Notes under the pieces: model-generated
Database searches by the model: none
Seen by the model: the letters and a program-made list of their open reading frames with translations, nothing else
What the model was told of the DNA's origin: nothing
Position numbers and translations under genes: made by a program
Source: Prochlorococcus sp. AG-459-E08
Lineage (GTDB): Bacteria; Cyanobacteriota; Cyanobacteriia; PCC-6307; Cyanobiaceae
Length of the DNA: 64,000 bases
Reading direction: 5' to 3'
NCBI GenBank assembly: GCA_003209425.1
Contig: QCRB01000002.1
Coordinates: 28,486-92,485, forward strand
Part shown: in pieces, positions 1 to 64,000 of the stretch
How the letters are laid out: each line of letters begins with the position of its first letter
How positions within the stretch are numbered: the stretch's first letter is position 1

Positions 1-225
1 AAAAGATGGAAGGGAGAACATGACTGTAAAAATTACCTCATGAACTATAAAGAAGCCCTAGCCCAAAACAACCTCTCAAGTCATCAAGATATTCGTTTCT
101 TCTTAGATGTACCTAAAGAAGTAAAGTTAAGACGTAAATTAGAGCAGCAACTGATATATTTATGGTTGCCCCCTTTTAATAAAGAGACCAGAGATAGGTG
201 GGCAACTACTTTCACAAACAACTAA
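1..225 (+). CDS. C-terminal part of a conserved protein, truncated by the window edge
   Basis: Frame 1 is open from base 1 (KRWKGEHDCKNYLMNYKEALAQ...); the track start at 40 is an internal Met. Confidence 0.6.
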   Translation, partial: KRWKGEHDCKNYLMNYKEALAQNNLSSHQDIRFFLDVPKEVKLRRKLEQQLIYLWLPPFNKETRDRWATTFTNN

Positions 226-249
226 ACATTAATTAAATCAATTTTACAA

Positions 250-1722
250 ATGCAATTTTCCACATTCCAAAAGAATCTAGATAACTGGCAAGGTGCTTCA
301 TTAATTTTTGGAGTTTTAGAGGAAGAAATTGCAAGCCAACTTGAAAACATAAAATTTGTTGTTGACCCAAAATTATTACTAAAAAAAGTTTCTCAAAAAA
401 AATTCAAAGGAGAAAAAGGGGAAACTCTAAGCTTTGAATTTTTAGATCAAAAATTAGAAACTTTAATCATACTTGGTCTTGGCAAATCGAAAAACCTAAA
501 AAAAAGTGATATAGAAAACTCCATAGGAAATTTAATTAGGAAAACTGTTGATAAAAATGAAAAAATCAGCATCTTGCTACCTTGGGAATTGATAAATTCA
601 AAACTAGAAATAAATCAATTAGCTGAATCAGCCAGATTATCTGCTTATAAGGACAACAGATTCAACAAGAAAAAAGATGAAGAAAAAGTTCTTAAAGAAA
701 TGGAGTTTTTGAATTTAAAGAAATTTGAGAATATTAGCTTTGAAGAGACAGAAAAAATATGCGAAGGTGTAGAACTAGCTAGAAGACTTGTAGCCGCCCC
801 TCCAAATAGTCTTACACCTCAGGAAATGTCTATACAAGCTTCTCAAATAGCTGATGATCATGGTTTGGAAGTAAAGATTTTAGAGGCAAAAGATTGTGAA
901 GATTTAGGAATGGGTGCATATTTAGCTGTAGCAAAAGGTTCTGATCTAGATCCTAAATTTATACATCTTACTTTAAAGTCAGAGGGGCCTATAAAAGAAA
1001 AGATTGCACTTGTTGGGAAGGGTTTAACCTTTGACTCTGGAGGATACAACCTGAAAGTAGGAGCATCTCAAATTGAAATGATGAAATATGATATGGGGGG
1101 AAGCGCTGCAGTTTTAGGAGCTGCAAAAGCGCTTGGAGCAATAAAACCAAAGGGATTAGAAATTCATTTTATTGTGGCATCTTGCGAAAACATGATAAAT
1201 GGATCTGCAGTACATCCTGGAGATGTAGTTAAAGCATCTAATGGTAAGACAATTGAAATAAATAACACTGATGCGGAGGGTAGACTTACATTAGCTGATG
1301 CTTTAACATACGCATCAAACTTAAAACCAGATTCAATAATAGATCTCGCAACTTTAACAGGAGCTATTGTTGTTGCATTAGGGAATGATGTGGCTGGATT
1401 CTGGAGCAATAATGATGATCTAGCAAATGACCTACAAGCCGCATCAGCCCAGTGTGGAGAAGAATTATGGCAAATGCCTTTACAAAAATCTTATAAAGAA
1501 GGTTTAAAGTCTCATATAGCTGACATGAAAAATACAGGTCCTAGAGCAGGTGGGTCAATAACTGCTGCTTTGTTTTTAGAGGAATTCTTTGATAAAGAGA
1601 TTAAATGGGCTCATATTGATATTGCTGGGACTTGTTGGACTGATAAGAATAAGGGAGTTAACCCTTCAGGCGCAACCGGCTTTGGAGTTAAAACTCTTGT
1701 TCAATGGATTAAAAATAAATAA
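250..1722 (+). CDS. pepA: leucyl (cytosol) aminopeptidase, M17 family
   Basis: 490 aa ORF with [14 protein letters not shown] and metal-binding motifs typical of M17. Confidence 0.95.
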
Positions 1723-1733
1723 CTATATTTAAA

Positions 1734-2336
1734 TCACTCATTCCAAAGATTTGTTGATCTAGCGTTATCACCCCATAATTTATCCAACCTCTGATCTCTC
1801 CCACATGAGAATCTATAGAACTTATATTTGAATTCATTTCTCTCAGCAAAATCCTGATGATATTCTTCAGCCAACCAAAATTGATCTTTTGATTTTAGTT
1901 CTACAGATATTTTTTCTAATGGCACTCGCAATTCATTAGAAGCCGAAATGAGTGCATTTTTTGCATCACTTTCTTCGATTGAATCTTTGAAAAAGATCAC
2001 TGGACGATAAGAATCTCCACGATCACAAAATTGGCCTTTACCGTCAAGAGGATCAACATTTCTCAAATATAGCCTAAGTATCTCGGGTAAAGTTACCGAT
2101 TGGGAATCATAGTCAACCAAAACCACTTCTTGATGACCCTCATGATTTTCGTAGGTAGGATTTTTTAAATCCCCTCCTGAATAACCACTTTGTACAAAAT
2201 TTATCCCCTTCAATGACTCTAAATCATGTTCTAAACACCAAAAACAACCTCCTGCAAGAATCAATTCCTCTGCGAGAGTATTTAAAGGATTAATTAGTAT
2301 TGAAAAAGCAATTATTAAAGGGAGAAAATATTTCAT
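1734..2336 (-). CDS. msrA: peptide-methionine (S)-S-oxide reductase with N-terminal signal segment
   Basis: GGCFWCLEHDLESLKG motif. Confidence 0.92.
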   Translation of the reverse strand: MKYFLPLIIAFSILINPLNTLAEELILAGGCFWCLEHDLESLKGINFVQSGYSGGDLKNPTYENHEGHQEVVLVDYDSQSVTLPEILRLYLRNVDPLDGKGQFCDRGDSYRPVIFFKDSIEESDAKNALISASNELRVPLEKISVELKSKDQFWLAEEYHQDFAERNEFKYKFYRFSCGRDQRLDKLWGDNARSTNLWNE

Positions 2337-2352
2337 TTCTTCATTATAGATT

Positions 2353-3531
2353 TCAAATAATGGAATTAATAATTTCTTTTGCGGCTCTATCTACTACTCC
2401 TACCTCTCCTAATTCCTTTTTTAAAAGATTATATCCTTTTTTGATTTTTGTTTTTTCTGAGGTCAGATCGAGAAGCCTACAAGCTTTATAAAAAATTTTC
2501 TTTTCATTAAAATTTTTCTGAACAAACTCAGGAATTATAAATTTTTTTACTAAAAGATTTACTGGAGAAATAAACCTTACTTTAAAATTAAGAATTCTTT
2601 TTGCAATAAAAGCAGTAACTCTACTTACTCTATATCCAATAATCTGTGGTATTCCATATAGAGCCAATTCCATATTAACTGTGCCTGATTTGCATAAAGC
2701 TAGTTTTGTTAGTGAATAAATATGAGGTATAAATTCAGAATAATCTTGTTGAGAAAGAACCTTACCTTTAATTTCATATTTTTCTAGACCCTGTCTGAAT
2801 TTTTTATCAAAAACCCTTCTACAAGATGGAATATAAACAACAAGATTTGGATATCTTAATTGTAGTTTTTTTGCAGTTTTCAAAAAGGTGGGTAGTACAT
2901 AATTCAACTCTTGTGGTCTTGATGCGGGCATTAAAAGTAAGATATTCTGATTTGCTTTAAGTTTTAGAATTGTTCTAGAAGCTTTTTTGGAAGGTAGTTT
3001 TTTTGTCAAATCAAGCATTGGATGTCCAACCCAAGAAACATTTCCACCCCTCCTTCTATAAAAGTTCGCTTCCTGCTTAAAAATGGCAAAAATTTTATCT
3101 GAAAATTTAATTAAATTTGTAGTACTATTATTACCCACTCTCCACGCCCATTCTTGGGGAGCTATGTAGTAGTAAATCGGAATATTATTTCTCGATCTTT
3201 TTAATTTAGTTCCAATATTGATATTTGGCCCCATATAGTCAATCAAAATTAAGCAATCTGGAGGATATTTTTTTAGTAATTTATAAAATCTTCTTTGAAT
3301 TCTTAATGTTGGGAAGATAAGGGGTAAAGCCTCCCAAATGCCTATTGCACTAATTGAAGTAGTATCTTGAAGAATTTTTACACCTTCTTTTTTCATCCTT
3401 TCCCCACCTAAGCCGCAAATTTCTAAATCTATAGATTTCTTTTTTGCTTCATCAAATAATGCTTTTGATAATAAACTTCCATGCAAATCTCCTGAGACTT
3501 CTCCGGTACTTATAAATATCTTTTTATTCAT
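2353..3531 (-). CDS. lpxB: lipid-A-disaccharide synthase
   Basis: STGEVSGDLHGS start; lpx operon context. Confidence 0.93.
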   Translation of the reverse strand: MNKKIFISTGEVSGDLHGSLLSKALFDEAKKKSIDLEICGLGGERMKKEGVKILQDTTSISAIGIWEALPLIFPTLRIQRRFYKLLKKYPPDCLILIDYMGPNINIGTKLKRSRNNIPIYYYIAPQEWAWRVGNNSTTNLIKFSDKIFAIFKQEANFYRRRGGNVSWVGHPMLDLTKKLPSKKASRTILKLKANQNILLLMPASRPQELNYVLPTFLKTAKKLQLRYPNLVVYIPSCRRVFDKKFRQGLEKYEIKGKVLSQQDYSEFIPHIYSLTKLALCKSGTVNMELALYGIPQIIGYRVSRVTAFIAKRILNFKVRFISPVNLLVKKFIIPEFVQKNFNEKKIFYKACRLLDLTSEKTKIKKGYNLLKKELGEVGVVDRAAKEIINSII

Positions 3532-4382
3532 GAATTCACTACAGGCATTGGTCCTCGTCTTTCTTTAGAAATTGATTTTTTTAAAAAACTACATAATTTT
3601 GAAGATGAAAGGTCTAATTTTCCTTTCATTGCTTTTTCTAATGAATTTGATATCGAATCACTAGATTTAAAAAGTAGATTCCAAGTATTTTGAAGCAATT
3701 TTAAGTCAAAATCTTCGTTTCCCATCAAATCACTTCTTTTAATTCCAATCCTATTCAAACCTCTCAATCTTCCTGGATGTCCCTCGGCCAAACAAAAGGG
3801 CGGAACATCTCTATCTACTCTAGTCATTCCTCCAATCATTGCTAAATATCCAATATGTACAAATTGATGAACACCCAAACATCCACCAATGATAGCTTTA
3901 TCTTCAACCTTTACATGGCCTGCAACTTGAACACTATTTGATAAAACTATCCTATTCCCAAGTTCACAATTATGACCTATATGACAATATGCCATTAACA
4001 AATTATTATTACCAATAATAGTTTTTTCGCCTTCATCAGTTGCTTTATTGATAGTTACGCATTCTCTAAAGGTATTATTATCTCCGATAATTACCTCAGT
4101 AGCGGCACCTTTATATTTCAGATCTTGGGGATCAAGGCCTATAAATACATTTGGGAAAACTTTATTATAAATTCCAATTTGAGTTCTTCCTGTAATAACA
4201 GCATTCGGCCCTATTACTGTTCCTTCCCCAATAGTCACCTCAGGACCCACAATAGCTCCCTGAGAGATAATTACTCCATCATGCAATTCAGCACTTGGAT
4301 CCACAGAAGCATTTGGATGAACTTTAGTACCACTAAAGCTTGATCTTAATTCATTATTCTTATTCTCCATATACCTAATCAA
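3528..4382 (-). CDS. lpxA: acyl-ACP--UDP-N-acetylglucosamine O-acyltransferase
   Basis: Hexapeptide repeats; overlaps lpxB start; operon context. Confidence 0.93.
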
Positions 4383-4833
4383 CTAATGAGAACATTAATT
4401 CCCCAGCACAAACTAACTTCCCATCAACATGTGCCTCACCTTTAATCTTGCCAAATCTTTGTCTTTTAATGCTCAGTAGTTCACAAGTAATTATCAATTG
4501 ATCTCCAGGTACAACAGGTCTCCTAAATTTAACATTATTTATTCCCGCAAAGACAAAAAGTCCCCTAGGAAGATCAGGCATTTGCGTTACTATGATTCCC
4601 CCAACTTGAGCCATTGATTCAACAATAAGAACTCCTGGCATTAAGGGGCGATCAGGAAAGTGTCCTTGAAATTGAGGCTCATTTATAGTTACATTTTTTA
4701 TTGCAACAGCCCGCTCCCCAGGAATATGCTCTATGACTTTATCCACAAGAGCAAAAGGATATCTGTGGGGTAATAAACCTAGTATGTTCTCAGAGGAGAG
4801 TTGATTATTTTCTCTTGATGAATTCTTTTCCAA
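4375..4833 (-). CDS. fabZ: 3-hydroxyacyl-ACP dehydratase
   Basis: [14 protein letters not shown] and [16 protein letters not shown] motifs. Confidence 0.95.
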
Positions 4834-4850
4834 AACAATTAAAAATAAAG

Positions 4851-5687
4851 TTAATTTTTTAAGGATGAGGCCAATAAAGCATTTAAAGAATGTGATCCTT
4901 TATAAACTAAAATTTGGGCCTTAGGTAACCCTACCAAAGCCAAGTCCCCAATTAGGTCTAAAATTTTATGTCTTATAGGTTCATTATCAAATCTTAATGG
5001 TGGATTAACCCATCCATCACCATTACAAACGAGAGCATTTTCCAAACTTCCCCCTTTTATTAATCCAAGTTCACTTAATTCTTGAAATTGATCCTTAAAA
5101 CCAAATGTTCTAGCCGGAGCAATCATTTCAACGTAACTTTTTGGATTTAAGTCAATCACAAAAGTTTGATTCCCAATAGCTTTATAAGAAAAACTTATAG
5201 TAGAAACAATTGTCGTTTCTTCAGAGGGAGTTGCAGCTATTACTGAACCTTCTTTATTTAAAATTATTGAATCATTAATCTGTCGAAAGAAATTATCTGG
5301 TTTAGGTGCCTTTTTAATCCCTACTTTTTCAAATGCTCTAACCCACTGAATTGACGATCCATCCAAAAGCGGTATCTCTTTCCCATCAACCTCAATATGA
5401 ATATAACTTAAGCCACACCCAGCCAATGAAGATAATAAATGCTCAATAGTATATAAATTTCTTCCTCTTAATTTAACCGCTGTACAAAGCATCGTACTTC
5501 CAATTAAATCTTGAGTAAGTTTAAAAATCTCGTTAGGTTTATCCCGAAAAGAAACATAATATCCTTCTTTTTCGTAAGAAGAAATTGTAACTCTTGTTTT
5601 TTCTCCACTATGAAGGCCTATACCTTCCTTGGAAATAACACCAGCTAAGGTATAGCAAGAATCATAATTAGTAGGCCAAGAAAACAC
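4851..5687 (-). CDS. lpxC: UDP-3-O-acyl-N-acetylglucosamine deacetylase
   Basis: [30 protein letters not shown] motifs. Confidence 0.93.
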
Positions 5688-7820
5688 TTAAAACTTCCAT
5701 CCAACTCCAAGAGTATATCTCCAATCTTCACTAAGGTTCTTACTTGCAACATCTAATCTTAATGGACCAATTGGTGTTTTTATTCCTACTCCCCCTCCAA
5801 GCGAATAACCAGAACCTGATTTCTGCAATAATTTTCCAGGTTTTCCTGGTACGTCCTTTTGAGAACCTAAATCACTTCCTGCATCAACGAATAAAGCTCC
5901 TGATATCATTCTCCAAACAGGAAATCTATATTCTACTGTAGCTTCAACAAAACTCTTACTTACAGCCAAATCACAAGATCCCCAACCTCTAACAGATGAT
6001 GTGCCTCCCATACAAAATGCTTCATAAGGAGGTAAATCCCCTAAAATTGTTCCAGCTTGAATTTGAAATCCAATAGCTTGAGGACAATCTTCACTAGAAT
6101 CATTACCTGACTTACATGCTTTAGTTAAATTTATCAATTTTGTTGGTATAAAAAATGAATATGAAGCTTTCATTCTATTAAAAGTTGGAGAATTTTTTCC
6201 AACTGAAAAAAATTGCTCAGTACCTAGACTAAATTTATTTCCTGAAGTTGGATTTACAGCATTATTCAAATTATTTCTAGAAGCGCTTGCAATAACACTG
6301 ACCAATGTATTTTCTTCAGGACAAGACCCATCAGATGGAGTAAATCCAATACATATGATGTCACTTATATTACCTGAGGTTGGAGTCATGTCACCATAGG
6401 GTTTTTTGTTACTATTACTATCCATCATTTCTACTTTCTTTAAATTCATACCCGCAAGAACTCTCCATTTAGAAACCTTAAATGGATCTCCTCCATTAAG
6501 AGGTCTTGAGAAAGAAAACCCACCTCCTGTTTTTTGCAAAACTATTGATGAAAGAGCATCAGAGGTAGAAGTTGTTGTATTATCTACAGCGTATATTCTC
6601 CCATTTTTTTCACTTTTAAATTCTTGTGGATAGTCTCTACTCAAAAAAATGTTTGTTCTAAAAGCTGTTTTGTGTTTGTCACCTTTTATCCATGGATCAA
6701 GTAAAGAAAAATTGTAGGTAGTAGAATATTCCCCAAAATTTAAATTGAGATTTGTAGACCACGCTCGCCCTAATGCATTAGTTTCCTGTAAACCAACCGT
6801 AGCAAAGATACCTGAGCTATTACTATAACCAAGTCCGCCTGTTAATGATCCTGTTCTTTGCTCGCTTAAATCTAAAAAAATTATAACTTGGCCAGGATTT
6901 GTATTATCAGGACCGAGAGATACCTTAACATCATCAAATAAGGATGTTGCATAGAGTCGACTGATATCAGCTTCTAAAGTTTTTCTATTAAAAATTGTGC
7001 CAGGTTTTGTTTTTAACTCTCTTTTTACAACCCAATCTTTTGTTTTTCCTTTTCTAGGTTTTCCATCAATAATAGATTCACCATCAGATCCTGGAAATCT
7101 TAACTTTATGTCGGATATGATTCCTTCAGAAACGATTAATGTAACTATTCCGTTTTCAGAGATTCTATCTGGGCCATTAATTCTTGCTAAAGAATAACCT
7201 TCACTTTCATAACGCTTTTTTATTATTTCTATCTTATTTTGTAATTCATTTATATTTAGAGTCGTGCCATAAAAATTTTTAAAGATATTATCCACATATT
7301 CATCAGAAATTATTGAATTTTTTGGTTTAAGATCAACTTTCTTCAAAATTGGATTAGGGACTACATTAACAATTAGCCTTGCCCCTAATGGTCCATCTTG
7401 AGATTTTATTTTAACTCCTGAAAACCAACCACTTGCATATATTGCATTTAAGTCTTGATTTAAATCTTGATTATTAACAATACTTCCTGGCTTTATTTTC
7501 ATAGAATCATATGCAGCCAGCTCAAGTTTTCTACCCTCAGGATGATTTTCCCAACCTTCGATAATAATTTCTGATATGAGAACACTTTCTTGATTAATAT
7601 TTTTTTTATTTTCTGCAATAAAGAAATTTTTCTCGTTTTGTATATCAAAGTCTTGAAATAAACCATTCATAATTTTGTTTATTTCTAACTTTTTTATGGA
7701 TTGATCAATTTCATTTGGCAAATACTTAGCAGCCAGCTCTAAATTATTTGATATCAAAATCAAAGGGGGGCAGGCAACATTTGTGAAAATCTTTCTAAAT
7801 TTTAAAAAATGTTTTTGCAT
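5688..7820 (-). CDS. bamA: outer membrane assembly protein, BamA/Omp85 family
   Basis: POTRA repeats; GGTSSVRGW motif; C-terminal beta barrel ending in WKF. Confidence 0.88.
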   Translation of the reverse strand: MQKHFLKFRKIFTNVACPPLILISNNLELAAKYLPNEIDQSIKKLEINKIMNGLFQDFDIQNEKNFFIAENKKNINQESVLISEIIIEGWENHPEGRKLELAAYDSMKIKPGSIVNNQDLNQDLNAIYASGWFSGVKIKSQDGPLGARLIVNVVPNPILKKVDLKPKNSIISDEYVDNIFKNFYGTTLNINELQNKIEIIKKRYESEGYSLARINGPDRISENGIVTLIVSEGIISDIKLRFPGSDGESIIDGKPRKGKTKDWVVKRELKTKPGTIFNRKTLEADISRLYATSLFDDVKVSLGPDNTNPGQVIIFLDLSEQRTGSLTGGLGYSNSSGIFATVGLQETNALGRAWSTNLNLNFGEYSTTYNFSLLDPWIKGDKHKTAFRTNIFLSRDYPQEFKSEKNGRIYAVDNTTTSTSDALSSIVLQKTGGGFSFSRPLNGGDPFKVSKWRVLAGMNLKKVEMMDSNSNKKPYGDMTPTSGNISDIICIGFTPSDGSCPEENTLVSVIASASRNNLNNAVNPTSGNKFSLGTEQFFSVGKNSPTFNRMKASYSFFIPTKLINLTKACKSGNDSSEDCPQAIGFQIQAGTILGDLPPYEAFCMGGTSSVRGWGSCDLAVSKSFVEATVEYRFPVWRMISGALFVDAGSDLGSQKDVPGKPGKLLQKSGSGYSLGGGVGIKTPIGPLRLDVASKNLSEDWRYTLGVGWKF

Positions 7821-7864
7821 AGTAATGTTAATTGAGGTAAATAAATCATTTTTTATTGAATGAG

Positions 7865-8593
7865 TTAAATGAAATCGTTAATTCTTCTGTTAATTTCACT
7901 ATAAGCTTCAATTAGACCACCTAAATCATTTCTAAATCTATCTTTGTCTAGACTTACAATTGTATCATTTTTCTGATTAAGATCCCACAATCTACAATTA
8001 TCAGGACTTATTTCATCGCCAAGAACTATTTTATTTTTGTCATCATAACCAAACTCCAATTTGAAATCTACAAGTTGAATCTGAATATTTCTAAAAAAAC
8101 TTTTCAGGATTCCATTAATTTTTAGAGTTAAATCTATTACTAATTCTAAATCCTTAGAACTTATTATGTTCATTAATTCAATTCTATCTTTTGTAATAAG
8201 CGGATCATTAAGTTCATCATTTTTAAGATAAATATCGATTAATGGTTTTGTTAGATCAGTGCCAGATTCAATAGTAGTTTGTTTGCATAACGAACCATAA
8301 GCTTTATTTCTCAGAACAATTTCTAAGGGAATTATTTTTATTTTTTGTGAAATCATTGTATTTTCATTTTTAAGTTTAATGAAGTGAGTTGGGATATTAT
8401 TATTTTTTAGAAGTTCAAAAATTCTTGCGCTTATTAGGCAATTTAGTTTACCCTTGCCTTCAAATTTATCTTTTTTCAACGCATTAAAAGCTGTAGCATC
8501 ATCTTTGAATTCAATTATTACTTTATCTGGATCATCATGAGAAAAAACTTTTTTTGCTTTGCCTTCATAAATTAATTCATATTTCTTATTCAT
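7865..8593 (-). CDS. purC: phosphoribosylaminoimidazole-succinocarboxamide synthase
   Basis: YEGKAKKVF and FKLEFG motifs. Confidence 0.95.
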   Translation of the reverse strand: MNKKYELIYEGKAKKVFSHDDPDKVIIEFKDDATAFNALKKDKFEGKGKLNCLISARIFELLKNNNIPTHFIKLKNENTMISQKIKIIPLEIVLRNKAYGSLCKQTTIESGTDLTKPLIDIYLKNDELNDPLITKDRIELMNIISSKDLELVIDLTLKINGILKSFFRNIQIQLVDFKLEFGYDDKNKIVLGDEISPDNCRLWDLNQKNDTIVSLDKDRFRNDLGGLIEAYSEINRRINDFI

Positions 8594-8727
8594 GAATTTA
8601 AGACCTCATTTAATTACTAAAAGTACCATTTTTAATTAACATATTTATTAGAAACCAAATTTTAAAAAAGTTAATTTAATCTTAACTAATTATTCATCTA
8701 AACCTCATAACCCTCAAAAACAAATTT

Positions 8728-10059
8728 ATGAGTATTAATTCAAAAAGTTCTAAAAGCTTCAAAAGATTAGAAAATATCTTAATAATTGGAAATGGTGGGA
8801 GAGAAAATTCTTTAGCCTGGGCTATTCAAAAAAATAAACTAATAAAAAAAGTTTATTTGATACCTGGTAACGCTGGATCAGAAAGAATAAATAAATGTGA
8901 AAGAATAAAAATTGATATAAATAATAACAATGAATTAATCGAAAAGCTTGTTTTTTTAAAAATAGATTTAATTGTAATAGGACCAGAAACCCCTTTAGCC
9001 AATGGATTAGCCGATTTTCTTCGCAAAGAAGACTTTAAGGTTTTTGGTCCTGGTAAAGATGGAGCAAAATTAGAATACAGCAAATCTTGGGCAAAGGAAT
9101 TTATGCGAGACGCTAATATTCCAACTTCAAACTTTTGGAAAGTCAATTCACTAGAGGAGGCCAAAAAAATTATCTATTCTTCATCGACTCCCCTCGTAGT
9201 AAAAGCGGATGGATTAGCTTCAGGTAAAGGTGTTTTTATTCCCGATTCAAAAGACGAATGTTTAAAAGCAGCAGAATCAATTTTTAATGGTAAGTTTGGC
9301 AACTCTGGGAATTTAGTAGTTTTAGAAGAAAAAATTCAGGGTCCAGAAGTTTCTATTTTTGCTTTATGTGATGGAGAAAGATACAAATTACTTCCAACAG
9401 CACAAGATCACAAACGTCTCAATGAGCATGATAAAGGTCCAAATACAGGAGGAATGGGAGCTTATTCCCCTGCTCCGTTGCTAACAGAAGATTACCTTGA
9501 AAGAATTGTTAGAGAGATAATTGAACCGACAATAAATGAACTTAATAAAAAAAATATAGACTACAAAGGAGTAATTTATTTTGGATTAATGATCACAAAA
9601 TTTGGGCCAAAAGTTATAGAATATAATTGCAGATTTGGTGATCCTGAATGCCAAACAATAATGCCTTTAATGGATCAAAATTTTGTATTTCTTTTAGAAA
9701 AATGCGCAATGGGAAATTTAAGTGGCGATGAAAAAATTGATACTTCTGGGAAAGTTAGTGGTTGTGTAATAGCCACCTCAAAAGGCTACCCTCAAGAATA
9801 TAAAACTGGCTTACCAATAAACATAGGGAAGATTGATTCGAATGATTGTCAAATTTTCGACTCTGGTACCTCTTTAAGTAAAAATGGTGAGTTGTTAACT
9901 GACGGAGGAAGAGTATTAAGTATTGTCTGCCAACATAAGGATTTCGATATGGTTTTCGAAAAAGCATACAAAAATTTAAGACAAATAAATTTTGATGGTA
10001 TTTACTTTAGAAAAGACATAGGTCATCAAGTAAGAAAAAACTTTTCTAAGGAGAATTAG
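8728..10059 (+). CDS. purD: phosphoribosylamine--glycine ligase
   Basis: GNGGRENSLAWA and PNTGGMGAYSP motifs. Confidence 0.95.
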   Translation: MSINSKSSKSFKRLENILIIGNGGRENSLAWAIQKNKLIKKVYLIPGNAGSERINKCERIKIDINNNNELIEKLVFLKIDLIVIGPETPLANGLADFLRKEDFKVFGPGKDGAKLEYSKSWAKEFMRDANIPTSNFWKVNSLEEAKKIIYSSSTPLVVKADGLASGKGVFIPDSKDECLKAAESIFNGKFGNSGNLVVLEEKIQGPEVSIFALCDGERYKLLPTAQDHKRLNEHDKGPNTGGMGAYSPAPLLTEDYLERIVREIIEPTINELNKKNIDYKGVIYFGLMITKFGPKVIEYNCRFGDPECQTIMPLMDQNFVFLLEKCAMGNLSGDEKIDTSGKVSGCVIATSKGYPQEYKTGLPINIGKIDSNDCQIFDSGTSLSKNGELLTDGGRVLSIVCQHKDFDMVFEKAYKNLRQINFDGIYFRKDIGHQVRKNFSKEN

Positions 10060-10063
10060 TCTT

Positions 10064-12130
10064 ATGGTAGATGCCAATAATCGAGAAAGTAAAGAATATC
10101 AACTCACTCCAAATGAGGATTTTAAAAATAACTATTGGATCAACAGATTCCTTTCTTGGTGGAGTGGTTTTAGTTTAAGAACAAAATTATTAGCAATAGC
10201 TACTCTAGTTGTAAGTCTACTAATGACAGGAATAACATTTTTTGCTTTAAATAGCATTCAAAGGGATGCAGGAATGAACGACACTAGATATGCCAGAGAT
10301 CTGGGATTATTGTTATCGGGTAATGTCACAGAATTAGTTGCTAACAACCAAAAAAAAGAAATTTCAAATGTAGCCGAAAAGTTTTGGAGATCAAGTCGAA
10401 ATTTACGTTACATTTTTTTTACTGATGCCGAAGACATAGTTCAACTTGGTATACCGATTAGTGCCACGCCAACAAGTTCAGACAGTCAATTTCAGCTCAC
10501 TAGAAGATTAAAACTACCATCAGAATTAAAAAAAAGACCACAATTCCCCCTAGTTAGGCAACACGTAACACCCCAAGGGCAAGTAACTGATGTGTTTGTC
10601 CCTATGTTATGGAAAGGAAAATATCTTGGGACTTTAGCTTTAGGAGTTACACCTAATAAAAAAGCATTAGCCAGTGCTTCTCTAACAAGAGAAGTTACGA
10701 TAGCTGTTTTTATTTCTATTTGGGTTCTAGTAATACTAGGAGCAGTATTCAACGCTTTGACAATTACTAGACCCGTAAGAGAGTTAGTAAGAGGTGTTAG
10801 GGAAATTTCCAAGGGAAACTTTAAATCCAGAATCTCTCTACCTATGACAGGAGATCTAGGGGAACTTTTAAATGGCTTTAATAGAATGGCCACTCAGCTA
10901 GAAAATTATGACGAGGCAAATATTGAAGAACTCAAGGCCGCTCAAATAAAGCAGCAATCACTAATAGCTACTATGGCAGATGGTGCAATTTTATTGGATT
11001 CCAAAGGAAAAATTGTACTTACTAATCCAACTGCAAAACGATTATTTCGCTGGGAAGGAAGATTCTTAGAGGGAAAATATTTCTTAAATGAGATCCCAGA
11101 AATATTATCTAATGACTTACACACAAATATAGAATCTATTTTAAAAAGAGAAAAGGAGAAAGATGATTTAAGGTTCAGCTTAGGGGAACCTGCTAGGACT
11201 TTAAGAATTGTCTTACAATCAGTCCTAGATACAAATAAAGTTGAATTAAAGGGGATTGCTGTCACAATTCAAGATCTAACAAGAGAAGTAGAATTAAATG
11301 CGGCACAAAACAGATTTATTAGTAATGTTTCTCATGAATTGAGGACTCCACTTTTTAATATCAAAAGTTATGTGGAAACTTTATATGATTTAAAAGATCA
11401 ACTTTCTAATGAAGAGCAACTTGAATTTCTGGGTATTGCAAATTCAGAGACTGATAGGCTTACGAGACTTGTGAATGATGTATTAGATTTATCAAGATTG
11501 GAATCAGGGAAAATAATTCAACTAGAGGAAATGGATATAAAAACAGCAATTGAACAGACTCTTAGAAATTACAGACTTAATGCTACAGAAAAAAATGTCT
11601 CATTGGCTCATGAGATAGAAGAAACTATCCCTTCAATTCTTGGAAATTTTGATTTACTTTTACAAGTTTTTGATAATTTACTTGGCAATGGATTGAAATT
11701 CAGTCCAAAAAACAGCAACCTAATGATTAGAGCTTATACTTGGCCAGATACTTGTCCAGCCCTCCCCCCAAATGATAGCGATGAAGGAGCCCCTCAATGC
11801 GAATTAGTTTCACCATTACCAAAAGTGAGAATTGAAATAGCTGATACAGGATCAGGCATTTCACAAGCAGATCAAGAGAAGATCTTTGACCGTTTTTATA
11901 GAGTAGAAAATTCTGTTCATACTGAGCAAGGAACAGGTTTAGGGTTGTCGATAGTGAGAGGAATAATTGAAAAACATGGTGGGGAAATTCGTATGGCTAG
12001 TGAATTAGGAGTTGGAACAACCTTCTGGTTCGATTTATCATTGGCATATTCTGATAAAGATGAATTATTGACTCAAACTATTAATAATACCGATACTTTA
12101 TCAAGAGGAGAGATCAGTGAAATTAACTAA
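10064..12130 (+). CDS. nblS: membrane sensor histidine kinase (HAMP-PAS-HisKA-HATPase), NblS/DspA-like
   Basis: HAMP region, SHELRTPLFNIKSY H-box, DTGSGIS and GTGLGLSIV boxes. Confidence 0.85.
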   Translation: MVDANNRESKEYQLTPNEDFKNNYWINRFLSWWSGFSLRTKLLAIATLVVSLLMTGITFFALNSIQRDAGMNDTRYARDLGLLLSGNVTELVANNQKKEISNVAEKFWRSSRNLRYIFFTDAEDIVQLGIPISATPTSSDSQFQLTRRLKLPSELKKRPQFPLVRQHVTPQGQVTDVFVPMLWKGKYLGTLALGVTPNKKALASASLTREVTIAVFISIWVLVILGAVFNALTITRPVRELVRGVREISKGNFKSRISLPMTGDLGELLNGFNRMATQLENYDEANIEELKAAQIKQQSLIATMADGAILLDSKGKIVLTNPTAKRLFRWEGRFLEGKYFLNEIPEILSNDLHTNIESILKREKEKDDLRFSLGEPARTLRIVLQSVLDTNKVELKGIAVTIQDLTREVELNAAQNRFISNVSHELRTPLFNIKSYVETLYDLKDQLSNEEQLEFLGIANSETDRLTRLVNDVLDLSRLESGKIIQLEEMDIKTAIEQTLRNYRLNATEKNVSLAHEIEETIPSILGNFDLLLQVFDNLLGNGLKFSPKNSNLMIRAYTWPDTCPALPPNDSDEGAPQCELVSPLPKVRIEIADTGSGISQADQEKIFDRFYRVENSVHTEQGTGLGLSIVRGIIEKHGGEIRMASELGVGTTFWFDLSLAYSDKDELLTQTINNTDTLSRGEISEIN

Positions 12131-13656
12131 TTATCCTCTAATCCTTTAAAAACATTTTGAACATTTTGATCAGGAACAATTCTATGGGGAGCACCACTAA
12201 AAATCTGCTCAAAGTTTGAAAAAGAATCTTTTATTTCTGGTCCTCTGTTAGTAATAATAAATTCTCTTATTCGTTTATCATGCCATGATCCTCGCATTTT
12301 AAAAACATTCAAAGCTCTAGCCATCTCACCTTTTATTTCAACATATTGGAGCAATAATATAGTGTCTGTAATTGTTGATATGTGGGAATCAGTAATAGAA
12401 TGGCTTCCCATGAATTCTTCTGCAGTATTAGTAAAGAAGCCAGCTATCTCTTCTTGTTTTGTGTAACCAGTAACTGCAATTACAAACTGTCTGAATGCAT
12501 TTAAACTTACACCTCTAGCTAACGCCGAGAGAGAATCTATAGCCATCCTCTTTGGTTTAAATTGATTAATTTGCGTTTTTATTATTTGTAAGTGATCTTC
12601 CAAACCAGTTGACTCAGGATATGCACAAATAATTTTTAATAACCCATCACTTTCCATCTTTTCAAAATCTATTCCCCAACTAGTAGCATTCCTAAGCAAT
12701 TGAGCCCTCGATTCCTCATATGCAAAAAGTATTGCTCTTTCACTATTGTTATACGCATCTTCTACAAATTTTGATACAAGCATTGTCTTACCTGTACCAG
12801 TAGCTCCTGTGGCGAGGATAATAGAATCTTGAAAATATCCTCCTCCACACATTTCGTCAAGATCTTTAACTCCAGAACTTATCCTAATATTTGAAGATCT
12901 TTGTGTAAGTCGCATTGCTCCTAGGGCAAATACACTTATACCATCTACACCCATAGTGAATGGATATTCACCTTTCATATGTACAGTGCCTCTCAACTTT
13001 AAAACTTCTAAAGTTCTTCTTCTCTTCTCTGACTCTAAAACATTTCTTAACAAGACAACATTATCAGAAACAAATTCTTCTACCCCATATCTAGCAATAG
13101 GACCATAATCATCAACTCTTTCTGTAGTCATAACAGTTGTTACTCCTATTTCTTTTAATCTTGCTATTAGTCTAAATATTTCTCTTCTAACAACGTAAAT
13201 CGCATCATATTGCTGAAAAACCGCAGTTATTGAGTCTATTGCAACTCTTTTGGCTTTATATTTTCTTATTGCGTAACTAATTCTCTCAATAAGACCAGAT
13301 AAGTCAAAGTTACCCGCGACATCTTGACCGTCAGGATCTGGGGAAGCATCCAATATGAATAACTTATTTTGATCAATTAACTCTTGTAAATCCCAACCGA
13401 AACTAGCAGCGTTTCTTATTATATCCAAAGGTGATTCTTCAAATGTAACAAAGATTCCAGGCTCATCAAAATTGCAAATTCCATGGTGCAAGTATTGAAG
13501 CGAAAAAACAGTTTTACCTGTCCCAGATGTGCCGCTGACTAGTGTACTTCGAGATACAGGCAACCCTCCTCTGCAGACATCATCAAACCCCTCTATGCCG
13601 GTAGGTAATTTTTGTACTTGCATTTTATCTGATTTGCCAAATTTCTTATCTTTCAT
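12127..13656 (-). CDS. kaiC: circadian clock ATPase KaiC
   Basis: Two RecA-like domains, each with a Walker A (GTSGTGKT, GATGTGKT). Confidence 0.96.
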   Translation of the reverse strand: MKDKKFGKSDKMQVQKLPTGIEGFDDVCRGGLPVSRSTLVSGTSGTGKTVFSLQYLHHGICNFDEPGIFVTFEESPLDIIRNAASFGWDLQELIDQNKLFILDASPDPDGQDVAGNFDLSGLIERISYAIRKYKAKRVAIDSITAVFQQYDAIYVVRREIFRLIARLKEIGVTTVMTTERVDDYGPIARYGVEEFVSDNVVLLRNVLESEKRRRTLEVLKLRGTVHMKGEYPFTMGVDGISVFALGAMRLTQRSSNIRISSGVKDLDEMCGGGYFQDSIILATGATGTGKTMLVSKFVEDAYNNSERAILFAYEESRAQLLRNATSWGIDFEKMESDGLLKIICAYPESTGLEDHLQIIKTQINQFKPKRMAIDSLSALARGVSLNAFRQFVIAVTGYTKQEEIAGFFTNTAEEFMGSHSITDSHISTITDTILLLQYVEIKGEMARALNVFKMRGSWHDKRIREFIITNRGPEIKDSFSNFEQIFSGAPHRIVPDQNVQNVFKGLEDN

Positions 13657-13725
13657 AGTTTTGTACTTAAGAAACTCAAATAAAAATAAATACTTAATTT
13701 ATCTTCATTTAAAAAATTTTATTAT

Positions 13726-14043
13726 TTATTTATCTCCACTATATTCAGTTTCAGTTAATTCATCAAAAAGTAGATCCAAACCAATTAAAACTTTCTCTCT
13801 ATCTGAAAGATCACCAATTATTCTTCTAACTGGTGGAGGTAAAATTTTAGCTAAGGTTGGTGTAGCTAAAATTTTATCTTCTTCTGCAAGTTGTGGTTGC
13901 TTAAGTACATCAATAACCTTTAAAGCGTAAACTCCTTTAAATTCATTTTCTAAAATTTCTCTTAAAGTATTCAAAGCCCTCATAGAATTTGGAGTATTCC
14001 CAGCGACATAGAGTTTTAAAATATATGTTTTTCTCGCTGCCAT
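13726..14043 (-). CDS. kaiB: circadian clock protein KaiB
   Basis: [20 protein letters not shown]; adjacent to kaiC. Confidence 0.96.
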
Positions 14044-14188
14044 ATTTATGGATCCTTAATTTGATTTAAAAGATTTAAAACAACCCTTGACTTATTACAC
14101 TACAAAATAAGAAAATAAACAAACTATATATGATTGCTTATTTGGTTTAATCAAATTATAAATTTGAACCTAATAGCGTCTCCAAGAT

Positions 14189-14629
14189 ATGAAAAATTCT
14201 AAAAACTCTTCAAACAATTCATCGCAAAGTAATGAATTGTACGCAATCGCTGAGACCTCAGGTCAACAATTTTGGTTCGAAGTCAATCGATACTATGATA
14301 TTGACAGGTTAAATGTAAAAGAGAAAGAAAAGATAACACTTGAAAAAGTTTTACTTCTAAAAGACAAAGACTCTATCACTGTTGGAAAACCTTACGTTAA
14401 GGATGCAAAAATTGAATTAGAAGTAGTCTCACATAAAAGAGATAAGAAAATTCTTGTATACAAAATGCGTCCGAAAAAAAAGACAAGAAGAAAGATGGGA
14501 CACAGACAAGAACTTACAAGAGTTATGGTAAAATCTATTAAAATAGGTAAGAGTACTCCTAAGTCTTCTACTAAAAAGGAAACTATTAAAAAGGACACTA
14601 AACCAAAATCCGAAAAATCAACAAATTAA
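14189..14629 (+). CDS. rplU: 50S ribosomal protein L21 with Lys/Ser-rich tail
   Basis: YAIAETSGQQFWFEVNRYYDIDRL; followed by rpmA. Confidence 0.93.
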   Translation: MKNSKNSSNNSSQSNELYAIAETSGQQFWFEVNRYYDIDRLNVKEKEKITLEKVLLLKDKDSITVGKPYVKDAKIELEVVSHKRDKKILVYKMRPKKKTRRKMGHRQELTRVMVKSIKIGKSTPKSSTKKETIKKDTKPKSEKSTN

Positions 14630-14638
14630 ACACTTCTA

Positions 14639-14900
14639 ATGGCACATAAAAAAGGAACAGGTTCTACAAGAAACGGAAGAGATTCAAATTCTAAAAGATT
14701 GGGCGTGAAAGCTTATGGAGGAGAAAAAGTAACTGCTGGATCAATTTTAATTCGCCAAAGAGGTACATCCTTTTTTGCCAGGGATCAATGTTGGCAAAGG
14801 TAAAGATGATACTCTTTTTGCTCTCAAAGAAGGAACCGTAAGTTTCGAAAGCATTAAAAGAAATTTAAGAAATAGAAAAAGAGTTAATATAGTTATCTAA
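14639..14900 (+). pseudogene. rpmA: 50S ribosomal protein L27 with a +1 frameshift in a T6 tract (14771-14776)
   Basis: [45 protein letters not shown], then the frame is lost; deleting one T restores [41 protein letters not shown]. Confidence 0.92.
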
Positions 14901-15633
14901 TTTTCTTATAAGCTCTTGTAGTTATAAGAATAGGATGAAATACTTCTAAAAAATTTGATTGAAGAGTCTCAAAAAACTTTTCAACAATTTTAATGTCGTC
15001 GATATGAAAAGGATATTCATTTTTTTCTCCTTTGAAAAAATACCAATTAAATAAAGCAATAGAATTAGGATCCATAAACTCATTGAAAATCTCAATTTGA
15101 GAAGCTGGATCAGCAAGATGTTCCAAAACATCAAGGCAAACTATCGTATCAAATTTAGATATTTGTGTATCTTTAATTGTCTTGCAAAAAGTAAGTTTTT
15201 TATCGACTCCTAATTTCTTAGCCCTGTATTCAACAAAGTTTCTATTTGTCTCATTAATATCTACAAAAAAAACATGCTCAACTTTTGAAGACATAGCGTT
15301 AGCTAAGGCATGCGTTCCAATACCTCCTCCAAAATCTAAAACCAAATCTCTAGAAAATCTCTGCTGAAGTTTTAAAGTATCAGCGATGTAGTCCTTGCTT
15401 GTGATATGCCAAGCAGCTAAATCAGCTACATGCCGATCTCCAACTATTTCAGTATAAAAATCTGAAACATCATTCAAAGCATCTCCAGGATGTGAATTTG
15501 CTAAATTCATCTTTGCATTTGCAAGGAATCCATCTAAATCACATTCTCTAATAGATAAGTATTCCATTAAATGTGATTTCAAATTAAAAGCATTGTCTAA
15601 AAACTCTTTTACAATAAATTTATTATTTTTCAA
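14893..15633 (-). CDS. SAM-dependent class I methyltransferase
   Basis: [14 protein letters not shown] motif [12 protein letters not shown]. Confidence 0.8.
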
Positions 15634-15709
15634 TTTCTTTCTCTAAATTTCCGATACCAAAATCATAGGATGGTTATAAATCTTTCTCAAAGTATTCTTA
15701 ATATTAAAA

Positions 15710-16627
15710 ATGGAAACTAAAGATGGATTCTTAGTAATTAATAAAGATAAAGGATGTACTTCACATGATTGTGTTAAACAAATAAGAAAGTTACTTAATA
15801 CGAAAAAGGTCGGTCACACGGGAACTCTTGACCCAGAAGTTATAGGAACGTTACCAATCGCGATAGGTAGTGCAACAAGATTTATTCAATATCTCCCTCA
15901 GGGTAAAACTTACATAGGACAAATTAAATTAGGGATAAGAACTAACACTGATGATATTCACGGAGAAATAATTAATCAAAAAAGTTGGCCTAAAATCAGT
16001 GATGAAAAATTAGATAAATACTTAAATAGATTTAGAGGAATTATTAAACAAATTCCTCCGAAAGTATCTAGTGTGCACGTTAATGGTGAGAGAGCTTATA
16101 AGAAATCTTTCAGGAATGAAGTTTTTGAATTAGCACCAAGAGAAGTAAAAATAGACGAACTTACTTTAATGAAATGGGACCAAATAAACGGAATCATAGA
16201 AATAAAAATCAATTGTTCATCTGGCACATACATAAGAGCAATTGCAAGAGATTTAGGAGAAATTCTTAATTCCGAGGGTTGCCTTCTACAACTAAAAAGA
16301 ACTTCAGCTTGCGGATTTGATGAACAAAATTCCATAAAAATATCTGATATGGAAAAAGAAACAAGAAATATTAAAAAATTTATTATTCCAACAATTTCTG
16401 CATTAAACCATATTCCAACATTGATCTTAAGAAACGTCGAAGAGATCAACTTTTGGCAAACTGGAAGAGCGATTCAATTTGATATTGATTCCTTTAATAA
16501 AAACAAACATTTTGATTGTAAAAAACCCATAAAGGTAGTTGATAGAGACAAAACACTTCTCGGAATAGGATTCTTAAATGAGAATCAAACTAATATAAAT
16601 CCAAAATTAGTCCTTAATGCAAAATAA
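15710..16627 (+). CDS. truB: tRNA pseudouridine(55) synthase
   Basis: [19 protein letters not shown] motif. Confidence 0.95.
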
Positions 16628-16631
16628 TTAT

Positions 16632-18014
16632 TTATAAAAAATATTTTTTAAACGGTTTAATTTCAACACCCTTATAAAAATGCTTTAAAATCGCTTTTGC
16701 TTTTTCTCCCTTTTTAGCCATATATCTAGCACCCCATTGACTCATCCCCACACCATGACCAGATCCATATCCTGAAACTATTAGAATCTTTTCTAAAGAT
16801 GATGAATTAAGAGAATTTCTTGGGACTAATAATCTTTGACCTATGTTTATTAAAGATGAATTTTTAATTTTATTTAAGTCAACTATATCCTCAACACTAA
16901 CTTCATATTGATCAGCAATGTCTATCAAGGTATCTCCCACTCGAACAATATGGGTAAGAGGTTTTTTTTCTAATGAATTTGTTAATAATAATTTAGGGTT
17001 CTCATTACTAGATTTAGTCTCATTATCTTCAATAAATTTAAATCTTACTAAAGTGCTTTTAAGGTTCATTCTTTTTCGCATATCAACTCCTGTAATTTGA
17101 TAAGTTCCATAATCACCAAGAATTCTTGCATTTTTTACTCGACCAGTATTAGTTACATTTAGAATTTCGATTTGTTTTATTTCTCCAATATTTGGAAATA
17201 GTTTTTGCAATTGAGAATTTGAAAACTTTTTATTCCATCGAAGTTTTGGATTGTTTTTGTCAAAGTCTTTAACGCTTGATAGATATGGATATTCATTTTT
17301 CCATACATCTTGGCTATTTTCTGTCATACCAGCCGAACTACTATGAAATAAAGAATTAATTAATTTATTTTTATATATCAAAACTAATGCTCTTGTACTT
17401 TCTACTGCCCTTTTAGTTTTATAAGTCCTGGCCTCTAGTCCTATATAGACCTGATTCTTATTAGTCGAATCAATATCATATAGAGGATTTCTTTTTTGCT
17501 TCAAGGCATAAGTTCTTGATGCAATGGCTTGAGCTTTTAATGCCTCCAAAGGCCACTTAGCTGGCATTTCTGAACCAACAACACTACTAAGATACCTTTC
17601 AATCCCAAGAACATTTACAACCAATATTTCATTATCACGTATATAAATCTTTAATTTACCTGCATATCTTTTTTTTCCAACCCAAATACCTCTTCTATCA
17701 GAGGATTTCACTTCAAATTTTTCATTATTTTTCAAGTCATACAATTTCTGTTTATTCTTATCAAAAAATAAAGTTGTTTTATTACTATTTTTTTTTAAAG
17801 TTAAACCTTTAATTTTTTTACTTGAAAATCTTTGCCCTTTGATTGTTAATGGTATTGATCTATCTGACCGAATTCTAATATTTTTATCAGTTAGTATAAG
17901 GACTTTTATTATAGGTTCTGTTGAAGCTAAAACAGTCCGATTCTGAAAGAAACAAAAAGTTATTATGGTTATTAAACAGAATTTATGAGTTGTTTTTATA
18001 ATTTTTAATATCAC
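16632..18014 (-). CDS. SpoIID/LytB-type protein with an inserted LysM domain
   Basis: SEMPAKWPLEALKAQAIASRTYAL; GYGSGHGVGMSQWGARYMA; LysM-like HIVRVGDTLIDIADQYEVSVEDIVDLN. Confidence 0.88.
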   Translation of the reverse strand: MILKIIKTTHKFCLITIITFCFFQNRTVLASTEPIIKVLILTDKNIRIRSDRSIPLTIKGQRFSSKKIKGLTLKKNSNKTTLFFDKNKQKLYDLKNNEKFEVKSSDRRGIWVGKKRYAGKLKIYIRDNEILVVNVLGIERYLSSVVGSEMPAKWPLEALKAQAIASRTYALKQKRNPLYDIDSTNKNQVYIGLEARTYKTKRAVESTRALVLIYKNKLINSLFHSSSAGMTENSQDVWKNEYPYLSSVKDFDKNNPKLRWNKKFSNSQLQKLFPNIGEIKQIEILNVTNTGRVKNARILGDYGTYQITGVDMRKRMNLKSTLVRFKFIEDNETKSSNENPKLLLTNSLEKKPLTHIVRVGDTLIDIADQYEVSVEDIVDLNKIKNSSLINIGQRLLVPRNSLNSSSLEKILIVSGYGSGHGVGMSQWGARYMAKKGEKAKAILKHFYKGVEIKPFKKYFL

Positions 18015-18101
18015 TTTGTTTGAAAAACAAATTTTGAAATTGCCTTAGTTTCTTTAAAAGTTTAGATTTAATTTAGGTAAAAACCACCAATATTATTATA
18101 A

Positions 18102-19040
18102 GTGAACATCACATTCCTAGGAACAAGTTCTGGGGTGCCTACCTTAACGAGAAATGTTTCTTCCATAGCTCTTAAATTATCACAATCTTCAGAAGTTTGG
18201 CTTTTCGACTGCGGAGAAGGAACTCAGCATCAAATAATGAAAAGCAATATTAGATCTTCACAAATCAAGAAGATATTTATCACGCATATGCATGGAGACC
18301 ATATTTATGGTTTGCCTGGACTTTTAGCTACATTAGGTTTATCAGGAAATAGTGAGGGTATTAAAATTTACGGTCCTTCAGGGTTGCGAAGTTTTATAAA
18401 TTCAGCACTTAAAAGTAGTTTTTGCAAATTGTCTTTCCCATTACATTTTGTGGAAGTTGAAAATTTTGCATCAGAAAATAAAATTCTATTTGAAAACAAT
18501 AAAATAAAAGTAAATTGTGCATGCCTTAAACATAAAATACCTGCTTATGGTTATAGGGTTAGTGAAAAAGATAAGCCAGGTATATTTGATATCAAAAAAG
18601 CAGAGTCCCTAAAAATAGCCCCTGGACCAATTTATTCAGAACTGCAACAAGGTAAAAAAGTCGTATTAGCTGATGGTAGAACATTCGATGGGAAAGAATT
18701 CTGTGGACCTCCTAGAGAGGGAGAAAGTTTTGTTTATTGCACAGATACAATCTTTAGCGAATCAGCTGTTGCACTATCAAAAAATGCTGACTTACTCGTA
18801 CATGAATCGACTTTTTCGGAGGAGGATGAAAGCATGGCCTATGAAAAATTACATTCCACAACAATCATGGCTGCTAAAACAGCATTATTATCTAACACAA
18901 AAAAATTAATCATAACTCATTTAAGTCCAAGATATACCAATAAAAATGCAATTAAGCCAAGCGATTTGCTCAAAGAGGCTCAAAAAGTTTTTCCAAATAC
19001 TCAAATTGCAAAAGATTTTCTAACTGCAGAAATAAAATAA
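18102..19040 (+). CDS. rnz: ribonuclease Z (GTG start)
   Basis: FITHMHGDHIYGLPG metallo-beta-lactamase motif. Confidence 0.93.
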   Translation: MNITFLGTSSGVPTLTRNVSSIALKLSQSSEVWLFDCGEGTQHQIMKSNIRSSQIKKIFITHMHGDHIYGLPGLLATLGLSGNSEGIKIYGPSGLRSFINSALKSSFCKLSFPLHFVEVENFASENKILFENNKIKVNCACLKHKIPAYGYRVSEKDKPGIFDIKKAESLKIAPGPIYSELQQGKKVVLADGRTFDGKEFCGPPREGESFVYCTDTIFSESAVALSKNADLLVHESTFSEEDESMAYEKLHSTTIMAAKTALLSNTKKLIITHLSPRYTNKNAIKPSDLLKEAQKVFPNTQIAKDFLTAEIK

Positions 19041-19072
19041 ACTGCAACAGTTCGTGAGAAGAAGGGTCGCAA

Positions 19073-19675
19073 TTGACCAACCCATGGAATAATAGTCATA
19101 GGTTTTCTATATTGATGTTGATCGAAATGGTTTCTATTTTTTCATCACTACATAAGTCTTTTAAAAGACTATTTATTTTTCTTCCATTAATTATTGGTTT
19201 ACTTATTAATCCAATCTCTACAAACGCACTCTATCCTAGTGATCCTTCATCAGTTGACGTTCTAAAAGATGATCTTCACGGTGCCGACCTTCATAATACT
19301 GAATATGTTAAATATGATTTATCTAATCAAGATTTAGGAGAGGCTAATCTTCAAGGCGCATATATGAGTGTAACAACTGCAAAAAACTCTAGTTTCAAAG
19401 GTGCTAATATGACTGACCTCATTGCATATGCAACACGCTTTGATAATGCTGATTTTACAGATGCTAATCTTACCAATGGTGAGCTAATGAAAAGTGTTTT
19501 TGACGGAGCAATTATTGATGGAGCAGACTTTACTGATGCAAATCTTGATCTTTCACAAAGAAAATCATTATGTGAAAGAGCTAGTGGAACGAACTCACAA
19601 ACTGGAGTTAATACAATTGATAGTCTTGAATGCACTGGCTTAAAAGGTTACATGCCTCCAAAACCAAAAGCATAA
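19073..19675 (+). CDS. pentapeptide-repeat protein with N-terminal hydrophobic segment; true start probably internal
   Basis: Repeated A(D/N)LxN/F pentapeptides (GADLHNTEY, DANLTNGEL, GADFTDANL). Confidence 0.8.
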   Translation: MTNPWNNSHRFSILMLIEMVSIFSSLHKSFKRLFIFLPLIIGLLINPISTNALYPSDPSSVDVLKDDLHGADLHNTEYVKYDLSNQDLGEANLQGAYMSVTTAKNSSFKGANMTDLIAYATRFDNADFTDANLTNGELMKSVFDGAIIDGADFTDANLDLSQRKSLCERASGTNSQTGVNTIDSLECTGLKGYMPPKPKA

Positions 19676-19693
19676 TATTTAAAGCTAACTAAC

Positions 19694-20053
19694 TTAAGAA
19701 GGGAATATATTACCAGGCTCTTTTGAGCCTGGTTTTTTGCTGTACCACCATTCTTGTATATCAGAAGAAAATTTCTTTGAAAAAAGAGTTATGACTGTCT
19801 CAACAGGTTTTGATCCAGGTTCCAAAATCTTTACTGAGTAAGATGGGCATTTTCTTGAAGCCATATCGGCAACGAACCTAGAACCTATTCTTCTCCAACT
19901 AGGCTCCTTACTTCTCCAAGCAAGCCTTGAGCAGGGCCAAGGTAACTCTTCTCTATCATAAAGTCTGCAACATGGTCCAATTACCTTATAACTGTACTGA
20001 CCTCCATAGCTTGATTGAACACTGCCAGCTTTGAAAAATTCAAATTTATCCAT
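19694..20053 (-). CDS. YkgJ-type cysteine-cluster protein
   Basis: CCRLYDREELPWPCSRLAW Cys cluster. Confidence 0.6.
   Translation of the reverse strand: MDKFEFFKAGSVQSSYGGQYSYKVIGPCCRLYDREELPWPCSRLAWRSKEPSWRRIGSRFVADMASRKCPSYSVKILEPGSKPVETVITLFSKKFSSDIQEWWYSKKPGSKEPGNIFPS
19713..19738 (+). terminator. Rho-independent terminator
   Basis: CCAGGCTC-TTTT-GAGCCTGG followed by T6. Confidence 0.88.
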
Positions 20054-20057
20054 TTAC

Positions 20058-20092
20058 AAAAAAAAAAAAAGCCACCTTCATTAGAGGGTGGC
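20058..20092 (-). terminator. Rho-independent terminator of petF
   Basis: GCCACC...GGTGGC stem followed on the minus strand by T13. Confidence 0.85.
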
Positions 20093-20137
20093 AGAGAAAT
20101 AATGAATAATCAACTAAGAAAAGTTATTTTTTTATAA

Positions 20138-20437
20138 TTAATACAATTCTTCCTCAGCATGTGTTGTAATTGTCACATCAGATGTCGGATAAGCAACGCA
20201 TGTAAGGACAAAACCAGCTTCTAATTGGTCATCATCCAAGAAACTTTGATCTGATTGATCAACACTACCTGAAGTAACTTTTCCAGCACATGTTGAACAT
20301 GCTCCAGCTCTGCAGGAATAAGGAAGGTCAATTCCTTGTTCTTCAGCTGCATCGAGGATGTACTGATCATCAGGTACTTCAATAGTTGAATTGAGATCTT
20401 CACCCTCGTTGATGAGTGTAACTTTGTAAGAAGCCAT
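20138..20437 (-). CDS. petF: 2Fe-2S ferredoxin
   Basis: [15 protein letters not shown]. Confidence 0.96.
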
Positions 20438-20571
20438 TTAAATAAAAAATTGTTGGTAATTAATACCTATCAAATACATTTTTAACATCGATTGAGTCGA
20501 TATGTGAGATATTGAAGTAAAAAATGAAACAATAAAATGTATTAAAGAGTATCCATAAGAAAAACTTATAC

Positions 20572-21483
20572 TTAGGTTTGATTGCTGGTTTTTTTCGCAG
20601 AAATGCATACCCAATCTTTTCTAGTTGATAAATCCAAGAATTTCAAGTCATTCTGAATTAATATTTTGATAATTTCATCTTTTTGTGAATTCAGAATTCC
20701 ACTGAAAATTACTTCCCCATTGTTTCTCAAGCAATTATAAATATTTGGAATCATTTCTTTTATTACTTCAGCAAGGATATTGCATAAAACCAAATCAAAT
20801 TGTTTGAGTTGATTTTTTAAAAATACCTCATTAAAGGATCCCAAATATGTATTTAAGTTTTTTAAATTACCGAAATTTAGTTGAAAATTAGAATTAGTTG
20901 AATTTATAGCTAAATAATCATTATCCACTGCAGAAACTTTCCTAGCGCCAAGCAATCTTGCGGCGACACTCAAAATTCCGCTACCACTTCCAATATCTAA
21001 TACTTTTTTATTAGAAAATAAAATATTCTCCATTTTTTCCAAACAAAGATAAGTCGAAGGGTGACTTCCTGTACCAAAGGCTGCTCCAGGATCAATTTTT
21101 ATGATTTGTTTATCTTTGAATTTTTCATCTAGATTTATCCAACAAGGCAATATTAAAAAATTATGACCTATTAATTCAGGCGCCCAATATTTCTTCCAGC
21201 TTTTCAACCAATCTTCTTCTTTGATTATACTCCAGTCAAAAAATTGATTCTGAGGTTCATTAATGTTTAGAAGTTTGCTAATTATTTTTTCAAAACTACT
21301 TCTAGAACTTTTAGTCCAATCATCAATTGGAAGCCATATATTCACTTCTTTTTTATTTTCATTTTTAATTAAATATTCAAATGAAAAACTTAAAATTCCA
21401 AGCTCATTTAATTTCCAAATAATAATTTCTTCTGAATCACTTTCTATCAGAAAAGTTACTTTATACCAATCTTTAATTGCCAT
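20572..21483 (-). CDS. prmA: ribosomal protein L11 methyltransferase
   Basis: [14 protein letters not shown] and [15 protein letters not shown]. Confidence 0.93.
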
Positions 21484-21500
21484 TGTATAGATTAAGCCTT

Positions 21501-23087
21501 TTATAAAGTAACTGGATTAGCGCTGGTAATTCCCTCTACTTCAATAATGGTATCAAGCAACTTATTAGGTATTGGATCATCAATACTTAGAACCATAACA
21601 GCTTCCCCTCTAACAATTTTGCGCCCAACTTGCATTGATGCAATATTTACATTGTTGCTACCTAATAAAGACCCCAGCTTGCCAATAATACCAGGCATAT
21701 CTCTGTGCCTAGTAACCAACATATATCTGCTTGGCGATACGTTAACTGGGTATTGATCAATACTAATAATTCTTAATTCCCCATCAGCAAAAATGCTTCC
21801 TGCTACGCTATGCTCTCCATTATCTCCATAAGTGGTTAACTGAAGTGAACCACTAGCAAATTCAGGTCTTGCCTCATCTTTATTCTCGAACACTGAAATT
21901 CCTCTTGAATCTGCTTCTAGCGAAGCATTCACATAATTGATCCTATCTCCCAAAGCTTTACTTAAGAGGCCCTTGAGACTAGCTATAATTAACGGCTGGG
22001 AAGGATGTTGAACAAATTCGCCTTGAAGCTTCACCTCTAGTTTTTGAATCTTTCCACCTGAAAGCTGGCTTATAAGCAGACCCATTGTTTCAGCCAACTG
22101 CAAATGAGGTTTTAGACTATCCATGATATCTGGGGCCAAACCTGGAATATTTACTGCAGTTCTAGCAGATAAACCAAGCAAGACATCTCTGATTTGTTCT
22201 GCAACATCAACAGCTACATTTTCTTGTGCTTCCCGAGTAGATGCTCCTAAATGTGGGGTAAGAATAAGATTCTTTTCTACCTTCAAAAGTGGTGAATTAG
22301 ATTCCAAAGGTTCTTTAGAAAAGACATCTATTGCTGCGCCTGCAATCAATGATTTATTTAAAGCTTCTGCCAATGCTTCTTCGTCAATCAAGCCTCCTCG
22401 AGCACAATTAATTAATTTTGCGCTATCTTTCATACTTTTAAGCACCTCTATATTTACTAAATTCTCAGTCTCTGGTGTACGAGGCAAATGCAAAGTTACA
22501 TAATCGGATTCTTGGAATAAATCCTGTAGTTCAGATAGTTTAACTTGTATTTGTTGAGCTCTTTCAGTTGAAACAAAGGGATCATATCCGTAAACTTCCA
22601 TTCCTAATGCATTAGCAACTTTAGCAACATGAGCACCAATTTTCCCTAAACCTACAACACCTAATTTTTTCTTATAAAGCTCATTCCCAACAAATTTCTT
22701 TCTTTCCCATTTACCTGACAAAGTACTACTATTAGCAACTGGAATATGTCTAGATAAAGCCAACATCATAGCTATAGTATGTTCAGCAGCAGCTATTGTG
22801 TTACCTCCTGGAGAATTGACAACAAGAACCCCTTTTTGCGTAGCAGCCTTAACATCTACATTATCGACTCCAACTCCTGCTCTTCCAATAATTCTCAGTT
22901 TACTTGAAGAGTTAATAATTTCTTCAGTCACTTGAGTACCAGAGCGAATCATTAAAGCATCATAATCTTTAATAATGGAAGCCAACTGAGAGTCTGAGAT
23001 TCCTATCTTCTGATCAACCTGAGCAACTTTTGAAAGAATATCGATTCCTGTTTGATCAATTGGATCTGTTATTAGAACTTTTGTCAT
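21501..23087 (-). CDS. serA: D-3-phosphoglycerate dehydrogenase
   Basis: NAD-binding and catalytic motifs; C-terminal ACT domain ([14 protein letters not shown]). Confidence 0.96.
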
Positions 23088-23186
23088 TTAAGATTGGTTC
23101 TTTAATCTTTTACTTTAACTTAATCTATAGTGTATGTATCTTATTTTATTAATTTGAATAACACACAAACAGTTGAGGATTGAATT

Positions 23187-23753
23187 TTGACAAAAAGTAT
23201 TGTGATATTTGAAGACATCGATAAATGTGTCCAGCTATTTGATGTTTTCAAAGAAAAATCAGTAATGCTCTCTGAAGCTATTTTAATCCCACCAATAAGT
23301 GAGAAAATATCATCAGACGAAACAGAATTGCTAAATGCGAAAGCAAATATCTTATTCAAATCTCAAAATTTTGAAGATATAAGAATCTTAAATCCTAAAC
23401 TTGATAGAAAAATTAGACAAAACGAAATGAGTAGATGGCTAATGCCATTTGGTTTTATAGCTGGAATAGCATTTTCTAATATGACAAATTTATCTACTTT
23501 CAGCTTTCTCGGTTTAAATAACATCGGGGACTCATTAATTGGAGGTCTTTTAGGAATGGGTTCAGGATATTTAGGAAGCATTGTTTCTTCTGCAAGTATC
23601 AACATCAATAGAAATAAAGAGTTGAGATCAATTATTGATTTCAATAAAGAGGGTAAATGGCTTGTTTTACTTGAAAATCAAATTGGAACTGAAATACCTT
23701 GGGCTTTGATAAAACAATCAGAAGCAAAAGATATAATTTTTTTAGAAGGCTAA
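23187..23753 (+). CDS. conserved hypothetical with glycine-rich membrane segment
   Basis: 188 aa ORF abutting the S4-domain gene. Confidence 0.75.
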   Translation: MTKSIVIFEDIDKCVQLFDVFKEKSVMLSEAILIPPISEKISSDETELLNAKANILFKSQNFEDIRILNPKLDRKIRQNEMSRWLMPFGFIAGIAFSNMTNLSTFSFLGLNNIGDSLIGGLLGMGSGYLGSIVSSASININRNKELRSIIDFNKEGKWLVLLENQIGTEIPWALIKQSEAKDIIFLEG

Positions 23754-24545
23754 ATGATTGATTTAAAAGGAATCTTAATAAATTCAAACTACAAAAAAGA
23801 AACTGAAGAATTAATAAATTTTGCTAACTTAGCTTACAAACACTGGGAAACTTATTGGACTGGATTTAATTCAACTTATGTTTGCGAAGAGATTTTAAAA
23901 GATTTTGAAAATTTAAATGATTTCAAATTTTTTATTTTTGGAGGATTCTCCTCTTCCCAAAGATCCAGAATAGCTTGCTTTAGAGGAGATAATATTCCTG
24001 AAGAGGATGTGCTAAAAAGTAATTTTCCGGCTCAAGGGATAAAAATTTATGGCAATTTTTTATTTGATAATGCTTCACAAGATGACTTTAGATCTCTCTT
24101 AATTGAAAATGGAGTAGATGAAATAAAAGTAGGAGATATATGGACTATTGGCGATAGGGGGGCACAAGGGATAATTGATAATGTAGATATTGAGCATCTA
24201 GATGAAAAGATTTTTTATTTGAGAGACGTAAAAGTAAAAATTAATTTAGTTGGTATGGATGAATTACAAATACCTTCAGGAAGAATAAAAAAACTTGTTA
24301 ATACAGTAGAAGCTTCAACAAGATTAGACGCTATAGCTTCAGCAGGTTTTAGGATATCAAGAACCAAAATTATTGAAAGGATAGAGAATGGAATGCTCAG
24401 ATTAAATGGGAGCAAAGTTAATAAGCCAACTATTAATCTAAAAATAGGCGACAAGCTAGAACTTGAAAATAAAGGATTTATCGAAATTCTAAATTTAGAA
24501 ATCACCAAAAGAGAAAGATGGAAAGTTAAATTACTTAGAAAATGA
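23754..24545 (+). CDS. S4-domain RNA-binding protein (YlmH-like; annotated in cyanobacteria as photosystem II S4 domain protein)
   Basis: C-terminal S4 segment (RLDAIASAGFRISRTKIIERIENGMLRLNGSKVNKP). Confidence 0.85.
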   Translation: MIDLKGILINSNYKKETEELINFANLAYKHWETYWTGFNSTYVCEEILKDFENLNDFKFFIFGGFSSSQRSRIACFRGDNIPEEDVLKSNFPAQGIKIYGNFLFDNASQDDFRSLLIENGVDEIKVGDIWTIGDRGAQGIIDNVDIEHLDEKIFYLRDVKVKINLVGMDELQIPSGRIKKLVNTVEASTRLDAIASAGFRISRTKIIERIENGMLRLNGSKVNKPTINLKIGDKLELENKGFIEILNLEITKRERWKVKLLRK

Positions 24546-24594
24546 AACTTAACCTGCTATTTTCTTATAAGGGGGATTTTAAATTCTTCATTTT

Positions 24595-24666
24595 GGGCGA
24601 TTAGCTCAGTGGTAGAGCACTACCTCGACACGGTAGTGGCCACTGGTTCGAATCCAGTATCGCCCA
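24595..24666 (+). tRNA. tRNA-Val (anticodon GAC)
   Basis: Cloverleaf: acceptor GGGCGAT/ATCGCCC, anticodon arm CTACC-TCGACAC-GGTAG, T-arm ACTGG-TTCGAAT-CCAGT. Confidence 0.97.
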
Positions 24667-24734
24667 TTCAAACTTTTGACGACCTAGCTTGTATCCACAG
24701 AAAATAATTTCATTTTTTAGATTATTAAAAAAAG

Positions 24735-25352
24735 ATGAAACTTAATCAAATAATTAATCTTCATAAAGGGCTCACAGCATTTGTAGTGTTAGGTCTTATG
24801 ATTTTTTTTGATAATTTTACGATCGCTCCTTACGTTTATTTAGCTCTACATGGTACTTATGGATTACTTTGGCTTCTAAAAGAAAAGATATTCCCGGATC
24901 CTTATTTTAAAGAAAAAATCAACTTTTTAACTTCAGTTACTGGTTTTATTTTCCTTGGAAGTTACTGGGTAGCTCCCTACATTCTTATCTCATCTCAGAA
25001 ATCTGTTCCAAATATCGTAATAGCTGCATCTGTATCTATAAATATAATTGGTGTGTTTCTACACTTTGCTAGTGATGCCCAAAAATATTTTTCTCTTAAA
25101 TTAAAAAAAGATCTAATTAAAGAAGGATTTTTCAAAAATATAAGGAATACAAATTATCTAGGAGAAATACTAATTTATCTATCATTTGCCATACTTTCAA
25201 TGAGTATCATACCATTAGTAATTCTTGCAATATTTTTCTCTATAGTTTTTCTACCAAGAATGATAAAAAAAGATAAATCGCTCTCAAAATATGATTCATT
25301 TGAAGAATACAAAAAGAAAAGTGGTCTTATATTGCCTAAATTAAATGCCTGA
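24735..25352 (+). CDS. isoprenylcysteine methyltransferase-like / DUF1295-like membrane protein
   Basis: Multi-TM; NTNYLGEILIYLSFAILS; KKDKSLSKYDSFEEYKKKSG. Confidence 0.7.
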   Translation: MKLNQIINLHKGLTAFVVLGLMIFFDNFTIAPYVYLALHGTYGLLWLLKEKIFPDPYFKEKINFLTSVTGFIFLGSYWVAPYILISSQKSVPNIVIAASVSINIIGVFLHFASDAQKYFSLKLKKDLIKEGFFKNIRNTNYLGEILIYLSFAILSMSIIPLVILAIFFSIVFLPRMIKKDKSLSKYDSFEEYKKKSGLILPKLNA

Positions 25353-25896
25353 TAACAACTTACCTAGTTGGAGGCAAGATTTAAAATCTTCTAGAAAAAA
25401 AGAGGGCAAATCACCCTCTACTAGATGGATACAGCTTGCAACAGTAAGCGAAGAAAATGAGCCAAGATTAAGAACAGTTGTTTTCAGAGGATGGCATAAA
25501 GATAGTTCAATGATTATTTTTACAGATAGAAGAAGTGAAAAAATTGGGCATTTAAAATCCAACCCTAATGCAGAAATATTATGGTTCTTTTTGAAAACCA
25601 AATCACAATATAGATTCAAAGGGAAAATACATGAATTAAGTGATAACAAAAATTATTGGGATTTATTATCAGAAAAATCAAAATCTTCTTGGTTTTGGGG
25701 ATCTCCTGGAGAGAAAATAAACCCAAAAGCCCAATCTGCTTATGAAATATTATCCAATTTTCCCAAGTCAGAAAATTTTGCAGTTCTAAATTGTGAAATC
25801 GATTCAGTAGATCTTCTTAAATTAGAACAGCCTGTTCATAAAAGATATCTTTGGGAAAAGAGTAAGAAATGGGAAAAAGTTGAAATTAATCCTTAA
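25345..25896 (+). CDS. pyridoxamine 5'-phosphate oxidase family protein
   Basis: LRTVVFRGW...IIFTDRRSEKIGHLKSNPNAEILWFF FMN-binding split-barrel pattern; overlaps preceding gene. Confidence 0.82.
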   Translation: MPDNNLPSWRQDLKSSRKKEGKSPSTRWIQLATVSEENEPRLRTVVFRGWHKDSSMIIFTDRRSEKIGHLKSNPNAEILWFFLKTKSQYRFKGKIHELSDNKNYWDLLSEKSKSSWFWGSPGEKINPKAQSAYEILSNFPKSENFAVLNCEIDSVDLLKLEQPVHKRYLWEKSKKWEKVEINP

Positions 25897-25934
25897 ATAT
25901 TTCTAAATTGTATATTTAGGTTGAAAAACATATA

Positions 25935-26144
25935 GTGATCGGTCAGTTTAAAAAAAGAAGTATTATTCATATGAATTTCTCAGAAATTCCAGAAAACCCT
26001 TTTATTTTTTTATCTTGGGTGACTGCTATAGGCCTTTTTATAAGTCTTTCTGAAGCAACAATTAAGATAAAACTTGAGAAGAGAAACAGTTATAGGAAAA
26101 GGTTAGAACTAATCAATAACCTTTATCCTAAAAAATTAGCTTGA
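25935..26144 (+). CDS. small single-TM protein
   Basis: Hydrophobic segment plus basic tail ending NNLYPKKLA. Confidence 0.6.
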   Translation: MIGQFKKRSIIHMNFSEIPENPFIFLSWVTAIGLFISLSEATIKIKLEKRNSYRKRLELINNLYPKKLA

Positions 26145-26687
26145 AGTATCTGAAAGTATGTTCGCTTGCAAAAATTGAAATAAGCCACCTTTACTTGTTT
26201 CTTCTTTGACTTCGACTTCCTTAGAAATTTTTGATTTTGATGAAGATATAATTTCCTCTTCATCTTCTGATTTCAAAATTCTGATAATAACCTCATCTAA
26301 GGAGAAATTACCGGGACCTGTTAATGCAATTGAAGTTGCTGAAGCGAAATATAAAAGTAAAAGCTCTAGTAAAAAAATATTAAAACCTGAAGTGACAAGT
26401 GCATGATATATAGCGACAGAAATTGTTCCAACAATTGCCAATGCTCCGAATCTTGTGGCCAAGCCGATAATTAATAGCCAACTACCACCTATTTCTGAGA
26501 ATGCCGCTACATATGATAAAAATATTGGGAATGGGAGGTGTAATGGTCTTACAAAAGCATCAGCGAAATTTTCTATGTTTGCTAATTTCTCATAACCGTG
26601 ATGTATGAGAACAGTTCCAGTTATAACTCTAAGAATTAATAAAGCAGTATCTTTGCTAAACGACTTGGTAAGAATTGTTGAAAGCAC
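26136..26687 (-). CDS. DoxX family membrane protein
   Basis: LRVITGTVLIHHGYEKLANIENF. Confidence 0.82.
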   Translation of the reverse strand: MLSTILTKSFSKDTALLILRVITGTVLIHHGYEKLANIENFADAFVRPLHLPFPIFLSYVAAFSEIGGSWLLIIGLATRFGALAIVGTISVAIYHALVTSGFNIFLLELLLLYFASATSIALTGPGNFSLDEVIIRILKSEDEEEIISSSKSKISKEVEVKEETSKGGLFQFLQANILSDTSS

Positions 26688-26822
26688 TATTAAAAAATTA
26701 TCCTTAAGTAAAAATAACTAGTCACAGTATTCATCGTGGATTAAAGAGCAAAAGTCGCACCTAAATAAGTATTTATACTTACTTACCAAAGGGGTTATTT
26801 TCTGATTAGGAATTCAACTAAG

Positions 26823-27977
26823 TTAAAAATTATTTTTTGAAAAATTTTCTAATATTCTCTGATTTATTTTTGGAATATTTTCTTTAAATTTAAAAAACCC
26901 TCTTTTAGCAAATTTCCAAGCAAATAAATCTTCATCCCTTACAAGATTAAAAATTTTTTTATGGTGTAAATTTTTAAACTCAGTTATGAAATCATAATTT
27001 TCTCCCACTCCAGGATAAATAATGTCTATTTCGTTAATATTTTTAAAAGTATTTTCCAATGAATAAGGATCAATCTGTTCAACATTATCAAACTGCTCTA
27101 CAAATTCAGAGACCAACTCTTGTTTAAATTGCAAAACAGATTCTGACAATTTAATTTGTCTTTGTTCATTTTTTAAAAGAATAATAAATACTTTTTTATA
27201 GCTTGGAAGTAAATTTTTAAGGGTTGCAAGGTGCAGATCATTTTCAAACATAATCAGATTATCTGATTTAGGATCCATATCATTTTTATAAATCTCATCT
27301 TCAAATGGTATTTGGTTAGATTCTTCAAGAAAAATTTGTTGATTACTTATTTTTTCTACATTAAATCTATTATTTGAAAACTTTCTGAGGTTTGATGATG
27401 AAAAAAGATATTGTTTTCCCTTCGTTTGCAATCCTCCGACCCATCTCCAGCTAAGGAGATTAGATGAAGCATCTCCATCAAAAAGATATTTAAAGAAAAA
27501 CTTTGCTCCCAATTGCCATGGGAGGCCTAAATTAAATATCCAAGTACTTGCAAACCACATTCTTGTATGGTTATGCAAATAGTTGTACTGCTTTAATTCA
27601 TGGACCCAAGAATTAAAAAAATCTAATTCTGTATTGCCATTAATTGCACTTTCATATAGCTCATAATCAAAATCCAGATTGTTTTCTAAAATAAAATTTC
27701 TCCAAACTTTAGGTCTATTTTCCATCCACCCTTTCCAGTAAACTCTCCAAAATATTTCTTCAACAAATTTAGTTGAATTTTTGATTTTGTACTTACTTTT
27801 AATATCATGGATCAGATCATATTCCGATAATATTCTATGAGTAATGAAAGGCGATAATTTTGAAACTGAACTTTCGTTATTTGGCCCAAAATCAAAATTT
27901 CTTAATTTTGCATAATTATTGATTTTGTATTTCGCAAAATTTTCCCAGGTATTTTGAGCTTTTAATAAAAATGACAT
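26823..27977 (-). CDS. FAD-binding photolyase/cryptochrome-like domain protein lacking an obvious N-terminal Rossmann domain
   Basis: NYLHNHTRMWFASTWIFNLGLPWQLGAKFFFKYLFDGDASSNLLSWRWVGG. Confidence 0.75.
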   Translation of the reverse strand: MSFLLKAQNTWENFAKYKINNYAKLRNFDFGPNNESSVSKLSPFITHRILSEYDLIHDIKSKYKIKNSTKFVEEIFWRVYWKGWMENRPKVWRNFILENNLDFDYELYESAINGNTELDFFNSWVHELKQYNYLHNHTRMWFASTWIFNLGLPWQLGAKFFFKYLFDGDASSNLLSWRWVGGLQTKGKQYLFSSSNLRKFSNNRFNVEKISNQQIFLEESNQIPFEDEIYKNDMDPKSDNLIMFENDLHLATLKNLLPSYKKVFIILLKNEQRQIKLSESVLQFKQELVSEFVEQFDNVEQIDPYSLENTFKNINEIDIIYPGVGENYDFITEFKNLHHKKIFNLVRDEDLFAWKFAKRGFFKFKENIPKINQRILENFSKNNF

Positions 27978-28253
27978 TTTCTCATAACTTTAAAAAATTT
28001 TTTTTTGTATTGATAGAAATTTCAAAAATTTGCCTTCAAATTAATCCTTAAATTTTTATTTCACTTTTAAGTAAATATGTTTGATTGAAGTATTTAATTT
28101 AAACGTCTTATAAGTACATTTTATACTCTTAAATCACTCTCTGCGTAGGAGGATATTTAGTGGTCAATTACTTTTTAGATCTAATTTTAATTTTCAAATC
28201 TTTATTTAAATGATTTTTTTCTAAAAGATTTTTAAATATTTATCAAAATTATT

Positions 28254-29003
28254 ATGAATAATTTATTAGTGAGAGATGTTAAGTATCTAGATGAACAATA
28301 CAGAATAGGTGAAGGCATAATTTCCGATAATGCATTTAAGCAACTTGAAAAACTCTTTGTGCCTTTTAACCCAGAATATGACTACTTTAATCAAAAAAAT
28401 AATAGACTTTTACCAAAATTAGCCAAAGAAAACTATAAAGAATTTTTGGAAAGTTTATTAACAAAAACAAGATTAAGCATCCAACCAAAAATTGATGGCT
28501 GTGCTATTGCAATTAGATATAAAGATGGCAAGTTTAATAAAGCTATTACAAAAAAAGGATTTGATGTCTCAAGCAAAATTAAACAAATTAAAAATGTCCC
28601 CGATTGTATTCCTATCAAACGAGATTTTCAAATTAGAGGTGAACTATACGCTACAAACCAAGTTGCCGGCATTTCCCAAAGAATTACAAGAAAATACCTC
28701 AATGATAAGAAAGGGATTGGAGAAAGTCTCCGCTTTTGCTGTTTCCAAATACTTAATGGAAGACTTAATCAATACGAAACCCTTAACTATCTTAAAAAAT
28801 GTGGCTTCAGCACCCCGGACAGTTACTTCACAAATCATACAAGCGAAATCCAAATATATAAAAAAAATTGGTTAGAGAAAAAAATATTTGCGAAATATCC
28901 AACTAATGGGATAGTTATAAAAATAAATAGTAGGAAATTACAGTTTCTTAGAGAGAAAAGTTTATCTCAAAATAACGAATGGCAATATGCAATTGAAAAA
29001 TAA
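28254..29003 (+). CDS. stand-alone NAD-dependent DNA ligase adenylation-domain protein
   Basis: SIQPKIDGCAIAIRYKDG (KxDG), FQIRGELYA, YPTNGIVIKIN, WQYAIEK; ends at 249 aa. Confidence 0.8.
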   Translation: MNNLLVRDVKYLDEQYRIGEGIISDNAFKQLEKLFVPFNPEYDYFNQKNNRLLPKLAKENYKEFLESLLTKTRLSIQPKIDGCAIAIRYKDGKFNKAITKKGFDVSSKIKQIKNVPDCIPIKRDFQIRGELYATNQVAGISQRITRKYLNDKKGIGESLRFCCFQILNGRLNQYETLNYLKKCGFSTPDSYFTNHTSEIQIYKKNWLEKKIFAKYPTNGIVIKINSRKLQFLREKSLSQNNEWQYAIEK

Positions 29004-29110
29004 TATTAAATAGTACCTTCAATAAGAGCTCACGATACTGACTTCCAGTATTTACAGTGGAAAAGTAATTAAATTTTGGTTAATTCCAAAGCAATTTGCA
29101 GGATTACTAA

Positions 29111-30040
29111 ATGACTGCCACTATTTCAAGACCTAAAATCTCTAACTGGGAAACATCTAATATTCCAAACCTTACAGGCAAAACAGCGCTAATTACTGGT
29201 GCGAATAGTGGTCTTGGATACTACACTGCAAAGGCCTTAGCAGAAAAAAATGCACATGTTGTTATAGCCTGTAGATCACTTGAAAAAGCTAATCAAACTA
29301 TCAAAAAACTTAAAGTTCTTAATCCTGAAGGATTATTTACACCTTTAGAATTAGATTTGTCAGATTTAAAAAATATTGTTGAAGTTCAGTCCAAAATTTT
29401 TGATAATTTTGAAAATTTGGATTTACTAATCAATAATGCAGGCATTATGCATCCGCCTAAAACTCTTAGTGCCCAAGGATATGAAATACAATTTGCAGTT
29501 AATCATCTAGCTCACATGCTTTTGACTCTAAAGCTACTTCCAATTATTGAAAAAAAAGAAGAATCTAGAATAGTGACGGTTACTTCCGGAGCACAATTTT
29601 TTGGCAAAGTTGGTTGGAAAAATCTGAAAGCCGAGAACTATTACAACAAATGGGAATCTTACTCCAATAGCAAATTGGCAAATGTAATGTTTGCTTTGGA
29701 ACTAAATGAGAACTTAAAGCACAAAAATATACTTTCTTTAGCTGCTCACCCAGGAATTGCAAAAACAAATCTCTTTACTGCTCAAAAACCTAACCCTGGT
29801 CCATTAGAAACATTCTCATTGGAATTATTTAGTCCTATTTTTCAAACTGCTGAGATGGGTGCTTTACCTCAGCTTTTTGCAGCTACTTCACCAGACGCAA
29901 GAGGCGGTGATCATTATGGTCCTAGATTTAATTTCAGAGGTCATCCAAAACTATCCCCTACTTCTCCTTTCGCCATTAATAAAAAAGAAAGAAAAAATTT
30001 ATGGGAAAAAAGCCTCGAAATACTTAATAACTTCTTATAA
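29111..30040 (+). CDS. short-chain dehydrogenase/reductase (POR/WWOX-like)
   Basis: TALITGANSGLGYYTAKAL; NNAGIM; YSNSKLAN. Confidence 0.88.
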   Translation: MTATISRPKISNWETSNIPNLTGKTALITGANSGLGYYTAKALAEKNAHVVIACRSLEKANQTIKKLKVLNPEGLFTPLELDLSDLKNIVEVQSKIFDNFENLDLLINNAGIMHPPKTLSAQGYEIQFAVNHLAHMLLTLKLLPIIEKKEESRIVTVTSGAQFFGKVGWKNLKAENYYNKWESYSNSKLANVMFALELNENLKHKNILSLAAHPGIAKTNLFTAQKPNPGPLETFSLELFSPIFQTAEMGALPQLFAATSPDARGGDHYGPRFNFRGHPKLSPTSPFAINKKERKNLWEKSLEILNNFL

Positions 30041-30301
30041 ATTTTTCATTTTTACTAACTTTAGAAAATACTTCAAGATATGTAATTCACTCTCTGAGAG
30101 TTTCATAAATTCTGTCAAGGCATCATAATTTTTTTCATCAATTTTTTTTGACAATTGAATAAAACTATCATGGTTTTCATTAACAAAGCGCTCAGCAATC
30201 TGAGACGGAGTTAAACCCTGTTCAATTAATTCACCTGGAGCATTTTTCTCCCACTTTTCATAAAACCAAGAGAACCAATATTTTGCAGTATTATCTTCCA
30301 T
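30035..30301 (-). CDS. small soluble conserved protein (paralog of 40775-41092)
   Basis: FMKLSESELH motif; Met-initiated 88 aa. Confidence 0.7.
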   Translation of the reverse strand: MEDNTAKYWFSWFYEKWEKNAPGELIEQGLTPSQIAERFVNENHDSFIQLSKKIDEKNYDALTEFMKLSESELHILKYFLKLVKMKNL

Positions 30302-30353
30302 TAATTAACTTTTCTTGGGCGAATACTATAAATACTGAAGAAAAAGCGCATGA

Positions 30354-31832
30354 TTGAATTACCCTTTAAACACAATTAATATAAATGCAATTATAAATTT
30401 AATGATAGATAATCATTCAAGTAAAAGAAATATTAATCTTGTAATTGGATTAGGTAAATCTGGATTTTGGGCTGCCAAGTATTTGAGAAGCGTCAATAAA
30501 AGAGTAATTGTTTGGGAAAGTAAAGATGGGATAGAATTCTTAGAAAGAAAAACAGCATTAGAAGAGCTTAATATCATAGTTTCTCTAAATAAAGAATTCG
30601 TATTTGAAGAAATTCAACCTTTTTTGAAAGAGATCGAATCTGTTGTTGTAAGTCCATCAATACCTTATGACCATATAACTATTATTGAATTGAAAAAAAA
30701 GGGAATTAAAGTAATTGGAGAAATTAATGTTGCATGGGAAATTTTAAAAGACACAAATTGGATAGGTATTACTGGCACTAATGGCAAGACTACTGTTACT
30801 CATCTACTAAGCCATATACTCTGTGATACTGGATTATATGCTCCTTTTGCTGGGAATATTGGTACACCTTTATGTAAGTATGCTCACTCCAAAAAACATG
30901 AAAAAATTGATTGGGTTGTAGCTGAATTAAGCAGTTATCAAATAGAAATATCTCCAGAAGTAAAACCTAATATTGGAATATGGACAACCTTCACAGAAGA
31001 TCATCTTGAAAGACATAAAACACTTGAAAACTATTTCAACATAAAAAAAAGCTTATTAGAAAAATCTGATTTTAGAATTTATAATTATGACGATAAAAAT
31101 CTAAGAAATCACTACAGTTCGCTATCAAGAGGGGTTTGGATAACAACTAGTTTCGATAAATCAAATTTTATTCATTGCGATTATTGGATAGATGAACAAG
31201 CGTACATTATTGAGAGAGGGAAGAAATTATTCAAACTTGAATATTTTTCTTTAAAAGGAATGCATAATCTTCAAAATCTTTTATTGGTAATTGCAGCAGC
31301 AAGAAAAGTTGGATTATCTTGCAAGAAGATTAAAGCTTCTTTATCTAATTACAAACAATTACCCCATAGGATGGAAACAATTTATAAAAATAATGATCTG
31401 GAAATCATCAATGATAGTAAAGCTACAAATTTTGACTCATCTATTGCGGGAATAAGTTCAATTGAAGGTCAAATAATAATCATTGCTGGGGGTAGATTAA
31501 AAGGCAATGAATATAGTGAGTGGATAAAAGTTTTAAAGAAAAAAGTTAAATGTGTTTTCCTTTTTGGAGAAAGCTCAAAAGTTCTAAAAATGGCGCTTAT
31601 TAATGAAGGATTTGAAAAAAATGTTTTTGAATTTTCAGAACTAAAAGAGCTGTTAAATTTTGTTTTTCATTATTTACAAAATAATAGGGTAGGAACATTA
31701 TTATTCTCACCTTCATGCTCTAGTTTTGATCAATTTAAAAATTATGAAGAGCGTGGAGATTATTTCAAGAAACTAATAAGTGAAAAATTAAAGGTTAATA
31801 AATCCATTTTTTGTTCAAGTATCATTTCGTAA
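30354..31832 (+). CDS. murD: UDP-N-acetylmuramoylalanine--D-glutamate ligase; start may be 30402
   Basis: [29 protein letters not shown]. Confidence 0.95.
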
Positions 31833-31918
31833 TTTTCAGGTCGGTCATCACAACCGTTTACCCTCTAGCGAATATTCACTTAATTAGTTAGATTTTGAGT
31901 ATAAATTTATAACTAGCA

Positions 31919-32233
31919 ATGAGTGAATCTAATAATTTACCTCAAGCAATAAGTCATAAAAAATTAAGTTACTTGATGCTTAAGGCACAAAAAGATTCTC
32001 ATTTTTCTGAAGAATTACCAGAAATAGAAAGCCCTGAAAAAAGAGAATTTGAAGAGTTAATCAACAATTGGGAAGCTTCAACTAAGAAGGTAGTTAATGA
32101 GTTATCAAAAAGAAAAGAGAATTTACTAAAAGATAAATCACCAAATTCTCTAATTGCACTTGGTGCTATGGAAGTTCACCTTAATATGGCTTTGCAAGCC
32201 TTAAATGCATTTAACAAAGGAGTTGATGGGTAA
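31919..32233 (+). CDS. conserved hypothetical (cyanobacterial)
   Basis: 104 aa ORF with helical composition. Confidence 0.7.
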   Translation: MSESNNLPQAISHKKLSYLMLKAQKDSHFSEELPEIESPEKREFEELINNWEASTKKVVNELSKRKENLLKDKSPNSLIALGAMEVHLNMALQALNAFNKGVDG

Positions 32234-32246
32234 AATAACAGATAAA

Positions 32247-32978
32247 TTATAAGGAAGGCATCGAAAATAAGAGAAAATCTAAGTTTTTTTCAGTATCTAT
32301 AGAAACATCATCATAATAATTAATTTCAAAACCCAAACCATCTCCAGATTCGAGAAGTATATTTGAATTAGAGTCTTTACTTTTTAATAAAAGATTACCT
32401 TCTATTATTTGAATCCAATTATATTTATCGATTTTTAATGGCAATTTTTTTTCTTTAATTGGCTTATATTTACAACGCCATAAAGAGATACTTTGATTTA
32501 GAAAAAGCTTATTATTTTTACCGTCTTTGTAATTAAAAATAAGATTATCCCACAACTTTTCATTTAATGAAATTTGATCATATCGAGGTTTGATATTTTC
32601 TTTTTGAGGGTATATCCAAATCTGGAACAACTTACAGTTCTCATTTTCTTCATTCTTCTCGCTATGAGAGATTCCAGTACCTGCAGACATAACCTGTACT
32701 TCATCTTTGTGAATTTTTCCAAGATTGTTTAAAGAGTCTCTATGAGTTATTGCTCCTTTTGTTACGACAGTAATTATTTCCATATTTGCATGAGAATGTG
32801 TATTAAATCCTGCATTAGGAGAAATAATATCTTCGTTTATAACTCTAATTTTCCCAAAATTATCCCATTTTGGATCTCTATGTTCTGCGAAAGAAAATGA
32901 ATGCATCGAATTTAGCCATTCTCTAGTCGATCTAAATCTTTCGTGTGATTTCCTTATTTTAATTATTTTCAAAGACAT
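32247..32978 (-). CDS. pirin family protein
   Basis: GFNTHSHANMEIITVVTKG; VQVMSAGTGISHSEKN. Confidence 0.9.
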   Translation of the reverse strand: MSLKIIKIRKSHERFRSTREWLNSMHSFSFAEHRDPKWDNFGKIRVINEDIISPNAGFNTHSHANMEIITVVTKGAITHRDSLNNLGKIHKDEVQVMSAGTGISHSEKNEENENCKLFQIWIYPQKENIKPRYDQISLNEKLWDNLIFNYKDGKNNKLFLNQSISLWRCKYKPIKEKKLPLKIDKYNWIQIIEGNLLLKSKDSNSNILLESGDGLGFEINYYDDVSIDTEKNLDFLLFSMPSL

Positions 32979-33065
32979 AAATACTAAGAAATAAATATGG
33001 TGTATTTGTGTAAATTAAATATTTTTGAAAATTATAATTTATGAATAAGTGAATTTACTTTTTAT

Positions 33066-33194
33066 TTATTTGTTTATTTTACTTTGTGCTTTAATTGCTT
33101 TATTAATTATTTTTTTTGCTTCTTCTCTTGTAGAACATTTTTCTGCCTCAACATTCAAGTTTTTGAGTTTATTTAATTGCTTTGAAATTTTCAT
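33066..33194 (-). CDS. 42-aa hypothetical
   Basis: MKISKQLNKLKNLNVEAEKCSTREEAKKIINKAIKAQSKINK*. Confidence 0.5.
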   Translation of the reverse strand: MKISKQLNKLKNLNVEAEKCSTREEAKKIINKAIKAQSKINK

Positions 33195-33276
33195 ATTAGG
33201 TTAACTTAACAAATAGAAATTAACACATATTTAATGGATTAGCTAAAAATACTGGTTTGCATTTGAGCTTTACTAC

Positions 33277-33813
33277 CTAAAAATAAGATTGGAGGATGGA
33301 ATAATCAGAACAATATAGAGGGTGTATTGGATTATCTTTGATTGTTTTTTTAATTAAAAGCGGTCCAAGAGGATTATCAAAATTATTTTTCCTAATTGAG
33401 TTATATTGCTTTATTTTTTTTGATATTCTTTTATTTCTATTTAGAAATTTACCTTTGTTACCCCAACCTAACCATAAATCACAATTTTTACTTTCAGACC
33501 AGTGTTTTAAGTTTTTATAAATATGATTATTGTTTAGATAGCCCACAGGGTTTTTATGTTTAAAAAGTTTTTCTGGTTTGCTTGAAATAAGAGCAAATAG
33601 ATTTATTAATTTTACTTTGCCGTAATTATTGTTTTTCGAAATTTTGATTATCTTTTTTGTTGTGTTGTCCAAGAAAACTTCATCCGATAATGAGGGATTT
33701 AAACCAATAAAAATAATCTCTTTTTTAGATTTAGAAATCTTATAACTTAAACTCCATCTATATAGTTTGTTTGCACTTATTAAACAATTTCTTTCTAGAA
33801 ATAAACTATTCAA
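33277..33813 (-). CDS. DUF1643-like protein
   Basis: FIGLNPSLSDE...NLFALISSKP. Confidence 0.75.
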   Translation of the reverse strand: MNSLFLERNCLISANKLYRWSLSYKISKSKKEIIFIGLNPSLSDEVFLDNTTKKIIKISKNNNYGKVKLINLFALISSKPEKLFKHKNPVGYLNNNHIYKNLKHWSESKNCDLWLGWGNKGKFLNRNKRISKKIKQYNSIRKNNFDNPLGPLLIKKTIKDNPIHPLYCSDYSILQSYF

Positions 33814-34295
33814 CCTAAACCTACACCTCTAGCCATGAGAGTGGCAAACAAAGGTATTGTTGCAAAGCCCACTAATTCAGTAGTAATGATTAGTCTGAAC
33901 CTCTTGACTAGATTTTCAGATATTTCAGGTAATTTATTCTTACTTAATGGAATGGCCCATAAGATATAGGTTGTTGTTGGGTATAAAGAAAGTAATCCCA
34001 CAAGAATATAAAGAGAAACCTTTATCCAAAACACAGGATTACCTGTATAGAAATCACCTCCTTGACCAAAATACTTAACACGCAAAATCCCAGTAACTAA
34101 TATCGCAACTCCTGCTAAACCATAAACCACATCTGCAATTATCATTGAGATCGTCTGATTTCTATTAAGACCTACTTTGAGAGTCAATCTTTCAAACAAA
34201 AGAGAACCGAAACACAATATTATTCCTAAATAATGAACATATGCTACTAATGCACTTTTCGCAATTTCACCTGTCAATAAAGTTCCTAATAACAT
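33810..34295 (-). CDS. DUF2214-like membrane protein
   Basis: Four-TM; VLRVKYFGQGGDFYTGNPVFWIK-type motif. Confidence 0.75.
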   Translation of the reverse strand: MLLGTLLTGEIAKSALVAYVHYLGIILCFGSLLFERLTLKVGLNRNQTISMIIADVVYGLAGVAILVTGILRVKYFGQGGDFYTGNPVFWIKVSLYILVGLLSLYPTTTYILWAIPLSKNKLPEISENLVKRFRLIITTELVGFATIPLFATLMARGVGLG

Positions 34296-34383
34296 TTTCT
34301 AGTCAAAATTTATACAATACTAACCACCAAATAAAGAATTTGTTTAGAAAATAAATTAAACAATAAAAAGTTAGGTATTGAAT

Positions 34384-35133
34384 CTAGGACTCTAAAAACC
34401 TTTTTTGACCATCTTCAAAGAAATCCTTTTTATTCCATACTTCGATTACATCTGGGAAATGTTTTTCCATACAATTATCACAAACCCCATGACTGAATCT
34501 AATATCACTAATTTTCGAAAGATATTTTTCTAAATGCATCCAATCGCCCTCCTTATTTTTCACTTCTCTGCAATATGAACAGACAGATAAAATACCTTCC
34601 TGTTTGTGCAAGTTAGACAAAGCATCTAGCAAGTTCAATGACTTTTTTCTAAGCTCTAAAAATGAAACTATTTGCTTAGATAATAATTCCATAATATTGA
34701 ATTGTTGTGTAGTTAGATTTCCTGGCTTTCTGTCTATTACACAAAGAGTTCCAAGTTTATTACCATCACTATTTTTAAGGGGAAAGCCTGCATAAAAACG
34801 AATCTTGGGGTCTCCTGTTACCAATGGATTATTTATAAACCTTTCATCTTGGAAAGCATCATGAATAATTAATGGACTATTTTCTTTTATTGCATGGGTA
34901 CAAAAAGACCAATCTCTTCTAGTTTCTGATATTTGAAATCCTATTTTGGATTTAAACCATTGTTTATCTTTGTCTACCAAAGTCATTAAAGAAATAGGCA
35001 CATTACAGGTTGTAGCAGCAATTTTTGTAATATCGTCATAACATGATTCTGGCTTGGTTCCCAAAATCCTATATTCTGCTAAAGCTTTTAATCTTCTTTC
35101 CTCTTCTTCTTTTTTTGATACAAGATTCTGCAT
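34384..35133 (-). CDS. GAF domain sensor with C-terminal Cys/His (putative Zn) motif
   Basis: DKDKQWFKSKIGF...FCTHAI GAF; CSYCREVKNKEGDWMHLEKYLSKISDIRFSHGVCDNC. Confidence 0.85.
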   Translation of the reverse strand: MQNLVSKKEEEERRLKALAEYRILGTKPESCYDDITKIAATTCNVPISLMTLVDKDKQWFKSKIGFQISETRRDWSFCTHAIKENSPLIIHDAFQDERFINNPLVTGDPKIRFYAGFPLKNSDGNKLGTLCVIDRKPGNLTTQQFNIMELLSKQIVSFLELRKKSLNLLDALSNLHKQEGILSVCSYCREVKNKEGDWMHLEKYLSKISDIRFSHGVCDNCMEKHFPDVIEVWNKKDFFEDGQKRFLES

Positions 35134-35252
35134 TAATCTTCACCAATAATTAAAACTTTAAAATTAAAGTTTCTTCAAAAAACTTTTTCCGTCTAATACT
35201 TAATAAAAAAAAGATAAACTTATTGAATTGTTACTTACTGATTTATTACTTA

Positions 35253-36497
35253 TTAATTTATTATTGATTGATTTAACTTTGAGACTGCCATCCCAGCGAT
35301 CCATCCACTTGTCCAACAATGTTGAAAATTAAATCCACCAGTGATCCCATCAACATCCAAAACTTCTCCAGAAAAAAATAACCCTGGACAAATTAAGCTC
35401 TCCATACTTTTAAAATTAACCTCATTAATTTTTACGCCTCCTGAGGTAACAAATTCCTCTCCAAATGGCCCTTTGCCCGAAATTTTATATTTATCCCTCA
35501 TTAGAGTATTTATCATTTTCTCTCTTTCATCCGCCAGTAAATCAGCCCACTTTTTCTCTTTATCAATTCCTATTTTCTTTAATAAAAAAATCCATAATCT
35601 TTTTGTTAATAGTGGAACAGGTCTACTATTAATGAGATTCACCTTGCCTTTATTTAATCTTAAATAATTAATTTTTTCTTTTAAGTCCTCATAACTGAAA
35701 GAAGACCATTTAATGATTAAATTAAATTTATATTTTTGGCTATAAAGTTCCCTTGCTGCAATTGATGAAAGTTTTAATACTGCTGGCCCACTAAACCCCC
35801 AATGCGTTATTAGTAAATCGCCTCTATTTTGAAAATTCTTATTATTTAAATTAATTTCTATATCTATACCTCTTATCGATACCCCACTACATTCATCCAA
35901 ATTTGGTTCTTTTGTGGAAAAAGTAAAAAGCGATGGTACAGGTTTAACAATGGTGTGTCCAAGATTTTGAGCTAATTTATATCCGCTTGGATTACCTCCA
36001 GTTGAAAGAATAATATTTTTTGCAGTTACCTTTGCTTTTTTAAGACTAAAAATATTGAATATATTATCTGGAGTTTTTGCAATTTCTTTTACAAAAAATT
36101 TTGTTAGTATCTCTATGTTTTTTGATAAAGCACTTTTTCTCAAGCAATCAATAACATCTGAAGAAGAATTAGACACTGGGAATACTCTTAGATCTTCCTC
36201 AATTTTTAATTTTAAACCTTTTTTCTCAAACCAATCGTATACATCTCCAGCAGCAAAACGATTAAAAGATTCCAAGAGCTGAATTCCACCTCTGGGGTAA
36301 TTCTCAATTAGTTCTTTCGGTATCCATGTCGCATTAGTGACATTACATCTTCCCCCTCCACTAATCCTTACTTTTTCCATAAGTTTTGAAGTTCCTTCAA
36401 GAACTATTATTCTTTTTACTCCATTTTCAGCAGCTGTTATTGCTGTCATAAAACCGGCTGCACCGCCTCCAACAACTGCCAAATCAAAAGGTTCCAA
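35253..36497 (-). CDS. HI0933/BaiN-type flavoprotein
   Basis: AVVGGGAAGFMTAITAAENG; ISGGGRCNVTNA; GEVLDVDGITGGFNFQHCWTSG. Confidence 0.92.
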   Translation of the reverse strand: MEPFDLAVVGGGAAGFMTAITAAENGVKRIIVLEGTSKLMEKVRISGGGRCNVTNATWIPKELIENYPRGGIQLLESFNRFAAGDVYDWFEKKGLKLKIEEDLRVFPVSNSSSDVIDCLRKSALSKNIEILTKFFVKEIAKTPDNIFNIFSLKKAKVTAKNIILSTGGNPSGYKLAQNLGHTIVKPVPSLFTFSTKEPNLDECSGVSIRGIDIEINLNNKNFQNRGDLLITHWGFSGPAVLKLSSIAARELYSQKYKFNLIIKWSSFSYEDLKEKINYLRLNKGKVNLINSRPVPLLTKRLWIFLLKKIGIDKEKKWADLLADEREKMINTLMRDKYKISGKGPFGEEFVTSGGVKINEVNFKSMESLICPGLFFSGEVLDVDGITGGFNFQHCWTSGWIAGMAVSKLNQSIIN

Positions 36498-36682
36498 AAA
36501 CTTATTATTTAATATGCTTCAATCAGATAATAGCAAGTAGTTATAAATAAAAATTAGTCCAAAAACTATAAAAAAATAAATATAAGACTTTAAAACTACA
36601 TAATAAATAGCTAGGATTCGGTAATTTTTAAATTTCTAGAAAAATCAACACAGTCGTTATTTTTATGCTTTAAGTTAATTAG

Positions 36683-36919
36683 ATGAGTTTGTTATTTTCT
36701 TACGTTAAATATTCTGAGGCCAGTTTTCCTATGACTGGTCAATATACTGCTCTTCTTTTAATAACTTCTGTTATTTGGGTTCTACTTTGGTTTGGATATA
36801 GACAAAATAAGATAAATGATGAGATCAAGAAAAAAGAAAAAGAAGAAAGAATTAATGCGAAAGTTCAAAGAAGAAAGAAGTTAGAGAGTTTGTACCCTAC
36901 TAATAAAAAAACTGTTTAA
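36683..36919 (+). CDS. small single-TM protein with basic coiled tail
   Basis: 78 aa; TM plus KKKEKEERINAKVQRRKKLESLYPTNKK. Confidence 0.65.
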   Translation: MSLLFSYVKYSEASFPMTGQYTALLLITSVIWVLLWFGYRQNKINDEIKKKEKEERINAKVQRRKKLESLYPTNKKTV

Positions 36920-36936
36920 AAAATTTCTTTAGAAAA

Positions 36937-37035
36937 ATGAAAAAAAATAATTTCAAATCACTAATTCAGTACTTACCGGGGATTTTGATTCTTGTTTATG
37001 TATTCTTTTTAGCATTTACTCAATTTATAAAATAA
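36937..37035 (+). CDS. 32-aa single-TM microprotein
   Basis: MKKNNFKSLIQYLPGILILVYVFFLAFTQFIK*. Confidence 0.5.
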   Translation: MKKNNFKSLIQYLPGILILVYVFFLAFTQFIK

Positions 37036-37056
37036 AATTTTTAAAAATTATTCGTT

Positions 37057-37929
37057 TTGATTGGAATCCTTTCTGCTTTTGGAGCTGCTACATCTTGGAC
37101 ATATGCGTGCTTTATTTGGCGCTCGCAAACTCAAAAATATAAATCAATAGATATTAATTTAATAAAAAATATAATAGCTTTTTTAATTTTTATACCTGCT
37201 TTTATCAATGTAAGTTCTACAACTGATTTAAAAAACATATTTATCCTACTAATTAGTGGAGTAATAGGTATTGGTTTAGGCGATACTTTTTATTTAAAGT
37301 CACTACAAACAATTGGCACAAGAAAAACTTTATCTATAGAAACTCTTTCTCCGTTAATGGCAGCTTTATCAGGGGAATTTTTTATTAATGAAAATTTAAC
37401 AACTAAATCATGGGTTGGAATAATTATAGTAACGATTTCGCTATTCATAATTCTGAGAAAAGGTAACGATTTTAAAAAGGAAAACTCCTCTTTCTCAGAA
37501 AAAAATAACTTTAAGATTTTTGCTTTTCCTTTTTTATCAGTTTTATGTGCTGTTCTTGGAGGTCTTTTATCAAGGATGGTTTTCCTTCAAAGCAATTTAT
37601 CTCCTTTCCTTACAACTGAAATAAGATTATTGGGTGCAATAATTTTTTTAATTAGTCTAAAAGGATTTAAGATTAATTTTTTCTTAAAAAACATAGACAA
37701 AAAACAACAAAAAAGATTTTTTATTTCAATACTTCTTGGAACAAATGTAGGAATATTTCTACAACAAGTTGTGTTTAAAACCCTTCCCATAGGAGTAGGA
37801 TGGGCTTTATTAAGCATATCTCCAGTAATTTCTTTATTTTTTGCTAAGACTGAGGAAAGAGAAATTACCAAAAAAATAATATTTTTTACTTGTTTTTTAT
37901 TTTTTGGCTTGACATTAATAATTCTTTAA
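37057..37929 (+). CDS. EamA/DMT-type transporter
   Basis: Ten-TM pattern with internal duplication; GDTFYLKSLQTIGTRKT. Confidence 0.85.
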   Translation: MIGILSAFGAATSWTYACFIWRSQTQKYKSIDINLIKNIIAFLIFIPAFINVSSTTDLKNIFILLISGVIGIGLGDTFYLKSLQTIGTRKTLSIETLSPLMAALSGEFFINENLTTKSWVGIIIVTISLFIILRKGNDFKKENSSFSEKNNFKIFAFPFLSVLCAVLGGLLSRMVFLQSNLSPFLTTEIRLLGAIIFLISLKGFKINFFLKNIDKKQQKRFFISILLGTNVGIFLQQVVFKTLPIGVGWALLSISPVISLFFAKTEEREITKKIIFFTCFLFFGLTLIIL

Positions 37930-38006
37930 TCTCTGGGTTAATGTAAAAAATACTCATGTTAATAAAAATCAAATTAAATAAAATTACATTATAAACACTT
38001 AAAAAA

Positions 38007-38129
38007 ATGAAAACATTAAAGAAAAAAAGACTCAGCACATTGGAAGTTTATGTTATTTTTTTAAGCTGCATTTATGCAGGTTTTATAGGTTATAAATCTC
38101 TATTAAATGTTTTATTTACTTGGAATTAA
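38007..38129 (+). CDS. 40-aa single-TM microprotein
   Basis: MKTLKKKRLSTLEVYVIFLSCIYAGFIGYKSLLNVLFTWN*. Confidence 0.5.
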   Translation: MKTLKKKRLSTLEVYVIFLSCIYAGFIGYKSLLNVLFTWN

Positions 38130-38379
38130 TTAATTCTTTCTAATGATTTAATCAACTTACCTCCATCTTGGTCATCATCATCATTTGAAGCGAAAAATAA
38201 AAAGAATATTCCTAAAGAAGCTATAGATAGCGAAATTGACAATACAGAAAGCTCATCCATAAACTAAAAATTTTTTTTATGATAAACGAAAAAAAATAAA
38301 AGACAGTAAAGAAATACACATTCTCGAAAATAAATATTTCTTTTATTTGTAAAATGAAAAAACACATCCGAACTATTTC

Positions 38380-38655
38380 GTGAAAGTTCTAATAACTTCT
38401 CCCTGTAGTGCAAGCGTAATAATTCAGTATGGAATAAAAAGTTGGCCTATTTGGGAATGTGAGCCAAGCAAATTTAAATGGAATTACGATGACAAGGAAA
38501 TTTGCTTAATTATTGAAGGTCAGGCGAAAATAAGTACCCAAAATGGTGACATTTACGTGATTAAAGCTGGAGATCTTGTTGAGTTTCCTGCTGGACTTAA
38601 CTGCGAATGGGAAGTAACCAAAAGTATTAAAAAACATTATCGATTGGGTAGCTAA
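38380..38655 (+). CDS. cupin-like protein (DUF861-type)
   Basis: CLIIEGQAKISTQNGDIYVIKAGDLVEFPAGLNCEWEV. Confidence 0.85.
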   Translation: MKVLITSPCSASVIIQYGIKSWPIWECEPSKFKWNYDDKEICLIIEGQAKISTQNGDIYVIKAGDLVEFPAGLNCEWEVTKSIKKHYRLGS

Positions 38656-38746
38656 ATTCAAGAAAAAAGATTTTTTCTTCTTTACTGTTAAGTCAATGTA
38701 GATAAAATATGGTTAATAAATAATTTTCTAGAAGGAAACTAATATT

Positions 38747-38917
38747 ATGCCTTTTACTGATCAAGAATATTTTGAGGTTATTGAAAAAAACGAAATAGTA
38801 AAAAAGGCCTTTGAAAATATTAAGCAAATTTGCATTGATTTACAAAAACAAACAAATTGTCCTGAAGAGGATCTAAAAGATTTTCTTGAATTTATTTCTA
38901 AACAATGGAATAAGTAA
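38747..38917 (+). CDS. 56-aa hypothetical
   Basis: MPFTDQEYFEVIEKNEIVKKAFENIKQICIDLQKQTNCPEEDLKDFLEFISKQWNK*. Confidence 0.55.
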   Translation: MPFTDQEYFEVIEKNEIVKKAFENIKQICIDLQKQTNCPEEDLKDFLEFISKQWNK

Positions 38918-38981
38918 TAATAAAAAAGCCTTTTAAATACTAAATTTAAAATTTCAATTTAGTTTTCTGAGACAATAAGTT

Positions 38982-39164
38982 CTAATCTAATTCCTTTTTT
39001 GGTTTTGTATTGATACTGGAAGTTCCCTTAGCAGCAGAAACGAAGAAAAAGAAGCCTACAATTCCTGATATACCAAATATCGCAGCCAAAGGATCAAAAG
39101 TGAAAGAAAACATAGAATTTATAAAATCAAGATAAATAATAGTTTTTGAATCAAAATTGTACAA
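38982..39164 (-). CDS. small TM protein
   Basis: FDPLAAIFGISGIVGFFFFVSAAKG. Confidence 0.55.
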   Translation of the reverse strand: MYNFDSKTIIYLDFINSMFSFTFDPLAAIFGISGIVGFFFFVSAAKGTSSINTKPKKELD

Positions 39165-39397
39165 TTATTGTTAAGTATAAAAAATAACAATCGCGCGATT
39201 CATTATGTCATTATTAGTTTCTCAGTAGGTTCAAAAAAATAATTATTTAAATTGATTTTAAGAATAAAAATATCAATACAAACCAAAGATCTATTCGTGC
39301 TAAAGAGAAAAGTTTTTAAAAAATATTTATAGAAATATTGAATAAAACACTACCCAGAGGATCCACAATTGTTGTTTCTTTAGATTAGTATCAATTT

Positions 39398-39580
39398 ATG
39401 ACAGAATTTTACTCAGCTTCTTCCTCAGTAAGCCCTTTTACAGCGATATTATGGTGCCTTTATCCAGTAGCTGTACTTGTAATTATTGAATTACTTCTGG
39501 GGGGTGGGTTTGATGATGACAATAATGACGATCAGGATGGTGGAATGTTAATACCTGCTTACTCTAGATCAGATGTTTGA
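39398..39580 (+). CDS. small TM protein with acidic C-terminus
   Basis: TAILWCLYPVAVLVIIELLLGGGFDDDNNDDQDGG. Confidence 0.6.
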   Translation: MTEFYSASSSVSPFTAILWCLYPVAVLVIIELLLGGGFDDDNNDDQDGGMLIPAYSRSDV

Positions 39581-40018
39581 ATTTTTGAAATTTTTGAATT
39601 AAAGACTCATAAGTAAATTAATTAAATTGGCGAACAATATTGACATAACTCATATTTCTCTAATTACACTTACCATCCTTATTATTTCGTCTTTAACCTG
39701 GCTCGTCTTAAGAACCCTTAAGGAAGGTAGAAAAGCTCTAACAGAAATAAATAAAGATAGATTTTGAACATCAGCAAAAATATTTAACAATACAGGATTT
39801 CCATTAGATCTATTAATCTCTTAGGTTTATAAAGTTTTACTAACTAAACAAAATATTTTTTAATATTTAAAAACTTTTACTTATGAAAATTTTAGGAAAT
39901 CATAAAAAGCATAAATTAATATTAGAATTTAATAACTATAGATTAAACATATTTCAGTTTATAATTATAACTCGTGAAGTAGAGGTCTTATTTCTCATGC
40001 TTACTGTCTTTAATAAAA

Positions 40019-40114
40019 ATGCATCTTAATTCTTTACTTTATATTTGTTCTATATTTTTATTTATTTACATAATGGCACTATTCTGGAGAGACTTACCTA
40101 ATCAAAAAAAGTAA
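40019..40114 (+). CDS. 31-aa TM microprotein
   Basis: MHLNSLLYICSIFLFIYIMALFWRDLPNQKK*. Confidence 0.4.
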   Translation: MHLNSLLYICSIFLFIYIMALFWRDLPNQKK

Positions 40115-40195
40115 ATAAATAATAATTATTAATTTTATTGCCTATCAAAATAAATTAAGTTATTAATTGAATATTGGCTTAAATTTCCTATATAA

Positions 40196-40360
40196 ATGCT
40201 AAACGAATCTTCAAATACCCACGGTGAAAAAACATTCTCTCAGACTACAAATATTACAAAAGAAGAGATGATTTGCAAAGACGGATTCTGCTCATTGCCA
40301 AATCAAAAAGAGATCCCAAAACAGGATACAAATGATATGAATTTATTTGATCCTATTTAG
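40196..40360 (+). CDS. 54-aa protein with CKDGFCSLP motif
   Basis: MLNESSNTHGEKTFSQTTNITKEEMICKDGFCSLPNQKEIPKQDTNDMNLFDPI*. Confidence 0.6.
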   Translation: MLNESSNTHGEKTFSQTTNITKEEMICKDGFCSLPNQKEIPKQDTNDMNLFDPI

Positions 40361-40427
40361 TAAATAAATAACATTTTGATCAATTGAGGATTAAATTGAT
40401 ATTATTTAATTCTATAAATATTAATTT

Positions 40428-40763
40428 ATGCTTAAAAACTTTTTAAATGCATATCAAGAGTTTTGGATTAAAGCTATAGACTTCAATGGATCTACATCAA
40501 GATCGGACTGGTGGCTTGTACAATTAGCGAACCTAATAATTTCTTTCCTAACCATACCAATTTTTATTAGGGCGTTTGGTTTCAATATTTATGGAATAGT
40601 TTGTATAATTCCTCAAATAGCTATTGACATAAGAAGAATTAAAGATTTTGGAAAGGATTGGAAATGGATCTTTATAAATTTAATACCCTTTTTCGGATGG
40701 ATCTTGTGGTTTATCTGGTTAGGCTTTGGCAAAACCGGTAATGGGAAAAATAAACTTATATAA
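40428..40763 (+). CDS. DUF805 family membrane protein
   Basis: FNGSTSRSDWWLVQLANLII...DIRRIKDFGKDWKWIFINLIPFFGWILWFIWLGFGKTGNG. Confidence 0.82.
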   Translation: MLKNFLNAYQEFWIKAIDFNGSTSRSDWWLVQLANLIISFLTIPIFIRAFGFNIYGIVCIIPQIAIDIRRIKDFGKDWKWIFINLIPFFGWILWFIWLGFGKTGNGKNKLI

Positions 40764-40774
40764 AAATTAACTCT

Positions 40775-41092
40775 TTATTTTGTTCTGTTTTTAAAATCTA
40801 CGAATCTTATCTTTTCTCTTAAAGCTATTTGCTTTTCAAGAATTCTAAACACATGCCATTCGCATTCAGTTAATTTAAGAAACTGATTGAGTGTATCTTT
40901 ATCTTCTTCATCAAAACTCTCGAAAATTTCAGAAATCGCAATCATATTATTAGAGATAAAATCCTCTGCGACATCTTCAGGATTTTTACCTGAGGCAAAA
41001 TCCTGAAAAGCTTCATAAGAATTAAGTTCTCTTGTTAACCATTTAAACCATGGTTCATTTTTATTATATTTTTTATTTATGATTTTCTTCAT
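40775..41092 (-). CDS. small conserved protein (paralog of 30035-30301)
   Basis: FLKLTECEWHVFRILEKQ. Confidence 0.7.
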   Translation of the reverse strand: MKKIINKKYNKNEPWFKWLTRELNSYEAFQDFASGKNPEDVAEDFISNNMIAISEIFESFDEEDKDTLNQFLKLTECEWHVFRILEKQIALREKIRFVDFKNRTK

Positions 41093-41641
41093 AAAAGATT
41101 TTTTACTAACTTAATCATTATGAGTTACACATTCTTTCGCACCTGTACAAATACTCATTTTTATAAATCAATTTAAAGATAAACCTATATTTTTAGGTTT
41201 AATTTATAGATAAAATCTTTTAAGAATAAAATTTCTTGGAGAATAAGTATTTATTACTCATTATTATTTTTTTTTAAAAAGCTAAAATTTAATTTTGTGA
41301 ATAACATTGTCAATTCCATTTTATGACTTTCCTTCATCTCCAATTTTAATTATTGGAGCTCTTGGCATTGCAAGTAGCAATAACAGTATTTTTAATCGCA
41401 TATCAAAAATATTTCAATTCCCCCTTTAACAAAGAACTTGCAGAAAAGAAAAAAGACTTATTTAAGGAACAAAAAAAATTAAAACAAAGATTAGAAAAAA
41501 TAGAACAAGATTTAAAAAATCTATGAAATTCTCAATATAAATCCTAAAAATCCATTGAGAATTATTTTTTTTTAAATGACTTAATGATCTCGAATTCAAG
41601 ACCTTAATTTTTTTAACAGGAATTATGGTCTATAAGGGATT

Positions 41642-41797
41642 ATGGATAAAGATCATCTTATTGAATTAATTTCTAATAGCCTTCTTTACGAGAGTAAGGA
41701 TTCTGAGTCTACTAGAACCCTCAGTGATTTTAAGAATTACTTAGAGAGATTAAATCTAGATCAATTGAGAACTATGTCTAAAGAATTTATTCTTTAG
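41642..41797 (+). CDS. 51-aa hypothetical
   Basis: MDKDHLIELISNSLLYESKDSESTRTLSDFKNYLERLNLDQLRTMSKEFIL*. Confidence 0.5.
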   Translation: MDKDHLIELISNSLLYESKDSESTRTLSDFKNYLERLNLDQLRTMSKEFIL

Positions 41798-41864
41798 AAG
41801 AGTACTTAAAGATAGTTTTCGTATTTAGTAAATAATCAAGAAATTAAAAAAGTTTTTTTTAAAT

Positions 41865-42980
41865 TTGAGAAATATGGTTAAAGTAAGCAGGAGTGATTTT
41901 TTAATAAAACCCTTCCTAAAAAGAAGTAATCTTAGAGCCTTTTATCAAATTATTTCAACCATTATCCCAATAATTTGTTTTTGGTTAGTTGTCTACCAGA
42001 TAACAATTCATCCTTTTTCATTATTAATAAAGGGTTTATTATTTATACCTATTATTTCTCTACTTACTCTTTTCTCTTCTAGAACATTCTCATTGATGCA
42101 TGATTGCGGTCATAATTCTCTTTTTACAAAACGTAAATTGAATCGCTTTTTTGGATTTTTACTTGGTTTAGTAAATGGCATTCCTCAGAAATCATGGTCA
42201 ATTGATCATGCATTTCATCATAGAAATAATGGAAATTGGGAAATTTATAAAGGACCCATAGATGTGTTAAGTCTTGATGATTATAATTCCCTTACAAAAA
42301 GAGAGCAAATATTTTATAGAGTAAGTCGAAATTGGATCATGCTTTTCCCTGGTGGCTTTTATTACTTAGTTTTAAAACCTAGATTAGGATTGATTATTAT
42401 TATTTTTAATTTCGCTAAAGATTTAGTGGAAGAGACTTTTATCAAAATAAAAAACAAAGAACTTTCTGAACTTTTAGTTATTTCTTCAAGAATCAAACCA
42501 CCTTTTTCTGATTATGGAGATAATTTTAGTGAACTATTTGAATTAATCATAAACAACATAGTAGTAATAATAGGTTGGATTTTTATGTGCAAAAGGTTGG
42601 GGTTAATTTTTTTCTTATCATTTTATTCCATAGTATTAACCCTTTCAGCTGCAATTTTAATATGTGTTTTTTTCGTTCAACATAACTATAAAAATGTATA
42701 TGCTAAAAATACAAAGAATTGGGACATAGTCGATGGCGCGATTTTGGGAAGTAGCAATTTAGATATTCCTAATTGGCTAAATTGGTTTTTGGCAGACATA
42801 TCCTTCCACAGCATTCATCATCTCTCTGAAAGAATACCAAATTACAACTTAAGAGCTTGCCATGAAGCAAATGTTCATTTGCTTCAGCAAACAAAGTTCT
42901 TAAGATTAAGCGATTTTTCAAACTGCTTCAAATATATTATTTGGGATAGTAAAAATGAAAAATTAATCCCAATAAGTTAA
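41865..42980 (+). CDS. membrane fatty-acid desaturase family protein
   Basis: His boxes HDCGHNS, HAFHHRNNGN, HSIHHL. Confidence 0.85.
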   Translation: MRNMVKVSRSDFLIKPFLKRSNLRAFYQIISTIIPIICFWLVVYQITIHPFSLLIKGLLFIPIISLLTLFSSRTFSLMHDCGHNSLFTKRKLNRFFGFLLGLVNGIPQKSWSIDHAFHHRNNGNWEIYKGPIDVLSLDDYNSLTKREQIFYRVSRNWIMLFPGGFYYLVLKPRLGLIIIIFNFAKDLVEETFIKIKNKELSELLVISSRIKPPFSDYGDNFSELFELIINNIVVIIGWIFMCKRLGLIFFLSFYSIVLTLSAAILICVFFVQHNYKNVYAKNTKNWDIVDGAILGSSNLDIPNWLNWFLADISFHSIHHLSERIPNYNLRACHEANVHLLQQTKFLRLSDFSNCFKYIIWDSKNEKLIPIS

Positions 42981-42983
42981 TAA

Positions 42984-43136
42984 CTAATTTAACCTTCTTC
43001 TGAATTTTCTTTTTATAGGAATACTGCTATATGCATGGGTACCTATAGATGGAGGCAAGTCGTTTTTTAAAGGATGCATAAAAGCGTTTGCCATACTCTC
43101 TAACATTTTCGAAAGCCAATTAATTACTGATTTCAT
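42984..43136 (-). CDS. 50-aa hypothetical, convergent with the desaturase
   Basis: MKSVINWLSKMLESMANAFMHPLKNDLPPSIGTHAYSSIPIKRKFRRRLN*. Confidence 0.55.
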   Translation of the reverse strand: MKSVINWLSKMLESMANAFMHPLKNDLPPSIGTHAYSSIPIKRKFRRRLN

Positions 43137-43430
43137 TTAAAAATATACTAAGGTAGATTTCTTAATCATCTAACTAAATTAATAAAAAGTAAATCAGTCT
43201 TTATGCTGATTCTTTTGAACAATTGCATATAAAAATTATAATTAAAATAAAAGTTTGATATTTTTGCTTTTTTAATAGTTTAAGAAAATATTATTACTTT
43301 TTTTATTAGGTAAAACAGATTAAAAATTTAATTTAGTAAATAATACTTATTTTTTCTAATTAACTTAATAAATTAGATTATTAGCCTTTATTTCATGCTA
43401 TATCTCTATTCCAAACATATTAAATTTATG

Positions 43431-43586
43431 ATGAATAATTCATTTGTCTCTACTAATGAGAATAAAGATATAGATTCTATTAATTCATATTTTGAATGTA
43501 TTACTGAATGCAGTATTGTTAATGGTCATAAAGAATGCATTACTCGATGTTTAGAAATTCATTTAAAGGGGGGGGAATCAAAATGA
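43431..43586 (+). CDS. twin-CX3C microprotein (start 43428 or 43431)
   Basis: MNNSFVSTNENKDIDSINSYFECITECSIVNGHKECITRCLEIHLKGGESK*. Confidence 0.65.
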   Translation: MNNSFVSTNENKDIDSINSYFECITECSIVNGHKECITRCLEIHLKGGESK

Positions 43587-43735
43587 ATAGGAAAAATATC
43601 CCACAAAGGAAAACAACTTTAAAGTGGAATTCTAATGGGGAACTTTCGGAAATTGATATGTTAAGAATTTTAGATAAGTTATCATATAGTGAGCTTAATA
43701 AATGTGAATTAACATGTGATTCTGATCATGTTTAA
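43583..43735 (+). CDS. 50-aa protein with one CX3C, ATGA-coupled to the preceding ORF
   Basis: MNRKNIPQRKTTLKWNSNGELSEIDMLRILDKLSYSELNKCELTCDSDHV*; SD-like G8 run upstream. Confidence 0.65.
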   Translation: MNRKNIPQRKTTLKWNSNGELSEIDMLRILDKLSYSELNKCELTCDSDHV

Positions 43736-44008
43736 AATTATTTGTCTAAAACTTTTTATATTTTATAAATACTTAATTAAGTAAATAAATTTAACCATAT
43801 TATCCAAATAAAAAAATTTCCTATTTATCTGCATTTCTAACAATCTGTAGTCAAACAAGTTTTAAACATTTCTTTCTCTTTGTCTTTATCAATGCTGGTG
43901 ATTTAAAGGCATCTATGCAGTTTGTTGTTAGATATTAATCTTCTCTTAATAATATTTTTAATCAAGATTAAAAACTTATTATCTATTCTCTAAATTTATT
44001 CTCAATAA

Positions 44009-44149
44009 TTAATTTTTAGAATCCTTGCCTTTTTTCCAGAATTTTTCACTAATTTCTTCTTTTGTTATTTGAATAGGATGCACCATTCCTGAATCCCCAT
44101 GAGTTGGGCAATAATAGGTCATTAGCATCCATTTTTTTTCTTCATCCAT
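44009..44149 (-). CDS. 46-aa hypothetical
   Basis: MDEEKKWMLMTYYCPTHGDSGMVHPIQITKEEISEKFWKKGKDSKN*. Confidence 0.55.
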   Translation of the reverse strand: MDEEKKWMLMTYYCPTHGDSGMVHPIQITKEEISEKFWKKGKDSKN

Positions 44150-44344
44150 AAGTAATCTCCACAAAATAGGAAAACTATTGGACAATTAAATATGAATAAT
44201 TATTAAAACACGATGTTTTTAATATTTATTTCTTATTTGCTTAATATTTATAAAAGTTTTGAAGTAATATTCACTGAATAGATATAAATACGCATGACTT
44301 TAAATAAAAATACTGCTATTTATTAATAAATTGAAAATCATCTT

Positions 44345-44476
44345 ATGTCTTTAGAGTCTATATTAATGGTAGTTGCTCCAATTTGTCTTTTTACCGTGGG
44401 AGTGATTGCTTTGCCTATTGTAGTAAAACCACGTAAACAATCAGGACTCCCAAAAAGGTATATACGCGGTCTTTAA
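44345..44476 (+). CDS. 43-aa single-TM microprotein
   Basis: MSLESILMVVAPICLFTVGVIALPIVVKPRKQSGLPKRYIRGL*. Confidence 0.55.
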   Translation: MSLESILMVVAPICLFTVGVIALPIVVKPRKQSGLPKRYIRGL

Positions 44477-44740
44477 ATTAAATTTTCTTTAAAGTAAAGC
44501 AATTTCAGACGACCCAAAAAATAATATACATAAAACATACATAAATAAATTAGAGTAATTTTGAAAAAAGCATATAGTCAACAATGCTTGAATAAAATTG
44601 GTTTGTTTGAGTATTAAATTTAGCTTTTAAGATTATTTTGAAAAATAAAAAATATACATTATTTTCATAATAAGATCCTTTGATGGATAATAGAATATGT
44701 AAATTCATTTTTATTTAACTAAATCTTACCTAACAAAAAT

Positions 44741-45967
44741 TTGAGTAATATAAAGTTTTCAGGCCTTAGAGGCCAAGCGCTTGTAATAGAGAAGAAAGAT
44801 ATTCCAAGCCTAAAAAAATTTCAAGATGTTATCCCGGATCACTATCTAAAGTGCAACACCATAACTTCTTTGAGATATCTTTTACAATCAGTTTTAATTC
44901 AAACAATAGTAGTTGTAATAGGCTTATCTATTCCATTCACTTCAAAAATGATCCCAATTTGGATCATTTACGCATTACTTTCAGGTACCACTGCGATGGG
45001 ATTCTGGGTAATTGCACATGAATGTGGTCATGGTGCATTCTCTAAAGACAAAACTTTGGAAACTATAACTGGATATTTACTCCATTCATTACTACTAGTT
45101 CCTTATTTTTCTTGGCAGCGTTCACATGCAGTTCATCATCGATTCACAAACAATGTAACTAACGGTGAAACTCACGTTCCTTTAGTCATTGAAGGCAATG
45201 GAGTCACAGAAAAGGGTGGCGGCGAGAAAGAATTGCAATTTTCAAATTCCATAGGTAAAAAAAATTACGGAATTCTTCAACTTATTTTACATTTAATATT
45301 TGGTTGGCCTGCTTATTTACTTACAGGTAGTACAGGAGGTATTAAGTATGGAACTTCAAATCATTTTTGGCCAATTAAGCCATTTTCCCAAGCATTATGG
45401 CCATCAATATGGACTAAGAAAGTTTGGATATCGGATATTGGGGTAGCTTTAACGATATTGGGTATTTTTTATTTTGTTTTAAAGTATGGATTATTTCCAG
45501 TTATTGCCATGTATATTGGTCCCCTGTTAGTAGTTAATAGTTGGTTAGTAATTTATACATGGCTTCATCACACAGACTCAGATGTGCCTCATCTCTCAAA
45601 TACTGAATTTTCATTTATGAGAGGAGCATTTCTTTCTATTGATAGGCCTTACGGTAAAGTCCTTAATTTTCTTCATCATAATATAGGTTCCAGTCATGTA
45701 GTTCATCATATTTGTCCTACCATCCCTCATTATCATGCCAAAAAGGCTACTACTATAATCAAAAAAGCTTTTAAAAAAGCATACCTTTTTAATCCTGATC
45801 CAATCCACAAAGCCCTCTGGAATATTGCTTGTAATTGCGTTGCTGTAAAGTCAGAAATCAATGAAGGGAAATATGTCTGGCAAACTTCATATAAAAAAAA
45901 AAAAAATAATAAACAGAATTTTTATCACATTAATTTAAGTAAATCTGAAAAGAATATAAAAGAATGA
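44741..45967 (+). CDS. fatty-acid desaturase, DesA (delta-12)-like (TTG start)
   Basis: HECGHGAF, HAVHHRFTN, HVVHH His boxes. Confidence 0.88.
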   Translation: MSNIKFSGLRGQALVIEKKDIPSLKKFQDVIPDHYLKCNTITSLRYLLQSVLIQTIVVVIGLSIPFTSKMIPIWIIYALLSGTTAMGFWVIAHECGHGAFSKDKTLETITGYLLHSLLLVPYFSWQRSHAVHHRFTNNVTNGETHVPLVIEGNGVTEKGGGEKELQFSNSIGKKNYGILQLILHLIFGWPAYLLTGSTGGIKYGTSNHFWPIKPFSQALWPSIWTKKVWISDIGVALTILGIFYFVLKYGLFPVIAMYIGPLLVVNSWLVIYTWLHHTDSDVPHLSNTEFSFMRGAFLSIDRPYGKVLNFLHHNIGSSHVVHHICPTIPHYHAKKATTIIKKAFKKAYLFNPDPIHKALWNIACNCVAVKSEINEGKYVWQTSYKKKKNNKQNFYHINLSKSEKNIKE

Positions 45968-46018
45968 ACAATTTTCTATTTTTCATTTTAGATATTGATC
46001 TAGTTAAATTGAATTTTT

Positions 46019-46180
46019 ATGAGTGGAGACAACATGCATGGCAAGCAGCCTAATAAATTTTATTCAGAAAAAATTACTCTTACAAAAATAGAATTACTAG
46101 AGAGGCAGTTGAGTTTAGGGGAAAAAATTACAGATTTAGATAAAAAGCATAAAGAATGGAGCAAAAAGCTCCTAGGTTGA
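46019..46180 (+). CDS. 53-aa hypothetical, coiled-coil-like
   Basis: MSGDNMHGKQPNKFYSEKITLTKIELLERQLSLGEKITDLDKKHKEWSKKLLG*. Confidence 0.5.
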   Translation: MSGDNMHGKQPNKFYSEKITLTKIELLERQLSLGEKITDLDKKHKEWSKKLLG

Positions 46181-46225
46181 TCAATTAAACTTTTCTTTCA
46201 TCATTTATTGATATCTTAATTTGAT

Positions 46226-46846
46226 TTAATAAGAAACTTTTCTATAGATTATTGAAAAATTATTTGCCGGCATCCTAATAATTTCTTCTTGAAAAAAACC
46301 ATTTTTTTTACCTTCAAAACTAACTGCCTCGATATTTCTAATACCCCAAAGATCATTTTGCATCTTTAAGTAATCATCAAAAACATAATTACTATGGCTG
46401 ATATGTTTATTACCTATTTTAAATGGCCCATACAATATCAAAAATTGTCCCTCACTAAGTAAATTCCCTGACTCCCTAAATAGAGCTATTGTACTACTCC
46501 ATTGAGCAACATGAATCATATTTATAGAAACTATACCTTGCAAAGAATTTACAATCTCCATTGGAAGGTTCCAAGGAATTTTTTCTACATCAAGCAATAT
46601 AGGCTTAGGCATTTTCTTATTTAATTCTTCATAATTAATCCAAGAACTTATACTTTTCCTATTTAATATTTCTGGATCACTTGTTTGCCATATTATTTCA
46701 GGAAAGCGTTTTTGAAAGGCTACTCCATGCTCACCACTTCCACTCCCAATCTCCAATATTGCTCCTTTTTTTATAATTCTTGATAGAACATCTCCAATGT
46801 AATTTTTATTTCTTTGAGTAGCTGGGAAAAAAAGTCTATTATCCAA
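46226..46846 (-). CDS. DUF938 family SAM-dependent methyltransferase
   Basis: ILEIGSGSGEHGVAFQKRFPEIIWQTSDP. Confidence 0.85.
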   Translation of the reverse strand: MDNRLFFPATQRNKNYIGDVLSRIIKKGAILEIGSGSGEHGVAFQKRFPEIIWQTSDPEILNRKSISSWINYEELNKKMPKPILLDVEKIPWNLPMEIVNSLQGIVSINMIHVAQWSSTIALFRESGNLLSEGQFLILYGPFKIGNKHISHSNYVFDDYLKMQNDLWGIRNIEAVSFEGKKNGFFQEEIIRMPANNFSIIYRKVSY

Positions 46847-46960
46847 AATTAAAACTTGGGTAATTCATTAAAAATCATTCTGAGATCATTACTTATTAGA
46901 TTTTCCTTAATTTTGGAGCATTAAAAAACATTATTTTAAAGCTAAAGAATAATATTAAAA

Positions 46961-47131
46961 ATGAAAGAGCAGGTAATAAATAAAGTATTAAATCAGCACT
47001 TAATAAAGAAGGTAGCCTTCCAAAAATTAAATGCATATAAAAAGTTTCAATTGACATTTTTTATAATTATTTCTTACTTATTAATAGCAATTATTTGGCT
47101 TTTAAAAACTCCTTTTTTATTTCAAACTTAA
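46961..47131 (+). CDS. 56-aa TM microprotein
   Basis: MKEQVINKVLNQHLIKKVAFQKLNAYKKFQLTFFIIISYLLIAIIWLLKTPFLFQT*. Confidence 0.5.
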   Translation: MKEQVINKVLNQHLIKKVAFQKLNAYKKFQLTFFIIISYLLIAIIWLLKTPFLFQT

Positions 47132-47140
47132 GGTTCAGAA

Positions 47141-47175
47141 AAAATAAGAGTCAGCCTGTATCCCTACTAGCTGAC
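47141..47175 (-). terminator. minus-strand terminator, stem GTCAGC/GCTGAC, 14-nt loop
   Basis: GTCAGC-CTGTATCCCTACTA-GCTGAC; on the minus strand followed by TCTTATTTTTT. Confidence 0.7.
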
Positions 47176-47374
47176 CCTTAAGGTCATATTAATTTAATTT
47201 ATCTTTAAATGAGGATTTACTCCCAAAAAGGAAAAGCTTCTAAATTAAATATTCAGTACTCGAAAATTATAAAAATAAATACCAGAAAGCTCATCACCTG
47301 AGAGTATATTCTGATACATTTTTGTTGCAGATCCTACACTTCTTGAGATAAAAAGGTAGTTTAAGATAAATTTG

Positions 47375-47413
47375 TTTACAAAAAAAAATATTTATGTTAT
47401 ATTTGTTTACAAA
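47375..47413 (+). promoter_or_regulatory. two HLR1-like half-sites (TTTACAAA at 47375-47382 and 47406-47413), 31 bp apart
   Basis: Direct repeat atttgtttacaaaa at 47370 and 47401 upstream of the hli pair. Confidence 0.55.
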
Positions 47414-47428
47414 ATTACTTTATTAAAA

Positions 47429-47536
47429 ATGACTCCAGAAGCAGAACGTTTTAATGGTTGGGCAGCAATGTTGGGTTTCGTTGCAGCTGTTGGCGCATAC
47501 GTAACAACAGGTCAAATTATTCCAGGTTGGTTCTAA
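47429..47536 (+). CDS. hli: high-light-inducible protein, 35 aa
   Basis: MTPEAERFNGWAAMLGFVAAVGAYVTTGQIIPGWF*; missed by the ORF track. Confidence 0.93.
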   Translation: MTPEAERFNGWAAMLGFVAAVGAYVTTGQIIPGWF

Positions 47537-47673
47537 TGAAAAATACTGAAAAAATCATAGAAAAAGAAAAAATTGTTGCTGAGAAGCTTAATGGCAGATT
47601 TGCTATGTTAGGTTTTATCGCACTTATAGGAGCATATTTAACAACAGGTCAAATCATTCCAGGTTTCATTTAA
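47536..47673 (+). CDS. hli: high-light-inducible protein, 45 aa, TAATG-coupled
   Basis: MKNTEKIIEKEKIVAEKLNGRFAMLGFIALIGAYLTTGQIIPGFI*; the track start at 47458 is a spurious extension. Confidence 0.93.
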   Translation: MKNTEKIIEKEKIVAEKLNGRFAMLGFIALIGAYLTTGQIIPGFI

Positions 47674-48126
47674 TAAATACTTAAAATTTTTTAAGCTAAT
47701 TATTTAAAAATCAACATTTAATTTTTCAGTTCTAATAAAACTGAAATTCCCATAAATTTTTATTAGTAGTAATAAAAATTTTTTAAAAGCCTTAAAAAAT
47801 ACATCTTAAATTTAATATATTTCAAAAATAAAATTATTAATATACTTTTAATTTTAAATTTATTTTAGAAAAAATTTTGGATATGATAGATATCTCATTT
47901 ATTAAAGTGCCCCATAACTAAAATTTTTTTCAGGCCCAATTCTAAATATTTATTTTAATAAAAAATCTCAAAATAATTATATTTAATGAATTTAGATGTA
48001 AATCAAAAAATAAAAATTGGCTAGAGGTAAATTACAATTTAAGAATTACAAAAATGTAATTTATTTAAAACACAAAATAAATTTTTAAAATAATGCTAAA
48101 TTCCTTTAAATAATTAGAAAATTTTA

Positions 48127-48255
48127 ATGAGGGTAAAACTCGAACCTGAAACAGCATTCATTGGTAAAAAGTTCGCATATATTTTTATGGGGATCATATT
48201 TGGATTAAATACAATAACCTTTATATGGTTCTTCTTTTTCTCTAGTTTAAATTAA
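48127..48255 (+). CDS. 42-aa TM microprotein
   Basis: MRVKLEPETAFIGKKFAYIFMGIIFGLNTITFIWFFFFSSLN*. Confidence 0.55.
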   Translation: MRVKLEPETAFIGKKFAYIFMGIIFGLNTITFIWFFFFSSLN

Positions 48256-48352
48256 ACTAAATTAATTAATTAAATTTTTTGCTAAGTTCCCTTAGCTTAC
48301 CTTTATTTGAATTTAGAAAAATAAAATTGGAAATCTTAGCAATTTATAGATT

Positions 48353-48559
48353 TCAAAATATCCCAGGTATTATTTGTCCAGTTGTAATATAGGCACCGAG
48401 TAATGCCACGAAGCCAACCATAGCCCATCTTCCATTGACTTTTTCAGCATTTTGAGGGTATCCATCGTAAGATACAGATTCATCTATATAAGGCCTAGTT
48501 TCAGACGGGAACATGTTTTGTCTTCCACCTGATTCTGTTGTTACACCTGTATTCGACAT
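48353..48559 (-). CDS. hli: high-light-inducible protein, 68 aa
   Basis: AEKVNGRWAMVGFVALLGAYITTGQIIPGIF. Confidence 0.95.
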   Translation of the reverse strand: MSNTGVTTESGGRQNMFPSETRPYIDESVSYDGYPQNAEKVNGRWAMVGFVALLGAYITTGQIIPGIF

Positions 48560-48582
48560 TTAAAAAAAAGTAATTGAAAAAT

Positions 48583-48611
48583 AATGTAACACAATTATTA
48601 ACTTATGTAAA
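48583..48611 (-). promoter_or_regulatory. two HLR1-like half-sites, 21 bp apart, upstream of the minus-strand hli
   Basis: Minus strand reads TTTACATA-N13-GTTACATT. Confidence 0.55.
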
Positions 48612-48726
48612 TCCAAGGAAGGGTTTTAGGTTATTTATTTGTCCTAGTGTAATGAGATTGACACAAAATTGTTAAGTTTTTTCTTTTTAATGAGCATTTC
48701 AGGTGGATATAAGCATTTATACTCAC

Positions 48727-48856
48727 ACTAAGTAAATTTACCTATTAATATAGTTATTAAGCATTTAGGAAGTGCTTAGCTGGTTAAGTTCAGAAATCCT
48801 GAAATTAACTTAATCGTCATGAGAGCTTGCATGTAGGGATACAAGCAAGCTCTTTA
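48727..48856 (+). ncRNA. candidate small RNA ending in a terminator
   Basis: Intergenic; hairpin GTTAA-G-TTCAG-AAATC-CTGAA-A-TTAAC (48783-48809), then GAGCTTGC-N14-GCAAGCTC (48823-48852) and TTT; 5' end not determined. Confidence 0.45.
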
Positions 48857-49045
48857 AAATTTCAGCCAAAAATATATTTTTTACTTAAATAAAAATGACC
48901 AACTACATAGAATTTTCAGCCCAAATTCCATAATAGTTAATATTAATTCCGTATTATATTTATTAATAATATGATTTAAATAATAATAATTTAACTGCAA
49001 AAATTATACAGACTTGCTAAAAATAAAATAAATAGTAAGGCTTAC

Positions 49046-49147
49046 ATGTCCTTAGACTTTATTCTTATTCCTATCTGCATTTTTGCAATTTTATGGTTAT
49101 TTAATCGAGAAAATAAAATTTACCGAAATAATAAAAAAGTAAAGTAA
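49046..49147 (+). CDS. 33-aa TM microprotein
   Basis: MSLDFILIPICIFAILWLFNRENKIYRNNKKVK*. Confidence 0.45.
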   Translation: MSLDFILIPICIFAILWLFNRENKIYRNNKKVK

Positions 49148-49247
49148 TCTTGCATAATTAGTTAAATTTATTTTTATTAGACTTGGAATATTTTTATTTA
49201 AATTTTAAATATTTTTGATACTTCTCAAAACAAATCATACATAAAAA

Positions 49248-49367
49248 TCAACCCTTCAATTGAATTTCATTAACTTTCGTCCAATATATTCTTGAACGAT
49301 TTATTTGTTCTTGTTTTTCGTGACAATGGATGCAATTACATTTTTTTATAGATGTTCTAGATTTCAT
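49248..49367 (-). CDS. 39-aa protein with CxCxxC(H) motif
   Basis: MKSRTSIKKCNCIHCHEKQEQINRSRIYWTKVNEIQLKG*. Confidence 0.55.
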   Translation of the reverse strand: MKSRTSIKKCNCIHCHEKQEQINRSRIYWTKVNEIQLKG

Positions 49368-49483
49368 GAAATTTCAAATTTACTCTAATTAAACAAAAAG
49401 ATGGAATAATTTCAATAGATAATCTTTCAATGTAAGTTTTATTAAATTATTTTTATTTGATTAACTCTCCTTAAACATTTAAT

Positions 49484-50680
49484 CTAAATTTTGCTTACTC
49501 TTTTGATTAGCCACAGTGCAACTGAAATAGAAATAAAAACAGGGGCCCAGGCAGCTATAAATGGATTTATAATTCCCTTTACACCAAGGGAACTTGAAAA
49601 GAAAGATAAAATATAATAACCAAATATTAGCAACACACTTAATCCAAATCCTTGACTTTTTGATGATCTTGAAAATGATCTTAGACCAAAAGCACTTCCT
49701 ATCAAACCAAAGACTAAGCAAGCAGCAGGAAGAGTAAATTTTTCCTGTATTCTTACTCTCATTCTTCTCGATTCCTTTGTATTTCCAGATTTTTGATATA
49801 GTATTTCGGCCTTTCTTGCTTGTTTTAATGTCATATCATTAGCATCCGAGGGTACTTTAGCTAAATCTATTGGACCCTCATCTAAAGGATATTGATACCT
49901 ATTGAAATTAATAAAACTTACTGTCCCATCATCTTGAGTAATCGTTAATCTGCCATCATAAAAGATCCATAAATTATTATTTTCATCAAATTCTCCTTTT
50001 TTTGCCTTAAGAGTTTGTTCAATACCAATTCTTGAATAATCAATAAGAGTTACTTCTTCCATGAAATTATTCCGGAAAAATTTCGCATAAAAAATATGAG
50101 TTAAATTTTCATTAGATTTAGAAATTTGATTAGAAGAATCAATTTGTGATCCGTATCTAGAAAACATTATATGTTTCCCCTCTTCGCTACTGAAAGCTTT
50201 TCCTAAAGAGGATCTCATAATATTTTCCGCAACTCTATTTGAGGTGGGTACAAGACTATCATTAAAATTAAAAGTTATAAACGTCATTAATAATGAAAGA
50301 AAAACTACTGGGACAATAATTCTTTTATTCGTATAACCTAAACTCTTTAAAGCTAATAATTCCGAATTAGATGATAGTTTTCCATATGCAAGCAAAGTAG
50401 CCAGAAGCATTGACATAGGGAATGACAAAACAAGGAAACCTGGCAACTTCAGAATCAGTACTTTCAATGCAATTTGTAATGGCAATCCAAATTCAACAAT
50501 TTTCCTTATTAAATCAAACATAATTCCGACACTTAAACTAACTGCTGTAAATGTGCCTATTGCAAAAAACATAGGCGGGAGCAATTGACAAATTAACCAA
50601 CGATCAACAAGGGGGGTTTTTATGATTAATTGCCTAAACTTTCTCTTTATTGTTTGTATAAACGTTAAATCAAATATCAT
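49484..50680 (-). CDS. LptF/LptG (YjgP/YjgQ) family LPS transport permease
   Basis: Multi-TM with long periplasmic domain; LPGFLVLSFPMSMLLATLLAYGKLSSNSELLALKSLGY. Confidence 0.9.
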   Translation of the reverse strand: MIFDLTFIQTIKRKFRQLIIKTPLVDRWLICQLLPPMFFAIGTFTAVSLSVGIMFDLIRKIVEFGLPLQIALKVLILKLPGFLVLSFPMSMLLATLLAYGKLSSNSELLALKSLGYTNKRIIVPVVFLSLLMTFITFNFNDSLVPTSNRVAENIMRSSLGKAFSSEEGKHIMFSRYGSQIDSSNQISKSNENLTHIFYAKFFRNNFMEEVTLIDYSRIGIEQTLKAKKGEFDENNNLWIFYDGRLTITQDDGTVSFINFNRYQYPLDEGPIDLAKVPSDANDMTLKQARKAEILYQKSGNTKESRRMRVRIQEKFTLPAACLVFGLIGSAFGLRSFSRSSKSQGFGLSVLLIFGYYILSFFSSSLGVKGIINPFIAAWAPVFISISVALWLIKRVSKI

Positions 50681-50690
50681 TTTAAATAAA

Positions 50691-51782
50691 TTAAATTGAT
50701 TTCTTCCATACGAATGAACTACTAGCTAAGTAATTCCATGCATACACAATTGCTATACCTGCAATTTGCGCGATAAATGTGTCGGGAGATATGTATTTAT
50801 AAATTGCTGTTGTAATACCTACATTTGCAATTACAGGTAATGAAGCAACTATAAGAAACTTCAAAAGACCAATCAATAAAGCTAAGTTTTTTAATCGATC
50901 AGAGCGAAAAGTTACTTGATTATTAATAAGAAAATTGGATGTCGCTGCACTTATTACTGCAAAAGGCAGAGCATTATAAAAATCAATTAGAAATATTTCT
51001 ACTAAAAATGAAGTAATAAAAAGTTGGACAAATACACCAGAAATGCCAACCAGCCCAAAACTAATCGCTTTTCTTGGCAACAATCTTAAAGTAAAGTTGT
51101 GGATAATTGATATGAGAAAATCCCAAACTATTGCAATATCTAATTTTGAATTACCAAACCTTCTCTCCTTAAAAATTAATGGAACTTCTAACACTGTTAG
51201 GTTACCTTTACTTAAAGAAAGCAATTCATACAAAAATTTAAATCCATTAATTTCAATTTTTCTTATATATTTCTTTGCCATTTCTTTTTCTAAGCAAAAA
51301 CATCCACTTAAATAGTCTGTTAATTTCGAGTAATTTTTATGCAAAGAAATACGCGCTAATTTATTAGCAATTTTTGATCCACGACTTCTTTTATTTGATA
51401 ATCCTTCTAGTTTGGAGTTATTAAGAAACCTACTGCCGATAACAATATCAGATTTATTTTTTTTTATTTTCTCAATCATATCCAAAATAAATGTGGGATG
51501 ATGTTGACCATCTCCGTCAAGAACTAATAAGTATTTTCCTTGAGCAAAAATTAAACCTTCTTTAATAGCACTGGACAATCCAGACCGTCCAATTCTTGTT
51601 ATTAATTTAATGCTGTTATTAGACTTCATATATTTATTTACCTCATTAGACGTTCCATCTGGAGAATCATCATCAACAACTATAATTTCGTACTCAAAAT
51701 CACTTACTAAGACAGTTAAATTTTTTAAAAGGGGTACTATATTTTCAACTTCATTAAACGTAGGTATAACTATCGATATCAT
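50691..51782 (-). CDS. GT2 glycosyltransferase (dolichyl-phosphate mannose synthase-like) fused to GtrA membrane domain
   Basis: VIPTFNEVENIVPLLKNL; VVDDDSPDGT; LVLDGDGQHHP; C-terminal GtrA-like segment FGLVGISGVFVQ. Confidence 0.9.
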   Translation of the reverse strand: MISIVIPTFNEVENIVPLLKNLTVLVSDFEYEIIVVDDDSPDGTSNEVNKYMKSNNSIKLITRIGRSGLSSAIKEGLIFAQGKYLLVLDGDGQHHPTFILDMIEKIKKNKSDIVIGSRFLNNSKLEGLSNKRSRGSKIANKLARISLHKNYSKLTDYLSGCFCLEKEMAKKYIRKIEINGFKFLYELLSLSKGNLTVLEVPLIFKERRFGNSKLDIAIVWDFLISIIHNFTLRLLPRKAISFGLVGISGVFVQLFITSFLVEIFLIDFYNALPFAVISAATSNFLINNQVTFRSDRLKNLALLIGLLKFLIVASLPVIANVGITTAIYKYISPDTFIAQIAGIAIVYAWNYLASSSFVWKKSI

Positions 51783-51850
51783 TTATTAAGACTATTAAAC
51801 CTAATAATTCTATGGTATCTTAATTCAACACATAAAGAAATAAAATTGAG

Positions 51851-53023
51851 ATGAATAGTATTAAAAAGAAAATTGAATGGGATAAATATATTATTGCTTT
51901 AAGTCCTATTTTCCTTATTTTTTATATAAGTAATGAGACTTACGCTATAGACTACAGAGCCTTCTATTTAGCAGGAAAATCTGTATTAAATAACCTGAAT
52001 CCATATTTAAATCATATTTCTTTAAGTAGTGATTTTTATGGTCCAATAAATTCTGAGCTATCTAAATTTTCTGGATGGAAATATCCACCTTTAGCATCCT
52101 ATATTTTCACACCTCTTGCATCTTTACCATATGAACTTTCTAAAAACATTTTTAATCTTATTTCTCTTATAAGTATTTCGTTATTAACTTTTTTTATTAT
52201 AAAAAAGAGACTTTTTTATATTAATCCTTACTCCTTAATTATTGTTGGAATTAGTTTTCCTCTTTTGTCCATTATATCAAGAGGTCAAGTAGAGATTTTA
52301 ATAGTTTGTTTGGCTTTGATAGCTTTATATTTTTACAAACAAGATAAGATTTTTTTAAGCGCTAACTTAATTGCAATTTTGGGATTTATCAAAGTTTTTC
52401 CCTTATTATTAGCAGTCGCCTTTTTAAAAAATTATAGAAAAAATAAATTTTATATTTACCTAATAATTTCATTTCTAATTCTTTATTTGCTAAATATAAC
52501 TTTGTGTCCTCTGGAATGGAGACAATCATTTATTGAAAGAATAACTATTCCATGGAACCAAATTCCATCTGGCAGTCTAAAGGAACTTCCCAACAATTTA
52601 GGCGTTATTAAAGATTCCATGATGGTCCGAACATCAGATGCCAGAAATTTATTTCATTCTCATTTTTTTGTTTTTGGATTTGCTAATCCCCTACTTTCTA
52701 GCAATTTATATTTAAGCGGACTTATAGGGACTATTGGGGCTTTCATTTGTCTCTTTAAATATTCAAAATATTCAATAACATTATGCTTCTTTACAATAAT
52801 GAATTGGATAAATATAATTAATCCAATATCATGGATTATGGGTTTATTTTGGTATGTTCCTTTATTTATTTTTAGTTATGAAAAAATAAAACCTTCATTA
52901 AAAATTATTCTTGTTCTTCCTTTGATACTTCCACCATTTCTAAATTTTTCTGGTTATTTAGCAGCAATTATCTCAATTTTCATATCGAGTTTTTTCACTA
53001 GAGATAGTTTAAATAAAATTTAA
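51851..53023 (+). CDS. GT87-like (DUF2029) polytopic glycosyltransferase
   Basis: Multi-TM; DYRAFYLAGKSVLNNLNPY; FKYPPLASYIFTPLA-type pattern. Confidence 0.78.
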   Translation: MNSIKKKIEWDKYIIALSPIFLIFYISNETYAIDYRAFYLAGKSVLNNLNPYLNHISLSSDFYGPINSELSKFSGWKYPPLASYIFTPLASLPYELSKNIFNLISLISISLLTFFIIKKRLFYINPYSLIIVGISFPLLSIISRGQVEILIVCLALIALYFYKQDKIFLSANLIAILGFIKVFPLLLAVAFLKNYRKNKFYIYLIISFLILYLLNITLCPLEWRQSFIERITIPWNQIPSGSLKELPNNLGVIKDSMMVRTSDARNLFHSHFFVFGFANPLLSSNLYLSGLIGTIGAFICLFKYSKYSITLCFFTIMNWINIINPISWIMGLFWYVPLFIFSYEKIKPSLKIILVLPLILPPFLNFSGYLAAIISIFISSFFTRDSLNKI

Positions 53024-53140
53024 TAATAAACTTTTAGAAATATTTTTAGATTCATCTTTAGTAAATATTAAAAAGTTTTTAAGTTATTTAAAAATTTCAG
53101 AAAAATTATTTTAAATAATTATTAGTGATCGATTAGACAA

Positions 53141-53284
53141 CTAGTTAAACCATCCTTTTTTCTTTGATTTTACTTCAGGGGAGGTTTTAATTTTAGGAGA
53201 TTCGTCAGCTTTCCCTTTGATAATCATTAGGGGGACTATTGCCCAAAGAGCCAAAAATAGAATCCAAAATAAATAAACGTTCAT
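53141..53284 (-). CDS. 47-aa TM microprotein
   Basis: MNVYLFWILFLALWAIVPLMIIKGKADESPKIKTSPEVKSKKKGWFN*. Confidence 0.6.
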   Translation of the reverse strand: MNVYLFWILFLALWAIVPLMIIKGKADESPKIKTSPEVKSKKKGWFN

Positions 53285-53583
53285 AATATTTGAAAATGTT
53301 AAATACATATTAGTGTCGAATAAATATTATCTGTGAATATCTTCTATAAGTTCTAAATTATATGTATAATAATTTTTTTAATTTTAAATACATTTTGAAA
53401 ATATTATTTAGGAGTAAATATGAGAATCTTCAAAAATTAAAAAAATTTGCACTCAACATGACCACTGCTTTGCTTCAGGATATGAAGAGCACTCATTTAT
53501 AATGACATGATAAAAAACTATTCGTGAAAGTCATTAAATCAAATTAGTTTTTATTAGAAATTTCTTTAGCAAAATTTTTATTA

Positions 53584-53739
53584 ATGAAAAAATGTGATTC
53601 TTGTAATAAACCAAATAAAATTCATTACAGGGTTAAATCCATAATTCATAAAGACTGGATTTTTTGTTGTAAAGAATGTTGGGAAATTGTTTCAAAACAA
53701 ACTAATTATTCCTATGGTGGCACGAGAAAGTCAAAATAA
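53584..53739 (+). CDS. 51-aa zinc-ribbon-like protein (CxxC...CxxxC)
   Basis: MKKCDSCNKPNKIHYRVKSIIHKDWIFCCKECWEIVSKQTNYSYGGTRKSK*. Confidence 0.65.
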   Translation: MKKCDSCNKPNKIHYRVKSIIHKDWIFCCKECWEIVSKQTNYSYGGTRKSK

Positions 53740-53833
53740 TAAACTAACTTTAAAAACTTATAAATTAACTAGAAGAATAAAATCTGGTGAAGTTGAATTA
53801 AATAAAGCATTTACAATAAATGATGATTTATAA
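53714..53833 (+). CDS. 39-aa ORF overlapping the zinc-ribbon ORF by 26 nt in another frame
   Basis: MVARESQNNKLTLKTYKLTRRIKSGEVELNKAFTINDDL*. Confidence 0.35.
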   Translation: MVARESQNNKLTLKTYKLTRRIKSGEVELNKAFTINDDL

Positions 53834-53924
53834 ATATTATTTATGAAATTTACCAACAAAAATTACTTATTTTATTTTTTTTAATCATTTATCTTTTAAA
53901 TATATTTTTATTAAAGTAATTTTG

Positions 53925-54385
53925 TCTTATTTTGCTAAACCCAATTTTATAATTTATGACGAATGGTTTGATGAATATTTAGAAAAAACCAAACTTGAAA
54001 TTAAAAATAGGAAAATAACCCGATTCAACTATTCATGATTTTTTTATGAGCAATCCAATTACAAAGTGGAGGATTCTGAAAATAAAGTGCAATTGGTCAT
54101 CAAAGTCGATGAAAAAAACTTCTTACAAATAATTATCATGAAAATCCTTTAGAAAAATATAATTTAATATCAGATAGTAAATTTAGATTCTTTGGAAAAC
54201 TTACTAAAAACAAATTTAAATTTGATATCACAAATCAAATTATTTATTCTTTATCAATCTTAAGCTTTATTATCATTTGTGGATTTTTAATATTCTATGT
54301 TTCATCATTTAGAAAAAGCAATTCAAACATAACAAAAAGTTCCCTAACTCAAGAAAAAATTTTTATCTTTAAAAGAGATCTTTAA
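53925..54385 (+). pseudogene. decayed membrane-anchored protein gene
   Basis: Fragment ...NFIIYDEWFDEYLEKTKLEIKNRKITRFNYS*, then in other frames YEQSNYKVEDSENKVQLVIKVDEKNF and NYHENPLEKYNLISDSKFRFFGKLTKNKFKFDITNQIIYSLSILSFIIICGFLIFYVSSF...RDL*. Confidence 0.6.
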
Positions 54386-54845
54386 TTTCTTTTTTTAAAA
54401 ATTTATATTCTAAATCAATTTCATTAATAAATTGATCAGCTTCTTTTTTAATATCTTTATATTGATCGATTCTTTCTTTGGTTTTCTCAAAGAAAATTGA
54501 CTGAAATGTACCTGGCTTCAACTCCTCAATCCAATACCCTCCAAAACAATAAAATTGATTTGGGACAATAGTTACAATAAAAAATTTCTTGGAAGATTTA
54601 TATTGATCAATTATCTTACTTACTAAAACTCCTTTAGTTTTGTCAGTACCAAAAAAGGTAATATCTTTGGTAAAAGACTTAAAATTTTTCGATATTTTTT
54701 CACTTTTTTCTACTGAATTTCTAAAAAGTACTTTTTCAAGAGCATAACAATAATCAGTTAAATTTATATTTTCTTTTTTTGAAGGGTAAATAAATACATA
54801 AGGAGTAAAAATAAATAAAAAAGTTAAAAATAATTTTTTTAACAT
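54369..54845 (-). CDS. secreted hypothetical protein
   Basis: N-terminal signal-like MLKKLFLTFLFIFTPYVFIYPSKK; 158 aa. Confidence 0.65.
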   Translation of the reverse strand: MLKKLFLTFLFIFTPYVFIYPSKKENINLTDYCYALEKVLFRNSVEKSEKISKNFKSFTKDITFFGTDKTKGVLVSKIIDQYKSSKKFFIVTIVPNQFYCFGGYWIEELKPGTFQSIFFEKTKERIDQYKDIKKEADQFINEIDLEYKFLKKEIKDLF

Positions 54846-55015
54846 ACATAAATAAAGTTAGATTTACTATTCTTTGAGAAATTAAAAGATAAGTAATTAA
54901 GAGAACTTATTTATTTTTAATAGATTAATACAAGTAAAGGAGATTTCTGCCAAATAAATCTATTTCTAAAAGAATTTTAAAGTTTCAATTACAAATTCAC
55001 TAATTATCAAAAAAA

Positions 55016-55258
55016 TTATATTATTTTTTTTTTCTTTCTTAGTTCTGGGAAACAATTTGCAATATGAATTAATTCATAAACTTCTTTACTATCATATACC
55101 TTATTAGGAATCCCGCTCCCTACTTCTATTCCTTTATCTTTCATCTTCTTTAAGATCAGTTCTTTCCTTTCAATACTGGACATTGACTTAAATAGTTTTA
55201 TTCGTTCTTCTTTATTCACTAAATCCTTCGTAAGTATTTTTTGTTGATACAGCATCAT
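55016..55258 (-). CDS. 80-aa hypothetical
   Basis: MMLYQQKILTKDLVNKEERIKLFKSM...; directly downstream of a 40-aa ORF. Confidence 0.6.
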   Translation of the reverse strand: MMLYQQKILTKDLVNKEERIKLFKSMSSIERKELILKKMKDKGIEVGSGIPNKVYDSKEVYELIHIANCFPELRKKKKII

Positions 55259-55381
55259 CTAGCGATTCATTACATAGGTAAGGAAGCCAGTAAATGTAAG
55301 TAATTTAAATCCAATAAAGAAAGGCAAATATTTTTTGACCTTTTTGCCAACGGGCAATAATTTGTTTAATGAATTAATCAT
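55259..55381 (-). CDS. 40-aa TM microprotein upstream of the 80-aa ORF
   Basis: MINSLNKLLPVGKKVKKYLPFFIGFKLLTFTGFLTYVMNR*; stop codon abuts the next ATG. Confidence 0.6.
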   Translation of the reverse strand: MINSLNKLLPVGKKVKKYLPFFIGFKLLTFTGFLTYVMNR

Positions 55382-55501
55382 GATTTACTTTATAAATCTA
55401 ATTATTTTGAATATCCTAACGAATTTTTTTTTAAATTATCCATTTTTATTTTTACATTTAAAAAAATTAGATCTAAACTGGAAGGGTTACTACCTTTTTT
55501 T

Positions 55502-55888
55502 ATGAATGATAAAGAAACAATAATTTCATTATTAAATGTGTTTGCTAATCAAAAAAAAATGGCTTCATTTTTTGTTGAAAATGCAACTCCCGATTTTTTG
55601 TTCATAAGACCCAGTGGTAATCCTATAGATGCAAAAGGATTCGAACAAATGATTTCTGGTGATATAGTTCAAGAAAAGGCAGAAATAACCAAAATTCACC
55701 GATTCGAATTTTTAAGCGAAAATATAGTAATGTGCATTTTTACACTAGGTTCAAAATTTACTTACAAAGGGACACCTAATGATGACTTACCAACAGTTAC
55801 TTCAATTTTTAAAAAAGTAAATAATGTTTGGAAAATTCACTGGATGCAAAGATCTACAGGGAATTCTGATTTATCTTTATGGGATTAG
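55502..55888 (+). CDS. NTF2/SnoaL-like (DUF4440-type) protein
   Basis: Size and pattern of an NTF2-like fold; WKIHWMQRSTGNSDLSLWD end. Confidence 0.7.
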   Translation: MNDKETIISLLNVFANQKKMASFFVENATPDFLFIRPSGNPIDAKGFEQMISGDIVQEKAEITKIHRFEFLSENIVMCIFTLGSKFTYKGTPNDDLPTVTSIFKKVNNVWKIHWMQRSTGNSDLSLWD

Positions 55889-55968
55889 CAAAGTTAATAG
55901 CCTTGTTAATGGTCTTACTACTAGTAGGTAGCTCCTTTGTTGGATTAATTATTTATTTTATAAATTAA
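55879..55968 (+). CDS. 29-aa TM microprotein overlapping the end of the NTF2-like ORF
   Basis: MGLAKLIALLMVLLLVGSSFVGLIIYFIN*. Confidence 0.5.
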   Translation: MGLAKLIALLMVLLLVGSSFVGLIIYFIN

Positions 55969-56049
55969 AATGGAAAAAATAACTTATGCCTAATATCTAT
56001 TTCCTTTTTTTGAAATAAATTTCTTCTTTATTTCTAAGTAATTTGATTT

Positions 56050-56124
56050 TTAGTTAAAAATATAAACTTTAGAAAGACTAACACCTATATCTAAAGCTAA
56101 TAAAGCAATTAGTAACTTACTCAT
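56050..56124 (-). CDS. 24-aa TM microprotein, ATGA-coupled to an 18-aa ORF (56121-56177)
   Basis: MQPISEELYKKIVESSKK* then MSKLLIALLALDIGVSLSKVYIFN*. Confidence 0.4.
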   Translation of the reverse strand: MSKLLIALLALDIGVSLSKVYIFN

Positions 56125-56366
56125 TTTTTAGAACTCTCAACAATCTTTTTGTAAAGTTCTTCAGAAATAGGTTGCATAACCTTTTTAAAAACTAATTACA
56201 AATTAGTTGTTTCTAAATTAATTTCTCGTTACTAAATATACGGATATATGAATTTTTAAATAGGCAAAAAATATCTTTACAATAAGTTTTTCTTATAAGG
56301 TATTAATAAATACTAAGTTAAAAAAATTCTATTAATTTACAATTTTTTTAAAAGAAATTAGAGATC

Positions 56367-56468
56367 TTATCTTAAATAACTAGATCCTCTATAAGTAAGC
56401 TTTATTACCTTTTCTTCTTGTTTTCTACAATATACGAATGACTTTCCATTGAAATACATGTTTACCAT
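56367..56468 (-). CDS. 33-aa DUF4278-like peptide
   Basis: MVNMYFNGKSFVYCRKQEEKVIKLTYRGSSYLR*; C-terminal KLTYRGxxY; SD AAGGAG upstream. Confidence 0.78.
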   Translation of the reverse strand: MVNMYFNGKSFVYCRKQEEKVIKLTYRGSSYLR

Positions 56469-56474
56469 GATGCA

Positions 56475-56568
56475 GCTCCTTAACTTGCTCAAGTCCCCGT
56501 CCTATGGCTCGAGTCGTACTGCGGTCTATCAGATGGTAGATCGGACGATTTTGTAGTATTTACTACAA
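56475..56568 (-). ncRNA. structured 5' leader of the DUF4278-like peptide; resembles glutamine-riboswitch-class (glnA / Downstream-peptide) RNAs
   Basis: Closing helix CGTCC (56543-56547) / GGACG (56498-56502); inner hairpin TCTA..TAGA; CCGCAGTACG core segment; GC-rich against AT-rich surroundings. Confidence 0.5.
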
Positions 56569-56601
56569 CCTATTTATAAAGTATTTATACTTAGATGTCA
56601 A
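56551..56601 (-). promoter_or_regulatory. sigma70 promoter TTGACA-N17-TATAAA plus NtcA-like palindrome GTAGTAAATACTAC
   Basis: Minus strand: -35 at 56596-56601, -10 at 56573-56578; GTA-N8-TAC within 56551-56568. Confidence 0.7.
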
Positions 56602-56604
56602 CCA

Positions 56605-56751
56605 TTAATAAAAGCTTGACTCCAATTTAAAATTGGATTCTGCTCTAATAAAGTCCCTAAAAAGAATAAACAACATATAACTACGAGTAACTCCAATAAA
56701 AACTGAAACAAATGCTAAAACAATACAAATGGGGCAATGTGGAAATCCCAT
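56605..56751 (-). CDS. 48-aa TM microprotein with HCPIC motif
   Basis: MGFPHCPICIVLAFVSVFIGVTRSYMLFILFRDFIRAESNFKLESSFY*. Confidence 0.5.
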   Translation of the reverse strand: MGFPHCPICIVLAFVSVFIGVTRSYMLFILFRDFIRAESNFKLESSFY

Positions 56752-57087
56752 TATTTATTTTCCAATATAAATTTTAATTCAGCCTCTGCATTGAGAATAT
56801 CAATTCTCCTCTTAAATAATTTCAAATATTTAATTATTTTCTTCAAAATCAAACCTTCTTTAGGTATTAATTATAATATTATTCCATGAATGAATATATC
56901 AATGAGCAAAAATACTGAATCTATTGATATAACTAAACTCTTGTAGCATTGCTATACAATAAATAACGCCAACATACGCTCAGATACTCTTGATTTAATT
57001 AAGTAATAAAGGCTTATTCTGAATCAAATATAGTAATTAGTCCTCTAGCTGGATTGCATTACCATTTTTCTTTTGCTACAAAAATAG

Positions 57088-57128
57088 AGCGGGCTAAAGT
57101 CCAATACTCCACGAGGATTTAGTCCGCT
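57088..57128. repeat. 14-bp imperfect hairpin (strand unknown)
   Basis: AGCGGGCTAAAGTCC-AATACTCCACGA-GGATTTAGTCCGCT; one G:T, one bulge. Confidence 0.8.
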
Positions 57129-57273
57129 GCCTTAAGCCTGAAAGTGCAAATTTTTCTCGATCAATATAAATCTATGCTTTGTGAGATAAATATCTTGATT
57201 GCTTGATAAATTTTATTTTGTATATTGTTATTACAAAATTTATGGGGTTATTTAGATTAGTTACTAAATCCTC

Positions 57274-57393
57274 GTGGAGAAAGCTTTAGCTAATTTTTTT
57301 TACTGGTTGCTAATAAGATCAGCCGAATCACATTATGGGGAATCATTGGCATCATTAGAAGTCCCATCTAATTCAATCAAAAGTTTTTCTTGA
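57274..57393 (+). CDS. 39-aa microprotein, GTG start, paralog of 60648-60755
   Basis: VEKALANFFYWLLIRSAESHYGESLASLEVPSNSIKSFS*. Confidence 0.6.
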   Translation: MEKALANFFYWLLIRSAESHYGESLASLEVPSNSIKSFS

Positions 57394-57500
57394 TTGATGT
57401 TCGGTCAAAAACAAGACATTAACAAGGAGTATTAATTTCAAGATTTTAACTCAATCTTAAATATAATCTCTTTAGAAATAATTTCAAATTTATAAACTGA

Positions 57501-57839
57501 ATGAATACCTATTTTATAACCGCAACTTTTAAAAATGTTGCTCTTATGGGTGCAGCTTACGATCTTTTTTTAAAGGTTATTGAAGATGGAACTTTAAACG
57601 ATGAGTTTGAGGGATTTAAAGTTTTAGGAAGATACCATGCATCCTACTCAAATAATGTGTATATTATTGTCCAAGCTACAACAGGCATCAAAATAACAGA
57701 GCACTTTGCTCCTTGGAAAATTAAATTTGATATAGATTTTGATATCAAGCCAGTAATGAATGACAAAGAAAAAATTGCTGAGCACAAATTAGTTGGCTCA
57801 TTAATGGCATCAGAACAAAAAATGGGTTTTTCAGGCTAA
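57501..57839 (+). CDS. DUF3303-like protein
   Basis: MNTYFITATFKN...FKVLGRYHASYSNNVYIIVQA...HFAPWK. Confidence 0.75.
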   Translation: MNTYFITATFKNVALMGAAYDLFLKVIEDGTLNDEFEGFKVLGRYHASYSNNVYIIVQATTGIKITEHFAPWKIKFDIDFDIKPVMNDKEKIAEHKLVGSLMASEQKMGFSG

Positions 57840-57941
57840 ATTACTTATCTTGATTTCTTATCTTGATATATTAAATTGTTAAAGATTACATCTTTCAAAG
57901 TAAAATCATAATGGTGTTTCTTTGGAAGAGTTTCACCAAGA

Positions 57942-57966
57942 GGGGCTATTTTTAGCCCCTTCTTTC
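57942..57966 (+). terminator. Rho-independent terminator
   Basis: GGGGCTA-TTTT-TAGCCCC then TTCTTTCTT. Confidence 0.85.
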
Positions 57967-58085
57967 TTAAAGTATTTCTCTGATTGACAGTCGGAGTAAA
58001 ATTATATGATTTAAATCCTTTTTTTCATGGATAAAAAATTTATAGCTGAAAAAATAATGACTCTTCTTATTTCTTTGATCAGTTA

Positions 58086-58202
58086 ATGAATATTTCACCT
58101 CATCTTTTAATTGATGCCGCAATACTAATTTCTGCTCTAACAATAACACTTGTATTAAGAGCAAAAGGTAGTGCTGCTAGGAAAGAAAAAGAAATTAAAT
58201 GA
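58086..58202 (+). CDS. 38-aa TM microprotein, first of an ATGA-coupled triplet
   Basis: MNISPHLLIDAAILISALTITLVLRAKGSAARKEKEIK*. Confidence 0.65.
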   Translation: MNISPHLLIDAAILISALTITLVLRAKGSAARKEKEIK

Positions 58203-58339
58203 TTACTAAAAAAGACAAAAAAAAATTAAAAAAGACTAACTTATTACAAATTTGGAACTTTCTAATCTATGGAAGTTTTATAGCTATTGGAGTTTTCTTA
58301 GTGTATATCTATTCCGCCTATATATTCATAAATAAATGA
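58199..58339 (+). CDS. 46-aa TM microprotein, second of triplet
   Basis: MITKKDKKKLKKTNLLQIWNFLIYGSFIAIGVFLVYIYSAYIFINK*; ATGA overlap. Confidence 0.65.
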   Translation: MITKKDKKKLKKTNLLQIWNFLIYGSFIAIGVFLVYIYSAYIFINK

Positions 58340-58431
58340 CACACACTTACAAAATAGCTTTAACTTATGGAATATCTAGTCTTTTATTTCTTATTGGTTT
58401 TGCTTACTTTACTTTTAGAATGAAACGCTAA
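58336..58431 (+). CDS. 31-aa TM microprotein, third of triplet
   Basis: MTHTYKIALTYGISSLLFLIGFAYFTFRMKR*; ATGA overlap. Confidence 0.65.
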   Translation: MTHTYKIALTYGISSLLFLIGFAYFTFRMKR

Positions 58432-58521
58432 ATAATTTTAAAAAACAAAAAAGATTATCAAGACTTTATGGTTGGACAAATTAATTAATCAACTTGAAAA
58501 ACAAGCAAAGGGAGTTTAACT

Positions 58522-58692
58522 ATGAATACTTTTAGTAATAAACAATTCAAAAATCAATTGGATCCTAAGTATGCCTTCTATGATTGCCTTAGAGGCTGCG
58601 AAATAAAAAGTTCTTCAGAAAAATCTCTAGAAGAATGTGTGGAGATATGTGATTGGAGAATTTCATCAAAACATATTATTGACGAAAAATAA
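58522..58692 (+). CDS. 56-aa twin-CX3C microprotein
   Basis: MNTFSNKQFKNQLDPKYAFYDCLRGCEIKSSSEKSLEECVEICDWRISSKHIIDEK*. Confidence 0.65.
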   Translation: MNTFSNKQFKNQLDPKYAFYDCLRGCEIKSSSEKSLEECVEICDWRISSKHIIDEK

Positions 58693-58713
58693 GAAAGGGG
58701 CTTATAAAGCCCC
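58684..58713 (-). terminator. terminator of the minus-strand hli gene
   Basis: GGGGCTT-TAT-AAGCCCC then TTTCTTATTTTTC on minus strand. Confidence 0.8.
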
Positions 58714-58737
58714 AAAAATTTCAAAACGAGATTTTTT

Positions 58738-58866
58738 TTAGAAAATACCTGGCACAATTTGACCAGTAAAATAGTATGCTCCCACAAGAGCAAACATTCC
58801 AAGCATTGCTGCTTTACCGTTAAGCTTTTCAGCTTTTTCGGTCATGAATTTTTTAGCGAATTCCAT
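58738..58866 (-). CDS. hli: high-light-inducible protein, 42 aa
   Basis: MEFAKKFMTEKAEKLNGKAAMLGMFALVGAYYFTGQIVPGIF*; missed by the ORF track. Confidence 0.93.
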   Translation of the reverse strand: MEFAKKFMTEKAEKLNGKAAMLGMFALVGAYYFTGQIVPGIF

Positions 58867-59490
58867 AATAAGTAAATTGGATTTGATATCTATAAACTAT
58901 TCATTTGAATTTACAAATGATGTAGTATTTTCTACCAAATTGTTATTTTTAAAAGATAATTCTTTAATGGAATTTACGAAAAGAGAAGATATTTGATTTC
59001 AATTGGAATCTGATTAATTTAAATTTATTAATGAGGTTGCTACTTTATCAGTAATGAATAAATTGAACTTCTTTTACTTTTTCAATTCGATAGTCGCATA
59101 TACCAAATTGCATACACTCAAGTTTTCATCACTAAACTTCTTTTCTGAAGACATAGCATCAATAAAAAGGGTAAAAAGCATTTTTTAACGTATGTTTATA
59201 AGGATTTCCACAAGGCACAATAAATCTCCTTTGGTGAAACTCTTAATCCACTAATACTTAGTTATTGCAATGGGGATTAGATAGTTATTTAACGCAAAAA
59301 CTATTTCTGCGTATAATGAGCTCTTTTACCTTGTTGATAAAAATTTTATGTCATAAAAATGCCAAAATAAATTAATAAAAAAGTCAATATAAGAAGATCT
59401 AATCCTAGGTTGGTCATTGGGATAACCTCCTTTGCGCTAAAAAATTATTTAGTATCTCGTAGATAAAAAAATCAAGAGTGGTAATATCTT

Positions 59491-59595
59491 AAAAAATAAG
59501 AGGGCATTTATTGCCCTCCTCAAGTAGGATGAACCTTCATATCCATAAAGTCGATGAAGTAGTTTTGACTCCTGAAATATTTCTACTCCTACTTG
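59491..59595 (-). ncRNA. candidate small RNA with closing helix and strong terminator; 5' end not determined
   Basis: CAAGTAGGA/TCCTACTTG inverted repeat (59521-59529/59587-59595), then GAGGGCA-N5-TGCCCTC + TTATTTTTT on minus strand. Confidence 0.55.
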
Positions 59596-59682
59596 AATGA
59601 GAAGAGGTAGTCTTGACAACCACAAAGTACTAATACTCGGGTAATAATACTCTATTAATTTCAAGTTAAAAGGAGGATAATT

Positions 59683-59691
59683 ATGGAGTAG
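59683..59691 (+). other. two-codon ORF (ATG GAG TAG) behind AGGAGG
   Basis: AGGAGG (59671-59676), 6-nt spacer, ATG GAG TAG. Confidence 0.4.
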
Positions 59692-59707
59692 AGAAAAAGG
59701 AGGTTTT

Positions 59708-59872
59708 ATGAAACTCACTACTCCGTTCACCGCTCTAAGAAATGCAACTTCAGATATGTGGAGAATGCATGATTTCAATTATCAATTACCGAAAAAAGAA
59801 TTCAAAAAATATTGGGATCAAGAATGCACAGCGCATCCTGCGAATAGTCATTGCAAACTTTATTGTGATTAA
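59708..59872 (+). CDS. 54-aa Cys-containing microprotein with AGGAGG SD
   Basis: MKLTTPFTALRNATSDMWRMHDFNYQLPKKEFKKYWDQECTAHPANSHCKLYCD*. Confidence 0.65.
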   Translation: MKLTTPFTALRNATSDMWRMHDFNYQLPKKEFKKYWDQECTAHPANSHCKLYCD

Positions 59873-59958
59873 TATTTGATCTTTTTAGGTATTCTTACGC
59901 TTGATTTTTATGTTTAATCCGTATTAAAGCTTAGTTAGTAAAAAAGGAGGAAAAGTTG

Positions 59959-60060
59959 ATGACTAATTTAAGTTTAGAGATTCTTTTTTGGACAATCTTA
60001 ATTACATATCTTGGATTAAGGTTGAATAAAACTTGGAATGGCTACAAACAACAATATTAA
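59959..60060 (+). CDS. 33-aa TM microprotein with AGGAGG SD
   Basis: MTNLSLEILFWTILITYLGLRLNKTWNGYKQQY*. Confidence 0.6.
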   Translation: MTNLSLEILFWTILITYLGLRLNKTWNGYKQQY

Positions 60061-60071
60061 TAGGAGGGGAA

Positions 60072-60218
60072 ATGAAACTGCAAACGCAATTCACTGTTCC
60101 AAAAAATTATTTGCGAGATCTTGATTGCAACAGGAGAATACCAACTTTTAAAAAAAAATCAAAACAAAGTTGTAAAGATTATCCAACTGAGGAGGATAGT
60201 TTAGTTTGCTGCAACTAA
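60072..60218 (+). CDS. 48-aa Cys-rich microprotein with AGGAGGGG SD
   Basis: MKLQTQFTVPKNYLRDLDCNRRIPTFKKKSKQSCKDYPTEEDSLVCCN*; the track start at 60033 is upstream of the SD. Confidence 0.65.
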   Translation: MKLQTQFTVPKNYLRDLDCNRRIPTFKKKSKQSCKDYPTEEDSLVCCN

Positions 60219-60291
60219 GAATCAATAAATAATTATTTTTGTGAATAAATTCTAATCGTATTTGTTAATTCAGTAGCAGAGAGGTTGAATT

Positions 60292-60546
60292 ATGAAATTA
60301 AAATATTGATCACAATTTAGTAATTAATGGGGAAAGAAAATTTGTTTTGATAAATCCTCTATGGGATGAACCTCATCATGTGATTCATTTAAATAGATTT
60401 ATTGGAGAGAATATTGGGATAAGGTAATCAACTTCAAGTATCTAGCTGATATTGGATTAATTTCAGATGAGCACTTAAATCTTTTTAAATATGCAGATTC
60501 TGCTTTAGAGGCATGGAAAATAATCAAATCATCACGAACTAACTAG
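60292..60546 (+). pseudogene. frameshifted ORF(s); 3' part resembles the C-terminus of LOG-family (TIGR00730-like) proteins
   Basis: MKLKY*; then NIDHNLVINGERKFVLINPLWDEPHHVIHLNRFIGENIGIR*; then IYWREYWDKVINFKYLADIGLISDEHLNLFKYADSALEAWKIIKSSRTN* in different frames. Confidence 0.5.
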
Positions 60547-60647
60547 CTAACTAACTAACTAAGAAAATCTAAATCTTTTTTAAGTATTTTCTACGATGTT
60601 TTTATTTTAGATTTTGATTTGAATTATAAACAGTTATAAATGTTCCA

Positions 60648-60755
60648 ATGGAAAAAACATTTCTTAATTTCATTTATTGGATCTTAGTAAAGTCAGCTGA
60701 AAGTTACTATGGAGATTCAATGAAAACAGAATTTCCATATATTCCTTATTTCTAG
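60648..60755 (+). CDS. 35-aa microprotein, paralog of 57274-57393
   Basis: MEKTFLNFIYWILVKSAESYYGDSMKTEFPYIPYF*. Confidence 0.6.
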   Translation: MEKTFLNFIYWILVKSAESYYGDSMKTEFPYIPYF

Positions 60756-60879
60756 ATCCGATATGACGCAAGTTTAATATTGAAAGTCAAATTTTAGAGA
60801 TATTAGTTTGAGTTTATTTTTTCAGTGTCTGCTTAATTTTTTATTAATAATAAAGATTAACCATTTAAAATAGGCGAAA

Positions 60880-61188
60880 TTAGCTCCTCCTAACCCAATC
60901 AGGAGATCCACTAAACCAATCAGCAAGATCATCATTTTGGGGATCAAAATGATTTTCAGTTTCTAAACCATCAAGACCAAGATTCTGGATAAGTCCATTT
61001 ATTCCATCTGAATTTTGTTTCCCATATCTCCTCAAGCTGTTAGCTTTTTTAAGCCATATACATATAGTTGAATTATGTTTTGAAAACTTTTCTACATAAA
61101 TTCTTTCCTCCAATGAGACTGCCTCATTTACTGAAATCCTCTTTAAGATATCCTTAATTTTTAAACGAGTCTTGTTTGTTAAAAACAT
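60880..61188 (-). CDS. 102-aa hypothetical
   Basis: MFLTNKTRLKIKDILKRISVNEAVSLEERIYVEKFSKHNSTICIWLKKANSLRRYG... Confidence 0.7.
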   Translation of the reverse strand: MFLTNKTRLKIKDILKRISVNEAVSLEERIYVEKFSKHNSTICIWLKKANSLRRYGKQNSDGINGLIQNLGLDGLETENHFDPQNDDLADWFSGSPDWVRRS

Positions 61189-61537
61189 ATTTATAAAAGA
61201 AGCTAATGTTTTATAGAAGTTTTTTTTATGAATGTCTTGTCAATCTTTATTTCAAGAAAAAGTATGTTTTAGGAGGGTTTCAAGGAAAAAAATATTCATT
61301 TAAAAACAGGTTTATTTATTTGGTAAAAACAACTACTTAATTTGATTTATATAACTTATATAAAAACAATTTCCTTATAAGATTTTCTAGCTAATTTAAG
61401 ATTTAATTTATAAATTAAAATAAGGAAAACTAAGATTGAACTTTGATCTTAGATGAAGATCATCTAGCTTCTTTTTTTTTATCTTGCTATATAAATACTA
61501 AGACATTATTTAACTTCCTCTGCTTTATTAAAATATT

Positions 61538-61828
61538 GTGGAATTAACTGAGCTAATCAAAGATTATGTAGCCACTGAATTATTATCAAATATTGAACTT
61601 GACTTTCTAGAAGGAGAGTTATGGGAAACTACTCAACATATTGAAGAAATAAATACAGTTCTCAAAGCCCCAAAAAATATATGCGATAAATTAGACCTAG
61701 ATGAAAAATCTTGTTGGCAATTATGTTGTGCAGCTGTACTTGACTCCTCGAGACCTCTAAAGTGCGGGGGGAAAAGAGTTGAAGATTTTAAAAAATTAAT
61801 TAATCAATATAAAATTAGCTACATCTAA
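61538..61828 (+). CDS. 96-aa hypothetical with cysteine cluster
   Basis: CDKLDLDEKSCWQLCCAAVLDSSRPLKCGGKR. Confidence 0.65.
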   Translation: MELTELIKDYVATELLSNIELDFLEGELWETTQHIEEINTVLKAPKNICDKLDLDEKSCWQLCCAAVLDSSRPLKCGGKRVEDFKKLINQYKISYI

Positions 61829-61843
61829 AAAACATAAGCATCA

Positions 61844-62140
61844 ATGAAACTTTTACTCATTGCATTAATCCCTTTTTTTATAACTATGGCAGCTTTTGCA
61901 GAAGAAACTCAAAGAGAGGTTGAATACAAAGCTTTAAATCTTGTTATTAAAAAATATGGAAAAGGCTTAGAAAACAAGTTAAAAGGAACTGGATTAAATC
62001 CCAGTTATAGAAGTTGGTACGAGAATGAATGTTTTGTAAGTATTGCTGCTGGTACTTACCAAGAATATACTTGGTCGGCAATGGAGTGGTTTAGCGTTAA
62101 TATCTGTTCTAATTCTGCTGAAATAATTGAAAGTGAATAA
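61844..62140 (+). CDS. secreted hypothetical with signal peptide
   Basis: MKLLLIALIPFFITMAAFAEE. Confidence 0.7.
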   Translation: MKLLLIALIPFFITMAAFAEETQREVEYKALNLVIKKYGKGLENKLKGTGLNPSYRSWYENECFVSIAAGTYQEYTWSAMEWFSVNICSNSAEIIESE

Positions 62141-62145
62141 AGTAA

Positions 62146-62874
62146 ATGAGACGCCTATTAGTTTTGCAGCATATAGAAATAGAAGGACCAGGTCTTTTTG
62201 AACAATTAGCTGAAGAAAGAAATTTTAAAATAAAAATTATTCGTCTATATAAACAAGATAATATTCCTCAAACAAAAAAAGGTGACCTAATTTTGATTAT
62301 GGGTGGACCAATGGGAGTTAAAGATATTGGCAGCGAAAGATATCCGTGGCTTAAGTTAGAAATAAATTTTATAAAAAGAGAATTAGAAAAAAAGATTCCT
62401 ATAATCGGTGTTTGCCTAGGAGCTCAGTTACTAGCGAGTGCTGCTGGAGGAGATATAGAAGTTTTAAAATATGGATCCCCCCCAATAGCATTACCAGAAA
62501 TTGGATGGTCTCAAATTTTTATAGATAAATTAGATAAAGATTTTCAAGAACTGTTTGAAGACCCTTTTCATGTACTACATTGGCACGGAGATAGGATTTT
62601 ATTACCTAATAAGGCAGAACTAATTGCCAGTAGTACGCGTTGTGAGGAACAGTTTTTTAGGATTAGTGATTTTGCTTACGGGTTACAATTCCATGTAGAG
62701 ACATCTAGTGCAATGATAGATAATTGGATTGATGAAGATAAAGAATTTGTCTTAGAAGGATTGGGGCCAAATGGGCAGTCAATATTAAGAGAAGAAAATA
62801 GAAAATTTAGTGATAAAACTTTTTTAAAAAGAAAGCTTTTCATAAGCAAATTATTTGAATTATTAGAAAATTAA
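62146..62874 (+). CDS. class I glutamine amidotransferase (GuaA-like GATase1)
   Basis: ILIMGGPMGV; IIGVCLGAQLLASAAGG; LQFHVE. Confidence 0.9.
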   Translation: MRRLLVLQHIEIEGPGLFEQLAEERNFKIKIIRLYKQDNIPQTKKGDLILIMGGPMGVKDIGSERYPWLKLEINFIKRELEKKIPIIGVCLGAQLLASAAGGDIEVLKYGSPPIALPEIGWSQIFIDKLDKDFQELFEDPFHVLHWHGDRILLPNKAELIASSTRCEEQFFRISDFAYGLQFHVETSSAMIDNWIDEDKEFVLEGLGPNGQSILREENRKFSDKTFLKRKLFISKLFELLEN

Positions 62875-63021
62875 AAAAGTAAATTTTTTATTAAATAAAA
62901 AAGGCCTAATAAAGAATAAAGCCCATCATAAAATTACAAAAAGAATTTTTTTATATTAGTAATCCTTTCTTGATTCACAGATTAATAAAATTGCTATTAA
63001 TTGAGTAGAGACTTTTTAAAA

Positions 63022-63111
63022 ATGCCATTAGACGTATTCCTAGTGAACATGTGTGTAGTAGTTATAGCTTTGCTCATCAGAAGAGAAATCAAACTTAAGA
63101 AAGCAAGATAA
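63022..63111 (+). CDS. 29-aa TM microprotein
   Basis: MPLDVFLVNMCVVVIALLIRREIKLKKAR*. Confidence 0.45.
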   Translation: MPLDVFLVNMCVVVIALLIRREIKLKKAR

Positions 63112-63114
63112 ATT

Positions 63115-63234
63115 ATGAAAACTCAGATTTTTAAAAAGCAGTATATTCCCAATATCCATGCTATAAGTCTTTTGCTAATAATGCTTCTATGTCTATGGTT
63201 ACCTCTAGCACTAAGATTCTTAATAATAATTTAG
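63115..63234 (+). CDS. 39-aa TM microprotein
   Basis: MKTQIFKKQYIPNIHAISLLLIMLLCLWLPLALRFLIII*. Confidence 0.45.
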   Translation: MKTQIFKKQYIPNIHAISLLLIMLLCLWLPLALRFLIII

Positions 63235-63497
63235 TAAAGCAAATTGGTTGAATTTATTACCTTAAACTCTTCTATGTACAAACTTTATTGAAACTTACAC
63301 ACTATTACGGAAATTACCGACACTGAATTCGATTAAAAGAAATGGAATAATAAAACTATTAGACTCTTTGATAGATAGTCTTAAATGACAAAGATAAAAA
63401 ACATGAGGGCTAAATTCAGAAGCAAGCTAAGTTTCTTGGAAGTAATCTTCATTATTTAAAAAGGTTTTTGTACTCGTGTGCAGGAGCGCGGAGTTAA

Positions 63498-63600
63498 CCT
63501 TGAAACCGCTAGGTTCAAGTCCTTACGAAAAGGACAAGTCCTTAGACCACTTATACCGCTAAAATATATTCGAAACAAGTTTTCGTACTTAAGTGGATCT
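63498..63600. ncRNA. multi-hairpin structured RNA candidate, possibly tRNA-derived remnant
   Basis: Three tandem hairpins (CTTGAAACC-GCTA-GGTTCAAG; GTCCTT-ACGAA-AAGGAC; AGACCACTT...AAGTGGATCT) in locally GC-richer sequence. Confidence 0.45.
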
Positions 63601-64000
63601 AAAAAGCAATCAAATTAGTGACATCCAACCTTCACTTTCCTAAATAGATAATTTGATGGACAATAATTTAAGAAACGGGTATTGAAACTATTCCATCCAC
63701 ACTTTGCAATATTCTTCTAATCAATTGATATGAGTTAAATAAATTATTGGCTAATAAAGACGGAACTGTATGATAAAAAGTATTCTTAAATCCTAAACAA
63801 TCCGCAAGTTCTTTATTAGAGTCTTTAGTTATTCAATTTATAGTTCGTCTTAATAGTTTTTATTATTGAATCTTGTGGTTCTTCACTTGGAAAACAATTA
63901 ATAATATTATATTTTCCGCCTTTCTTATCAGTCTCTACAACTGTAAATTCCACATACTTACCTATTCCATCTTTTAAATCCTTCACTTCTGTATTTATTA

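What the first reader, a model, noticed from the sequence alone, without database searches (positions are those of the whole stretch)
56367..56601. Promoter + NtcA-like palindrome + riboswitch-like leader + 33-aa DUF4278-like peptide: a compact nitrogen-sensing cassette
Seen on the minus strand: TTGACA-N17-TATAAA, then TTGTAGTAAATACTACAA (GTA-N8-TAC, the NtcA consensus) at the predicted transcription start, then ATCGTCCGATCTACCATCTGATAGACCGCAGTACGACTCGAGCCATAGGACGGGG, closed by CGTCC/GGACG with an inner TCTA/TAGA hairpin, then an AAGGAG SD and a short ORF ending KLTYRGSSYLR. Known: cyanobacterial glutamine riboswitches (glnA and Downstream-peptide motifs) share a CGUUC...CGGAAGUAGG...GAAGGAACG core, and Downstream-peptide RNAs precede short ORFs. 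I also recall that the PII-interacting peptide PirA is a small protein of the DUF4278 type. Inference: this is a divergent glutamine-responsive leader. The third helix is not well formed and core positions differ, so it could be a new variant or a different leader. The NtcA-like site sits at about +1, not at -41, which would suggest repression rather than activation.
Basis: partly seen in the sequence, partly recalled or inferred. Interest (0 to 1): 0.82.

Follow-up and report, generated by a model that had tools for sequence, protein, structure and literature searches.

The report
Glutamine riboswitch controlling a 33-residue peptide
This is a Prochlorococcus copy of an already known glutamine-sensing RNA switch (glutamine-II) in front of a tiny conserved peptide gene; the less expected part is that a binding site matching the nitrogen regulator NtcA sits on the transcription start of most such switches, suggesting that each gene is gated twice by nitrogen status.

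Summary
Rfam finds a full-length Glutamine-II (Downstream-peptide, RF01704) riboswitch at 56550-56488 on the minus strand (55.5 bits, gathering 33, E 9.8e-11). The promoter, the GTA-N8-TAC palindrome, the aptamer and the 33-aa ORF are conserved in many Prochlorococcus genomes, and the ORF is under purifying selection (pN/pS 0.21). So the glutamine-leader reading is right, but the class is known, not new. CGTCC/GGACG is the pseudoknot, not a closing helix, and the core is intact. The PirA link is wrong: PirA is reported absent from marine picocyanobacteria. DUF4278 is not reached by Pfam, but the paralogous riboswitch peptides are DUF4278, so the peptide is best read as a divergent relative. 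New here: GTA-N8-TAC lies within 45 nt 5' of 58 of 74 non-redundant Glutamine-II copies (0.35% in shuffles). The annotated start of the MED4 paralog Yfr6 is exactly the first G of its palindrome, so the site spans +1 to +14. In a sister subfamily the palindrome lies upstream of the -10 box, which favours a DNA operator over an RNA hairpin. Most likely mechanism: NtcA represses under nitrogen shortage; glutamine turns translation on under excess. NtcA binding, glutamine binding and peptide function are untested here.

The parts
56596..56601 (-). -35 element TTGACA
   Evidence: sequence; TTGAC-N18-TATAAA kept in 67 of 86 distinct orthologous upstreams
56573..56578 (-). -10 element TATAAA, 17 nt from the -35
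   Evidence: the best -10 lies 6-7 nt before GTA in 26 of 53 family members
56553..56566 (-). GTAGTAAATACTAC, NtcA-type operator (GTA-N8-TAC), predicted +1 to +14; predicted start G56566
   Evidence: MED4 Yfr6 annotated transcript starts exactly at the first G of its palindrome
56488..56550 (-). Glutamine-II riboswitch aptamer (RF01704)
   Evidence: 55.5 bits, gathering 33, model 1-60
56543..56547 (-). pseudoknot 5' strand CGTCC (C1-C5)
   Evidence: alignment; covariation
56525..56540 (-). P1 hairpin TCTA...TAGA
56520..56523 (-). linking strand CGCA (C17-A20), ligand-pocket nucleotides G18 and C19
   Evidence: numbering after PMC6698751
56508..56513 (-). P2 5' strand CTCGAG
56498..56502 (-). 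pseudoknot 3' strand GGACG (G36-G40); A35 at 56503
56488..56493 (-). P2 3' strand CTTGAG
56476..56481 (-). Shine-Dalgarno AAGGAG, followed by GCTGC which can pair with the linking strand GCAGT
   Evidence: predicted pairing, GGAGCTGC 95-100% conserved per position in orthologs
56367..56468 (-). 33-aa ORF MVNMYFNGKSFVYCRKQEEKVIKLTYRGSSYLR, stop included
   Evidence: 144 of 200 genomes; pN/pS 0.21
56320..56326 (-). T-run, possible transcript end (about 246 nt); no terminator hairpin found
   Evidence: sequence

Best explanation
A Glutamine-II (type 2, Downstream-peptide) riboswitch mRNA of Prochlorococcus that encodes a 33-residue basic microprotein and is gated twice by nitrogen. Transcription starts at G56566, the first base of a GTA-N8-TAC site (predicted). 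Under nitrogen shortage NtcA with 2-oxoglutarate binds +1 to +14 and blocks initiation (inferred). Under nitrogen excess the site is free and rising glutamine closes the CGTCC/GGACG pseudoknot, which releases the ribosome-binding site, so the peptide is made only when nitrogen is plentiful (direction taken from published type 2 work; not tested for this copy). The peptide probably acts by protein-protein contact on nitrogen metabolism, as the basic GS-inactivating factors do (inferred). Shown here: aptamer class, operator conservation and register, coding selection. Not shown: NtcA binding, glutamine binding, peptide target.
For: RF01704 full-length hit, all pocket nucleotides kept, pseudoknot covariation in 161 of 161 copies. 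RF01704 in 195 of 200 congeneric genomes. GTA-N8-TAC within 45 nt 5' of 58/74 non-redundant copies vs 0.35% in shuffles and 1/74 in an upstream control. Annotated Yfr6 transcript starts at the first G of the palindrome. In the copies examined the operator lies on the start or just upstream of the -10, not at the activating -41.5 position. Yfr6 RNA falls on N depletion (PMC1242208). Type 2 switches turn expression on with glutamine, and PMM1846 combines switch and NtcA motif (PMC6316151). ORF pN/pS 0.21.
Against: No NtcA binding data for these sites. Tests for Shine-Dalgarno release gave no signal above swapped controls. Sixteen of 74 copies lack GTA-N8-TAC, and three of those keep a hairpin with another spacing or sequence (L119, L193, L195). 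The window peptide has no Pfam or NCBIfam hit.
Confidence: 0.75

Rival explanations
1. The palindrome works as a 5'-terminal RNA hairpin (GUAGU-N4-ACUAC) that protects the mRNA end or helps aptamer folding, not as a protein site on DNA.
For: The transcript would start exactly with the hairpin. 132 of 133 copies with GTA-N8-TAC have an inverted repeat with arms of 4 bp or more; L119, L193 and L195 keep a hairpin without GTA-N8-TAC. glnA-promoter sites are less palindromic inside.
Against: In the CGTTG subfamily the palindrome lies 21-24 nt upstream with a -10 between it and the aptamer, so it would not be transcribed. GTA and TAC are the most fixed positions, and inner positions break pairing in many copies.
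Confidence: 0.2
2. The RNA mainly acts in trans or as a dual-function RNA, as once proposed for Yfr6 (RNAIII-like, or with an antisense partner as toxin-antitoxin), and the peptide is secondary.
For: Proposed for Yfr6/Yfr14 in PMC1242208 and PMC2518516.
Against: Codon-position bias and pN/pS 0.21 show that the peptide is selected; the leader is a known ligand-binding aptamer; the window copy is a paralog of Yfr6, not Yfr6.
Confidence: 0.05
3. The aptamer has changed ligand, since its pseudoknot pair 4:37 and the triple base 35 differ from most members.
For: All 19 CGTCC copies have A35 and C4:G37, against G35 and U4:A37 elsewhere.
Against: Pair 4:37 is not among the highly conserved nucleotides around the ligand in PMC6698751; the pocket nucleotides C1, G2, U3, G18, C19, A38-G42 are intact.
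Confidence: 0.05

Closest known systems
Glutamine-II riboswitch / Downstream-peptide motif (RF01704)
   Same: Full-length model match, pseudoknot, pocket nucleotides, short ORF behind it, marine picocyanobacterium
   Different: Pseudoknot pair 4:37 is C:G with A35 instead of U:A with G35
Yfr6 of Prochlorococcus MED4 (627729..627972 complement)
   Same: Palindrome, aptamer and 33-aa ORF in the same order and register
   Different: Yfr6 is a paralog encoding MTLIYRG..., which belongs to the group of DUF4278 peptides; it ends in a strong terminator hairpin, the window copy does not
PMM1846 of MED4 (type 2 switch, DUF4278, NtcA motif; described in PMC6316151)
   Same: Dual NtcA and glutamine control of a small protein
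   Different: 7 kDa protein with DUF4278; the window ORF has 33 aa and no Pfam hit
PirA (Ssr0692, Synechocystis)
   Same: Small, basic, NtcA-repressed, made under N excess
   Different: Reported absent from marine picocyanobacteria; no shared sequence shown

Membership tests
Glutamine-II riboswitch (RF01704) | covariance-model score above the gathering cut-off | tested here: met
   55.5 vs 33 bits
Glutamine-II riboswitch (RF01704) | pseudoknot with conserved pocket nucleotides | tested here: met
   numbering from PMC6698751
Glutamine-II riboswitch (RF01704) | in a 5' UTR before a short ORF in marine picocyanobacteria | tested here: met
Glutamine-II riboswitch (RF01704) | binds L-glutamine | not testable with these tools
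   needs in-line probing or calorimetry
DUF4278 (PF14105) | Pfam score of 25.3 bits or more | tested here: not met
   no hit at E<=10; not found by the genome scan; orthologs below cut-off
DUF4278 (PF14105) | paired YRGxxY-type motifs | tested here: inconclusive
   FNGKSF and YRGSSY align with YRGQKY and YRGKAY; hhalign matches the C-terminal 16 aa, probability 90
PirA | homology to Ssr0692 | not tested
   paper reports absence in marine picocyanobacteria
NtcA-regulated promoter | GTA-N8-TAC site near the promoter | tested here: met
NtcA-regulated promoter | NtcA binding and N-dependent expression | not testable with these tools
   only literature on the paralog Yfr6

The most novel reading that the evidence does not exclude
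Dual gating is the rule for the glutamine-II class: most copies carry an NtcA operator placed to block initiation (on +1 to +14, or just upstream of the -10), so NtcA and the riboswitch together form a two-input nitrogen gate on a family of YRG-repeat microproteins, of which the window peptide is a strongly diverged branch.
Probability: 0.6. Interest if true: 0.5.

Novelty: new member of a known kind. Interest (0 to 1): 0.37.

Why it matters
Regulation of glutamine synthetase in marine picocyanobacteria is called unclear in PMC6316151. A conserved operator fused to most glutamine-II switches makes a direct test possible: do NtcA (2-oxoglutarate) and the riboswitch (glutamine) jointly set the level of a microprotein family whose targets are unknown?

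Tried and rejected
Yfr6 identity of the window copy: at first assumed, then rejected, because the Yfr6 coordinates in a genome of exactly MED4 size (1,657,990 bp) hold the MTLIYRG paralog. Expression platform: neither Shine-Dalgarno accessibility nor linking-strand:Shine-Dalgarno duplex energy beat swapped-aptamer controls, so the GCAGT:GCTGC pairing predicted for the window stays a suggestion; it is also lost in L187. AlphaFold2 gave a low-confidence model (pLDDT 68.6, pTM 0.20, an N-terminal beta hairpin), so no fold search was made. The promoter scan did not list the TTGACA/TATAAA pair because it requires a final T. Klahn et al. 2018 (PMC6212724) is not held, so I cannot say whether the family-wide operator was already noted there.

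Full report
Observation. From 5' to 3' on the minus strand: TTGACA (56601-56596), 17 nt, TATAAA (56578-56573), 6 nt, GTAGTAAATACTAC (56566-56553), AAAAT, CGTCC (56547-56543), a TCTA/TAGA hairpin, GGACG (56502-56498), AAGGAG (56481-56476) and a 33-codon ORF (56468-56367).

The aptamer is known. cmscan gives a full-length RF01704 Glutamine-II match at 56550-56488, 55.5 bits against a gathering score of 33, E 9.8e-11 for the whole window. CGTCC/GGACG is the pseudoknot helix of this class. The pocket nucleotides listed in the crystal paper (PMC6698751) are all present. The window's genome, a 69% complete assembly, has a second copy; 195 of 200 congeneric genomes have at least one, and 12 near-complete ones have 3-7. 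The organism is taken to be Prochlorococcus because nearly all records that match a pattern of this leader carry that name.

A small structural variant. In all 161 copies compared, the bases at pseudoknot pairs 4:37 and 5:36 and at position 35 fall into three sets: CGTTC/GAACG with G35 (136), CGTTG/CAACG with G35 (6) and CGTCC/GGACG with A35 (19, including the window). Position 35 forms a triple with pair 4:37 in the crystal, so the joint change supports that contact. The 19 belong to one orthologous group and may be one event.

The ORF is real. It is found in 144 of 200 congeneric genomes. Over 105 distinct ORFs pN/pS is 0.21, and variability rises from 0.035 to 0.079 to 0.166 at codon positions 1, 2 and 3. 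It has no Pfam or NCBIfam hit. The ORFs behind other Glutamine-II copies form a clear family of microproteins: mostly 33 aa with two YRGxxY motifs, or 55-58 aa with three; two tested members score 33.1 and 41.2 bits against DUF4278. The window peptide aligns FNGKSF and YRGSSY with the two motifs; profile comparison matches the C-terminal 16 residues (probability 90), and one ortholog touches DUF4278 at E 0.064. I read it as a diverged branch, not as a Pfam member. The PirA suggestion fails: PMC8092223 reports PirA to be absent from marine picocyanobacteria.

The palindrome. GTA-N8-TAC by itself is weak evidence: 17 in the window, 7 expected. Its place is not. Among 74 non-redundant RF01704 copies from the genus and family, 58 have it within 45 nt 5' of the core, mostly 3-7 nt away; shuffles give 0.35% and an upstream control stretch 1 of 74. 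The motif lies outside the search model, so the selection was not circular. In eight genomes the stricter GTAGC-N4-GCTAC occurs 18 times, and by coordinates 14 of these abut a Glutamine-II aptamer; two of the rest lie in coding sequence.

Register. MED4 Yfr6 is annotated at 627729..627972 complement (PMC1242208). In G015, whose single contig has 1,657,990 bases, the size I recall for MED4, that stretch reads as a 244-nt RNA starting GTAGCAACCGCTAC. So the annotated start is the first G of the palindrome, and the site spans +1 to +14. A -10 box lies 6-7 nt before GTA in 26 of 53 copies. Yfr6 is a paralog; the MED4 ortholog of the window copy is at 350508-350328 and has the same layout.

DNA or RNA. 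In five copies of the CGTTG subfamily the palindrome lies 21-24 nt upstream with a -10-like box between it and the aptamer. It would not be transcribed there, which favours a DNA operator. Neither position is the -41.5 of NtcA-activated promoters; both would hinder initiation. Against this, L119, L193 and L195 keep a hairpin but not GTA-N8-TAC, so an RNA role is not excluded.

Expression platform. Published work says that type 2 switches turn genes on with glutamine (PMC6316151), and PMC6698751 suggests release of the ribosome-binding site. My folding tests neither support nor exclude this: accessibility and duplex energies match swapped-aptamer controls. For the window, the linking strand GCAGT can pair with GCTGC just after the Shine-Dalgarno, and that stretch is 95-100% conserved per position.

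Conclusion. A new member of a known riboswitch class before a conserved 33-aa peptide without a family name. The family-wide operator is the most interesting addition. I found no statement of it in the papers that I could read, but the key paper (Klahn et al. 2018) is not held.

Noticed in passing
58922-58935 (minus strand site GTAGAAAATACTAC): GTA-N8-TAC followed after 22 nt by TAGTTT (TAN3T), the canonical NtcA-activated promoter layout, upstream of a 42-aa ORF at 58866-58738 that looks like a high-light-inducible protein. It contrasts with the +1 site of the riboswitch gene.
   Followed up: partly
48759-48847 plus strand: Yfr20 sRNA (RF02367, 99 bits).
   Followed up: no
L134-L152 in part, L196 (RF01704 copies resembling the crystallised sequence): These copies lack GTA-N8-TAC near the aptamer; their leader to the next ATG is longer, and 31-33-aa ORFs rich in lysine were called there.
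   Followed up: partly
L121, L082, L086, L087: A Glutamine-II copy before a longer ORF (MKFSHITIMSNNVSTSVRSNNTTAIFAGFLGAFVVGSLGVQLVRT...) with no Pfam hit.
   Followed up: no
window-wide: 17 GTA-N8-TAC matches against 7.1 expected in shuffles.
   Followed up: no
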